The notes under the pieces were generated by a model. That model did no database searches. It saw nothing but the letters and a program-made list of their open reading frames with translations, and was not told the origin of the DNA. Of a stretch of 43,576 bases of DNA, positions 1 through 43,576 are shown one piece after another. Within the stretch, counting starts at the first letter, position 1. Each line of letters opens with the position of its first letter. Both the position numbers and the translations under genes were made by a program. Origin of the DNA: Elusimicrobiales bacterium (lineage in GTDB: Bacteria > Elusimicrobiota > Elusimicrobia > Elusimicrobiales > UBA9959); assembly GCA_031082205.1 (NCBI GenBank), contig JAVHLJ010000021.1:1-43576 (forward strand). Reading direction: 5' to 3'.

Positions 1-2
1 AG

Positions 3-665
3 TTCACAAGCCGCTGCCCGAAATCGGGCCTGACCTTTGTGACCTACGCTCATGCCCTTAACCAGCTGACGGCGGTGAAGCACATATCGCTGCTGCTGGC
101 TCATATACGCAACTGGTGCCCGGAGGCCAGGCCGGTGATACAGACCGACAACGGAATGGAATTCATAGGGCACGTCGGAGCATTCCAGGATAGCGCGTTT
201 TCCAGGGTGGTGGAAAGCTGGAAACTCAAACACGTGACCATCCCGCCGGCGAACCCTAAATTCAACGGCTCGGTGGAACACTTCCACGGCAGGATAGAGC
301 CGGAGCTTTACGAAGTGGAGCGTTTCGACAGGATATGGGACTTTCTGGGAAAGGCTTACAGCTATATTCTTTACTACAATTTCGAAAGGCCCAACATGAA
401 CCTTTCGGACAGAACGCCCTGGCAGGCGTTTTCGGAATGGAGCGCTATAAAAGTCAGTCCGAGGCTGGCGGACTTCCCGCCGGTGATACTGGACCCCGTT
501 TCGCTGACACCGGAGGATTGCAGGCTGAAAAGTGTAAACGATCTACCTGATTACATCATCAAGAGCCGGGGGCCGGAAGCCGATGTCCGGCCGGGCGGTC
601 CCGCCGCCCGGGCCCCGCCCGTTTTTGTAGAATATGGGGATGAGCGAAGAGATATCCTCGGCTGA
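3..665 (+). CDS. DDE integrase/transposase, 5' end cut by window edge
   Basis: This is the C-terminal part of an rve-type integrase core (IS481/IS3-like transposases), which cuts and joins element ends. The frame is open to the left edge, so the GTG at 39 is not the true start; the N-terminal helix-turn-helix and the first catalytic Asp lie outside the window. The second Asp is in QTDNGMEF and the Glu in NGSVEHFHGR, followed by the usual YNFERPN and RTPWQAF segment before the end of the fold. The last 30 or so residues are a Gly/Pro/Ala/Arg-rich tail translated from a hairpin that looks like a transcription terminator (589-626). The frame then runs into the next gene before meeting TGA. The 3' end may therefore be decayed, or the stop lost. 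I did not find a clear terminal inverted repeat. Confidence 0.8.
   Translation, partial: FTSRCPKSGLTFVTYAHALNQLTAVKHISLLLAHIRNWCPEARPVIQTDNGMEFIGHVGAFQDSAFSRVVESWKLKHVTIPPANPKFNGSVEHFHGRIEPELYEVERFDRIWDFLGKAYSYILYYNFERPNMNLSDRTPWQAFSEWSAIKVSPRLADFPPVILDPVSLTPEDCRLKSVNDLPDYIIKSRGPEADVRPGGPAARAPPVFVEYGDERRDILG
589..626 (+). terminator. Probable Rho-independent terminator of the integrase
   Basis: An 8-bp perfect GC stem (591-598 with 604-611, 5-base loop) is followed, after ten bases, by a run of five T at 622-626. It lies inside the open reading frame of the integrase and just before the next gene. The T run is further from the stem than usual, so termination may be weak. Confidence 0.45.
628..633 (+). 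promoter_or_regulatory. -10-like box directly before the thioredoxin-like gene
   Basis: TAGAAT lies at 628-633. Transcription would begin about seven bases later, at the ATG at 640, which would make a leaderless message. No convincing -35 hexamer is seen 17 bases upstream. Confidence 0.3.
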
Positions 666-966
666 AGATTTCGACCGCCTCGTCTCCCGGGCGAAAGGGA
701 GCGCCGTGGTCGTCTTCCACTACCCCTACTGCCCCTATTGCGTCGAGTTCATCCCGGAGTTCGAAAAACTGGCGGCCGGACGGCCCGGGTTCTTCCGCCT
801 AAGGGCCGACCTGCTGGGACAGATAGAGGACCGGCATTCGGTGGCGGTTGTCCCCACGGTCATACTCTTCGAGAGAGGAAGGGAATCCGCCAGGCTTGAC
901 GGCGTACAGGGACGCGGCCTTAGCGCGTCCGGGCTCAAAAATTTTCTTTCCGCGCGGGGATTTTAG
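634..966 (+). CDS. Thioredoxin-like protein with CPYC active site
   Basis: A 110-residue single-domain thioredoxin fold without a signal peptide, so probably a cytoplasmic thiol-disulfide oxidoreductase. The redox pair is in the CPYC motif (Cys33 and Cys36), preceded by a hydrophobic strand (AVVVFHY). The cis-proline loop is VVPTV near residue 74. CPYC is the glutaredoxin-like version of the motif; classic thioredoxins have CGPC. There are two candidate starts, ATG at 634 and ATG at 640. Neither has a well-spaced Shine-Dalgarno sequence, and a TAGAAT box directly upstream would favour a leaderless start at 640. The gene overlaps the 3' end of the integrase frame, and its stop is one base from the start of the methyltransferase, so the two are probably cotranscribed. 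Substrate unknown. Confidence 0.8.
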   Translation: MGMSEEISSAEDFDRLVSRAKGSAVVVFHYPYCPYCVEFIPEFEKLAAGRPGFFRLRADLLGQIEDRHSVAVVPTVILFERGRESARLDGVQGRGLSASGLKNFLSARGF

Positions 967-967
967 A

Positions 968-1681
968 TTGACCTCCACAGCCCTTCCCCTGCGAATAATA
1001 CTGGCCCGCCCGCGCAATCCGATAAACATCGGCGCGGCGGCCAGGGCCATGGCCAATTTCGGGCTGACGGACCTCGCCGCGGCCGCGCCGCATCCTCCGG
1101 TATGGAAAGAAGCCCTCCTGGAAAACCGGGCCGCCGTAGGGGCCGGGCACCTGCTGGAACAGGCCGCCCTGTTCGAATCCATTCCTTCCGCGGCGGAAGG
1201 CTGCTCTCTGGTCCTGGCGACTTCAGCGCTCAACAGGCGCAGCCCTGAGAGGGAGGTCGTACCGCTGCCTGCGGCCGCCGAATATATAAGGAGGCACTCG
1301 GGCGGCGGCCGGACGGCCATAGTCTTCGGACCCGAGAAGCACGGCCTTACCGGGGAGGACCTCTCGCATTGCCGCGCCATAATCGCGATCCCGACCGGCG
1401 ACGCCCAGCCTTCGATGAACCTGGGGCACGCCGTCGCCGTGGTCTGCTACGAACTGGCCGGGAGGGACCTCGGGGTCCCGCGGAGGGCCGCCGTCCGGGA
1501 GAACCCGGCCGCTTCGGCGCGCGAACTGGAAGCCGCAGCGGACGAGATAATGACATTCCTGCAAAACACCGGCGGGGGCAAGTCCCCGGCCCAGGTCAGG
1601 CGGGCGGTACAGGACATCGCAGGGCGGAAACATGCCCTGGGCCTGATGCGCCTGCTTGCCCGGCGCGCGTCAAAATTGTAA
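968..1681 (+). CDS. SpoU/TrmJ-family RNA 2'-O-methyltransferase
   Basis: A SPOUT-class methyltransferase of about 237 residues that transfers methyl from S-adenosylmethionine to a ribose of tRNA or rRNA. The family signatures are in order: NIGAAARAM near the N-terminus (RNA-binding and catalytic Arg), IVFGPEKHGL (motif 2) and PSMNLGHAVAVV (motif 3, part of the trefoil knot that binds the cofactor). The C-terminal extension after the knot resembles TrmJ, the tRNA position-32 enzyme, rather than the shorter TrmL. I place the start at TTG 968, right after the stop of the preceding gene, because homologous sequence begins with LRIILARPRNP. The frame extends further upstream, but only as a shadow of the thioredoxin gene. 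Whether it acts on tRNA or rRNA cannot be told from sequence. Confidence 0.85.
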   Translation: MTSTALPLRIILARPRNPINIGAAARAMANFGLTDLAAAAPHPPVWKEALLENRAAVGAGHLLEQAALFESIPSAAEGCSLVLATSALNRRSPEREVVPLPAAAEYIRRHSGGGRTAIVFGPEKHGLTGEDLSHCRAIIAIPTGDAQPSMNLGHAVAVVCYELAGRDLGVPRRAAVRENPAASARELEAAADEIMTFLQNTGGGKSPAQVRRAVQDIAGRKHALGLMRLLARRASKL

Positions 1682-1692
1682 TCTCATTCCTC

Positions 1693-2382
1693 ATGGCCGA
1701 AAAAATACTCCTTGTCGACGACGAAAAAGTGATAATCGATTCCGCGAGGCGCTACCTCGAGGGGAAGGGCTACCAGGTCATCTTCACGGACAACGGATCC
1801 GAGGCCGTCATCATGGCGAGGGAGTCCCGCCCGGACCTCATCGTCACCGACGCGGAGATGGCCGGCCTGGACGGCTTCGCACTGTGCCGCATCGTAAAGG
1901 AAACCCCCGAGATCGCGTCAACGCCGGTCATCATAATCTCCGGGCGCAAGGTGCAGGACGAGGACATAGTGGAGGGCTACGAGCGGGGAGCCGACGACTA
2001 CGTCCTCAAGCCCGTGTCGCTGCCGGTGCTCCTGGCCAAGATAAAGGCCGTGCTCAAGCGCTACGCCGCGGCCCGCGGCAGGGGAGGGAAGATAGAGAAC
2101 GGCGGCATCTCGATAGATCCATCCTCCAGGACCGTGTCCGTGGACGGCGATCCGGTCAAGCTGACGCGCAAGGAGTTCGACCTGCTCTCCCTGCTGGTGG
2201 GAGAGGCCGGCCGCATACTGGGCGTGCCCTACCTCCTGGAGACCGTCTGGGGCTACGACCCCGCCTCCTACAACGATCCGCACACCGTGGGCGTCCATGT
2301 CTCCTCCCTGCGCAAGAAGCTGGGGCCCGAGGCCGGATCCCGCATAACCAGCGTCACCGGACACGGCTACAAATTTGAGTAG
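1693..2382 (+). CDS. OmpR/PhoB-family response regulator
   Basis: A 229-residue two-domain transcription regulator. The receiver domain (about 1-120) has the acidic pair Asp9-Asp10, the phospho-acceptor Asp53 in VTDAEM, and Lys106 in LKP. The C-terminal winged helix (about 135-229) has the usual LTRKEFDLLSLL and the recognition-helix segment HTVGVHVSSLRKKLG, ending in GHGYKFE. ATG 1693 is chosen because the receiver begins right after it; the frame continues upstream only as a shadow of the methyltransferase. There is no kinase next to it on this strand. Two histidine kinase genes lie in the window (3371-4927 and 9858-11261) and either could be its partner, though nothing in the sequence proves a pairing. 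It is 11 bases downstream of the methyltransferase, so it may share that transcript. Confidence 0.92.
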   Translation: MAEKILLVDDEKVIIDSARRYLEGKGYQVIFTDNGSEAVIMARESRPDLIVTDAEMAGLDGFALCRIVKETPEIASTPVIIISGRKVQDEDIVEGYERGADDYVLKPVSLPVLLAKIKAVLKRYAAARGRGGKIENGGISIDPSSRTVSVDGDPVKLTRKEFDLLSLLVGEAGRILGVPYLLETVWGYDPASYNDPHTVGVHVSSLRKKLGPEAGSRITSVTGHGYKFE

Positions 2383-2422
2383 GATTTGACGTTTCCCGGA
2401 AAAATCCCTGACATCCTTCCCG

Positions 2423-2428
2423 TATAAT
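2423..2428 (+). promoter_or_regulatory. -10 box for the CsgG/FlgO-like gene
   Basis: A perfect TATAAT lies 20 bases before the ATG at 2449, followed by a strong Shine-Dalgarno run (AAAAGGAGGGGG, 2436-2447). The -35 region is A-rich without a good TTGACA match. The gene thus appears to have its own short-leader promoter. Confidence 0.5.
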
Positions 2429-2448
2429 ATCCCCGAAAAGGAGGGGGT

Positions 2449-3348
2449 ATGAGAACGGGCACGACTCTTTCCGCCGTACTATTCGCGGCCGTAATCATCC
2501 ACGCGCGCCCCCTTGCCGCGGCGCCGTCCGCGGACGAAGTGTACCGCAGGATGGCCGCCGATTTCGCCTCGTCCATGGCGGCTAAAAAGATAAAGACCGT
2601 GGCCATGGCCGGCTTCAGCCGGCGCGCCCGCGCTTCCGAAGAGGAGAGCGAGTACGCGGCCGAAAAACTGACCGAGCACCTCTCTCGCACGGGCAAAGCC
2701 AGCGTCTTCGAACGCAGCCGCCTGGAGTCCCTGCTGCGCGAACAGCGCCTCGGGCACTCCGGCGCCGCGGAGCAGAAGGACCGCCCCGGCGGGCTGGCGG
2801 CGGTGGAAGCCGTCATAACGGGCACGATATTCGGGACCGGGGATAAGCTCAGGATAACGGCCCGGCTGGTGAACCCGCGCAGCGGGGAGATAATACACGC
2901 GCTCGAGGGCGAGACGGACAGGCACTGGGACCTGCTGCCGGAGGTGATGCAGTTCCTGGTGCCGCTGCCTGACATCGAGCGCCTTCACCTGGACTTCAAG
3001 GACGTGGCCGTATACCCGGGGACTTTCAGGGACGCGCCGGGCCCCGGGCCCCGGGACCGCTGCGAAGAACTCTACGGCCGCCTGCACGAGCGGCAAACGG
3101 AGCTGCTGCACGAGAAAGCCCGCTTCTGGGCGCTCAGGATGCGCGAGCCCGGCTTCGCCAGGAAGAAACTGACAAGGAACCCCGGCGCGGAGATCTCCGA
3201 CCCGGAACTGCGCAAGGCTTTCTACGAGGCCCTGAGGTCGTACTACCGCGCAGGCGGCGCGGTACGCCTTACGGACGGGGAAAGGGAGAAGGTAGCCGAC
3301 CTGGCCGAGGACGAGAGGCGCGCCGCCGACGAATGCGGCCTGCGGTGA
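2449..3348 (+). CDS. Exported CsgG/FlgO-like protein
   Basis: A 299-residue protein with an N-terminal signal peptide of about 24 residues and no lipobox Cys. The part after the signal (about 45-175) resembles the CsgG/FlgO class of periplasmic or outer-membrane assembly proteins: a strand KIKTVAMAGF, a helix with the pattern AAEKLTEHLSRTG, then VFERSRLESLLREQ, and AVEAVITGTIFGTGDKLRITARLVNPRSGEI split over two strands. The C-terminal 120 residues are charged and helical with no recognised domain. In relatives such proteins help secrete or build surface structures (curli, flagella); no curli or flagellar genes lie nearby, so the role here is open. The start is set by an excellent ribosome site and a TATAAT box. 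It converges on the sensor kinase gene with a 22-base gap. Confidence 0.6.
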   Translation: MRTGTTLSAVLFAAVIIHARPLAAAPSADEVYRRMAADFASSMAAKKIKTVAMAGFSRRARASEEESEYAAEKLTEHLSRTGKASVFERSRLESLLREQRLGHSGAAEQKDRPGGLAAVEAVITGTIFGTGDKLRITARLVNPRSGEIIHALEGETDRHWDLLPEVMQFLVPLPDIERLHLDFKDVAVYPGTFRDAPGPGPRDRCEELYGRLHERQTELLHEKARFWALRMREPGFARKKLTRNPGAEISDPELRKAFYEALRSYYRAGGAVRLTDGEREKVADLAEDERRAADECGLR

Positions 3349-3370
3349 AGGCGAGAAAGCTACCGGCCGT

Positions 3371-4927
3371 TCAGGCGGGGAGATAGACGGTGAAGACGGT
3401 GCCGCCGGCCGGCAGGGACTCGGCCTCTATCACGCCGCCGTGGCGTTCCACTATGCCGTGACAGACCGAAAGACCGAGCCCCGTCCCCTTGCCGACAGGT
3501 TTGGTAGTGAAGAAAGGGTCGAAGACCTTGCCCAGCGTGTCCGGAGGTATCCCGGAGCCGCTGTCCTCTACCTGCGCCAGGACCGACGGCCTGCCCGAGG
3601 GGGAAAAACCGGTGCGCGTGGCCACCTTGAGAACGCCCCCGTCGGGCATCGCGTCCATGGCGTTATTGAAAAGGTTAAGGAAAACCTGCATCAGCTGCTG
3701 ATGATCGGCCTTTATCGCCGGAAGGCCCCCGGAAAGAGCCTTTTCAACTCTCACTTTACGGAGCTCGAGCTGCCGCCCGCACAGTACCAGGGTCTCCTCC
3801 ACCGCCGCGTTGAGGTCGGTCGGGACCAGGACGGAAGGCTGCTGCCTCGCGAACGAAAGGAGCGAAGTTATTATTTTCTTGCACCGGAAAACCTCTTTCT
3901 CTATTTCTTTGAGGTCCTTCCCGCTCTGGCTGCCGGGGTCGGTCTTCTCAAGGACCAGCTGCGTGAGGTTGAGTATCCCGGAGAGGGGGTTGTTTATCTC
4001 GTGCGCTATGCCGCCGGCCAGCTGGCCCAGCGCCGACATCTTCTCCGCCTGCGCCAGTTTCGACTGGGTATCCTTGAGGCGGCCGTAGAGGTCCGCGTTC
4101 TTGAGCGACAGGCTTACCAGCGAGCCGAAGATCCTTGCCCGCTGCATGTCGTTCTCGGAGAAAGGCTCGTCGAAAGCGGTCCGGTTGAGGTTTATCAGTC
4201 CGGCCGGCCTGTCGCCGGAAGTCAGCGGCATGAACATCGAATGCCGTATCTCCTCCGCGCAGTCCACGCCCGAGAAACGCGGATCGGAGGCGGGGGACTC
4301 CGCCACTATGAGCCGCCAGGCGCCGTCGCCGCGCAGGCTGGAGAGGGCGCGGGAACAGAGCTCGAGCCTGCAGGCCCTCTTCTTTTCGTCCTCGAGCCCG
4401 TCGGCCGCGGAAAGCTTTATTTCCCCGCCGGGACCGGCAAGGGCGAGCGCGGAGTCGTCGGCCTTTAGGATGCGCGCGGCGGAATCCAGTATGACGCGCA
4501 GCAGCTCGTCGGGGTCCAGCGTTGAAAATATGGCGCGCGCGAGTTCTGAGAACTTTCGCTTCTCCAGCGCTTTCTCGACCACCGCCTCGAGCTCCTTCAG
4601 CAGGAAAGGCTTGCTTATGTAGTCGAAGGCGCCCTTGCGCAGGCTCTGCACCGCCGTGCCGACCGAGCCGTGCCCGGTGGCCATTATCACCTCCAGCTCG
4701 GGGTCTATCTTCTTGAGCTCGCCCAGAGTCCGGATCCCGTCCCAGCCGGGCATCATTATGTCCAGGACGGCGATGTCGAAGCTCTCGGCTGCGGCCTTCT
4801 CGGCCGCCTCCTCGCCGGAGTGGGCGCGGACTATAAGGTAGCCGTGCTTGGACAGGCCCGAGGCGATCAGCTCCACCATCGTCGGATCGTCGTCGACCGC
4901 AAGTATCTTCGCTTTATGTCCCGTCAT
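3371..4927 (-). CDS. Hybrid sensor: receiver-GAF-histidine kinase
   Basis: A 518-residue cytoplasmic signalling protein with no membrane segment. In order: a receiver domain (5-120; Asp12-14 cluster, phospho-acceptor Asp56, Lys106), a GAF-like sensory domain (about 125-280), a coiled linker, a HisKA dimer domain with phospho-accepting His309 in [12 protein letters not shown], and a HATPase domain with N-box [11 protein letters not shown]1 DSGSGIPP and G2 [13 protein letters not shown]. The HEINNPLSG form of the H-box is typical of NtrB/ZraS-like kinases. A receiver at the N-terminus suggests the kinase is itself controlled by another kinase. The gene starts one base after the stop of the oligopeptidase B gene on the same strand, so the two are translationally coupled. 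The output regulator is not evident; the orphan OmpR-type gene at 1693 is one candidate. Confidence 0.92.
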
Positions 4928-4928
4928 C

Positions 4929-7043
4929 TCACTTCCTTATCCCCTCAAGGTCCAGCATGAAGGCGTACTGGAGCGCGACAAGTTTCAGGGCCTCGAAGCG
5001 GCCGGATTTTCCGCCGTGGCCGACCTCCATGTCGGTCTTCAGCACCAGCAGGTTGTCGTCGGTCTTCATGTCGCGCAGGCGGGCCGCCCATTTCGCGGGT
5101 TCCCAGTACTGCACCTGCGAATCGTGCAGCCCGGCCGTGATGAAAAGGTTCGGATAGGCGCGGGCGCTCACATTGTCGTAAGGGGAATAGGAGAGCATGT
5201 ACTCGTAATCCTCTTTGACGCCGGGATCGCCCCATTCGTCGTATTCCCCCGCGGTCAGGGGGATACTGTCGTCGAGCATGGTGGTGACAACGTCGACGAA
5301 AGGGACCTCGGCTATCGCCGACCCGTAGAGGCCTTCCGGGGCCATGTTAAGCACCGCCCCCACCAGCAGTCCGCCGGCGGAACCGCCCTCCGCGTGGACG
5401 CGGCCGCGGGCGGCGTAGCCCTCTTTCACCAGGTATTCCGTGGCGTCGATGAAGTCGGTGAAAGTGTTCATCTTTTTCTTCTGACGGCCGTCCTCGTACC
5501 AGGCCCGGCCCAGTTCGGAACCGCCGCGCACGTGCGGTATGGCGCAGACGAAGCCCCTGTCCAGCAGGGAGAGCCTGACGGAGCTGAAATAAGGATCGGA
5601 ATTGGAGCCGTAGGAGCCGTAAGAGTAGATATGCGTCGGCGCCCCGGAACCGCGTCGGAAATCCTTGCGGTAGACCAGGGAGACCGGGATCTTCGCCCCG
5701 TCCCTGGCCGGCGCCCAGATCCGCTCCGAGACGTAATCCTCCGGCCTGAATCCGCCCAGGACCTCCTGCCGCTTGAGAAGCTTCTTTTCCCGCGAGCCCA
5801 TATCGTAGTCGTAGACGGAATCGGGAGTGGTCAGCGACTCGTAATTGAAACGCAGCAGGCCGGAGCCGAACTCCCTGTTGACTCCCGGGGAAGCCAGGTA
5901 GGCGGGGTCGTCGAATTCCAGGTAATGTTCGCCTCCGCCGGAGCGGCTGATGACGCGGATCAGCGGCAGGCCGCCGCGGCGTTCCGAGACCACCAGCCAG
6001 TCCCTGAAGGCGTCGATGTCCTCTACGAGCGTATCCTCGCGGTGGGGCAGGATATCCGTCCAGGGGCCGGGGCCGCCCGGGAGGTCGGCCGCTTCGGAGA
6101 CCATGAAGTTCCTGGCGCCCCGGTTGTGCAGGACGTAGAACCTGTCTCCCGCGTGTTCCGGAGCGTATTCCAGCCCCCGTTCGCGCGGACGGAACAGCTT
6201 CCATTCGCCGTCGGGCGAGGAGGCTTCCAGGTACCGGTACTCGGTGGTCAGCGTGGCCTGGGAGCCGATGAAAAGGTACTTGCGGCTGCGCGACTTGCCC
6301 ACGAAGGCGGTGAAAGTCTCGTCAGGCTCGTAATAGACCTCCCTGTCCCCGGCGGAGCCCAGTTCGTGCCTGAATATCCTCTCCCAGCGGAGCGTCCCGG
6401 GATGCTGTTTCGCGTAGAAAAGCGTCCTGCCGTCCTCCGCCCAGGCCAGGTTGGGAGTGACGTTATCCAGGCGGTCGGGCAGGACCCTGCCGGTGCGCAG
6501 GTCCTTGAAGCGGACGGTGTAGAAACGGCGGCCTTTGGTGTCCGCGGCCCAGGCCATGATGTTATGGTCGGGGCTCATCACGGGGAAAGGGGCGTCGAAG
6601 AAGGCGTGCCCCCGCGCCTCCTTGTTGACGTCCAGCAGGATCTCCTCTTTCCCGGACGGGGAACCGGCGCGGCGGCAGTACAGCGGGTATTCGCCGCCCT
6701 TTTTATAGCGGGTGTAGTAATAGTACGGCCCGTCCTTGAACGGCGGGGTGGAATCGTCCTTCTTTATCCTGGATTTGATCTCCCTGAAAAGGGAGGAGGA
6801 GAACTTTTTCAAATGGGCCAGGGATGCGTCCGCGTAATCGTTCTCGGCTTTGAGGTATCCGATCGCGTCCGGGTTCTCCCGTTCGCGCAGCCAGAAATAA
6901 TCGTCCACCCGCACGTGGCCGTGCTTCTCCAGGCGGTGGGGGACCTTGGCGGCCTTCGGCGGCGCCGGGCGCGGCCCCCCGGCGTGCGCCGCGCCCGCGG
7001 CGAAAATTCCCGCGAAGACCAGCAGCCAGTCAAGGTTGTTCAT
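4929..7043 (-). CDS. ptrB: Exported oligopeptidase B (prolyl oligopeptidase family S9A)
   Basis: A 704-residue serine peptidase that cleaves short peptides, in this family usually after Arg or Lys. The N-terminal beta-propeller starts with the family signature HVRVDDYFWLRER, and the C-terminal alpha/beta-hydrolase domain carries the full triad: Ser555 in GGSAGG, Asp641 in AGLHDSQVQYWEP and His676 in EVGHGG. The VQYWEP and DEWGDP segments are characteristic of oligopeptidase B. Unlike the cytosolic E. coli enzyme, this one begins with a hydrophobic signal peptide of about 21 residues (cleavage near AHA/GG), so it should work in the periplasm. It overlaps the antiporter gene by 14 bases at its start, and its stop is one base from the kinase start, giving a three-gene minus-strand operon. 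It probably serves peptide scavenging. Confidence 0.93.
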   Translation of the reverse strand: MNNLDWLLVFAGIFAAGAAHAGGPRPAPPKAAKVPHRLEKHGHVRVDDYFWLRERENPDAIGYLKAENDYADASLAHLKKFSSSLFREIKSRIKKDDSTPPFKDGPYYYYTRYKKGGEYPLYCRRAGSPSGKEEILLDVNKEARGHAFFDAPFPVMSPDHNIMAWAADTKGRRFYTVRFKDLRTGRVLPDRLDNVTPNLAWAEDGRTLFYAKQHPGTLRWERIFRHELGSAGDREVYYEPDETFTAFVGKSRSRKYLFIGSQATLTTEYRYLEASSPDGEWKLFRPRERGLEYAPEHAGDRFYVLHNRGARNFMVSEAADLPGGPGPWTDILPHREDTLVEDIDAFRDWLVVSERRGGLPLIRVISRSGGGEHYLEFDDPAYLASPGVNREFGSGLLRFNYESLTTPDSVYDYDMGSREKKLLKRQEVLGGFRPEDYVSERIWAPARDGAKIPVSLVYRKDFRRGSGAPTHIYSYGSYGSNSDPYFSSVRLSLLDRGFVCAIPHVRGGSELGRAWYEDGRQKKKMNTFTDFIDATEYLVKEGYAARGRVHAEGGSAGGLLVGAVLNMAPEGLYGSAIAEVPFVDVVTTMLDDSIPLTAGEYDEWGDPGVKEDYEYMLSYSPYDNVSARAYPNLFITAGLHDSQVQYWEPAKWAARLRDMKTDDNLLVLKTDMEVGHGGKSGRFEALKLVALQYAFMLDLEGIRK

Positions 7044-8253
7044 CGAAATCCCCCGATATTATCCTTTTAAGCCTGGCCTGCGCCGGGGTATCCGGCTTCA
7101 TGACGCCCCAGGCCAGTATCAGGGCGGTGGCGAGTATCAGCAGCACGAGGGTCGAGGGCGGGATCCCGGGCATGAGCAGGTGCGGCGGGATACTGAGATA
7201 GAGCAGTATGGTTATCAGGCCCCGCGGGGCGATATAGGCCAGCGAATGCGCCGCCTCGCCGGCCGAGCGCTTCAGGGGCAGCCAGCGGCCTATGTATATG
7301 AAACCCAGCACGGGCAGAGCCACGCGGAAGGCTTCGGGAGAGAAGAGTTCCCGGAGGTCCGCGGAGTAACCCAGCAGCAGGAAGAAGAAGGTCTTTATCA
7401 CGAAAGTGGTCTCGCGCACTATGGCGCCGAACTGGCCCATCTCGTCCCGCAGCCGGTCCACGTCGAAATAGAAGCGCAGGTTGCCGCGGACGAACTTGCC
7501 GATATTATTGGCGAACAGGCCGAAGACGAGGACCAGTATCAGCGGCGAAAAATGCATCATTTTGGCCAGCGCGTACACCAGCAGAAGGACCGAGAAGACC
7601 GGGAGGTACTTTATCTTGTGGTCGACGCGCTCGATCAGGGCCGCGAGGGCCAGAGAGAAGACCAGCGAAAGCATTATGGTCGCTATTATCTCGAAACCGA
7701 AGGCGAAATAGGCCCCGGGACCGAAGGTCTCGTTGAGGACGAGGAAATTGAAAACGAGGATACCCAGTATGTCCGACAGGGAGCTCTCGTACACTATGAA
7801 CTCCTTCCTGTCCGAGGGGAGGTGGCTCACGCCCGGGATGGCTATGGCGCTGCTCATGACCGCCAGAGGAAGCGCGTTTACCAGGCAGACGCGCAGTTCC
7901 GCCCCGGGGAAGAGCAGCTTGTAGAAGGCGGCGATGAGCCCGAGAGTGGCCAGGAGGGAGAAAAAAGCGCTGAAGAGGCCGGCGCGTATCACGCGCACCT
8001 TCTCCCGGCCGAGCTCCAGGTCCAGGCCGGCCTCCAGCACTATCAGTATGAGTCCCAGCGTGCCGAGCGGCGGGAGTATTACGTGGAGGTACGGGACGGT
8101 CCAGCCCGCGCGGTCCATCAGGACGCGTATGACGACGCCCGAGAGTATCAGGAATACCAGCTGGGGGACCCGGGTCCTGGAAGAAAAAAAATCGAAAAGG
8201 TAGGAGACCAGTATTATCGAACTTACGGTGATAAGTATTATTTCGGCCGACAT
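7030..8253 (-). CDS. Na+(K+)/H+ antiporter, CPA family
   Basis: A 407-residue polytopic membrane protein with roughly eleven to twelve hydrophobic segments, the layout of monovalent cation:proton antiporters (CPA1/CPA2). Visible family features are an early LVFLILSGVVIRVL helix, ILIVLEAGLDLEL (the conserved helix-3 region), LPLAVMSSAIAIPGV, and the ion-site helix ESSLSDILGILVFN, where the pair is Ser-Asp, not the common Asn-Asp or Asp-Asp. A second ATG at 8286 would add 11 residues, but ATG 8253 has a proper AAGGA Shine-Dalgarno sequence (8260-8264) seven bases before it, so I use 8253. It is the first gene of a minus-strand operon with ptrB and the hybrid kinase, transcribed away from the trehalose operon. 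Both units could answer the same osmotic or pH signal (inference). Confidence 0.88.
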   Translation of the reverse strand: MSAEIILITVSSIILVSYLFDFFSSRTRVPQLVFLILSGVVIRVLMDRAGWTVPYLHVILPPLGTLGLILIVLEAGLDLELGREKVRVIRAGLFSAFFSLLATLGLIAAFYKLLFPGAELRVCLVNALPLAVMSSAIAIPGVSHLPSDRKEFIVYESSLSDILGILVFNFLVLNETFGPGAYFAFGFEIIATIMLSLVFSLALAALIERVDHKIKYLPVFSVLLLVYALAKMMHFSPLILVLVFGLFANNIGKFVRGNLRFYFDVDRLRDEMGQFGAIVRETTFVIKTFFFLLLGYSADLRELFSPEAFRVALPVLGFIYIGRWLPLKRSAGEAAHSLAYIAPRGLITILLYLSIPPHLLMPGIPPSTLVLLILATALILAWGVMKPDTPAQARLKRIISGDFDEQP

Positions 8254-8277
8254 CTGGCGTCCTTCTATGGAGACATC

Positions 8278-8283
8278 ATTATA
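8278..8283 (-). promoter_or_regulatory. -10 box for the antiporter operon
   Basis: TATAAT reads on the minus strand at 8283-8278, 24 bases before the chosen antiporter ATG. No good -35 hexamer is visible. It lies back to back with the trehalose promoter in a 121-base divergent region. Confidence 0.45.
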
Positions 8284-8301
8284 CAAGTAATGGGCTTTTC
8301 C

Positions 8302-8330
8302 TTGCGCCGGGCCGGCTAAGTGTTTATAAT
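8302..8330 (+). promoter_or_regulatory. Promoter of the trehalose operon
   Basis: TTGCGC (8302-8307), a 17-base spacer, then a perfect TATAAT (8325-8330): a sigma70-type promoter with a strong -10 and a half-matched -35. The leader to the otsA ATG (8375) is about 38 bases and holds a GGAGGA ribosome site. No operator palindrome stands out. Confidence 0.65.
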
Positions 8331-8374
8331 TTATCCGGAGCGGCGATATCCCGCTGGAACGCCTGGAGGACGGT

Positions 8375-9853
8375 ATGTGGACTTCAGCTGACCTAGAGAA
8401 CCTCGTCCGGGAAAAACTCGGCGACTACCTTTTCGTGCTGGTGTCCAACCGCCAGCCCTACGTTCACAAGTACCAGAAGGGCAGGGTCATCTGCCAGCGG
8501 GGGGCGGGCGGCGTGGTCACCGCCCTGGACCCGGTCATGCGCGCCTCCCGGGGCCTGTGGATAGCCTACGGCAACGGCGACGCCGACCGCCGCGTCACCG
8601 ACGCCGCCGGGAAGATCGGCGTGCCGCCGGAGAAACCTTCCTACACGCTCAAGCGGATATGGCTCGACAAGGCCGAAGAGGAAGGCTACTACAACGGCTA
8701 TTCCAACGACACGCTCTGGCCGCTCTGCCACCTGACCTTCAAGCGCCCGACGTTCCGCAAGCGGGACTGGGACTATTACAAGTCCGTGAACATGAAATTC
8801 GCCAGGGCGATAGCCGACGAGCTCGGCGGCCGCAAGGCCTTCGTCTGGATACAGGATTACCACCTCTGCCTGCTGCCCGCCATGCTCAAGGAACTCTGCG
8901 GGCCGCAGGTCATAACGGCGCATTTCTGGCACATACCGTGGCCCAGCCACGAGGTATTCCGCATCTGTCCCGACAAGAAGGAGCTGCTGGAGGGGCTGCT
9001 GGCCAACGACCTGCTGGGCTTCCACATCCGCCTGCACTGCAACAACTTCCTGGAGGCCGTGGACAGGGAACTGGAGAGCAAGATAGACCGCGAGCGCTTC
9101 TCCGTGGTCAAGGGAGGGCACGAGACGCTGGTCCGCCCCTATCCCATAAGCGTCGATTTTTCCGCCATCAGCGCCGACGCCGTCTCGCCGGCCGTCGAGG
9201 AAACGATGAGGTCGCTGAAAGAAGAGTTCCGCCTCGAAGGCCAGAAACTGATCCTGGGCATAGACCGCATCGACTACACCAAGGGCATACCGGAACGGCT
9301 GCAGGCGCTGGACATGCTGCTCGACGATCACCCCGAACTGAAGGAAAAGATAACCCTCCTGCAGATAGGCGAGATCAGCCGCATACACGTGCAGAAGTAC
9401 AAGGACATCAACGACGAGATAAACGCCATCGTCGAGCGCATCAACTGGAAGCACTCCACGGAGAACTGGACGCCGGTGGTGCTGACCCGCCGCCACGTCT
9501 CCTACGAGGAGATCCTGGCCCTTTACCGCCTGTCCTCGGTCTGCATGGTCACCTCGCTGCACGACGGGATGAACCTGGTAGCCAAGGAGTTCGTCTCCTC
9601 CAAGACGGACGACACCGGGGTGCTGATGCTCAGCAATTTCACGGGCGCCGCGCGCGAACTGACGGAGGCCCTCGTTGTGAACCCCTACGACAGGGAACAG
9701 TGCGCGGCGGCGCTGCACCGGGCGCTGGTCATGCCGGAGGAGGAGGTCTCCCGGCGCATGCAGAAGCTCCGGGAGGCCGTGAAGAGCAACAATATCTACC
9801 ACTGGGCGGGGAAGATAATATCCGACCTGCTCAAATTCGATTTCAAGGAATGA
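8375..9853 (+). CDS. otsA: Trehalose-6-phosphate synthase (GT20)
   Basis: A 492-residue retaining glycosyltransferase making trehalose 6-phosphate from UDP-glucose and glucose 6-phosphate. All family landmarks are visible: RGAGGVVTAL (glycine loop), WIQDYHLCLLPAML, HIPWPSHEVFR with LLGFH, GIDRIDYTKGIPERLQA (donor phosphate binding Arg and Lys), TSLHDGMNLVAKEFV, and the late NFTGAARELTEALVVNPYD. Length matches the family (about 450-500). It is the first gene of the operon, after a clear promoter and a GGAGGA site, and is followed four bases later by a sensor kinase. Its product is the substrate of the phosphatase encoded two genes on. Donor preference (UDP- or ADP-glucose) cannot be read from the sequence. 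Confidence 0.96.
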   Translation: MWTSADLENLVREKLGDYLFVLVSNRQPYVHKYQKGRVICQRGAGGVVTALDPVMRASRGLWIAYGNGDADRRVTDAAGKIGVPPEKPSYTLKRIWLDKAEEEGYYNGYSNDTLWPLCHLTFKRPTFRKRDWDYYKSVNMKFARAIADELGGRKAFVWIQDYHLCLLPAMLKELCGPQVITAHFWHIPWPSHEVFRICPDKKELLEGLLANDLLGFHIRLHCNNFLEAVDRELESKIDRERFSVVKGGHETLVRPYPISVDFSAISADAVSPAVEETMRSLKEEFRLEGQKLILGIDRIDYTKGIPERLQALDMLLDDHPELKEKITLLQIGEISRIHVQKYKDINDEINAIVERINWKHSTENWTPVVLTRRHVSYEEILALYRLSSVCMVTSLHDGMNLVAKEFVSSKTDDTGVLMLSNFTGAARELTEALVVNPYDREQCAAALHRALVMPEEEVSRRMQKLREAVKSNNIYHWAGKIISDLLKFDFKE

Positions 9854-9857
9854 CGGC

Positions 9858-11261
9858 ATGAACCTCCGCACGCGCCTCTTCTCCATCTCGATGGCCATAG
9901 CCGCCGTCATGACCGCCGTGATGGTAGCCGACAGGGTCCAGACGCACCGGGCCGCGCTCATAGACAAGACGCAGAGCCGCAGCGCCGACCTCGCCGACCT
10001 GGCCTCGGAGGCCGCCGTTTACGCCCTGCGCAGCGGCCGGACGGAGCGCCTCGCCGAGCTGTTATCACCTTTCGCCGAGATGCGCCAGGTGGTCTATATC
10101 AAGGTGCTGGACAGGTCCGGCCGCCCCGTCCACCGCTCCGGCGCCATCGGAATAGACATAGACGCGCGCGACACGGACGCCTCCGTGACGGGCGTGGAGG
10201 ACGGGATCTACGACGTCACCCGGAGGCTGATCAAGGACGACGAGGACTGGGGGACGCTCCGCCTCGGCATATCCACGGAGAGCATAGCGGAAAGCGTCGG
10301 GACGGCTCTGCGCAGGGGCCTCCTCATAGGCCTGTCTTTCCTCGCCCTCCTGGCGGCGCTGCTGTGGCGCATCTCGGCGCTGGGAGGCAGGGACATGGCC
10401 ATGCTGGTGGAGGCCGCGGGCGGAATAAAATCCCGGACGCTGCCGCCCCTGCCAAAAGTCGATTCGGAAAGCGAAGTGGGCCGGCTTTCCAGCGCTTTCA
10501 GCGAGCTTCATTCCGGTCTGAAGGACGAAAGAGCCCGCAGGAAGGAACTGGAGGACAACCGGAAAGATTTTTTCGCCATGGCGGTGCACGACCTCAAGCA
10601 GCCGCTGACCGTGCTCAAGGCGGTCAATGAGATGGTGCTGGAGTCGGCGCAGTCCGGGCCGGACGGGGACAAGCGAGACCTGGGCAGGATATCGGAACTT
10701 TCCGGGGAATCAATAGAAAGGCTCAGCGACATGGTCGAGGACCTGCTCAACATCTCCAGGCTGGATTCGCCCGACATCCCGCTGGACAAGCGGCGCATAG
10801 GACTGTCGTCCTTCCTGCGCGGCTGCTCCAGGGATTTCTCGGCGGCCGCGGAAAGGGCGGGCCGCAAGTGGGTCTTCTCCGACGAGAGCGGCGAGGGCGC
10901 GTGGATATACGGGGACGAGAAGCTCCTCAAGCGCCTCGTCGGCAACCTCGTCATGAACGCCGTGCAGTACACCCCGGAAGGAGCGGCGATACACCTGGGC
11001 GCGCGCCTCGCGGAAGAGGGACACGTGGAGATATACGTCAGGGACGAGGGCGTGGGAATACCCGAAGAACTGCGCGAGGCCATCTTCGAGAAATACCGGA
11101 CTTTCTCCGACAGCAACCGCAACGTGGGCTTGGGCCTGGCCTTCTGCAAGATGGCCGCCGAAAGACATTCGGGACGCATAAAAGTTTCCTCCGAGACCGG
11201 CAAGGGCACCGAGATCGCCGTTTCCCTCCCGGTGTCCGGGCAGAAAGAGAGCGGGGCCTGA
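9858..11261 (+). CDS. Membrane sensor histidine kinase inside the trehalose operon
   Basis: A 467-residue kinase. The first membrane helix is at about 7-26, an extracytoplasmic sensor of about 125 residues follows, then the second helix at 152-170 and a HAMP-like linker to about 225. The HisKA domain has His244 in AVHDLKQPLTVL, and the HATPase domain has N-box NLVMNAVQYTPEG, DEGVGIPEE and GLGLAFCKMAAERHSG. The H-box has Lys-Gln in place of the common Arg-Thr, as in the HDLKQPL subclass. It starts four bases after otsA and shares TGATG with otsB, so its synthesis is tied to the trehalose enzymes. No response regulator gene is in the operon. A role in sensing osmotic or envelope stress is an inference from position; the sensor domain itself matches nothing I recognise. 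Confidence 0.92.
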   Translation: MNLRTRLFSISMAIAAVMTAVMVADRVQTHRAALIDKTQSRSADLADLASEAAVYALRSGRTERLAELLSPFAEMRQVVYIKVLDRSGRPVHRSGAIGIDIDARDTDASVTGVEDGIYDVTRRLIKDDEDWGTLRLGISTESIAESVGTALRRGLLIGLSFLALLAALLWRISALGGRDMAMLVEAAGGIKSRTLPPLPKVDSESEVGRLSSAFSELHSGLKDERARRKELEDNRKDFFAMAVHDLKQPLTVLKAVNEMVLESAQSGPDGDKRDLGRISELSGESIERLSDMVEDLLNISRLDSPDIPLDKRRIGLSSFLRGCSRDFSAAAERAGRKWVFSDESGEGAWIYGDEKLLKRLVGNLVMNAVQYTPEGAAIHLGARLAEEGHVEIYVRDEGVGIPEELREAIFEKYRTFSDSNRNVGLGLAFCKMAAERHSGRIKVSSETGKGTEIAVSLPVSGQKESGA

Positions 11262-12052
11262 TGGACCGTATCGTACGCGAACTTTTCTGCCGGACCGGCG
11301 CCTCGCGCGGGCCGGGGCGGCTTTGCCTGATGCTGGATTTCGACGGGACCCTCTCGGAGATGGCGCCGACCCCGGAGAAGGCGCGCTTCTATCCGCCGTC
11401 GCGGCGGGCGCTAGATGAACTTTCCCGGCTGCCCGGAGTCACCGTGGCGCTTGTCAGCGGCCGGGACGTATCCGACCTTCGCCGCAAGGCGGGCCTCGGT
11501 CGGGCGGTTTACTGCGGCAATCACGGGCTGGAACTGCCCGGGTTCAGGCTCCCCGCGGACGTGGAGGCGGCGAAAAAGGCCTTCCGCCGCTCTTCGCTCC
11601 CCGCGCTGCGGCTGCTCAGGGAGATCTCCTCGCGCTACCCCGGCTCCAGGATACAGCGCAAGCGGTTCTCCATCTCGCTTCATTACCGGGCGCTGCGCCC
11701 CGTCGCGGCGCTCGCCATGGAAAGGGAACTCGGGGAGGCCGCGCGCGCTCTCGCGCGCATGCCGGGCGTCAGGACCGGGGCGGGCAAGAAAGTGCTCGAA
11801 GTGAAGGCGAAGGCGGATTTTCACAAGGGCGCGGCCTGCAGGCTGATACTGGAGAGGCGGGGCGGGGCCGGCCTCTACATGGGCGACGACGTCACGGACG
11901 AGGACGCGTTCAGGTCGCTGCGCGGCAGGGCGGTCACCGTATTCGTGGGGCCGCGGAGCCGCCGGACCGCGGCCATGCGGCGGGTCCCGGATCCCCGCTC
12001 AGCCGCGGCGCTGCTGGAGAAGATCCTGGAAGCCGCCGGGAGGGGAGGATGA
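11261..12052 (+). CDS. otsB: Trehalose-6-phosphate phosphatase (HAD)
   Basis: A 263-residue HAD-superfamily phosphatase that removes phosphate from trehalose 6-phosphate to give trehalose. Motif I is LDFDGTLSEM (nucleophile Asp26, acid Asp28), the SGR segment follows at 66-68, YCGNHGLEL at 84-92 is diagnostic of OtsB, the motif III Lys lies in LEVKAKADFHKG, and motif IV is GDDVTDEDAF (208-216). The start overlaps the kinase stop by one base (TGATG) and the stop overlaps the next start (ATGA), so all are translationally coupled. The frame extends further upstream but only as a shadow of the kinase gene. With otsA it completes the two-step trehalose pathway. Confidence 0.95.
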   Translation: MDRIVRELFCRTGASRGPGRLCLMLDFDGTLSEMAPTPEKARFYPPSRRALDELSRLPGVTVALVSGRDVSDLRRKAGLGRAVYCGNHGLELPGFRLPADVEAAKKAFRRSSLPALRLLREISSRYPGSRIQRKRFSISLHYRALRPVAALAMERELGEAARALARMPGVRTGAGKKVLEVKAKADFHKGAACRLILERRGGAGLYMGDDVTDEDAFRSLRGRAVTVFVGPRSRRTAAMRRVPDPRSAAALLEKILEAAGRGG

Positions 12053-12714
12053 AAGAGACGCGGAAGGCGACGGCGCCGTTCAGGTTCTACACCCGGCTGC
12101 AGCTGACCGAGCTTACGGGCCGCAGGGCGTCCAACCTCCAGCAGCTCGCGGACGGGCTCAGGGAGATAAGCGGCGCCTCCATATACCATCACACGCACAG
12201 GTTCCTCCAGCAGCACCAGTTCCTGTCGCCGGAGCCTCCCAACGACTTCGCTTACTGGACGGCGGGAGAACTCGGGGAGGAGGCGCTGGCCGAGCGCCTC
12301 TACAGCCTCGATATCATGCGCTTCGACTCGATACGCGCCCTGCGCGAGGCCATCATCGCGACGATAGAAGGCTACGTCAAGGCCAACCCGATGGCCTCCC
12401 TCAAATTCGCCGCGGAAGGCCGGGAGTTCCATTTCCTGAAATCGATAAGCTTCATCATGCCCACCCGCCACGAGGCCGCCGACCTGCGCGAATTCGCCGA
12501 CATACTCTCCAGGATCACGGTCGATTCCATCTACTACCACGTCTTCGAGTCCCGCCTGCGCCTGGAGAAAGGCAGGAACGACTTCTCCAAGTGGTTCGAG
12601 GACTGCCTGGGGGAGCGGGAGCTCTCCGCCCTGGTGGAAAGGCTGGACCCCTACACGCAGACCCTGGAAGACCTGCGCCGCAACCTCCTGCGCGGCATAG
12701 AAAGGAGCCTTTGA
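12049..12714 (+). CDS. Internally duplicated protein of the trehalose operon (DUF5752-like)
   Basis: A 221-residue soluble protein with no signal peptide, probably of the DUF5752 class found near trehalose synthases; that family name is from memory and unverified. It is made of two copies of one domain. Copy 1 (about 11-107) and copy 2 (about 127-218) align along their length: a Phe-rich first strand, a helix with LQQLADGLREI or LREFADILSRI, then SIYHHTHRFL (44-53) matching SIYYHVFESRL (160-170), NDFAYW (65-70) matching NDFSKW (177-182), and a final helix ending in TIE or GIE. The conserved Ser-Ile-Tyr-x-His and Asn-Asp-Phe-x-x-Trp could form a ligand or metal site. It overlaps otsB by four bases and the glycosyltransferase by one, so it is made with both. 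Function unknown; a regulator or partner of TreT is plausible. Confidence 0.75.
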   Translation: MKETRKATAPFRFYTRLQLTELTGRRASNLQQLADGLREISGASIYHHTHRFLQQHQFLSPEPPNDFAYWTAGELGEEALAERLYSLDIMRFDSIRALREAIIATIEGYVKANPMASLKFAAEGREFHFLKSISFIMPTRHEAADLREFADILSRITVDSIYYHVFESRLRLEKGRNDFSKWFEDCLGERELSALVERLDPYTQTLEDLRRNLLRGIERSL

Positions 12715-13925
12715 TGCCCCTGCTCGAGGATTACGCGCCCATCGTCGGACAGGACGTCATAGACGACCTCCGCCTCCTCTCGGAGCGCCTGCGCGGCCGG
12801 ACGGTCAGGAACGTCAACTCCACGGCGGTCGGAGGAGGGGTGGCGGAGATACTCAACCGGCTGGTGCCTCTGCTGCGCCAGGTGGGGGTGGAGGCGTCGT
12901 GGGACGTCATAAAGGGCGGCGACGCCTTCTTCGCCGTGACCAAGAAGATACACAACGCGCTGCACGGCGGCGGGGAGGGCCTCACGCCGCAGGACAAAGA
13001 GATATTCATGGAGACCAGCCGCGCCAACATGGAGGCCGTGGACACCGGAGCGGATATAATGTTCATCCACGATCCCCAGCCCATGGCCCTGGTCGCCAGG
13101 AAGCGGGAAAACAAGTGGATCTGGCGCTGCCACGTGGACGTCTCCCGCCCCGAACCGGGCACCTGGGATTTCCTGATGAGCTTCATCGGCGGCTACGACG
13201 CGTCCGTCTTCTCCGCGCCCCAGTTCTCCAGGGAACTGCCCCTCCGCCAGTTCCAGATAGCGCCGTCCATAGACCCTCTCAGCGACAAGAACCGGGACCT
13301 TGAGCCGGGATTCATCGATTCCGTGATGGAGAAGCACTCGATCCCGCGCGACAAGCCGGTGGTGACGCAGATATCCCGTTTCGACCGCCTGAAGGACCCG
13401 CTCGGCGTGATAGAGGCCTGGCGGCTGGTGAAGAAGTACATCGACTGCCGCCTGGTGCTGGCCGGCGGCGGAGCGGCCGACGACCCGGAAGGGATGCAGG
13501 TCTACGCCGAGGTCATGGAGCGCGCCAAGGGAGACCCCGACCTGCACATACTGCTCATGAAGCAGGACGACCTGGAGGTCAACGCGCTGCAGCGCGCCTC
13601 CGACATCGTGATCCAGAAATCCCTGAAGGAGGGCTTCGGCCTCACGGTTTCCGAAGCGCTCTGGAAAGGCAAGCCGGTGGTCGCCTCCGCCGTCGGGGGC
13701 ATCCCTCTACAGGTAGCCCACAAGCACTCGGGGCTCCTGTGCCATTCGGTCGAAGGCGCCGCCTTCGCGCTGAAGCAGCTTCTCAACAGCCCGGACTACG
13801 CCAGGAAACTCGGCGAGAACGGCAGGGAGCACGTCCGCCGGAACTTCCTTCTCACTCGCCACCTGAAAGAGTACATGCTCCTCTTCCTCGCCCTCGACCG
13901 GGGCGAGGACCTGGTGAACATATGA
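12714..13925 (+). CDS. treT: TreT-like trehalose synthase (GT4 glycosyltransferase)
   Basis: A 403-residue GT-B fold enzyme of family GT4 resembling TreT, which makes trehalose in one step from NDP-glucose and glucose and can run backwards. The N-terminal domain has NVNSTAVGGGVAEIL (glycine loop, typical of TreT and trehalose phosphorylase), IFIHDPQP-type segment MFIHDPQPMAL, and WRCHVDVSRP. The C-terminal domain has VTQISRFDRLKDPLGVI, VLAGGG, and the donor-binding EX7E segment EGFGLTVSEALWKGKPVV. The start follows an AAAGGAG site and shares TGATG with the preceding gene; its stop shares ATGA with cinA. Its presence beside otsA-otsB gives the cell two routes to trehalose. A sucrose- or trehalose-phosphorylase activity is a less likely alternative. 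Confidence 0.87.
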   Translation: MPLLEDYAPIVGQDVIDDLRLLSERLRGRTVRNVNSTAVGGGVAEILNRLVPLLRQVGVEASWDVIKGGDAFFAVTKKIHNALHGGGEGLTPQDKEIFMETSRANMEAVDTGADIMFIHDPQPMALVARKRENKWIWRCHVDVSRPEPGTWDFLMSFIGGYDASVFSAPQFSRELPLRQFQIAPSIDPLSDKNRDLEPGFIDSVMEKHSIPRDKPVVTQISRFDRLKDPLGVIEAWRLVKKYIDCRLVLAGGGAADDPEGMQVYAEVMERAKGDPDLHILLMKQDDLEVNALQRASDIVIQKSLKEGFGLTVSEALWKGKPVVASAVGGIPLQVAHKHSGLLCHSVEGAAFALKQLLNSPDYARKLGENGREHVRRNFLLTRHLKEYMLLFLALDRGEDLVNI

Positions 13926-15157
13926 GGCCCGAGGCCGAACTGCTCTGCACGGGGTCCGAACTGGTCTCCTCCAAGGTGAACCTCTACTCCCCGCTGTTCG
14001 CCGCCAGGCTGCTCGGCCTGGGCGTGACGCTGCGCGGCGAAAGGTCGCTGCGCGACGACCTGCCGCTCATAACCCGCTCCATCCGCGAGGCAATGGCCTC
14101 CTGCCCGCTGGTCATAACCTGCGGCGGGCTGGGCCCAACCTTCGACGACCTTACGAGGAGGGCGGCGGCGCGGGCCCTGGGACTGCGCCTGGTATCCTCC
14201 CCGGACTGCGCCGCCGAGCTGCGCCGCCGGTACTCCCTGGAGAAGCTGCCCCCGAACATGGCGGACCAGGCGGTCGTCCTGGAGGGCGCCCGCACGATAA
14301 GCAACCGCAACGGCACGGCTTTCGGCCAGGTGATCAGGCGCGGCCGCCGGATGCTGGTCCTCCTGCCTGGTCCGCTGCGCGAATGGGAGCCGATGTTCGG
14401 CGACGGGCTCGCGCGGGAGATAAGCTCCTTCTTCGGCCTTAAATCCGGAACCGTCCTTTCGGCGAGACTGAAGGCCGCCGGGCTTAAAGAGGTACAGGCG
14501 GAACGCCTGGTGCGCCCGGTCCTGAGGTCTTTCGCCGGGACGGACTTCACCATACTCGCCGGCGCCGACGAGGTGGAGTTCTCTTTTACCGTACGGGGCC
14601 GCACGCCGGCGCTGGCGGAACGAAGGCTGGCCGCGGTCAAAAAAGCCGCGCGCCGGGCGCTGGGCGGAGCCGTTTATTCCGAAACGGGAGAAGGCCGGCA
14701 CCAGGCGCTGGGGCGCCTGCTGAAAGACAGGGGCGCCACGCTGGCCCTCGCAGAATCGTGCACGGGCGGCCTGGCCTCGAAACTGATGACCGACGAGGCG
14801 GGCAGTTCGGACTTTTTCCTGGGCGGCGTAACTTCCTACTCCAACGCCGCCAAGGTCCGGCTGCTGGGAGTGAGCCCGGCCCTGGTCCGGCGCCGCGGGG
14901 CCGTCTCAGCTGAATGCGCCGCCGCGATGGCCCGGGGCGCCCGGCGGGCTTTCGGCTCCGATTACGCGGGCGCTGTTACCGGCATCGCGGGACCCGCGGG
15001 GGGGACCCCGGAGAAGCCCGTCGGAACCGTCTTCTTCGGGATATGCGGGCCCCGCGGGGTCAGTTCGCACAAGGCCTCTTTCCGGGGCACCAGGGACTTC
15101 ATACGACTCTCTTCCGCCAACCGGCTTTTTGACCTCCTAGGAAAAATAATAGAATAG
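13922..15157 (+). CDS. cinA: CinA-type protein, nicotinamide-nucleotide amidase
   Basis: A 411-residue two-domain protein. The N-terminal MoCF/COG1058 domain (about 1-170) has LCTGSEL, VITCGGLGPTFDDLTR and the LLPGPLREWEPMF segment; in relatives it acts as an ADP-ribose or nucleotide pyrophosphatase. The C-terminal PncC domain (about 255-405) has LAESCTGGLASKLMTD, FFLGGVTSYSN and AVTGIAGPAGGTPEKPVGTV, and deamidates nicotinamide mononucleotide for NAD recycling. Length fits full CinA. ATG 13922 is set by the ATGA overlap with treT; the upstream extension of the frame is a shadow. It is the last gene of the trehalose operon; coupling of NAD salvage to trehalose synthesis has no obvious metabolic logic and may be simple operon packing. 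Confidence 0.93.
   Translation: MRPEAELLCTGSELVSSKVNLYSPLFAARLLGLGVTLRGERSLRDDLPLITRSIREAMASCPLVITCGGLGPTFDDLTRRAAARALGLRLVSSPDCAAELRRRYSLEKLPPNMADQAVVLEGARTISNRNGTAFGQVIRRGRRMLVLLPGPLREWEPMFGDGLAREISSFFGLKSGTVLSARLKAAGLKEVQAERLVRPVLRSFAGTDFTILAGADEVEFSFTVRGRTPALAERRLAAVKKAARRALGGAVYSETGEGRHQALGRLLKDRGATLALAESCTGGLASKLMTDEAGSSDFFLGGVTSYSNAAKVRLLGVSPALVRRRGAVSAECAAAMARGARRAFGSDYAGAVTGIAGPAGGTPEKPVGTVFFGICGPRGVSSHKASFRGTRDFIRLSSANRLFDLLGKIIE
15129..15155 (+). promoter_or_regulatory. Possible promoter of the thioredoxin lipoprotein gene
   Basis: TTGACC at 15129-15134 and TAGAAT at 15150-15155 with a 15-base spacer (16 if TTTGAC is used), inside the last codons of cinA and about 38 bases before the lipoprotein ATG. 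The spacer is short, so this is tentative. Confidence 0.4.
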
Positions 15158-15192
15158 CCGGGTACAACGAAGACGCGTCAAAGGAGAATCAA

Positions 15193-15756
15193 ATGAGGTC
15201 CCTGCTCACCGCCATGATAATTCCCGCCGCTATGCTGGCCGCCGGCTGCGGCAAAGTCCAGGAGCCGGGAACCGCGATGGAAAAGGCCGCCGAAACAGCC
15301 GTCGAGGCCAGCCCGGCCGCTACGGCGGCAGGCTACGTAAAAGGGCCCACCTACTTCGACCTGCCGGAACACAAGGGAGGCAGGCTGGACCTGGCCGCCT
15401 ACGCCGGCAAGCCCGTGATGGTCATGTTCTTCACCGAGACCTGCCCCTACTGCCGCAAGGCCGCCCCCTTCGTGCAGTCCGTGAACGCGGAGTACGGCGG
15501 CAAGGGCCTGGCCGTGATGGCCGCGGCCCACGAACGGGAAGCGGCCCCCGCCGCGCGCTTCGTGAAGGATTTCGGGATAACTTTCCCGGTGGCCTACGAC
15601 GCCGCCGCCACGGCGCGCGCCTACCAGACCCGCGGCGTACCCTACCTTTTCCTGCTCGACAGACAGCACAAGGTCTACAACCTCTGGGCCGGCTATGATC
15701 ACTCCTTCGACAAGGAGATCAGGGCGTCCATAGAGGAAGTCCTCAAGAAGAGCTGA
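15193..15756 (+). CDS. TlpA/ResA-like thioredoxin lipoprotein
   Basis: A 187-residue lipoprotein. The signal peptide ends in the lipobox LAAGC, so Cys19 should be lipidated and the protein anchored on the periplasmic side. After an Ala-rich linker comes an AhpC/TSA-Redoxin-type thioredoxin fold: FDLPEHKGGRLDLAAYAGKPV as the strand-loop that typifies TlpA (split here over 351-421 of the operon DNA strand 15351-15420), then the redox motif CPYC in FFTETCPYCRKAAPF and the cis-Pro loop TRGVPYLFLLD. It probably reduces disulfides outside the cytoplasm, for example in cytochrome c or cell-envelope proteins; no partner gene is adjacent. An AAAGGAG ribosome site precedes the ATG. The CPYC motif is the same as in the cytoplasmic protein at 634. 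Confidence 0.88.
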   Translation: MRSLLTAMIIPAAMLAAGCGKVQEPGTAMEKAAETAVEASPAATAAGYVKGPTYFDLPEHKGGRLDLAAYAGKPVMVMFFTETCPYCRKAAPFVQSVNAEYGGKGLAVMAAAHEREAAPAARFVKDFGITFPVAYDAAATARAYQTRGVPYLFLLDRQHKVYNLWAGYDHSFDKEIRASIEEVLKKS

Positions 15757-15768
15757 CGCGTCGTCAGC
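15752..15768. terminator. Hairpin between convergent genes
   Basis: A 7-bp perfect stem (15752-15758 with 15762-15768, three-base loop) spans the stop codon of the lipoprotein gene and the 12-base gap to the convergent M23 peptidase gene. There is no T run on either strand, so it may be a weak or Rho-assisted end for both transcripts. Confidence 0.3.
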
Positions 15769-16977
15769 CTATCGATCGAATTCGGAAGGCAGCAGCCGCC
15801 TGGCCTCGGCCAGGAAGGCTTTCTTGTCGCGCACCGGCGGCCCGCCGCCGGAGCGGTGCTTCAGCGAGAGAAAATTCACGTGCTTCCCGTTGTGCCTGAC
15901 CCGGAAGTCCAGGTGTGGTCCGGTAGAGAGACCCGTGGAGCCGACATAGCCTATGACATCGCCCTGCTTCACGCGCCTGCCGGGCTTCGTTCCGGAGGCG
16001 TAGCGGCTCAGGTGTCCGTAAGCGGTGACATAACCGAACTGGTGGCGTATCTCGACGTAATGCCCGTAGCCGCCCTTCCACCCCGCGAAGACGACGGTCC
16101 CGTCAGCCACCGCGGAGACCGGCGTGCCGGTAGGCGCGGCGTAGTCTATGCCGAGGTGGGGCCTCACTATCTTCAGCACTGGGTGCCGCCGGGCTTTGGA
16201 GAAATAGGAGGAGATGCGCCGGTACTGCAGCGGGGCGCGCAGGAACAGGCTTCGCAGCGACTCTCCCTTCTCGTCGTAATAGCCGTCGCCGTGGCGGAAG
16301 GCCAGTTTACGCCCGGTCTCCTTCCCGTCATACACGCCGGCCAGTATCCTCCTGCCCGCGCTGCGGCCGTTCTCCGCGGTCCGCTGCTCGTAGACCAGTT
16401 CATAGACGTCGCCCTCGCGCACTTCGGTCAGGAAGTCCACGGACCAGGAGAAGACGTCGGCGAAATCAAGTATTGTCTCGGCGGGCACGCCGGAGGCGCT
16501 CATCGATTCCCACAGGGAGGAGGATATGGAGCCTTTCACGCGCAGCGTCTCCTCCGTCACCGCGAGGGAGGATATCTCCAGCGCGTAACCGCCCTCCGAG
16601 GGACGGACCAGGTAGCGGGAAACGCCCTTCAGGACGTAGGCGTTGACCAGCGCGCCCGAGGTGGAAAGCACAACCCCGTATTCGTCGGCGGGGGAAAGGC
16701 GGCGGAGGTTCAGTTTCTTCCTCAGCGCGGCCGCGACCCCGCCGGTCTCGGCGGGGGACAGGCCGGCGCCGGCAAGATGGGACGACAGGACCCCGGTAAC
16801 CGGCCCGCTGGAGACGATGAATTCGGGAGCGGAAGGCGAAAAGATACGGCCGCGGCCCGCGAGGTAAAGGCCCCCCGTGAGCAGCATGACCGCCCCGGCC
16901 GCGTAAATAACGGCGGGCCGCAGACCGGCCAAACGCCGCGCCGCCGACACCCCCGATCTCCGCGACAGGTCCTTCAT
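15769..16977 (-). CDS. M23 (LytM-type) metallopeptidase, membrane anchored
   Basis: A 402-residue envelope protein: one N-terminal membrane helix (about 22-41), a central region of about 200 residues resembling the OapA/LysM-less spacer of MepM-like enzymes, and a C-terminal LytM domain (about 270-372) that cuts peptidoglycan cross-links or activates amidases. Zinc-site residues His274 and Asp278 are in HLGID and the catalytic-type His322 is in AYGHLS. The third motif, normally HxH, is HLD (His355, Asp357), so the second zinc-binding His is replaced by Asp. HLD versions exist in active-looking homologues, so loss of activity is not certain. It overlaps the end of the glutamine synthetase gene by one base (TGATG), which ties its translation to that gene. 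Confidence 0.85.
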   Translation of the reverse strand: MKDLSRRSGVSAARRLAGLRPAVIYAAGAVMLLTGGLYLAGRGRIFSPSAPEFIVSSGPVTGVLSSHLAGAGLSPAETGGVAAALRKKLNLRRLSPADEYGVVLSTSGALVNAYVLKGVSRYLVRPSEGGYALEISSLAVTEETLRVKGSISSSLWESMSASGVPAETILDFADVFSWSVDFLTEVREGDVYELVYEQRTAENGRSAGRRILAGVYDGKETGRKLAFRHGDGYYDEKGESLRSLFLRAPLQYRRISSYFSKARRHPVLKIVRPHLGIDYAAPTGTPVSAVADGTVVFAGWKGGYGHYVEIRHQFGYVTAYGHLSRYASGTKPGRRVKQGDVIGYVGSTGLSTGPHLDFRVRHNGKHVNFLSLKHRSGGGPPVRDKKAFLAEARRLLPSEFDR

Positions 16978-18473
16978 CAGCAGTAAAGGTACTCCTCTAC
17001 GAGTTTCCTTATCTCTTCTTCCTTGCCGTAAAGGCGCTCGCTGAGATCGCGGTCGTCGAAAGCCCTGAGCCTGGCGGCGATCCCGTCCATGGTCTGGGGG
17101 GTGAAGATACCTCGCTCCTCGAAGGCCGCGCGGGACTTCTCCAGGCAGTCGGCCGATTCCGAGCAGGAGGCGGGGAGCTTTGGCAGTTTCTCCAGAAGGG
17201 CGGCGTGGGCCTTGTCGTGTATGTTCTTGTCAACGAAGAACTTCTCGGCGTACTCCAGCGCGTCCTTGCGCTCGAAACCCCGGCGCGCCGCTACGCACAG
17301 CCCGGCCATCAGGAAATGCAGGCTGGCGGAACCGTCGGCGGAGCGGAACTCCACTGTCTGCGCCGGTTCCAGCCTGGGCGCCTCGCAGCCCGGGTTGGCG
17401 TCCCTTATCATCCCGGCCGCGTCGGTCCAGCCCAGCGGGATGCGGACCAGGGACGAGCGGTTGCGGTAGGCCCAGCAGACGGTGGTGGGGGCCTCCTGGT
17501 GCGGCACCAGGCGCAGGTAAGAGGTGGGTACCGTGTTGCCGAAGGCGGTCATGGGCGCGGCCAGTTCCATGAAGCCGGCTATCAGCTTGCGGGCGGGGAC
17601 GGAGAGGCCTCCCTGCTCCTGCATCACGTTCTTCCCGTTCTTCAGAAGACAGGTATGGACGTGCATGCCCGAGCCGGCGTGGCCGATCGAGATCTTGGGC
17701 GCGAAGGAGACCGTGACGCCGTACTTGCGGCCGATGGCGGAGAGCATCCACTTGGACATGGCTAGCTGGTCGGCGGCCTCGGAGGCCGGGACCGGCAGGA
17801 ACTCTATCTCCTGCTGCGCCATCTCCAGGTCCGCGCCGCGGATCAGGCCCACTTCGGAATGGCCGTACTTTATGCGCCCGCCGGCCTCGGCTATCGCCGC
17901 CATGGCCTCGGTGCGCAGGCCCTCCCACTTGGCGAAGGGATGGGCCTCGTGATAGCCCCGCTGGGCGGCGGCGGGATAAAGCATGTCCTTGGGAGCGATC
18001 ACGTAGTACTCGAGTTCGCCCAGGGCGTGGAACTCATAGCCCGTGACCCGGGTGAACTCCGCCTCGGCCCTGCGCAGGGTTTCGGCCGGGGCCCCCGCGA
18101 AGGGCCGGCCATCGGCGGTATAGAAAGAGCACATGATGTCCAGGGCGGGCACGGCTGAGAAAGGGTTGACGAAGGCCGTGCGGTAGCGCGGCACCACGTA
18201 GAGGTCGCTGGAGCCGGCGTCTATCATGCCCTTGAAGAGACTGGAGCCGTCCACCCGCTCGCCGGCGGACAGGATGCGGTCGAGGTACGCCTCGTCGCTG
18301 ATCATGAAATTGAGCGTCTTCAGGCGGCCGTCTCCGGCGACGTAGCGGAAATTCACGAGCTTCACTCCGTTGGCCTTGACGTAACGGATGATGTCCTTCC
18401 TGGTGAAATCCCGGGGCTCCTTGTCGAGGAAAGCCGCTATCCTGCTGGAGTATATCTTCTTCGCGGAAGCCAT
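16977..18473 (-). CDS. glnA: Glutamine synthetase family protein (GSI-like)
   Basis: A 498-residue glutamine synthetase, which makes glutamine from glutamate, ammonia and ATP. The N-terminal beta-grasp region is followed by the catalytic barrel: ELEYYV (metal-binding Glu153, Glu155), GHSEVGL, QQEIEF, AGSGMHVHT (His271 of the ATP site), TSYLRLVPHQEAP (glutamate flap region, normally VPGYEAP) and NRSSLVRIP with the substrate Arg. The C-terminal end is EERGIFTPQT and LYGKEEEIRKLVEEY; I cannot find the NLYDLP adenylylation site of GSI-beta enzymes, so control by GlnE is unlikely. The divergences leave open a related gamma-glutamyl ligase. An AAGGAG site precedes the ATG. It is the first gene of a two-gene minus-strand unit with the M23 peptidase. 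Confidence 0.88.
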   Translation of the reverse strand: MASAKKIYSSRIAAFLDKEPRDFTRKDIIRYVKANGVKLVNFRYVAGDGRLKTLNFMISDEAYLDRILSAGERVDGSSLFKGMIDAGSSDLYVVPRYRTAFVNPFSAVPALDIMCSFYTADGRPFAGAPAETLRRAEAEFTRVTGYEFHALGELEYYVIAPKDMLYPAAAQRGYHEAHPFAKWEGLRTEAMAAIAEAGGRIKYGHSEVGLIRGADLEMAQQEIEFLPVPASEAADQLAMSKWMLSAIGRKYGVTVSFAPKISIGHAGSGMHVHTCLLKNGKNVMQEQGGLSVPARKLIAGFMELAAPMTAFGNTVPTSYLRLVPHQEAPTTVCWAYRNRSSLVRIPLGWTDAAGMIRDANPGCEAPRLEPAQTVEFRSADGSASLHFLMAGLCVAARRGFERKDALEYAEKFFVDKNIHDKAHAALLEKLPKLPASCSESADCLEKSRAAFEERGIFTPQTMDGIAARLRAFDDRDLSERLYGKEEEIRKLVEEYLYC

Positions 18474-18568
18474 TTCGTGTTCTCCTTAAAGGGTCCGTGC
18501 GCGTTAAATCTTACAAACTTTTAACCCCCGGAAAAAACCCGTCCTTATTTTATATCATTGACGGTGAC

Positions 18569-20056
18569 ATGGCGCCCCCCGACACTCTGGGTTCTCTCGA
18601 AAAGGCGGCCGACGGACTGATAGCCGCTGGCAGGCCCGCGGACGCGGTGCGCCTGGCCTTCGCGGCCGCGATGAAGGTCCCGGGCAGCTCCCGCGCGGCG
18701 CGCGCGCTGGAACGGACGCTCAGCCGCGCCGCCGACGTAAGAACCGCCGAAAGTCTTTACGCGCGGCTGCTGGCGACGGGCCGGGCGAGCTCGGACCATC
18801 ATTACAGCCTCGCCATGTTCCGCAAGCGCGCGGGGGACCATGCCGGGATGCGCGCCGCATTCGAAGGGCTGCTGGCCGCGCCGGGCGGCGCTCCGGACAT
18901 ACACCGCTACATAGCGTTCTGCTCGCTGGACAGGTACGCCGAGGCCTTCGCCGCGGCGGAGCGCATAAGCGCGTCACCGCCGCCGGGGGAACCGGTCCTG
19001 TCCCGCCTCTGGAACCCCTGGGGAGACCGCTCGACCAGCCTTCCGGCGGGCTTCATGCCGGCCCGCCTTTCGGCCCTGCGCCGGGCGAGCCTCCCGGCGG
19101 AACTTGAAAACTACAGGCCCTTTCTCGCCGGGGCCATGCTCCTGTACATGGGGAAACCCGGGGAAGCACTTCGCGAATTCTCCCGGCTCCGGCCGTTCCG
19201 GGGCGGCAGCCGGGGCTGGACGCGGTTCCCGGAGGGCTGGGCCGCGCTCCGCCTCAGGCTTTTCGGCAGGGCGCGCGACGCTTTCTCCCGCGCCGCGGCC
19301 TCGCCGATATCGAGGATACAGGCGCTGGGCAGGCTGGCGGAGGTCGAGATCTGCTCAGGCCGGCGCGCGAGGGGATTCTCCCTTTTCGACAAGGCGATGC
19401 GCGAGGCCCACTTCAGCCAGCTGCCGGGGCTTCGCGCCTGGAAAGGCCAGATGCTCCTTTTCACCGACCGCTGCGCGGAGGCGGAAAAGCTGCTCGCCGG
19501 GGCGGGCCGCGACGGCGACGACGCGGCCTGGTGCTGGCGCGGCGCCGCGCTGGCGCGCCTGGGCAGGCTGCGGGAAGCTCTCTCGGAGCTCGACAGGGCC
19601 GTCCGGCTTTTCCCCACCGACATCGAAGCGCTGGTCTGGCGGGGGGAAGTGCTGCGCCTGATGGGACGCTACCGCGACTGCGCCGCGGAGCAGTCGGCCG
19701 TGCTGCGGAAAACCCCGGGCTATCCCTGGGCCCTGGTGAACAGGGGATTGTGCCGGCTCGCCCTTGGCGACGGCGCCGGGGCGGCGGAGGACTTCCGCGC
19801 CCTCGACGCGGAAATGAAGGAATTTCTCGAAAGGACCGTGAAGAAAGCGGCCGGTGAAAGCCGCGCGGAACGCGCCGGTCGGATGCTGGAAGCGGCCTGC
19901 CGCCTGGCAATGGGCGACCGCCGGGACGACCTTTATTTCCGCGGCGTCTGGATGCGCGCCGGCAAAGGGACCGGCGGGAAGTCTAAATTGTATAATCGTT
20001 CCCATACGGCAAGGCCGTCAAAAAAAGGGGGAAGAGGGCTGAAAGAGTCCTTATGA
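18569..20056 (+). CDS. Tetratricopeptide-repeat protein
   Basis: A protein of about 495 residues made mainly of helical TPR-like pairs: Ala-rich helices with regular small-large patterns such as ALRRASLPAELENY, GEALREFSRLRPF, AEAEKLLAGAGRDGDDAAWCWRGAALARLGRLREAL, with clear TPR motifs near the C-terminal half (WCWRGAALARLGRLREALSE, LVWRGEVLRLMGRYRDCAAE, ALVNRGLCRLALGDGAGAAE). No signal peptide is seen with the ATG at 18569, so it is probably a cytoplasmic scaffold. An in-frame GTG at 18497 would add 24 residues, but that part lies in an AT-rich, promoter-like stretch and is not protein-like. It is divergent from glutamine synthetase and overlaps the next gene by four bases (ATGA), linking it to the outer-membrane protein that follows. 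Function unknown. Confidence 0.75.
   Translation: MAPPDTLGSLEKAADGLIAAGRPADAVRLAFAAAMKVPGSSRAARALERTLSRAADVRTAESLYARLLATGRASSDHHYSLAMFRKRAGDHAGMRAAFEGLLAAPGGAPDIHRYIAFCSLDRYAEAFAAAERISASPPPGEPVLSRLWNPWGDRSTSLPAGFMPARLSALRRASLPAELENYRPFLAGAMLLYMGKPGEALREFSRLRPFRGGSRGWTRFPEGWAALRLRLFGRARDAFSRAAASPISRIQALGRLAEVEICSGRRARGFSLFDKAMREAHFSQLPGLRAWKGQMLLFTDRCAEAEKLLAGAGRDGDDAAWCWRGAALARLGRLREALSELDRAVRLFPTDIEALVWRGEVLRLMGRYRDCAAEQSAVLRKTPGYPWALVNRGLCRLALGDGAGAAEDFRALDAEMKEFLERTVKKAAGESRAERAGRMLEAACRLAMGDRRDDLYFRGVWMRAGKGTGGKSKLYNRSHTARPSKKGGRGLKESL
19991..19996 (+). promoter_or_regulatory. -10 box before the outer-membrane protein gene
   Basis: A perfect TATAAT lies inside the last codons of the TPR gene, 57 bases before the ATG at 20053. 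No good -35 is seen. It could let the outer-membrane protein and the gene after it be expressed apart from the TPR gene. Confidence 0.35.
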
Positions 20057-21633
20057 AAAACACCATCATCTCGGGAGCGCTTGCCACGGCGCTCCTCATC
20101 ACGACAGCGAAAGCGGAGAGCGAGATACGCGTTTCGAACGAATTCTCCGCGGTTTACAACTCCGTAAGCGGGCCGGGAAAGGGAAGTTCCTCGCTCACCC
20201 CGGGGCTCAACTTCCTCGACACCTTGAGCCTCTACGGCGGCGGCACAGCCGCCGGGCGCTGGAACTACAGCTATAACGCCGGCCTGAAAGCCGGCGACGA
20301 TCCGCGGGCTGACGCTAAAAAGGTCTCGCTGACCGGCCTCCAGGGCCGCCTCACCGATAAGACACATACGCTGTCGGCCGGCGACGTCTTCGAATCCTTC
20401 TCACAGTATTCCCTCGCCTCCTCGCTCAAGGGCGGTTCTTACAGGTTCGCAAAAGAGGGGTCCAGAATACCCGAGCTCACCGCCGTCTTCGGCTGGGCTT
20501 ACCCGCGCTGGGACAGCCTCTGGCGCGATCCCGACACCAGGACGGTCAAGCGCCAGGTCTGGGGTTCCCGCCTCAAGACCGATCTTATACCGGACCTCGC
20601 CGCGGGAATAAGCGCGGTAGGCGTAAAGGACACCGAAAGGGTTTCGGCCGGCGACAGCAAGTACGACGGCTCCAACCTCACGCTGGACCTGGCCTATAAC
20701 CCGATCCCGGGCCTGACCATAAGCGGCGAGCACTCCCGCTCCGACTACGACGAGGCGGCGGCCGGTTCCTCGGAAAAAGGCTCCGCCACGCGCATCGAGG
20801 CCATCGGCGACGCCGATCCCAGCCGGGTCTCGATGGAATACGAGCGGGTAGAGCCAGACTTCCTCTCGCCGATGGGCGCCTCGACACCCGACCGCCTTAA
20901 GTTCAAGACGCGCTGGCGCTACAAGGCCTCCAAGCGCGTAACCGTCAACTCCGGCCTGCTCTGGTACCGCAATAATCTCGACGGGCAGCTGTCCGGCACC
21001 TCGCGTTTCTGGAAGCCGGAGGTCAGCGTGGCAGTAAAGCGTCCCCTGGCCTCCAGGCCCTACTCCTTCGCCGACCTGTCCTACAAGTTCGACCGCAAGT
21101 ACGGCGCCTCCGGCAGCGCCTCCGACCATTATCTAAGCGCCAACTGGCGCGACCGCTACGGGGAGATAGACCACGACCTGAACCTCGGCTACACGATGTA
21201 CGACGCGGCCGGCGTGCGCGAGGCCGGCGAGGTCAACTTCAACACCTCCCTCAACACCCGCCTGCAGAAGGGGGACTTCGTCTGGAAACCGTCGCTGAAC
21301 CTGGGCGGCTGGTACTCCAGCGACGAGCTCACCGACTTCGTGGACAAGGTCTACGAGTACTCGCTCGGCCTGGGCTTCGAGGCGCCCGAGAAGAATCTGA
21401 GCGCCGACCTGCGCCTCGGCAGGAACGAGCTGAAGAAAGAGGACCCGGCCCAGGACGATTCGGGCAGGTTCTTCGCGAATTTCGCCGCCTACTGGCGCCC
21501 CGCCGGCCTGAAGGAAAAGCTCGGCGACACCACGCTCTTCGTGCGCGCGGGCTTCAACGATTACACTTTCTCGACCGCCTCGAGGGAATTCAGCGAAAGG
21601 ACGGTCACTGCCGGTATCAATACCGCTTTCTGA
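20053..21633 (+). CDS. Probable outer-membrane beta-barrel protein
   Basis: A 526-residue protein with a signal peptide of about 21 residues (cleavage near AKA/ES). The rest is a long series of alternating polar and hydrophobic strands with aromatic girdle residues, for example WNYSYNAGLKAG, LTLDLAYNPIPGLTISGEH, LKFKTRWRYKASKRVTVNSGLLWYRNN, DLSYKFDRKYG and SLGLGFEAP, and it ends with Phe (TAGINTAF), the usual signal for BAM-assisted insertion. The strand count suggests a barrel of roughly 20 or more strands, but I could not place each one. No known porin or receptor family is recognised, and there is no plug or TonB box. It is coupled to the TPR gene by an ATGA overlap, and 23 bases separate it from the next exported protein, suggesting a common role. 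Confidence 0.7.
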   Translation: MKNTIISGALATALLITTAKAESEIRVSNEFSAVYNSVSGPGKGSSSLTPGLNFLDTLSLYGGGTAAGRWNYSYNAGLKAGDDPRADAKKVSLTGLQGRLTDKTHTLSAGDVFESFSQYSLASSLKGGSYRFAKEGSRIPELTAVFGWAYPRWDSLWRDPDTRTVKRQVWGSRLKTDLIPDLAAGISAVGVKDTERVSAGDSKYDGSNLTLDLAYNPIPGLTISGEHSRSDYDEAAAGSSEKGSATRIEAIGDADPSRVSMEYERVEPDFLSPMGASTPDRLKFKTRWRYKASKRVTVNSGLLWYRNNLDGQLSGTSRFWKPEVSVAVKRPLASRPYSFADLSYKFDRKYGASGSASDHYLSANWRDRYGEIDHDLNLGYTMYDAAGVREAGEVNFNTSLNTRLQKGDFVWKPSLNLGGWYSSDELTDFVDKVYEYSLGLGFEAPEKNLSADLRLGRNELKKEDPAQDDSGRFFANFAAYWRPAGLKEKLGDTTLFVRAGFNDYTFSTASREFSERTVTAGINTAF

Positions 21634-21656
21634 AAAGGGGGCAAAAGGGAAATAAC

Positions 21657-22895
21657 ATGAAAAAGATACTTACTATCGCAGCGGCGCTGATGCTGGCCGC
21701 GGGCGCGGCCCAGGCCAAGTGGTGGATATTCGGCAAGGGGGGCGGCGAGATAGGGCTCCGTTACCTTACGGTGAACGGCGCCTCCGCCGACGAAGCCGGC
21801 AGGAAGATGGTCATTTACAGGGAGACGCTGGGCCCCGACGGCCTGGTGCGGATACAGGGCCGCGCGCAGACCGGCCGCAACAAGGTCGGCGGCGTGCGCG
21901 TATCCCTCGACGACAAGGCGACCTGGCAGGACGCGAAAGTGGCGGACAACGGGACCTTCGAGTATGCTTTCAAGCCCGAAGAGGGGAAGAAATACGTACT
22001 CCTGGTGGAGGTAACCGACACCGCCGGCAAAACCAACAAGGTGGACGATACCCGCAAGGAGCTGGAACTCTCCGGCGAGAAGATACAGGCGGGCATACGC
22101 GCCGCGCTCGACGCCATGTTCGACGCCTACTCGAAAGAGCGGCTGGCGGCCTTCATGGCCCATGTCGGCGACGACTTCGCCGGCGACAAGATCCTGCTCG
22201 AGCGCGCCGTCAAGCGGGACTTCGACTCGCTCAGCGGCATCAATATCCGCTACACCCTCAATAATATCGCCGCCGGCGCCTCCGGCCGCGTGTTCGTATC
22301 CATAACCTACAACCGCTTCGTGGTGGTCAACAAGACCGGCGCCTCCAATACAGACAACGGCTCCACCGAGTTCGTCTTCACCATGAAGGAAGGCCGGCCG
22401 CTTCTCTACAGCATGAAGCAGCCGCTCATGTTCGGCCTCAGCGACGCCGAAAATGTGGCCACCGGCACCGTCCTTGGCGGCGGGGGGGAAGCGCTGGTCC
22501 TCGACGACGGGGGGAACCTGGGCGGCTCTTACACCCAGGTCACCGTCAGCGACGCGGACGGGGTATTCTCTTACGATATGGACACGCAGACCTCGGACGC
22601 CTCCCCGACCTTCACCGGCTGCGGCGGGACTTATAGCGGACAAATCACATTCTCCCTCGCCGGCCCCTCCATTTATTCGGGGACCGGAGATGAGATAGCC
22701 CAGATACCGGGCAAAAATATAACAACCGTTACCGCCGCGGATGTTCAGGCGATTACCGACAACTGCATGTCCAACAACGACAACGTCGGCAAAACCTACG
22801 GCGTGAAATCGGGGGGAGCTCTCTACGCCGTAGAGGTGGTCTCCATCTCGGGCAGCGGACCCTACAGCGTGACGTTCAAGTTCAGGAAATTCTAA
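21657..22895 (+). CDS. Exported protein with Ig-like and NTF2-like domains
   Basis: A 412-residue exported protein of unknown function. A signal peptide of about 20 residues ends at AQA/KW. Residues about 60-135 look like an immunoglobulin-like fold of the bacterial surface type (strands LVRIQGRAQ, VRVSLDD, FEYAFKPEEGKKYVLLVEVTDTAGK). Residues about 142-256 look like an NTF2/SnoaL-like fold: a helix IQAGIRAALDAMFDAYSK, a second helix, then the paired strands INIRYTLNNIAAG, RVFVSITYNRFVVV, STEFVFTMKEGRPLLYSM. The last 150 residues are Gly/Ser/Thr-rich with two Cys (GCGGT and DNCMS) that may form a disulfide. A GGGG-rich ribosome site precedes the ATG, and a strong terminator follows. It is probably cotranscribed with the barrel protein. 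Confidence 0.6.
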   Translation: MKKILTIAAALMLAAGAAQAKWWIFGKGGGEIGLRYLTVNGASADEAGRKMVIYRETLGPDGLVRIQGRAQTGRNKVGGVRVSLDDKATWQDAKVADNGTFEYAFKPEEGKKYVLLVEVTDTAGKTNKVDDTRKELELSGEKIQAGIRAALDAMFDAYSKERLAAFMAHVGDDFAGDKILLERAVKRDFDSLSGINIRYTLNNIAAGASGRVFVSITYNRFVVVNKTGASNTDNGSTEFVFTMKEGRPLLYSMKQPLMFGLSDAENVATGTVLGGGGEALVLDDGGNLGGSYTQVTVSDADGVFSYDMDTQTSDASPTFTGCGGTYSGQITFSLAGPSIYSGTGDEIAQIPGKNITTVTAADVQAITDNCMSNNDNVGKTYGVKSGGALYAVEVVSISGSGPYSVTFKFRKF

Positions 22896-22906
22896 AGCGG
22901 ATAAGC

Positions 22907-22937
22907 GAAGGCCCCGGCGGCGGGGCCTTCTTCATTT
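22907..22937 (+). terminator. Rho-independent terminator
   Basis: A 10-bp perfect stem (22907-22916 with 22921-22930, four-base loop GCGG), GC-rich, followed by TTCATTT. It ends the barrel-protein transcript, 12 bases after the stop of the preceding gene. Confidence 0.8.
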
Positions 22938-22948
22938 AAGGACGGACC

Positions 22949-25609
22949 ATGAAAACATTGCTCACCTTCCTGCTGGCGGCGGCGCTCGCGCCGGCGGCCG
23001 GGGCGGCCGACGCCCCAAAGACCTACGCCGACGCGCAGCGCGACCTCGCCCTCCTCTCAATGCGCGCCGCGGGAACGCACAAGGCCCTTAAAGCGAAAAT
23101 ACAGCAGAACGCCGCCGACATAGAAACGGTCAGGCGCCTGGAGCACGCCAAGATAAAAGTGGAGGAGATGATACAGCGCGACAATATCGCCAAGGCCTGC
23201 AAGGTCGTGGACGTGGCCTTCACCGTCGGCACGATGGGCGTCGGGGGAATAGCAGCCGCGACCAAGGAAGGGGTCAGCGTCCTCTCGAAAGAAGGCGCGA
23301 AGATAGCCGCCAAGTATATCGGCAAGAAAGCCGCCGTAGAGGCCGGCAAGGAAAGCGCGGGAGTGCCCGGCTACAGCGATTCGGTCAAGGTCGGCGTTTA
23401 CATTTTCAACAAGGCCGATGAGAGCGAGCTGAAAGGCCAGCTGTCCAGGGACAATATAGACCTGCTGAACAGGGCGAAGAGGCTCCTCGAAGACACCTCG
23501 GACGACAGGAAGCTCAAGGATAAACTCCCGGAACTCCACCAGCTTTTGCTGGAGGCGGAGGGAAAAGCCGAGACTTCGCTCAACCAGGCCCGCGGCCTGG
23601 ACAAGCTCATGGACGACTATAAGAAGGAAGGGGAAGCGCTGATAACGGAGGGCAGGCGGCTCAAGGCGGAAGAGAAGAAGGCCGCCGACGCCGAAGCCGC
23701 CAAAGCGAAGCTGGCCAAGCCCGCCGGCCTGGTCGACACCTCCTCGCCGAAACCGGCCGAAGTCCAGCCGCCCCCGGCCGCCCCGCAGGAGGACCCTGCG
23801 GCGAGGAAGCGCAGGATTCAAAGCGCCATCGACGCCTACATAGCCTCGCTGGGCGGAAAAATAGCCGCGGCGGAGAAGGAGGCGGAGAAGGCCTGGCTGG
23901 CCGCGCCCAAGCCCCCGGGGACCACCTACGATTACGACCCTTCCGGCCGGCTCGATTCCGACAACCGCTCGCTGGAATACCTGGAAGGACAACTGGCCGA
24001 CGTCCTAACCTATTCGGCCATGCAGTCGCTGGAGAAGTCGGCCAGGACCCTGGCGAAGTCCGTAAACGAAGGCAGGGAAGCCCAGCGGTCTTACGCGGCC
24101 GTCATAAAGTCGGACGTAGAGCCCCACATAGCGGCGATGGCCGACCTCGCCGCCCGCTGGAAGTCCGTCTACGATACTTACGTCCCCCAGGGTTTCACGG
24201 TAGCCGACCCGCCCGTCATCCGCGGCGGCAGGACCTGGTCGCTGTATTACGAAGGCCCCCTGGGCTACGCTGAGGCCTATCTGCGCGGCACGGAAGGACT
24301 GGCGGACAAGTTCGGCGCCGTCGCCTCCAGGGCGCAGGCTTCGAAGAACGCCATATTCGCCGAGGCGAAGGAAGCCGCGGCGGCTTATTCGGCCAAACTC
24401 AAGGAATACGGGGACTACGCCCCGCAGGCCGCCGGACAGCTGGAGAAGCTCAACTCGCAGCTCGCCAAGCATTACGAGGTCCTTAACGGCCTGCCTCACG
24501 CCTTCGTCGTGGAATTCTCGAGGGAGGGGGCGGGGGACCTGGCCAGCCTGGAGGCCGTCATTCGCGGCGCGAGGAGCGCCTTTTCGGCCGCCCAGCGCCT
24601 GGAGGCCGGAGGCGCCGCGATATACCTGGACCTGACCGGCCGGCTCGAGGGATTGAAACAGCTCGGCGATTCGCCGGGCATGCAGGAGGCCCGGTTCATC
24701 TCCTACGGTGCCGAGGAACCGGCGCACAAGGAGGCGATAGCGCCGCTGCTCAAGAGCGAAGCCGGCTATACGCCGTCGCTTTCCGGGACCGAAGGCTGGC
24801 AGCACGAACGAACGGCCTCCTCGGAACTGATGTTCGGCGCGGAGGAAGCGCTCGCCTATCTCAAGTCGCAGGAGGCGAAACTGCTCGCCTCCTACGACAG
24901 GGCGATAGCCGCTTTCCGGGCCAACTCGGCCAGGGACCTCTCCTATCTTTCAAAGCTGCCGCCGGACGAATACGGCAAGGAGATAGACAGGATCTTCGCG
25001 CCCGCGCAAAGGGCGGAAGAGGAAAAGCAGGAGATAACCTCGGAAACCGCCGGGGCGCCCCTTTTCGGCGGCTCCGAAAGGCCCCTTCTGAAGAACACCG
25101 GCTTCTGGACCAAAGCCGCCGGGGAGAGAGCGTCGCAGCTTGAAAAAGCGACCGCGGCCTTCTGGGAAAGCGGGGCCGGCAAGGCCGTTGCTGAAGCCCG
25201 CCGCCTTCGCGAGCTCGGCGTAGACCCGGGCGGGGAGGACAAGGTACGGGCCTTCTACGATAAGTTCCGGACCGCCTACGAGGGCCGCAACGCCGGGGCC
25301 GTCATGAACCTCGTCTCGCCGGACTGGAGCTCCGGCGACGAGGTGGGTGATTTCCAGGAACTGGAATCCAGCCTGCGGGCCAGCTTCAGGCTTTACGACG
25401 AGATAAAGTATTCGGTGACCGGGCTGAAAGCGGAAAGCCTCGGCAGAGGTGGATGGCGGGCCTGCTACGAGGCCGCCATAACCAGCCGCATATTCAAGCG
25501 CAACCTGAAACACGAGGAAAAGTCCTCGGTCTGCGAGGAGCTCAGGGAAGAGGACGGAAAGCTCAGGATAGTCCGGACGCTGTCCGGCAGGTACTGGAGC
25601 GCCCAGTAG
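22949..25609 (+). CDS. Large exported helical protein with C-terminal NTF2-like domain
   Basis: An 886-residue exported protein that I do not recognise. A signal peptide of about 19 residues (MKTLLTFLLAAALAPAAGA) leads into a long alpha-helical region of Ala, Lys, Glu and Leu, with coiled-coil character around residues 20-260 and 390-720. There is a Gly/Ala-rich segment at 90-140 that could be membrane-active (VAFTVGTMGVGGIAAATKEGV), and a Pro-rich linker at about 265-285. The last 120 residues (about 765-886) look like an NTF2-like fold: a helix VRAFYDKFRTAYEGRNA, then strands IKYSVTGLKAES, WRACYEAAITSRIF, KLRIVRTLSGRYW. This resembles the C-terminal half of the protein encoded just upstream. 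It starts 11 bases after a terminator, with an AAGGA ribosome site. A periplasmic scaffold or envelope-binding role is a guess. Confidence 0.55.
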   Translation: MKTLLTFLLAAALAPAAGAADAPKTYADAQRDLALLSMRAAGTHKALKAKIQQNAADIETVRRLEHAKIKVEEMIQRDNIAKACKVVDVAFTVGTMGVGGIAAATKEGVSVLSKEGAKIAAKYIGKKAAVEAGKESAGVPGYSDSVKVGVYIFNKADESELKGQLSRDNIDLLNRAKRLLEDTSDDRKLKDKLPELHQLLLEAEGKAETSLNQARGLDKLMDDYKKEGEALITEGRRLKAEEKKAADAEAAKAKLAKPAGLVDTSSPKPAEVQPPPAAPQEDPAARKRRIQSAIDAYIASLGGKIAAAEKEAEKAWLAAPKPPGTTYDYDPSGRLDSDNRSLEYLEGQLADVLTYSAMQSLEKSARTLAKSVNEGREAQRSYAAVIKSDVEPHIAAMADLAARWKSVYDTYVPQGFTVADPPVIRGGRTWSLYYEGPLGYAEAYLRGTEGLADKFGAVASRAQASKNAIFAEAKEAAAAYSAKLKEYGDYAPQAAGQLEKLNSQLAKHYEVLNGLPHAFVVEFSREGAGDLASLEAVIRGARSAFSAAQRLEAGGAAIYLDLTGRLEGLKQLGDSPGMQEARFISYGAEEPAHKEAIAPLLKSEAGYTPSLSGTEGWQHERTASSELMFGAEEALAYLKSQEAKLLASYDRAIAAFRANSARDLSYLSKLPPDEYGKEIDRIFAPAQRAEEEKQEITSETAGAPLFGGSERPLLKNTGFWTKAAGERASQLEKATAAFWESGAGKAVAEARRLRELGVDPGGEDKVRAFYDKFRTAYEGRNAGAVMNLVSPDWSSGDEVGDFQELESSLRASFRLYDEIKYSVTGLKAESLGRGGWRACYEAAITSRIFKRNLKHEEKSSVCEELREEDGKLRIVRTLSGRYWSAQ

Positions 25610-25637
25610 CCCCGCCGGCGGCGCTTTTTACGGCGCC

Positions 25638-25667
25638 AGGGCCCCTGTACAGGGGCCCTTTTCATTG
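25638..25667 (+). terminator. Rho-independent terminator before rpsO
   Basis: A 10-bp perfect palindromic stem (25638-25647 with 25650-25659, closed by a TA turn) and a run of T from 25659. It ends the exported-protein gene and overlaps by a few bases the -35 box of the rpsO promoter. Confidence 0.85.
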
Positions 25668-25694
25668 ACTAGGAGGCCCGGTGATTAATATAAT
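25665..25694 (+). promoter_or_regulatory. Strong promoter of the rpsO-pnp run
   Basis: TTGACT (25665-25670), an 18-base spacer, then TATAAT (25689-25694). This is the best sigma70 promoter in the window. The leader to the rpsO ATG is about 40 bases, AT-rich, with a GAGAG ribosome site; an S15-binding control structure is possible but no clear fold is seen. Confidence 0.75.
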
Positions 25695-25740
25695 AGGAAC
25701 ACGACAATAAACCTAATAAAAGAGAGTGTGAACTACGACA

Positions 25741-26010
25741 ATGGCAATGACCAAAGGGAAAACCAAAGAAATAGTGGAGAAATTCGCCTCCAAGCCCACG
25801 GACACGGGCTCTCCGTCCGTTCAGGTGGCCCTCCTTACCGAGAGGATACAGTATCTTTCCAAGCACCAGACCACCGCGCCCAAGGACCATTCCACCAAGC
25901 GCGGACTGGCCATGCTCGTCGCCAAGCGCAAGCGCTTCCTCGCCTACATAGAGAAGCATGACAAGGAAGAGTACAAGAAAGTCATCAAAGCGCTCGGGCT
26001 GAGGAAATAA
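25741..26010 (+). CDS. rpsO: Ribosomal protein S15
   Basis: An 89-residue small-subunit protein that binds 16S rRNA in the central domain and joins the platform early. Full-length and well conserved: EIVEKFASKPTDTGSPSVQVALLTERI, SKHQTTAPKDHSTKRGL and LVAKRKRFLAYIEKHDKEEYKKVIKALGLRK are the usual S15 blocks (each read in parts). ATG 25741 is used; an ATG two codons later is also possible. The rpsO-pnp gene pair is widely conserved in bacteria, and pnp follows after three bases. In E. coli S15 controls its own translation; the leader here does not show a clear match to that element. Confidence 0.97.
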   Translation: MAMTKGKTKEIVEKFASKPTDTGSPSVQVALLTERIQYLSKHQTTAPKDHSTKRGLAMLVAKRKRFLAYIEKHDKEEYKKVIKALGLRK

Positions 26011-26013
26011 ACG

Positions 26014-28203
26014 ATGACCAATAACATGAAACCCACCCGCCTTGAAGTCAAGGTGGGCAATACCCTGATGTCATTCGAGACCGGGCTCCTGGCCAAGCAG
26101 GCCGGCGGCGCCGTACTCGCCCGCATCGGCGATACCCAGGTGCTCGCCGCCGCGGTGCAGGCCAAGAAGCCGCGCGAGAACCCGCCGGAGTTCGTGCCGC
26201 TCAGCGTAGACTACAAGGAGCGCACCTACGCCGCCGGCAAGATCCCGGGCGGCTTCTTCAAGCGCGAGGGCAAGGCCCGCGAGCGCGAGGTCCTGACCTC
26301 CCGCCTCGTCGACCGCTCCCTGCGGCCCCTGTTCCCCGAGTACTTCAACACCGAGACCCAGGTCGTCACGCTGGTGATGTCGAGCGACAGCAGCAACCCC
26401 GCCGACATCGCGGCCATCAACGCCGCCAGCGCGGCGCTGATGATCTCCGACATACCGTTCAACGGGCCCGTGTCCGCCGTGCGTCTGGGCAAGCTCGACG
26501 GCCAGTTCGTGGTCAACCCGACCAACGAGCAGCGCGAGGAATCGGAGATGGAACTGGTCATCTCCGGCACCCGCGAGGGCATACTGATGGTCGAAGGCGG
26601 CGGCGACGAGATCCCCAACTCCGACCTGGTCGCGGCTCTCGAGGCCGCCCGCCCCGAACTCGACAGGCTCTGCGACATGCAGCTGGAAATGCGCGAGCTC
26701 TGCGGCAAGGAAAAGACGAAGGTCGAGGCCCCCGCCTTCAACCCCGAGATCAAGAAGCACGTCGAGGAGAAGGCCAAGGCCGGGGTCGAGCAGCTGCTCA
26801 ACTCCTTCCCGACCAAGGAAGTCATCGAATCCACCATCTCCGCCATCAAGGACGGCCTGATAAAAGAGATGACCGAGAAGTTCCCGTCCGAGAAGACCGT
26901 GAGCTACCAGGTCAAGACGCTGATGGAGGAGATCGTCTACAACATCTCCCGCTCCATACTGCTCGACAAGCGCCTGCGCTCCGACGGACGCAAGACCGAC
27001 GAGATCCGCCAGATCACGATGCAGGCCGGCTACCTGGCCCGCACGCACGGCTCGGCGCTGTTCACCCGCGGCCAGACCCAGGCCATGGCGGTCGCGACGC
27101 TGGGCACGCCCGACGACAAGCAGATGCTCGACGACCTGGAGGGGAAAACCTTCGACAGGTTCATGCTCCACTACAACTTCCCGAGCTTCTCCGTCGGCGA
27201 AGTGAAGCCCGACAGGGGCCCGGGGCGCCGCGACATAGGCCACGGCCACCTGGCCAAGCGCGCGCTGCTGCCGCTGCTGCCGGACGAGGAGCAGTTCCCC
27301 TATACCATAAGGATAGTCTCCGATATCCTGGAGTCCAACGGTTCGTCCTCCATGGCGACCGTCTGCGGCGGCTCCCTGTCCATGTTCGACGCCGGCGTGC
27401 CGATGAAGGCCGCCTGCGCGGGCATAGCGATGGGCCTGGTCACCGACGGCTCCAAGTTCGCGGTGCTCTCCGACATCGCCGGCCTCGAGGACCATTACGG
27501 CGACATGGACTTCAAGCTGGCCGGCACCCGCAAGGGCATCACGGCCTTCCAGATGGACGTGAAGCTGGCCTCAGGCGTCCCGCTCAATATCCTCAAGGAA
27601 GCGATAGAGCAGGCCACCAAGGGCCGCAACCACATCCTGGACCTGATGGAGACCCACCTGCCCAAGCCGCGCCCCGAAGTCTCGCAGTACGCGCCCGGCA
27701 TGGCCAGGCTGAGCATCCCCAAGGACAAGATCGGCCAGTTCATAGGCCCCGGCGGCAAGAACATACGCGGCATCATCGAGAAGACCGGCGCCGACATCGA
27801 GGTGGACGACGACGGCAACATCTTCATCTCCAGCGTCGACCGCAAGTGCCTCGACGCCGCCCGCCAGATGGTGGAGTATTTCACGATGGAAGCCGAGGTG
27901 GGCAAGGTCTACAAGGGCCGGGTCGTCTCCATAGTCGACTTCGGCGCCTTCCTGGAGATACTGCCCGGCAAGGAAGGCCTGCTGCACATCTCCGAGATAG
28001 ACATAAACCGCGTCGAGCGCGTCGAGGACGTGCTCAACATGGGCGACGAAGTGGAGGTCAAGGTCGTCGACATGGACAACGCCGGCAAGATACGCCTCTC
28101 CAGGCGCGTGCTCCTGCCCGGCGGCGACACGGGGCGCGACTACAGCGCCCCGCGCGGCGGCGGGCGCGGCGGTCCCCGCGGCGGCGGACGCGGACGCAGG
28201 TAA
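26014..28203 (+). CDS. pnp: Polyribonucleotide nucleotidyltransferase
   Basis: A 729-residue PNPase, which degrades RNA 3'-to-5' with phosphate and can run in reverse to add tails. It has the full order: first RNase PH domain (about 10-145), an all-helical linker, the second, catalytic RNase PH domain (about 320-540) with the GRKTDEIRQI and GQTQAMAVATLGTP segments, a KH domain (about 560-615, IGPGGKNIRGIIEKTG) and an S1 domain (about 625-695, GKVYKGRVVSIVDFGAFLEIL). The end is a short Gly/Arg-rich tail (PRGGGRGGPRGGGRGRR) that could add RNA affinity, and is richer in RGG than usual. Length is normal. It is the second gene of the rpsO operon. Confidence 0.98.
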   Translation: MTNNMKPTRLEVKVGNTLMSFETGLLAKQAGGAVLARIGDTQVLAAAVQAKKPRENPPEFVPLSVDYKERTYAAGKIPGGFFKREGKAREREVLTSRLVDRSLRPLFPEYFNTETQVVTLVMSSDSSNPADIAAINAASAALMISDIPFNGPVSAVRLGKLDGQFVVNPTNEQREESEMELVISGTREGILMVEGGGDEIPNSDLVAALEAARPELDRLCDMQLEMRELCGKEKTKVEAPAFNPEIKKHVEEKAKAGVEQLLNSFPTKEVIESTISAIKDGLIKEMTEKFPSEKTVSYQVKTLMEEIVYNISRSILLDKRLRSDGRKTDEIRQITMQAGYLARTHGSALFTRGQTQAMAVATLGTPDDKQMLDDLEGKTFDRFMLHYNFPSFSVGEVKPDRGPGRRDIGHGHLAKRALLPLLPDEEQFPYTIRIVSDILESNGSSSMATVCGGSLSMFDAGVPMKAACAGIAMGLVTDGSKFAVLSDIAGLEDHYGDMDFKLAGTRKGITAFQMDVKLASGVPLNILKEAIEQATKGRNHILDLMETHLPKPRPEVSQYAPGMARLSIPKDKIGQFIGPGGKNIRGIIEKTGADIEVDDDGNIFISSVDRKCLDAARQMVEYFTMEAEVGKVYKGRVVSIVDFGAFLEILPGKEGLLHISEIDINRVERVEDVLNMGDEVEVKVVDMDNAGKIRLSRRVLLPGGDTGRDYSAPRGGGRGGPRGGGRGRR

Positions 28204-28230
28204 AAGGCACCAGGAGGACGAAGACCAGGT

Positions 28231-28734
28231 ATGAGCAAGAACAAAAAGGCGGTCGGCAAGGCTAGCGAAGGCGCTTTCGATCAGGTACAGAAGTTCTACC
28301 AGTTCATGAGCGCCAACAAGCTGGAGGTCATAGAGTTCGCCAAGGACGAGACCTACATAAAGCTGGTCCGCAAGCACTCGCAGACCTTCCACCCCATACC
28401 GGTCTTCGCGCCCGGAGCGGTCCAGCAGCCCGCGCCGCAGGCTTCCAAGGGGAAGCCCGCGGCCGGGCCCGCGGCCGCGCCCGCGGCGGCCGAGGGCGAG
28501 ACGATAAAGGCGCCGATGTCCGGCATCTTTTACCGCGCGCCCAGCCCGTCCAGCCCTCCGTACGTCAGGGAAGGCGACTCGGTAAAGGACGGCCAGGTCA
28601 TCTGCGTCATCGAGGCCATGAAAGTCTTCAACGAGATCAAGGCCGAAGAAGACTGCGTCATACTCAAGGTCCTCGTAGAGAACGGCAAGGCCGTGGAGCC
28701 CAACCAGGACATCTTCCTTATTAAGAAGAAATAG
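28231..28734 (+). CDS. accB: Biotin carboxyl carrier protein of acetyl-CoA carboxylase
   Basis: A 167-residue carrier of the biotin arm for acetyl-CoA carboxylase, the first step of fatty-acid synthesis. The N-terminal part (about 12-55) is the usual helix and strand, then a Pro/Ala-rich flexible linker of about 30 residues, then a biotinyl domain (about 88-167) with VREGDSVKDGQVICVIEAMKVFNEI. The biotin goes on Lys131 in EAMKV. The thumb segment ApSPSSPPYV (about 107-115) is that of AccB and not of other biotinyl domains. The accC partner is not adjacent, which is unusual as accB and accC are often neighbours. The gene is 27 bases after pnp with a GGAGG site, and 2 bases before the next gene. 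Confidence 0.95.
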   Translation: MSKNKKAVGKASEGAFDQVQKFYQFMSANKLEVIEFAKDETYIKLVRKHSQTFHPIPVFAPGAVQQPAPQASKGKPAAGPAAAPAAAEGETIKAPMSGIFYRAPSPSSPPYVREGDSVKDGQVICVIEAMKVFNEIKAEEDCVILKVLVENGKAVEPNQDIFLIKKK

Positions 28735-28736
28735 AG

Positions 28737-28964
28737 ATGAGCGACAACAACAAGTTCACCGACGGCATAAAAGGCACGGCGGAGCAGGTCATGGACGTGA
28801 TCACGGCCTCCGGCGAGACTACATCATGGGACATAAAGCTCAAGCTGCACCTTTCAAGCTCCTCCCTGTACCTCGCCCTGGGCTGGCTCATGTCGCAGGG
28901 CAGGATACAGCTCTACCCCAAGGACCTCAACTACACCATAAGGCCGGCCGCCGGCCAGCAGTGA
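28737..28964 (+). CDS. Small winged-helix protein (DUF2582-like)
   Basis: A 75-residue protein with a single winged helix-turn-helix fold: helix TAEQVMDVITASGE, helix TSWDIKLKLHLSSSSLYLALGWLMSQG (helices 2 and 3), then a wing IQLYPKDLNYTIRP. It resembles the small DUF2582 family found in bacteria and archaea (name from memory). It could bind DNA or act as a protein-protein adapter; the recognition helix has few basic residues, so the second is plausible. It sits between accB and ftsK, two bases from the first and 13 from the second, in one operon. Function unknown. Confidence 0.75.
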   Translation: MSDNNKFTDGIKGTAEQVMDVITASGETTSWDIKLKLHLSSSSLYLALGWLMSQGRIQLYPKDLNYTIRPAAGQQ

Positions 28965-28977
28965 GGCGGTAAAAAAA

Positions 28978-31308
28978 ATGCTCAAACGCAGTTTCGCCGC
29001 GCCCGGCAGAAAGGGGGCCCCGTCCCCTTTTGCGGGAGCGCTTTACTGGATACTTTCCTTCGCCTTCGCCCTGTGGCTGATCTGGCTGACCTTCAGCCGC
29101 AGCCCCAAGGGAGTGGTGGGGGAATCCGTCTCCGGAGCGCTGCACGGCCTCCTCGGACAATCCGCCTATCTTTTTCCTTTCATCTTCCTCTACGGCCTTG
29201 CGGCCATACTGCTCAAGCTCGGCAAGCCTCACAAGGGATTGATGACGCTGACCGGGGGGATACTCCTCATGCTGGGAGCGCTCTCTTCGGGCCTGCAGCT
29301 GCTGGCCACCGCCTTCCCCGCCTCCGGTTTCGACGGGGGCTGGATCGGCTACGCCATGGAAAGCGTCCTGGAGAAAATGTTCGGCGCCGCCGGAGCCGGG
29401 GTATTCTCCTTCGCCCTGTTCCTGGTCGGGGCGCAGCTCCTTTTCAAGATATCGTGGGGCAAGGCCCTCAAAGCTTCCTGGTCGGCGATAGCCGACGACT
29501 ACCGCAGCTGGTCCCAGGCCCGCCGCGACCTCAGGGCGAGGCTGAAGCAGATATCCGAAAAAGAAGGCCCCGAGCCGAAGTACGAGGCCAAACCGATACC
29601 GGAGGCGCTCAGGCCCGCCGAAGCTGCGGCCGCATCGGCGGGGGGCGCCATCCTGAACGGCGTCCCGGCTCAGCATACGGCCAGGGACGAAAAGCCCAGG
29701 CCACAGCCCCCGCTCCCGGTCAAGGAAAGGGAGAGAGAGAACCCCGACATCAGGGTCCAGCCGCACAAGAAGCCCAAGACCTACACGGCGCACTTCAAGG
29801 ATTTCAAGCTGCCCACGGCCGATCTCCTGGACCCGCCCGCCAAGGAGACCGTGATAGGGCCGTCGCGGGAAGAGATGGAGGCCGCCCGCAACAAGCTCGA
29901 GGAAACTTTCAAGAGCTTCGACATAACCGTCCATGTCGCCGACATCTTCCCCGGGCCCGTCATCACCCGCTACGAAGTGACCCCCGCGCCCGGCGTGAAG
30001 ATAAGCTCGATAGTCTCGCTGGCCAACGACGTGGCTCTGGCGATGAAGGCCGCCGGCATACGCGTCATAGCCCCGATACCCGGCAAGTCCGCGATCGGCT
30101 TCGAGATCCCGAACCAGAAGCGCGCCAAGGTCGGGCTGCGCGAGGTCCTGGAGAGCCCGGCCTTCAACGAGCGCCGCGAGCCGCTGGCCTTCGGCATAGG
30201 CCGCCACGCCGAAGGGTCCATCGCGCTGGCCAACCTCGAGGACATGCCGCACCTGCTGGTCGCCGGCTCCACCGGCTCGGGCAAGAGCGTCTTCCTGCAG
30301 TCCCTGATACTCTCGCTGATGTTCCGCAACACGCCGGACGAAGTGAAGTTCGTGATGATAGACCCAAAGCGTCTCGAGCTCTCCTTCTACCAGGACGTCC
30401 CGTATCTCTACGACCCGAAAGTGCTGCCGGACTCGGTCTCCGTCATCACCGACGCAAAGGACGCGGCCAAGACCCTGATCTGCCTCACCAAGGTGATGAT
30501 GCAGCGCTACAAGAAGTTCGAGAAGGCGCGCGTGAAGAACATAGCGGGCTACAACCGCTGGGCCGCGGCCAACAACGAGCAGCCGGAGCATTACATCGTG
30601 GTGGTCATCGACGAACTGGCCGACCTGATGGTGCAGGCCAAGAACGTCGTCGAGGAGAACATACAGAGGCTCGCGCAGATGGCCCGCGCCGTCGGCATAC
30701 ACCTGGTGCTGGCCACCCAGCAGCCGTCGGTGGACGTCATCACCGGCGTCATCAAGGCGAACCTGCCTTCGCGCATAGCGCTGCAGGTCACCTCCAAGGT
30801 CAACTCCCGCGTCATCCTCGACACCTCCGGCGCCGAGGCGCTGATCGGCAAGGGCGACCTGCTCTACCTGACCAAGGACTCGCCCAAGCCGCTGCGCATA
30901 CAGGGCGCCTTCGTCAGCGAAGCCGAGATCAACAAGGTCGTCGATTACCTCAAGACCCAGGGCCGCCCCGACTACCCGATGTTCGTGGAAGAGGACGAGA
31001 CGGCCGCCGGCGGCAAGGGCGGCTCCTCCGAGGAGCTCATCGCCGCTCTCAGGCTCATAAACGAGAGGAGGCGCGTATCCCAGGACCTCCTCAAGGCCCA
31101 CTTCGGCTCTTCGGCCCGCGCGACCAACATACTCAGCATACTGGAAGTCAACAAGTTCATACACAAGCCGGAAGGCTCCAACCGCTGGGAGATCTTCTTC
31201 GACAAGATAGAGAACCACCTGGCGAACCATCAGTCGGCCCCGGACCGGGGGGACTCCATGCCCCATGGCGTCCCCGGCGCGGCGTCGGAGCAGGAGGGGG
31301 TAAAATGA
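28978..31308 (+). CDS. ftsK: DNA translocase FtsK/SpoIIIE
   Basis: A 776-residue membrane-anchored motor that pumps chromosome ends away from the closing septum and activates XerCD at dif. The N-terminus has about four membrane helices in the first 165 residues, a charged Pro-rich linker (about 180-280), and the RecA-like motor (about 290-690) with Walker A AGSTGSGKS at 429-437 and Walker B VVVIDELADLMV. LAQMARAVGIHLVLATQQPSVDVITG is the family block after it. The C-terminal gamma domain is the DNA-orienting winged helix (SSEELIAALRLI, RRVSQDLLKAHFGSSARATNIL, LEVNKFIHK). The linker is short compared with E. coli FtsK. A weak AGGCGG ribosome site precedes the ATG; the stop overlaps the start of lolA by four bases. 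Confidence 0.97.
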   Translation: MLKRSFAAPGRKGAPSPFAGALYWILSFAFALWLIWLTFSRSPKGVVGESVSGALHGLLGQSAYLFPFIFLYGLAAILLKLGKPHKGLMTLTGGILLMLGALSSGLQLLATAFPASGFDGGWIGYAMESVLEKMFGAAGAGVFSFALFLVGAQLLFKISWGKALKASWSAIADDYRSWSQARRDLRARLKQISEKEGPEPKYEAKPIPEALRPAEAAAASAGGAILNGVPAQHTARDEKPRPQPPLPVKERERENPDIRVQPHKKPKTYTAHFKDFKLPTADLLDPPAKETVIGPSREEMEAARNKLEETFKSFDITVHVADIFPGPVITRYEVTPAPGVKISSIVSLANDVALAMKAAGIRVIAPIPGKSAIGFEIPNQKRAKVGLREVLESPAFNERREPLAFGIGRHAEGSIALANLEDMPHLLVAGSTGSGKSVFLQSLILSLMFRNTPDEVKFVMIDPKRLELSFYQDVPYLYDPKVLPDSVSVITDAKDAAKTLICLTKVMMQRYKKFEKARVKNIAGYNRWAAANNEQPEHYIVVVIDELADLMVQAKNVVEENIQRLAQMARAVGIHLVLATQQPSVDVITGVIKANLPSRIALQVTSKVNSRVILDTSGAEALIGKGDLLYLTKDSPKPLRIQGAFVSEAEINKVVDYLKTQGRPDYPMFVEEDETAAGGKGGSSEELIAALRLINERRRVSQDLLKAHFGSSARATNILSILEVNKFIHKPEGSNRWEIFFDKIENHLANHQSAPDRGDSMPHGVPGAASEQEGVK

Positions 31309-32048
31309 AAACATTGTTCATCGCGGCTCTGGCGGTCTGCCTGGCCTGTCCGGCGGCCCTGGCCGCGGAAAAAAAGGAGAAGACGGCTCCGGCTCCTCAG
31401 GCCGGAACGGCGGCGGCAGCGAAGGCCGGAGTGAAGAAGTCCACCGCCGCGGCCTCCTACACCGACCAGGTTATGGCGAAGCTGATTGAATGGGACTCGG
31501 CCCTCACCTCGCTCAAGGCGGGCTTCACGCAGACCGTGCTTTTCGCGGAAGCCGGCCTGGAACAGAAGGTGAAGGGAACGCTCTCCTACCTCAAACCCGA
31601 CAAGCTGCGCATAGAACACTCCTCCCCGACCCGGCAGGTCATCGTGACCGACAAGAAGGATATCTGGATATACAAGCCCGACGACAACCAGGCGGTCAGG
31701 ACGAAGTGGGAGGACTGGAAGAATCTCCAGAATTCCGGGTTCTCAGGCATAATGGATTTCGGGAACTACTCCGAGCTCGCCGAACGCAACAAAGTGACGG
31801 CGATCCCGCCGGCGGCGCCCGGGGAGATGATCCGGCTGATACTCACTCCCGTCGACCGCAGCGGGCTCTATACCCTGACGCTGATGCTCTCCGCCACGGA
31901 TTATTTCCCGGCCAGGGCGGACCTGGTGGTGGAATCCGCCAAGATCAGCACCGCCCTCGACGAGACCGAGCGGAACGCCGGTCTCGACGAGAAGATCTTC
32001 GATTTCACGCCGCCCAAGGGCGCGGAGATAATCAACTTCAAGAAATGA
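31305..32048 (+). CDS. lolA: Outer-membrane lipoprotein carrier protein LolA
   Basis: A 247-residue periplasmic carrier that moves lipoproteins from the inner to the outer membrane. A signal peptide of about 20 residues (cleavage near ALA/AE) is followed by an Ala/Lys-rich linker and the LolA fold (about 55-245): LTSLKAGFTQTVLF, VKGTLSYLKPDKLRIEHSSP, VTDKKDIWIYKPDDNQA, GLYTLTLMLSATD and the end KIFDFTPPKGAEIIN. The LolA signature FxQ is seen as GFTQT. Its presence fits a diderm with lipoproteins, such as the one at 15193. The start overlaps the ftsK stop (ATGA), and the stop overlaps pgsA in the same way. Frames running upstream are shadows of ftsK. Confidence 0.92.
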   Translation: MKTLFIAALAVCLACPAALAAEKKEKTAPAPQAGTAAAAKAGVKKSTAAASYTDQVMAKLIEWDSALTSLKAGFTQTVLFAEAGLEQKVKGTLSYLKPDKLRIEHSSPTRQVIVTDKKDIWIYKPDDNQAVRTKWEDWKNLQNSGFSGIMDFGNYSELAERNKVTAIPPAAPGEMIRLILTPVDRSGLYTLTLMLSATDYFPARADLVVESAKISTALDETERNAGLDEKIFDFTPPKGAEIINFKK

Positions 32049-32659
32049 CCCTCGCCAACCGCATAACCTTAACGAGGCTGTTCCTGAGCCTGGCCGTCTT
32101 CTTCCTGGTGATACAGAAGACTTTCGTGACCGTCCTGATAGGACTGGTCGTCATGATAATCGCCAGCGTATCCGACGCGATAGACGGCATGATCGCCCGG
32201 CGCACGCAGACCACCACCTCGTTCGGCGCCATAGCGGACCCGTTCGCGGACAAGATCCTGGTCATGTCCGCGTTCATCGCCTTCGCCTCGGTCAAGCTGC
32301 TCGACGTCCCGCTCTGGGCCATCTTCCTGATACTGCTGCGGGAACTGACCATCTCAACGCTGCGCGTCCTGGCGGCGCTTCACGGCTCGGTCATGAAGGC
32401 GGAAGCCGCCGGCAAATTCAAGACCACGATACAGCTCATCGCCGGGTTCACCATCATGGCGCTGCTGCTCAACAGGGTCTGGGTGCTGGACCATCCCGGA
32501 ACCCACAAATTCTTCCTGGCCATCGACGCCTGGGCCTCACCGGCTTCGTGGTGGCTCACCGTAGCCGCGGCCGCCGTCACCGTCGTCAGCGGGGTCATAT
32601 ACCTGACCAACCACAGGGAACTGCTCCGAAAATCCTGGAGCGAGAAGAAGAATGGCTGA
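32045..32659 (+). CDS. pgsA: Phosphatidylglycerophosphate synthase
   Basis: A 204-residue integral membrane enzyme that joins CDP-diacylglycerol with glycerol 3-phosphate to give phosphatidylglycerol phosphate. The CDP-alcohol phosphotransferase signature D-x2-DG-x2-AR-x8-G-x3-D-x3-D is complete: SDAIDGMIARR, eight residues on the Gly, then ADPFADK. The NRITLTRLFLS start and LLRELTISTLRVLAA are typical of PgsA. About five or six hydrophobic helices are visible. It overlaps lolA by four bases and pgpA by eight, so the phosphatase that follows is translationally tied to it. Confidence 0.95.
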   Translation: MTLANRITLTRLFLSLAVFFLVIQKTFVTVLIGLVVMIIASVSDAIDGMIARRTQTTTSFGAIADPFADKILVMSAFIAFASVKLLDVPLWAIFLILLRELTISTLRVLAALHGSVMKAEAAGKFKTTIQLIAGFTIMALLLNRVWVLDHPGTHKFFLAIDAWASPASWWLTVAAAAVTVVSGVIYLTNHRELLRKSWSEKKNG

Positions 32660-33155
32660 TCCGCGCGGATACCGGGCCGGCGCGCCGGGGCGCTTTACCG
32701 AGTTCCTCGCCACCGGCTGCTTCGTCGGACTGCTTCCGCAGGCTATGACCCCTTTCAAAAAATGCACCGGGGCGGGCATGCTGGGCTCGCTGCTCGCGCT
32801 GCTGGCGCTGCCGCTGCTCCCCACGGGGTGGGCCTACGCCGCGCTGCTGGCCGCCTTCTTCCCTTTCTCGGCCTGGATAGCCGGCCGGGCTTCGGCCGCC
32901 TACGGCAGGCATGACGACCCGCGCATAGTCATAGACGAGATACTCGGCTTCTGGACGGCCGCGGCGTTCCTGCCGCTGGAGCCGCTGCCGATAATAACGG
33001 CCTTCGTCGCTTTCCGTTTCCTCGACACCGTAAAGCCCTGGCCCATAAGCTTCGCCGAAAAGAACCTCCAGGGCGGTTTTGGTATAATTATGGACGACGT
33101 CATGGCCGGGATAGCCGCCAATGTCATAGCGCGTTTCGTAGCGGTTTTCATATGA
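32652..33155 (+). CDS. pgpA: Phosphatidylglycerophosphatase A
   Basis: A 167-residue membrane phosphatase that makes phosphatidylglycerol from its phosphate, the step right after PgsA. The three PgpA blocks are visible: GLLPQAMTPFKKCTGAGMLG (shortened, near 26-45), DDPRIVIDEILGFW (acidic catalytic region, near 87-100) and the end FRFLDTVKPWPI with GGFGIIMDDVMAGI. In the first block LPxAPGTxGS of most PgpA is replaced by a run with TPFKKCTGAGMLG, a mild divergence. Four or so hydrophobic helices fit an integral membrane protein. The neighbouring pgsA-pgpA order makes the pathway step explicit. Confidence 0.92.
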   Translation: MADPRGYRAGAPGRFTEFLATGCFVGLLPQAMTPFKKCTGAGMLGSLLALLALPLLPTGWAYAALLAAFFPFSAWIAGRASAAYGRHDDPRIVIDEILGFWTAAAFLPLEPLPIITAFVAFRFLDTVKPWPISFAEKNLQGGFGIIMDDVMAGIAANVIARFVAVFI

Positions 33156-34048
33156 GGAACACCGGTATCATAGCCCTCCTTTTGGCCCTCTGCGGCCCGT
33201 CCTTCGCGCAGGAGGTCTCCACGGCCCCGGCGGCGGGGGAAGTCTCCGTCTCCACGGCCCCGGCCGAGCTTCCCGGAATGGCCCCGTCCAAACCCGCGCG
33301 CGCGCCGGGCGTTTATCCCCAGGCGGCCGTTCCGATAAGCGGCATCGTCCTGACCCCGACGGCCTACCGCGGCCGCGGCAGGAACGAGATAGGCCTGGGC
33401 CTGGACTTCAACGCCGCCTATTATATCGGCCGCCTCTACGGCAAGAATTCTTTCGACTGGACGCTGGAGAAGAAGAATTACATAGACCGGCTCGGCGTCT
33501 GGTTCATAACCGCCGACGGCAAGATGCTCATACAGACCGAGGACGCCTGGAGGCCCGCCATGGCCGCGGGCGCGCAGGGCACCTTCGCTTTCCGGGACTC
33601 CAACCAGGCCGCCCTCAACAGCAACAGGCCTTCCGTATCGGTGGACGACGACAACACGAACACCTACGCGACCGCCTACCTCGCACTGACCAAGCACATC
33701 CATCCCAAGTTCATTATCAACGCGGGCTACGCGGACGGGGACCTGTCCAAGAGCGTCTACATGCTCTCCGAGTTCCTCTCGGAGCGCGCCCTGTCGCTCA
33801 ACGGCTATACGGGGCGCGAGGTGCCGACGGGAGCGCTGTTCGCCGGCTTCATCTGGCTGCCCAGGCCCAACAATCCCCTGGCGGCAGAGGTCGTAATACC
33901 GCAGGGCGCGCCGATGAGCCCCAAGCTCGTCAACCTCCAGCTCGGCACCCTGCTCAAGCTCAACTTCCAGCTCTCGTACCTGAAGTTCGACGGCGGCTGG
34001 GACCTGCTCGGCATGTTCCAGTTCCGCTACTCCCACTTCCCCAAGTAA
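33152..34048 (+). CDS. Exported protein, possible outer-membrane barrel, end of the envelope operon
   Basis: A 298-residue exported protein, unrecognised. A signal peptide of about 19 residues (cleavage near FA/QE) is followed by a low-complexity linker with a repeated VSTAPA unit, then a region from about 65 to the end with alternating strand patterns: RNEIGLGLDFNAAYYIG, KFIINAGYADGDLSK, ALFAGFIWLPRP, LLKLNFQLSYLKFDGG and GMFQFRYSHFPK. This is suggestive of a small outer-membrane barrel or a beta-rich periplasmic domain; there is no terminal Phe at the last residue, though FPK is close. It overlaps the end of pgpA by four bases (ATGA), so it is cotranscribed with lipid and lipoprotein genes and may have an envelope role. 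Confidence 0.6.
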   Translation: MRNTGIIALLLALCGPSFAQEVSTAPAAGEVSVSTAPAELPGMAPSKPARAPGVYPQAAVPISGIVLTPTAYRGRGRNEIGLGLDFNAAYYIGRLYGKNSFDWTLEKKNYIDRLGVWFITADGKMLIQTEDAWRPAMAAGAQGTFAFRDSNQAALNSNRPSVSVDDDNTNTYATAYLALTKHIHPKFIINAGYADGDLSKSVYMLSEFLSERALSLNGYTGREVPTGALFAGFIWLPRPNNPLAAEVVIPQGAPMSPKLVNLQLGTLLKLNFQLSYLKFDGGWDLLGMFQFRYSHFPK

Positions 34049-34426
34049 GCCTTCTCCTCCGCCCGCGCCTCCCGGAAAACAGGAAAACCTATGCCGGGGC
34101 ATGGCGGCGTGCCAGCACGCAACACATGCGGCATAGGCTCCCGTCAGGGATACGCGCTCGTCACGGTTCGCTTTTTCCGGGCCCACCCTTCGCTCGTTCG
34201 GCCGGGCACGAACTCGGCCTGCGCGCATAGCGCGCTAGGCCTCAGACAATCATGCCCGTCCGGCAGTGCCGGTTCCCTCTCTCGCTCGGGGAGCCGGTGG
34301 AATCGCATCTCGAGGATGCGGAGGCGCGTACGAGCGCCCGCGGCGAGAACGGGAAGGGCGCGCACGGTGTGCGCGACCCTGTTTTTGCGGGGTGAGGGCA
34401 CGCCATGCCCCCGGAATAGTTATTCC
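34049..34426. repeat. Hairpin-rich non-coding block with imperfect inverted-repeat ends
   Basis: This is the only stretch over 300 bases without a convincing gene. The ends are related inverted copies: 34094-34113 on one side and 34397-34414 on the other share CCGGGG..CATGGC..GTGCC with small indels. Between them are many short perfect stems: 34088-34096 with 34129-34137, 34107-34111 with 34116-34120, 34216-34226 with 34230-34241, 34260-34272 (palindrome), 34304-34309 with 34315-34320, 34323-34327 with 34334-34338, and 34359-34365 with 34369-34375. At the right end is a short palindrome (34413-34426). An 85-codon frame on the minus strand (34144-34401) is open but matches nothing and has no ribosome site. 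It could be a MITE-like or REP-like genomic repeat or a structured RNA; a pseudogene remnant is less likely. Confidence 0.4.
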
Positions 34427-36574
34427 TTAACGGCGGGGGGACTGGAACTGGCGGAGGTAATGGGCGGCCTGCGCGTGGGAGGGATTCTTGCGCAGCGTCT
34501 CGGCGAGCTCGCGCGCGACGCGGTCCCAGTCGCGGTTCCAGTAGAGGATGGCGAGATTGTAGTTGGCGTCGGCCAGGCCCGGATTGCGGGCGGCCGCGCG
34601 CAGGTAGGCCTTCTCGGCCCCGTCCCTGTCCCCGGTCTTCTCCAGCGCGACGCCGTAATTGAGCCAGGCGTAAGCGCTGGACCTGCGCAGCGAGTCTTTG
34701 AGGTCCGGCAGCGAACGGTACTCGTCCGCCAGGGCAAGCAGTCTTTCGTAGCCGTCCACCGAGGACTTGAACCTGCCGCCGGCGCCGGCCCAGTCGCCGT
34801 CGGCGGAGAGCAGGAAGCCGGAGTACAGATGCGCGTCGGCCAGGTCGGGGTCCGCCGACGAGGCGTAATCCAGCCAGGCGGCGGCCTCCTTCTTCCTGCC
34901 GGCGGAACTGTGCAGGGAGCCGACGGCCAGCGCCCCCTGCGCGTAGGAAGAGATCACGTCTTTGGCGAAAAAATCGGGGAAGGGGCGCCCTATCTTCCAG
35001 CGATGGGAATAGACCGCGGAGGGGTCGGCCGGAGGCGTAAGGCCCTTTGGGGGATATACGGCCATGACCAGCCCCATCGGCACGGTAGGGGCCCCTGACG
35101 GGACCTCGCAGTCCACCGTCGCGTAGAAGTCCTTCCATGCGCGCCCGGCCGCGGCCCAGGCCTCCTGCCCGCCGGTGTTCAGGTTGAAGACCGGGAAACC
35201 CGGCTCTTTGCGCGCCCAGGCCGCCTGGTACCACGGCGCTCCGCTCAGGCCCTGCGCTATCACCCGCACGTCGGGCCGCAGCCCCTCTACCTGCTGGTAG
35301 TACCAGAGCGAGAAAAGCTGAACGTCCTTCTTGGCGACCAGCACCGCGCCGGCCGGCAGACCGCGCAGCGCGTCGGCCGCGTAATCCGCGGTCAGGAACA
35401 TCCCGCGGCGGTCGGCCTTGCGCGCCGACGGCAGGCCGAAGAGAAGCAGCCCCGCCAGCGCCAGCGCGGCGGCGGCCGGGCGCCCGTACCCGCCGGCCGC
35501 CAGGAGCGCGTGCAGCCCCTCTCCCAGCCACCACGCGACGGCGATGTCCGGGAGCAGGTAGTAAGGCTCGACCACCGCCAGGGCGTGCGGGTTGGGCGGC
35601 ATATTGGCGAGGAAAAGGAACAGCGGGCCCGAGGCGAGGAAGAAGAGCGACCAGAAGAGGCCGTCCCGGCGCGAGCGCCTCCAGGAATACCACGCGCCGG
35701 CGGCGGCGACGGCGAGGGCCGGGCCCATGTTCTCCCAGAGATGGAGCCCGTAGTAGCGGAGATTAACCCAGAACAGCTCGCCCTTGGCGTAATTGGTCGA
35801 GATAAGGTCGAGCGTGGAGCCGTAGCTGCGGCGGGTTATTATGCCCCAGAAATTGGCCCAGTCGGAGGGCCGGCCCCAGTCGAGGAAAGGGCCGGCGGCC
35901 GAGCGCAGCGGCAGGTAGAGATACAGGGAATAACCCGCGAGGAAGAACAGCGCGCAGAGGGGCAGGACCCTGTAATAGAGCCGCGGGCCCAGCGCGCGGG
36001 CCGCCGGCGGGAGGACCAGCGCCAGCGCGGCGGGGTAGACTAGCATCAGGTCCATCCGGTTGGTCAGGAAAAGACCGAACAGGAACGCCAGGAGATAGAG
36101 CTTCCTGGCCGAAAAATTTACCGCCGCGCGGAAGGAGAAGAAGGCGACCGCCACACCGAAGAGCGCGTGAAGCGAGTACATCTCGGGAACGCCCGATACG
36201 GTTATGAGAGTGAAGTTCAGTCCCAGCAGCAGCGCGGCGGCCAGCGAGGCCGAGGGCCTGAAAAAGCCCGACATGAAAAAGAAGATCAGCGCCGGCGCGG
36301 CCGCCCCGGCCGCGGCCGAAAAAAGGTGCAGCTTCCAGTCCTGGGCGCCGGGCAGCAGCGCCGAGAAGGCGCGCCCGGCGAGTACATAGAGCGGATAGCC
36401 GGGCGGATGCGGGATGCCCAGCGAATGGACGTCGCAGGCCAGTTCCCCGGCGTCCCGGTAGGGCGCCAGGACGGGAGGCATCAGGAAAACGTAGAGCGAT
36501 ATGAACAGGGCGAAAATGCCGGCGGCCGCCGCCGCCCTTTTCGGTACGCTGAGATCGCCGATCCTTGTGTCCAT
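34427..36574 (-). CDS. DUF2723-type membrane glycosyltransferase with C-terminal TPRs
   Basis: A 715-residue protein. The N-terminal 380 residues are a multi-pass membrane protein (about ten or more helices) of the DUF2723/GT117 type, GT-C-like enzymes thought to transfer sugars from lipid carriers to proteins. The first loop has the expected acidic motif (RDAGELACDVHSLGIPHPPGYPLY), and YLPLRSAAGPFLDWGRP is a conserved family block. Then comes a soluble domain (about 390-545), and TPR helices at the end (about 555-710: AYAQGALAVGSLHSSAGRKKEAAAWL, AWLNYGVALEKTGDRDGAEKAYLRAA). The start has no clear ribosome site; a TAGAAT box lies only 10 bases upstream. It may be an O-mannosyltransferase-like enzyme of surface proteins (inference). 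It is a separate unit between the hairpin block and the MoxR operon. Confidence 0.75.
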   Translation of the reverse strand: MDTRIGDLSVPKRAAAAAGIFALFISLYVFLMPPVLAPYRDAGELACDVHSLGIPHPPGYPLYVLAGRAFSALLPGAQDWKLHLFSAAAGAAAPALIFFFMSGFFRPSASLAAALLLGLNFTLITVSGVPEMYSLHALFGVAVAFFSFRAAVNFSARKLYLLAFLFGLFLTNRMDLMLVYPAALALVLPPAARALGPRLYYRVLPLCALFFLAGYSLYLYLPLRSAAGPFLDWGRPSDWANFWGIITRRSYGSTLDLISTNYAKGELFWVNLRYYGLHLWENMGPALAVAAAGAWYSWRRSRRDGLFWSLFFLASGPLFLFLANMPPNPHALAVVEPYYLLPDIAVAWWLGEGLHALLAAGGYGRPAAAALALAGLLLFGLPSARKADRRGMFLTADYAADALRGLPAGAVLVAKKDVQLFSLWYYQQVEGLRPDVRVIAQGLSGAPWYQAAWARKEPGFPVFNLNTGGQEAWAAAGRAWKDFYATVDCEVPSGAPTVPMGLVMAVYPPKGLTPPADPSAVYSHRWKIGRPFPDFFAKDVISSYAQGALAVGSLHSSAGRKKEAAAWLDYASSADPDLADAHLYSGFLLSADGDWAGAGGRFKSSVDGYERLLALADEYRSLPDLKDSLRRSSAYAWLNYGVALEKTGDRDGAEKAYLRAAARNPGLADANYNLAILYWNRDWDRVARELAETLRKNPSHAQAAHYLRQFQSPRR

Positions 36575-36583
36575 CGAGGGATA

Positions 36584-36589
36584 ATTCTA
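36584..36589 (-). promoter_or_regulatory. -10-like box of the DUF2723 gene
   Basis: TAGAAT on the minus strand at 36589-36584, about 10 bases before the ATG at 36574. A transcript from here would have almost no leader. The 49-base gap to the MoxR operon holds nothing else. Confidence 0.3.
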
Positions 36590-36623
36590 TTAGTTTAGAT
36601 ACCCGGCTAACAACGGGCCCGGC

Positions 36624-38720
36624 TCAATCGCGCCCGGCGCGGCGCCTCACGGCGAACTCAGCGGCAAGCAGAAGCATCAGGACGGCCAGAAGCCACGGAG
36701 AGCGGCCGGGCGCCGCCGACCAGGTCCGCACCTCCGTGGACGACGGGGGAGGCATAAGTTTCTCAAGGGCCGCCCCTCCCGACTCCTCCATCCGCGCGAC
36801 GCTCCAGCCGCGGGGCCGGGCCATCTCCTCCAGCGCCCGCAGGTCGGGCGGGACGTAGGATGAAGGGCCGGCTGGGGAGAAAGAAAGCGAGGGGGAGCCG
36901 GCCGCGCGGCCGTCCACGGCGACCCGGGCGGAGACGGTCTGCCTTCCACCGAAAGGCGGGGGGACTTCCGCCTCGTAAATACCGCCCCCCCGGAAATAGA
37001 AGTCCGGCGCGCGCGCGCCGCCCGGACCGGAGACGGAAGCGCTTATGGATGCGGCGTCCCGGTCCAGCGGCCGGTAGTCGGGACCCAGAACGCGCAGCCG
37101 GAGCCGGGGCGGATAGTTCTCATCCGCCTCCAGCGAAACCCTTTCCAGTCCCAGGGTACCGTCCAGGAAGGAAAGCATCTTTTCCCAGAAAGCGGAGTAG
37201 CGGCCGCCGCCGGCGGACTTGAGCATCCAGGTCCGGGGGGACGCCATGACCACGACGCGGCCTTTCCCGTGTCCGCGCTCGGCGGCCAGCGCTCCGGCGG
37301 CGCCGGAGGCCGCGCGGTAACCGTAGATGAGCCTGGCTCCCTCCGCAGGCCCGCCGAGCAGGTTCAGCCCGCCCAGCTGCGGGGCGCCGGTTCCGGCGAA
37401 AGCTTCGGGCGCCGCCGCGGGATGACGCGCGGGCTCGACGGAAAAGGCCTCCTCAGAGTAATCCGGAGCGGCGGAAACTTCGGCGGGAAGCAGGGCCTGG
37501 AAAGGGCCCAGGCCGGCGTAGCCCCCGGAGCCGAAAGCCTGCGGGCCGCCGATGACGAGCAGGCCGCCTCCGCCCGCGACGAAGCTCTCTACGGCCTGCA
37601 GGTAGGGGCCGCCGATGGCGAAGCGCCGCAGGTCGAACGCGTGGAGGATCAGGACGTCGAAATTGCGGAGGTCCCTGATGAAAAGTTCGTGCACCGGGAA
37701 GGGGATGAGGGAGAGGTCCTTCTCCGCCACCCCCGCCGCGTCCTCCGGGTTGCGGAGTATCACGAAGGAGACCAGGTCCACGCCGGGGTCAGACTTCAGA
37801 TGTCCTCTCAGCGCCGCGTAATCGAAGGAGGGGGGGCCGGACAAGTACAGCACCCTGAGTTTCTCCCGGACGGCCTGCACTCCGAAGCCGGAAACGGCGG
37901 TGAGCCCTCCCGCCCGCGCCCGCGCCCGGTACGCGGCGGAACCCAGCACGTCGGTGCGAAGCGGGAAAGTCGCGCCGAAAACCCCGTAGGCGTCCGTCCG
38001 CGCCGCCGCGGAGGATATCAGTTTTCCGTCGGAGGAAAGTATTTCCAGGGAAGCCGGCGCGCCTGGAGGCGCGTTCTCCAGCCGGGATTCGGCGAATACC
38101 CTGAAAGGCATGTGCAGGTAGGCGAAGGGCGGAGCCGAGACCCGCGGCGCCGACAGGCGGCGGCCCGCCGAAGGCGGACCCACGGAAAGCAGCGTCACGC
38201 CGGACCCGCAGGTCCCTACCGGCGGCGGCCGGAGATCATGGCCGGAGGTCAGGACGAACACCCGGTCCCAGGGGCCGCCTCCCTCCGAGGACAGCCAGGC
38301 CAGGGCGGCGCCCAGGTCCCTGTCCCTGGGGAAAGAGGCGGGCGGGTCCTCCTGGGCCGGGAGCAGCGGACCGGGGAAGTAGAAAACGGAAGCCGAAACT
38401 TTCTCTCCCGCCGAGGCCGCCGCCCGCCGGGCCCAGGCCCCGGCGCAGACGCGGCGGGTTTCCGCGGCCCCTTCATGACAGGGCCCGGCCATGGCCGCGC
38501 CGGCGTCAACCAGAAAGGCGACGCGCGAAGGCGAAGGCCTGCGTTCTACCCTGGATATCACGGGATCCGCCAGGGCCGCCGCCAGCAGCAGGAAGGAGGC
38601 CACCCGCAGGATCACGGAGGCCGAAGGCATGCTCCTGCCGCGGAATAAACGCAGCGCCGCGACGGGCAGCAGCGCCGCCGCCAGAAGAAGGCCCCAGCCC
38701 GATCCGAGCTCCAGCGTCAC
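36624..38720 (-). CDS. Membrane protein with degenerate VWA and glutamine-amidotransferase-like domains
   Basis: A 698-residue membrane protein, last gene of the MoxR operon. Two helices (about 8-25 and 35-52) are followed by a von Willebrand A-like domain (about 65-170), in which the metal-site motif DxSxS is degenerate (Asp72-Ala-Gly-Ala-Ala). A beta-sandwich region comes next, then a class-I glutamine-amidotransferase-like domain (about 310-480: LRVLYLSGPPSFDYAALRGHL, FDVLILHAFD, VAGGGGLLVIGGP), without an obvious nucleophile Cys, a further beta domain, and a final helix near the C-terminus. The start is GTG, overlapping the stop of the DUF4159 gene by four bases (GTGA). Such proteins accompany MoxR, DUF58 and BatA genes in many bacteria, with no settled function. 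Confidence 0.8.
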   Translation of the reverse strand: MTLELGSGWGLLLAAALLPVAALRLFRGRSMPSASVILRVASFLLLAAALADPVISRVERRPSPSRVAFLVDAGAAMAGPCHEGAAETRRVCAGAWARRAAASAGEKVSASVFYFPGPLLPAQEDPPASFPRDRDLGAALAWLSSEGGGPWDRVFVLTSGHDLRPPPVGTCGSGVTLLSVGPPSAGRRLSAPRVSAPPFAYLHMPFRVFAESRLENAPPGAPASLEILSSDGKLISSAAARTDAYGVFGATFPLRTDVLGSAAYRARARAGGLTAVSGFGVQAVREKLRVLYLSGPPSFDYAALRGHLKSDPGVDLVSFVILRNPEDAAGVAEKDLSLIPFPVHELFIRDLRNFDVLILHAFDLRRFAIGGPYLQAVESFVAGGGGLLVIGGPQAFGSGGYAGLGPFQALLPAEVSAAPDYSEEAFSVEPARHPAAAPEAFAGTGAPQLGGLNLLGGPAEGARLIYGYRAASGAAGALAAERGHGKGRVVVMASPRTWMLKSAGGGRYSAFWEKMLSFLDGTLGLERVSLEADENYPPRLRLRVLGPDYRPLDRDAASISASVSGPGGARAPDFYFRGGGIYEAEVPPPFGGRQTVSARVAVDGRAAGSPSLSFSPAGPSSYVPPDLRALEEMARPRGWSVARMEESGGAALEKLMPPPSSTEVRTWSAAPGRSPWLLAVLMLLLAAEFAVRRRAGRD

Positions 38721-39481
38721 GGAGAAACATCCCCTTCGCCCGCGGCCAGGCGGCGCATTTTTTCCAGCAGGAAGGGCTGGTGCACTGCGTCTTCCTTATA
38801 GGAGCCGGTCAGCGAGTACATGACCATGTTCAGGAACAGCCTCCGCCCCTCCAGCCGCTGCGCCTCCCCGCCGGGCAGGCAGGGGTAGACCGGCGCGCCG
38901 GCGGCGGAAACGGGCCAGATCCCGGCCAGGTCGTTGGCGGAATAGAGTATCGCGGCGCGGCCGGCGTAGAAGGCCGCTTCGGGCGCGGCCTGCACGTCGA
39001 ACCTTCCGCCGCGGCCGCGCGAGAGGAAAAAGCTCTTGAAAAGGGGGTGCGCGCCGTCCAGCGCCTCCAGTTCCCCGCCGGGCAGCAGCAGCCCCGCGAG
39101 GCGGCCGGCCCAGGATTCAAAAGACCCGCGCCTCGCGCCGGAGGAATTGTTCAGCAGCAGCGTACCGCCGCCGGCTATGTAGAGGCGCAGCGCCGCCGTC
39201 TCCCGGTAAGAGAGGGCGCGCGGCGCTTTACCGCAGGAAAGAACGAGGAAGGGGCGGTAATGGAGAAGCGGATCTTCCGGCTCCAGGCGGAGAACGGAGG
39301 GGTCCGGCTCCACGCTGGTATTGCGGCGTATGAATTCGAAAGCCTCCCGCCAGTTCCCTTCAGGGAGGCGGCAATCCGGACCAAGGTCCAGTTCCGCTAT
39401 CGCGAAATCGCCGGCCGGGGCGGCAGCGCCGGAGGCCCATGCCGGAGCCGCCAGGGCGGCGACCAGAAGGACGCTCCTCAC
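38717..39481 (-). CDS. DUF4159-family exported protein
   Basis: A 254-residue exported protein of the DUF4159 family, which has a flavodoxin-like/amidotransferase-like fold. A signal peptide of about 17 residues (VRSVLLVAALAAPAWA) leads to family blocks: PFLVLSCGKAP, LRLYIAGGGTLLLNNSSGAR, LPGGELEALDGAHPLFKSFF, AAILYSANDLAGIWP and the end FLNMVMYSLTG. I choose GTG at 39481, which overlaps the stop of the preceding gene by four bases (GTGA) and gives a good signal peptide; the frame extends upstream only as a shadow. It is the fourth gene of the MoxR operon. In the SNDLAG block the usual SPNDLGC is modified. Role unknown; probably a partner of the VWA proteins. Confidence 0.85.
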   Translation of the reverse strand: MRSVLLVAALAAPAWASGAAAPAGDFAIAELDLGPDCRLPEGNWREAFEFIRRNTSVEPDPSVLRLEPEDPLLHYRPFLVLSCGKAPRALSYRETAALRLYIAGGGTLLLNNSSGARRGSFESWAGRLAGLLLPGGELEALDGAHPLFKSFFLSRGRGGRFDVQAAPEAAFYAGRAAILYSANDLAGIWPVSAAGAPVYPCLPGGEAQRLEGRRLFLNMVMYSLTGSYKEDAVHQPFLLEKMRRLAAGEGDVSP

Positions 39482-41493
39482 GGCCGCCTCCGCTGCAGCG
39501 CGGCTTCCGCCGAGAGCAGGAGAGCCGCGAGCAGGATGAACAACGGCCAGGCCTGTACCCCGCCGAGGAAAGCCGCCGCGCTCTCCGCCGCCGAAGACGC
39601 GGGGAGCCTGGTCCAGGGAACGGCGGCCGCAGGCTCGAGCAGGCTTTCCCGGGAGGAATGGTCCAGGTTCACCGCGTAATAACCGCTCTCGCTCCCGGCA
39701 CGCCAGCGGTAAAGCCCGGGCTCCCTCTGGGGAGGGACCTCTATGACGCCCCGGCGGGAGCGGAGAGTTTCGGTCGCGCCGGAGGGTTTCACCAGCTCCG
39801 CCCCGCGGCCGTCCGCCGCGCTCCTGACGCGGATCTCTCCGGGCCTGCCCACCACCGAACCCAGGGCCGCGGATCCGCCGCCGGAAGCCAGCTCCAGCAG
39901 CGACGAGAAGAAATCCGGAAAAACGGGCTTTACCGCAAGGTCGCACCAGTCCAGGTCCAGCGAGGCGGTCCAGACATAGGCTCGCCCGGCCCCGCGCCCG
40001 ACGGCGGCCAGGGCGGGGAACCTGCTCCCGCCCGGTCCGGCGAATTCAAGGAGGGTCTCATAACCGCCGGGGGCCAGCGGGTAGAGGGATGAGGCGGAGA
40101 CGCGGGCGATATCGTAGGCTGACGGCGCCAGGCCGGGAAGCGCGCCTTCGCCCCAGCCCGAACCGCGGAAGATCCCCTCCGACGGCCCTTCGGAGACCAG
40201 GCCGAAATAGGCCTTGAGTTCCGCCGCCTGCGGGCGGGAAGAAGAAACGAAGGCCACGACGGTTCCCCCGGCAGCGAACCACCTTTCGAGTGCCGACGCG
40301 GCTTCCCGCGAAAAGGGAGGGAGTCCCGCCAGCACCAGCATCGCGCCCGCCGGGCCCGGCGCCGCCGGGTACGCTTCGCCGTAATGACGGAATTCGGCCG
40401 GCCGCGCGAGGGCGCCGGAAGAAAAAAGTTTCCTTATAAAATACGCGGAGGTGCCCGGCGGAGGGTCCTCCGGCCCGGGATGAAGGATCATGACGCCGGA
40501 GGATCCGGCCCCGGCGGGAAAAGCGTAATACGCCCTGTCGTCGGCCTCCAGGGCGTCGGGGCCCGCCGCCGCGCAGCCCCTGGCGGGGTCCGCCGCGAAG
40601 ACGGCCGAGGCGGAAGCCGTTCCGGTCATGCGCAGCGGAGGCCCCGGCAGCGTCGCCCCGCCGGGGGCGCAGAGACGCAGCCTGCCGGGAGGGGAAGCCG
40701 CGGCGGCGGCGTTCCAGCCGACGAAAGCCTCGAGTGAGCGGGCGGACCGGGACCTGCGGGGCGGCAGCGCCCATGAATTGGCCGGACGCCCCGGGAAATC
40801 GAGGCCCGCCACCCTGAAGGACGGGTCGTAGCCTTCAAGAGACGCGAGACCTTCCTTCATCCCGGATAAGCCGTCGGCGGAGCCGTCCGAGAGCAGTATG
40901 ACCGACTTTTTCGCACCAGGCCTTTCACCGTCTGAAAGAAGGGCGAAGGCCGCCTCAAGGGCGGGACGGTAGGCGGTGGAGTCCCAGCCCGGGGCCGCCG
41001 AAAGGGCGCGCCGGGCGAGCTCCTCCTTGTCTCGACCCCAAGAGGGACGGTCGCCCGGTTCACGGTCGAAAAAGACGAGCGCGGCCCTGTCCTCCGGGCC
41101 CAGGGACCTCAGGGCCGAGGCGGCCGTTTCAGCCGCCAGGGAGAACCTGTCGGAGCCCGTGTAGTCCGCGCGCATGGAATAGGACCGGTCCAGAAGGAAT
41201 ACCGTGTCGGAGGGCGCGCCGGGCGCGGCCCGTCCCAGCGGCAAAAGGGAACCTTCGAACACCGGCGCCGAGAAGGCGAAAGCGGCGGAGCCCGCGCCCA
41301 GGCAGCGCAAAAAGAGCGCCAGGGCGGGGCGGTATCTGCGGCCGGCGCGGATATCGGCGAGGGCCTCGCGCAGCACGGCCATAGCTCCGAAGCGGACCTC
41401 ACGCCTGGGCGGCCTTACCAGCAGGCGCACGGCGGCGGGCAGCAGCAGAGCGGCCGGCACCAGCCAGAGCACCCATTCACGGCCGAAGGTCAT
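39478..41493 (-). CDS. BatA-like membrane protein with VWA domain
   Basis: A 671-residue membrane protein. Residues 1-80 are the BatA/aerotolerance N-terminal membrane module (two helices: about 7-27 and 57-76), then a von Willebrand A domain (about 93-240) with an intact metal site Asp102-Arg-Ser104-Tyr-Ser106 and downstream TDGSA-like SDGSADG. After it come a long loop region, a segment resembling an amidotransferase-like fold (VMILHPGPEDPPPGTSAYFI, LVLAGLPPFSREAASALERWFAAGG), and a beta-rich part before a final helix at the end (LFILLAALLLSAEAAL). It is the third gene of the operon, 13 bases after DUF58. VWA proteins of this kind assemble with MoxR ATPases; the target is unknown. Confidence 0.85.
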   Translation of the reverse strand: MTFGREWVLWLVPAALLLPAAVRLLVRPPRREVRFGAMAVLREALADIRAGRRYRPALALFLRCLGAGSAAFAFSAPVFEGSLLPLGRAAPGAPSDTVFLLDRSYSMRADYTGSDRFSLAAETAASALRSLGPEDRAALVFFDREPGDRPSWGRDKEELARRALSAAPGWDSTAYRPALEAAFALLSDGERPGAKKSVILLSDGSADGLSGMKEGLASLEGYDPSFRVAGLDFPGRPANSWALPPRRSRSARSLEAFVGWNAAAAASPPGRLRLCAPGGATLPGPPLRMTGTASASAVFAADPARGCAAAGPDALEADDRAYYAFPAGAGSSGVMILHPGPEDPPPGTSAYFIRKLFSSGALARPAEFRHYGEAYPAAPGPAGAMLVLAGLPPFSREAASALERWFAAGGTVVAFVSSSRPQAAELKAYFGLVSEGPSEGIFRGSGWGEGALPGLAPSAYDIARVSASSLYPLAPGGYETLLEFAGPGGSRFPALAAVGRGAGRAYVWTASLDLDWCDLAVKPVFPDFFSSLLELASGGGSAALGSVVGRPGEIRVRSAADGRGAELVKPSGATETLRSRRGVIEVPPQREPGLYRWRAGSESGYYAVNLDHSSRESLLEPAAAVPWTRLPASSAAESAAAFLGGVQAWPLFILLAALLLSAEAALQRRRP

Positions 41494-41506
41494 GGGAGGC
41501 TCTCCC

Positions 41507-42391
41507 TCATTTCAGCCACCCGGCGAGGAAGCGGTCGAGATTGCGGAAAAGGGGGAGGTCGGTGCGCAGCGGGAAATACGAGAGGCGGGGGGAGGAGAAA
41601 AGGCCGGCGCACAGCGCGCGCCGCCGCGCGGCGGCCGCGCGGTAGGCCCCCTCCAGGTCGTCGGCGGCGGCGGAGACGGACCCCTCCTCCTCCAGGCCGG
41701 AGAACACCGTCTCTCCCCGCCACGGGAAACCGTCCTCTCCCGGGTCCAGCAGGTGCAGCACGAAGCATTTCCCGGCCCTCGCCGTGAGTTCCCTGGCCGA
41801 GGCTTCGAGCTCGGCCCGTCCGCAGAGCAGGTCGGAAAAGAAAAACACCGAAGGACGCTTTCCTCCGGCCGCGCCCGGAGCGAGGCCCTCGAGCCCGTCC
41901 CAGCGTCCGGCCGGCTTCACCGAAGAGAAAGCGGCGTCAAGACGCGCGAGATGCCCCGCCCCGGAGCCCTGCGGGACGCCGGGGCCGGAACCGGAAGGAA
42001 GGAACGCGAGCCCGCAGGGGTCGCGGCGATAAAGACAGAGGCAGGCCAGCGCCATCGCGAAACGGCAGGAGTACTCCCACTTGGACAGGACCGCCCCGGG
42101 CCCGGCGAAGGACATGGAGGCGGAAGCGTCGGCGAGTATCTCGAAACGTATGGACTCTTCCCTGCTGAACCGCCGGAGGTAATAACGGTCGCTGCGGGCG
42201 TAGAGCTTCCAGTCTATGGAGCGGACGGGGTCGCCCTCCGAATAGGCCCGGTACTCGGCGAACTCCTGGCCCGGGCCGTGGGAGGCCCGGGCCGCGTGAA
42301 AGCCTTCGGCCCTGCCGGAACCGGACAGGCGCAGAGGCCTCATGGCGCGCGCCCTGACGCGGGAAGCTGTCTCCTGGTCGAGGTATCTCAT
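41507..42391 (-). CDS. DUF58-family protein
   Basis: A 294-residue soluble protein of the DUF58 (YeaD-like) family, which has a VWA-like fold. The strongly conserved block is EFAEYRAYSEGDPVRSIDWKLYARSDRYYLRRF (split over residues about 46-78), followed by RFEILADASASM (a DxSxS-like metal site, about 83-94). It ends with a degenerate helix region. It begins after 39 bases of gap with the MoxR gene upstream and ends 13 bases before the BatA-like gene. DUF58 proteins are thought to bind the MoxR chaperone and help metal insertion or assembly of large complexes; nothing here shows which complex. Confidence 0.92.
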   Translation of the reverse strand: MRYLDQETASRVRARAMRPLRLSGSGRAEGFHAARASHGPGQEFAEYRAYSEGDPVRSIDWKLYARSDRYYLRRFSREESIRFEILADASASMSFAGPGAVLSKWEYSCRFAMALACLCLYRRDPCGLAFLPSGSGPGVPQGSGAGHLARLDAAFSSVKPAGRWDGLEGLAPGAAGGKRPSVFFFSDLLCGRAELEASARELTARAGKCFVLHLLDPGEDGFPWRGETVFSGLEEEGSVSAAADDLEGAYRAAAARRRALCAGLFSSPRLSYFPLRTDLPLFRNLDRFLAGWLK

Positions 42392-42430
42392 TCGGAAACC
42401 CGTGCCGCGCCGCCGTGGCGGAGGGACCGG

Positions 42431-43411
42431 TCAGGATATCTCAGAGACCATCCTGCCGATAAGGTCGTCCGGCCTGACGCCCTCGGCCTCGGCCTGGAAG
42501 GAGAGGACCAGCCGGTGGCGCAGCGCGGGCCCCGCGACGGCCTTTATATCCTCTATGGAAACGGCGAAACGCCCGTCGAGCACGGCCCTCGCCTTGGCCG
42601 CCAGCACCAGCGACTGGGAAGCGCGCGGGCCGGCGCCCCAGGTGACCAGGCGGGCCAGGTCCGAACCGGGAGCGGGCCTGCTGGCGCGGGCCAGTCTCAC
42701 CGCGAAATCGAGCGCCGAATCCGTGACCGCGGCGCCGCGCACGGCCTCCTGCAGCCCAAGGACCTCCTCCGCCGAAAGCGCCCTGGCGGGCGCCGGCTGC
42801 GCGGCGGCGGTGGTCATGCTGACGATCTTTTTTTCCTCTTCGAGGGACGGGTAGGAGATGTTCACCTGCAGGAGGAAGCGGTCCAGCTGCGCCTCGGGGA
42901 GGGGATATGTCCCCTCCTGCTCGATGGGGTTCTGGGTGGCCAGCACCATGAAAGGCGACGGAAGCGGGCGGGTCTCTCCCCCGGAAGTGACGCGCCCTTC
43001 CTGCATGGCCTCCAGCAGCGCGGACTGCGTCTTCGGGGGGGTGCGGTTGATCTCGTCGGCGAGTATAACGTTGGCGAACACCGGCCCCTTTATGAACTGT
43101 ATGTCCCTGGCTCCGGTACGCGGGTCCTGGCGGAGAACCTCGCAGCCCAGTATATCGGAAGGCATCAGGTCGGGGGTGAACTGTATGCGCGAGAAACTCA
43201 GGTCCAGTATCGACGCGAGCGTGGATACCATCAGGGTCTTGGCCAGCCCCGGCACTCCGACCAGCAGGACGTGGCCCCGCGCGAAGAGGGAGATCAGCAG
43301 CTGCTCGACCGCCTCGTCCTGGCCTACCACCAGCGAGCGCAGCGAGGACAGCACTTTCTCCTTCACCGCGGGCAGGGAACCGGCCCGTTCCAGCTTTTCT
43401 TCCTGGCGCAT
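42431..43411 (-). CDS. moxR: MoxR-family AAA+ ATPase
   Basis: A 326-residue AAA+ chaperone-like ATPase, first gene of a five-gene minus-strand operon. Walker A is GVPGLAKT (52-59), Walker B is VILADEINRTPPKTQSALLEAM (about 112-134), and sensor 1 is VLATQNPIEQEGTYPLPEAQLDRF, the MoxR hallmark. The C-terminal lid has SREEVLGLQEAV-like and LVTWGAGPRASQSLVLAAKARAVLDGR segments. Ribosome site GGAGG lies seven bases before the ATG, and a promoter is upstream. MoxR proteins work with VWA-domain partners, which follow in the same operon (DUF58, BatA-like, amidotransferase-like). Confidence 0.95.
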   Translation of the reverse strand: MRQEEKLERAGSLPAVKEKVLSSLRSLVVGQDEAVEQLLISLFARGHVLLVGVPGLAKTLMVSTLASILDLSFSRIQFTPDLMPSDILGCEVLRQDPRTGARDIQFIKGPVFANVILADEINRTPPKTQSALLEAMQEGRVTSGGETRPLPSPFMVLATQNPIEQEGTYPLPEAQLDRFLLQVNISYPSLEEEKKIVSMTTAAAQPAPARALSAEEVLGLQEAVRGAAVTDSALDFAVRLARASRPAPGSDLARLVTWGAGPRASQSLVLAAKARAVLDGRFAVSIEDIKAVAGPALRHRLVLSFQAEAEGVRPDDLIGRMVSEIS

Positions 43412-43459
43412 CGTACCTCCGTCCTGTTCCGCGCGCGCCCGCAGCGGCGCGTTCCCGAG

Positions 43460-43489
43460 ATTATATTTTTTAGGGGAGGGGGCCGTCTA
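43460..43489 (-). promoter_or_regulatory. Promoter of the MoxR operon
   Basis: On the minus strand: TAGACG (43489-43484), an 18-base spacer, then a perfect TATAAT (43465-43460). The leader is about 40 bases and contains the GGAGG site. Confidence 0.6.
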
Positions 43490-43508
43490 TCAGCGGGCGG
43501 CGTCCGGC

Positions 43509-43560
43509 AAAAAAAAGGCAGGGCTGCCTTTTGGGGGGTAGGGTGAGGGAGGCAGCCCTG
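43509..43560 (-). terminator. Rho-independent terminator of a gene beyond the right edge
   Basis: An 11-bp perfect stem (43519-43529 with 43550-43560, loop of 20 bases) followed, on the minus strand, by eight T (the A run at 43509-43516). It ends a minus-strand transcript that starts beyond 43576. Confidence 0.8.
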
Positions 43561-43576
43561 ACAAAATCAATTCTAA

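Follow-up and report, generated by a model that had tools for sequence, protein, structure and literature searches.

Between two genes of the 43,576-nt Elusimicrobiales contig analysed here, which we refer to as the window, lies a 378-base gene-free stretch (34049-34426) that adjoins the 3' ends of both its neighbours, a 298-aa open reading frame on the plus strand (33152-34048), for which no Pfam match was found, and a 715-aa open reading frame on the minus strand (34427-36574). The initial annotation had described in it a hairpin-rich block with inverted ends and had offered three readings, a MITE-like mobile repeat, a REP-like extragenic element or a structured RNA, which raises the question of what this block is and how it came to lie there. 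The block itself is real. The stem claimed between 34088-34096 and 34129-34137 is perfect over 9 nt, and the claimed related inverted ends are 100% complementary over 11 nt (34096-34106/34401-34411), with the true ends lying further out than first noted, so that the block spans 34081-34429 and on the right reaches the 715-aa gene at its stop codon. Both the single-stranded DNA (z = -4.9) and the RNA of the opposite strand (z = -4.8) fold more stably than expected by chance, with 0 of 100 shuffles scoring as low in either case. In our view, the block probably represents a degraded composite member of an extragenic palindromic repeat, one that is family-restricted and of high copy number, spreads non-autonomously and has its arms and interior reshaped in place.

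Read from a full-length relative in genome G001 (locus L036), the make-up of the block is mosaic and, as judged by sequence comparison, it is a decayed composite copy in which two repeat families (modules B and C) and a deletion can be distinguished, and not a single element (Table 1). Genomes G003 and G001 have retained longer versions across the deletion point at the window's locus. Short terminal repeats (TAAGGAATAACTATGCCGG) flank the composite, and the family end GGAATAACTATGCCGG recurs at many places in the window's own genome and, in G003 and G001, at the corresponding locus. The module C part matches L036 888-1022 at the DNA level and is also recognised by model R1, built from 66 copies of module C (34297-34390; 34.5 bits, E 0.0005). 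Module B (~200 nt) also occurs solo in the genus, with outer arms that are complementary and differ in sequence from copy to copy (e.g. L053, L020 and L019). In L022 and L044, module B is itself interrupted, at two different points, by a third hairpin element (~100 nt) that begins near CACGCATAGCCCGCATAGCGGG.

Table 1 Features of the block in the window, and orthologous loci at which the interior is flipped between species
Feature	Position or loci	Strand	Evidence
Left terminal inverted repeat of composite	34081..34099	+	84% complementary to 34409-34427 over 19 nt
Left-end hairpin (34088-34096 with 34129-34137), second stem inside	34088..34137	+	9-nt perfect stem, folding
Module B, right end missing	34136..34291	+	94.9% identity to L036 588-743; full copy ~200 nt
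Deletion point, B lacking its right end and C its left half	34291..34292	.	~145 nt more here in L036
Module C, right half, running into right terminal repeat	34292..34427	+	model R1 match 34297-34390
P4 hairpin followed by T-run, terminator-like	34359..34386	+	stem 34359-34375, tail ACCCTGTTTT; chance expectation over the scanned stretch 0.5
Right terminal inverted repeat, touching stop codon of 715-aa gene	34409..34429	-	complementarity, same-locus comparison
Flipped locus	L101/L135/L120 vs L114/L155		
Flipped locus	L123/L162 vs L127/L160		
Flipped locus	L092 vs L165		
Flipped locus	L163 vs L159		
Flipped locus	rnpB: G052 inverted		
Flipped locus	window and G003 vs G001		

A search with the block returned ~38 hits from its own genome and numerous hits from all three genomes of the same genus, and because the block is multicopy, chance single-copy palindromes are ruled out. 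Many copies with the same ends, as had been anticipated for a mobile repeat, were found in this way, but a simple target duplication was not seen. In the draft assembly G000, copies lie at the first bases of contigs C27, C51, C32, C31 and C9; located at contig ends as they are, copies of the repeat family interrupt this assembly, and the copy number obtained is therefore a minimum. Modules B and C are independently dispersed hairpin modules, the latter reaching at least 50 copies in some genomes. The core of C was detected by DNA search in 43 of the 59 genomes of the family and by model R1 in 48 of the 59, with the largest counts at 56 copies per genome or more. Applied across the phylum, the model matched 38 of 295 genomes, all but one of them in this family; the sole matches outside it are three weak ones (E 3e-10) in G291, from another family of the same class. 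An exact-pattern scan of one genome per species over 84,980 species yielded 82 stretches, most titled Elusimicrobia and a minority only 'bacterium'. Module C is almost confined to one Elusimicrobiota family of groundwater bacteria, the genomes of which are all drafts, mostly metagenome assemblies, in which palindromic repeats may be mis-assembled. None of the papers searched links Elusimicrobia with repetitive extragenic palindromes.

Many copies of C are located at orthologous intergenic places, as judged by flanking BLAST and alignments, with flanking genes that are roughly 70-90% identical between species, and a copy once in place can last through speciation. A natural presence/absence series is offered by the site downstream of rnpB, where the element starts 8-9 nt past the end of the RNase P RNA (two loci scanned with Rfam). 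Among the genus-g4 genomes read, 17 carry the element in one orientation, G052 carries it inverted and six are devoid of it, with just 31-41 nt to the next gene; these states were assigned by reading the sequences, the script's pattern having missed some. A tree of rnpB requires at least four changes of presence, and gains or losses therefore recur at this site. In the window's genus, a B-like element is present there in G000 and missing in G002 and G003. The element ends are TA-rich, and at the empty rnpB sites no palindrome is present and no clean target duplication was seen; an 18.5-kb comparison for a clean empty site showed only a divergent 18-nt spacer, in G051. In other genera and species, the gap downstream of rnpB holds palindromes that are unlike C (e.g. 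L249, L275, L242 and L259), and the site looks like a hotspot. In most genomes of the family the gene directly after rnpB encodes a small conserved protein starting with M(D/S)SL...KIPEIKFSSDA.

Module C corresponds to a 137-nt fold consisting of a 20-pair outer stem, an A-tract/T-tract helix and two inner hairpins. The A-tract/T-tract helix (GCAAAAC...GTTTTTGC) is invariant in 66 copies, invariant positions are also present among the unpaired and loop letters, and a family consensus exists for the inner arm; the outer stem varies in sequence from copy to copy, with its complementarity kept. In these 66 copies, which were picked by a core pattern that biases the P4 region, changes on both sides were found in 32 of 47 pairs and 95.5% of the cells are paired, compared to 78.3% after shuffling and 40-47% after sliding. 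For the outer half of the outer stem, the column consensus is 0.57 and the Watson-Crick paired fraction 0.76, against 0.41 expected. The stems do covary, the behaviour that had been put forward as the mark of a conserved RNA, but an RNA is not proven thereby, because the inner stems are nearly free of G.U pairs and show no strand preference and because the element inverts relative to its flanks. The inner stems are 99% Watson-Crick, with 6 G.U versus 8 A.C among 1782 cells, unlike what is expected of an RNA gene. In the outer stem 81 G.U are found versus 28 A.C (~56 versus 28 when the conserved G.U at columns 12/129 is left out), and single outer-stem changes between same-orientation orthologs lean to G.U by 14 to 3, in a tally of pairs that are not independent. 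This lean hints at selection for pairing of one strand rather than pure template switching; the pairing selected could be that of an RNA or a strand-specific DNA pairing, and the DNA/RNA signal is mixed overall.

If module C were a functional structured RNA read from its plus strand, with the repeats as copies of an RNA gene, the extensive covariation, the invariant unpaired and loop letters and the excess of G.U over A.C in the outer stem and among same-orientation orthologs would be accounted for, as would the interior being better conserved than the flanking genes in some pairs. Such an RNA is nevertheless unlikely in view of the G.U-poor inner stems, the occurrence of both orientations at one locus and the rnpB site, where the genes on either side both lie on the opposite strand. 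Moreover, no Rfam match above the gathering threshold was obtained for the window block or for intact copies, in line with the initial annotation, which had recognised no RNA family, and no promoter-like site was found in the window block. As inner stems can covary strongly without a G.U preference in an element that inverts relative to the genes, caution is needed in RNA discovery by covariation.

At six of the 13 orthologous loci compared, the window's locus among them, one or more species carry a flipped interior (Table 1); the seven others, one of which is a module B, show a single orientation only. Flips are not frequent at every site: at rnpB, 1 of 18 carriers is inverted, and this near-uniform orientation speaks against frequent random assembly error. 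Interior identity in two close flipped pairs is 96-97%, which corresponds to the 98-99th percentile of non-orthologous pairs, and the unusual inner arm GGGGGAGGC is common to the flipped orthologs L101, L135 and L114. Both the near-identity of close flipped interiors and the sharing of this rare arm across the flip favour inversion in place over independent insertion. Between more distant orthologs, interior similarity does not exceed that between paralogs, from which we conclude that replacement or conversion among copies also happens. This last similarity, like the outer arms that differ from copy to copy and the several kinds of palindromes at the rnpB site, is also what would be left behind if insertion had occurred independently and repeatedly at the same sites, into existing palindromes and in either orientation; this scenario is quite unlikely, as it is at odds with the shared arm and the near-identical flipped interiors. 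Insertion into pre-existing palindromes was rejected since no palindrome stands at the empty rnpB sites and the inner arms show a family consensus. The orthologous copies provide a direct test of palindrome evolution, with arms co-changing, spacers flipping and the core remaining constant.

In the extragenic repeat that we favour, the outer arms would drift in sequence yet stay complementary, and the interior would flip between them. Replication template switching between the two hairpin arms would be the simplest cause, because no dedicated enzyme is needed for it to cover the two odd features. Two reports (PMC8604942, PMC8794818) describe how template switching homogenises the two arms of inverted repeats and inverts the spacer; they deal with quasipalindromes in yeast coding genes and RNA genes, whereas the present case concerns a dispersed bacterial repeat family across species. 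Alternatively, the interior might be flipped by a site-specific invertase or integrase at the inverted motifs GCAAAAC/GTTTTTGC, which are invariant in the 66 copies and border the flipped part. We regard this as very unlikely, given that no gene for such an enzyme was identified and that homogenisation of the arms would require a second cause.

A hairpin of -10 kcal/mol or lower directly before a T-run of at least 4 is found on 65 of 66 plus strands and on 66 of 66 minus strands of C, compared to 0 of 90 shuffled sequences (simple shuffling). Together with the A-tract/T-tract helix that never varies, this tentatively suggests a two-way intrinsic terminator, i.e. an inversion-tolerant intergenic part selected for stopping transcription from either side, which would be compatible with the favoured repeat. 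Its placement just after rnpB fits this role, as does the avoidance of gaps between divergent genes, where 2 of 64 copies lie versus 22 of 130 gaps of at least 150 bp, a comparison made with a simple gene finder and against a background that includes gaps with elements. We hold the role to be possible and no more than that, since the six relatives without the element have the next gene 31-41 nt after rnpB, some copies lie beside an ordinary terminator (G4, G5) and the T-runs are short (4-5). If true, a phylum with hardly any cultured members would have adopted a mobile repeat as a standard genomic part. Known bidirectional intrinsic terminators likewise have a hairpin and T-run per strand and are located between gene 3' ends, but C is far larger, forms a multicopy homologous family and is absent at some conserved sites. 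Rather doubtful is the more far-reaching proposal that the elements form a new class of intergenic DNA device, selected and invertible, in which a two-way terminator of ~50 copies per genome would have its arms rewritten and its core flipped in place, by template switching or a putative invertase, and would display RNA-like covariation without an RNA function.

Among the readings offered at the outset, those of a MITE-like repeat and a REP-like element are both supported by a family that is multicopy, intergenic and palindromic, with terminal inverted repeats and empty sites, whereas a structured RNA was not proven. REP, BIME and REPIN sequences of enterobacteria and Pseudomonas resemble C in having dozens of copies or more, in being intergenic and palindromic, with inverted pairs as a unit and a location near gene 3' ends, and in being probably mobilised in trans. 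Their unit measures 20-40 nt, however, whereas C is 137 nt long with three helices and a conserved core, its interior flips, its arms differ from copy to copy and no RAYT link was found. Concerning REP tags, GTAG occurs near an end in 3 of the 66 copies of C; CGTC is found in 31 of 66, where it is part of the arms and not an unpaired tag. MITEs and modular repeats such as BOX, Correia and ERIC are short, non-coding and modular and have terminal inverted repeats. The composite of genus g1 shares these properties. Terminal inverted repeats are present in the window composite and also in a pair at L157 (32-bp ends); in contrast, no autonomous partner or target duplication was found and single C copies of genus g4 are bounded by variable arms and not by a fixed terminal inverted repeat. 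Integron attC sites, likewise imperfect palindromes in which the arms vary and the inner motifs are conserved, were rejected as a match, the RYYYAAC/GTTRRRY box pair being found in 0 of 66 C copies.

As non-autonomous DNA, the repeat would spread to sites between genes, for the most part at gene 3' sides, with the help of a putative mobilising enzyme. Y1 transposases are present in these genomes with no link to the element, and a RAYT/Y1 transposase was rejected as mobiliser, no element being found at the 30 Y1 loci checked and no Y1 match in the copy-rich genomes G055 and G064. As to an autonomous transposon with the same ends, searching the draft genome with the end pattern (at most 3 mismatches) revealed no long pair that was plausible. 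In all eight close pairs of C copies the order is the same, minus then plus, and at L157:5139-5483 two C copies lie back to back inside 32-bp inverted repeats (GGGTAATAGGGCCGCAGGAT.GCCCAGTCGGGG). This is as expected of a paired mobile unit, and the L157 pair is possibly a complete one.
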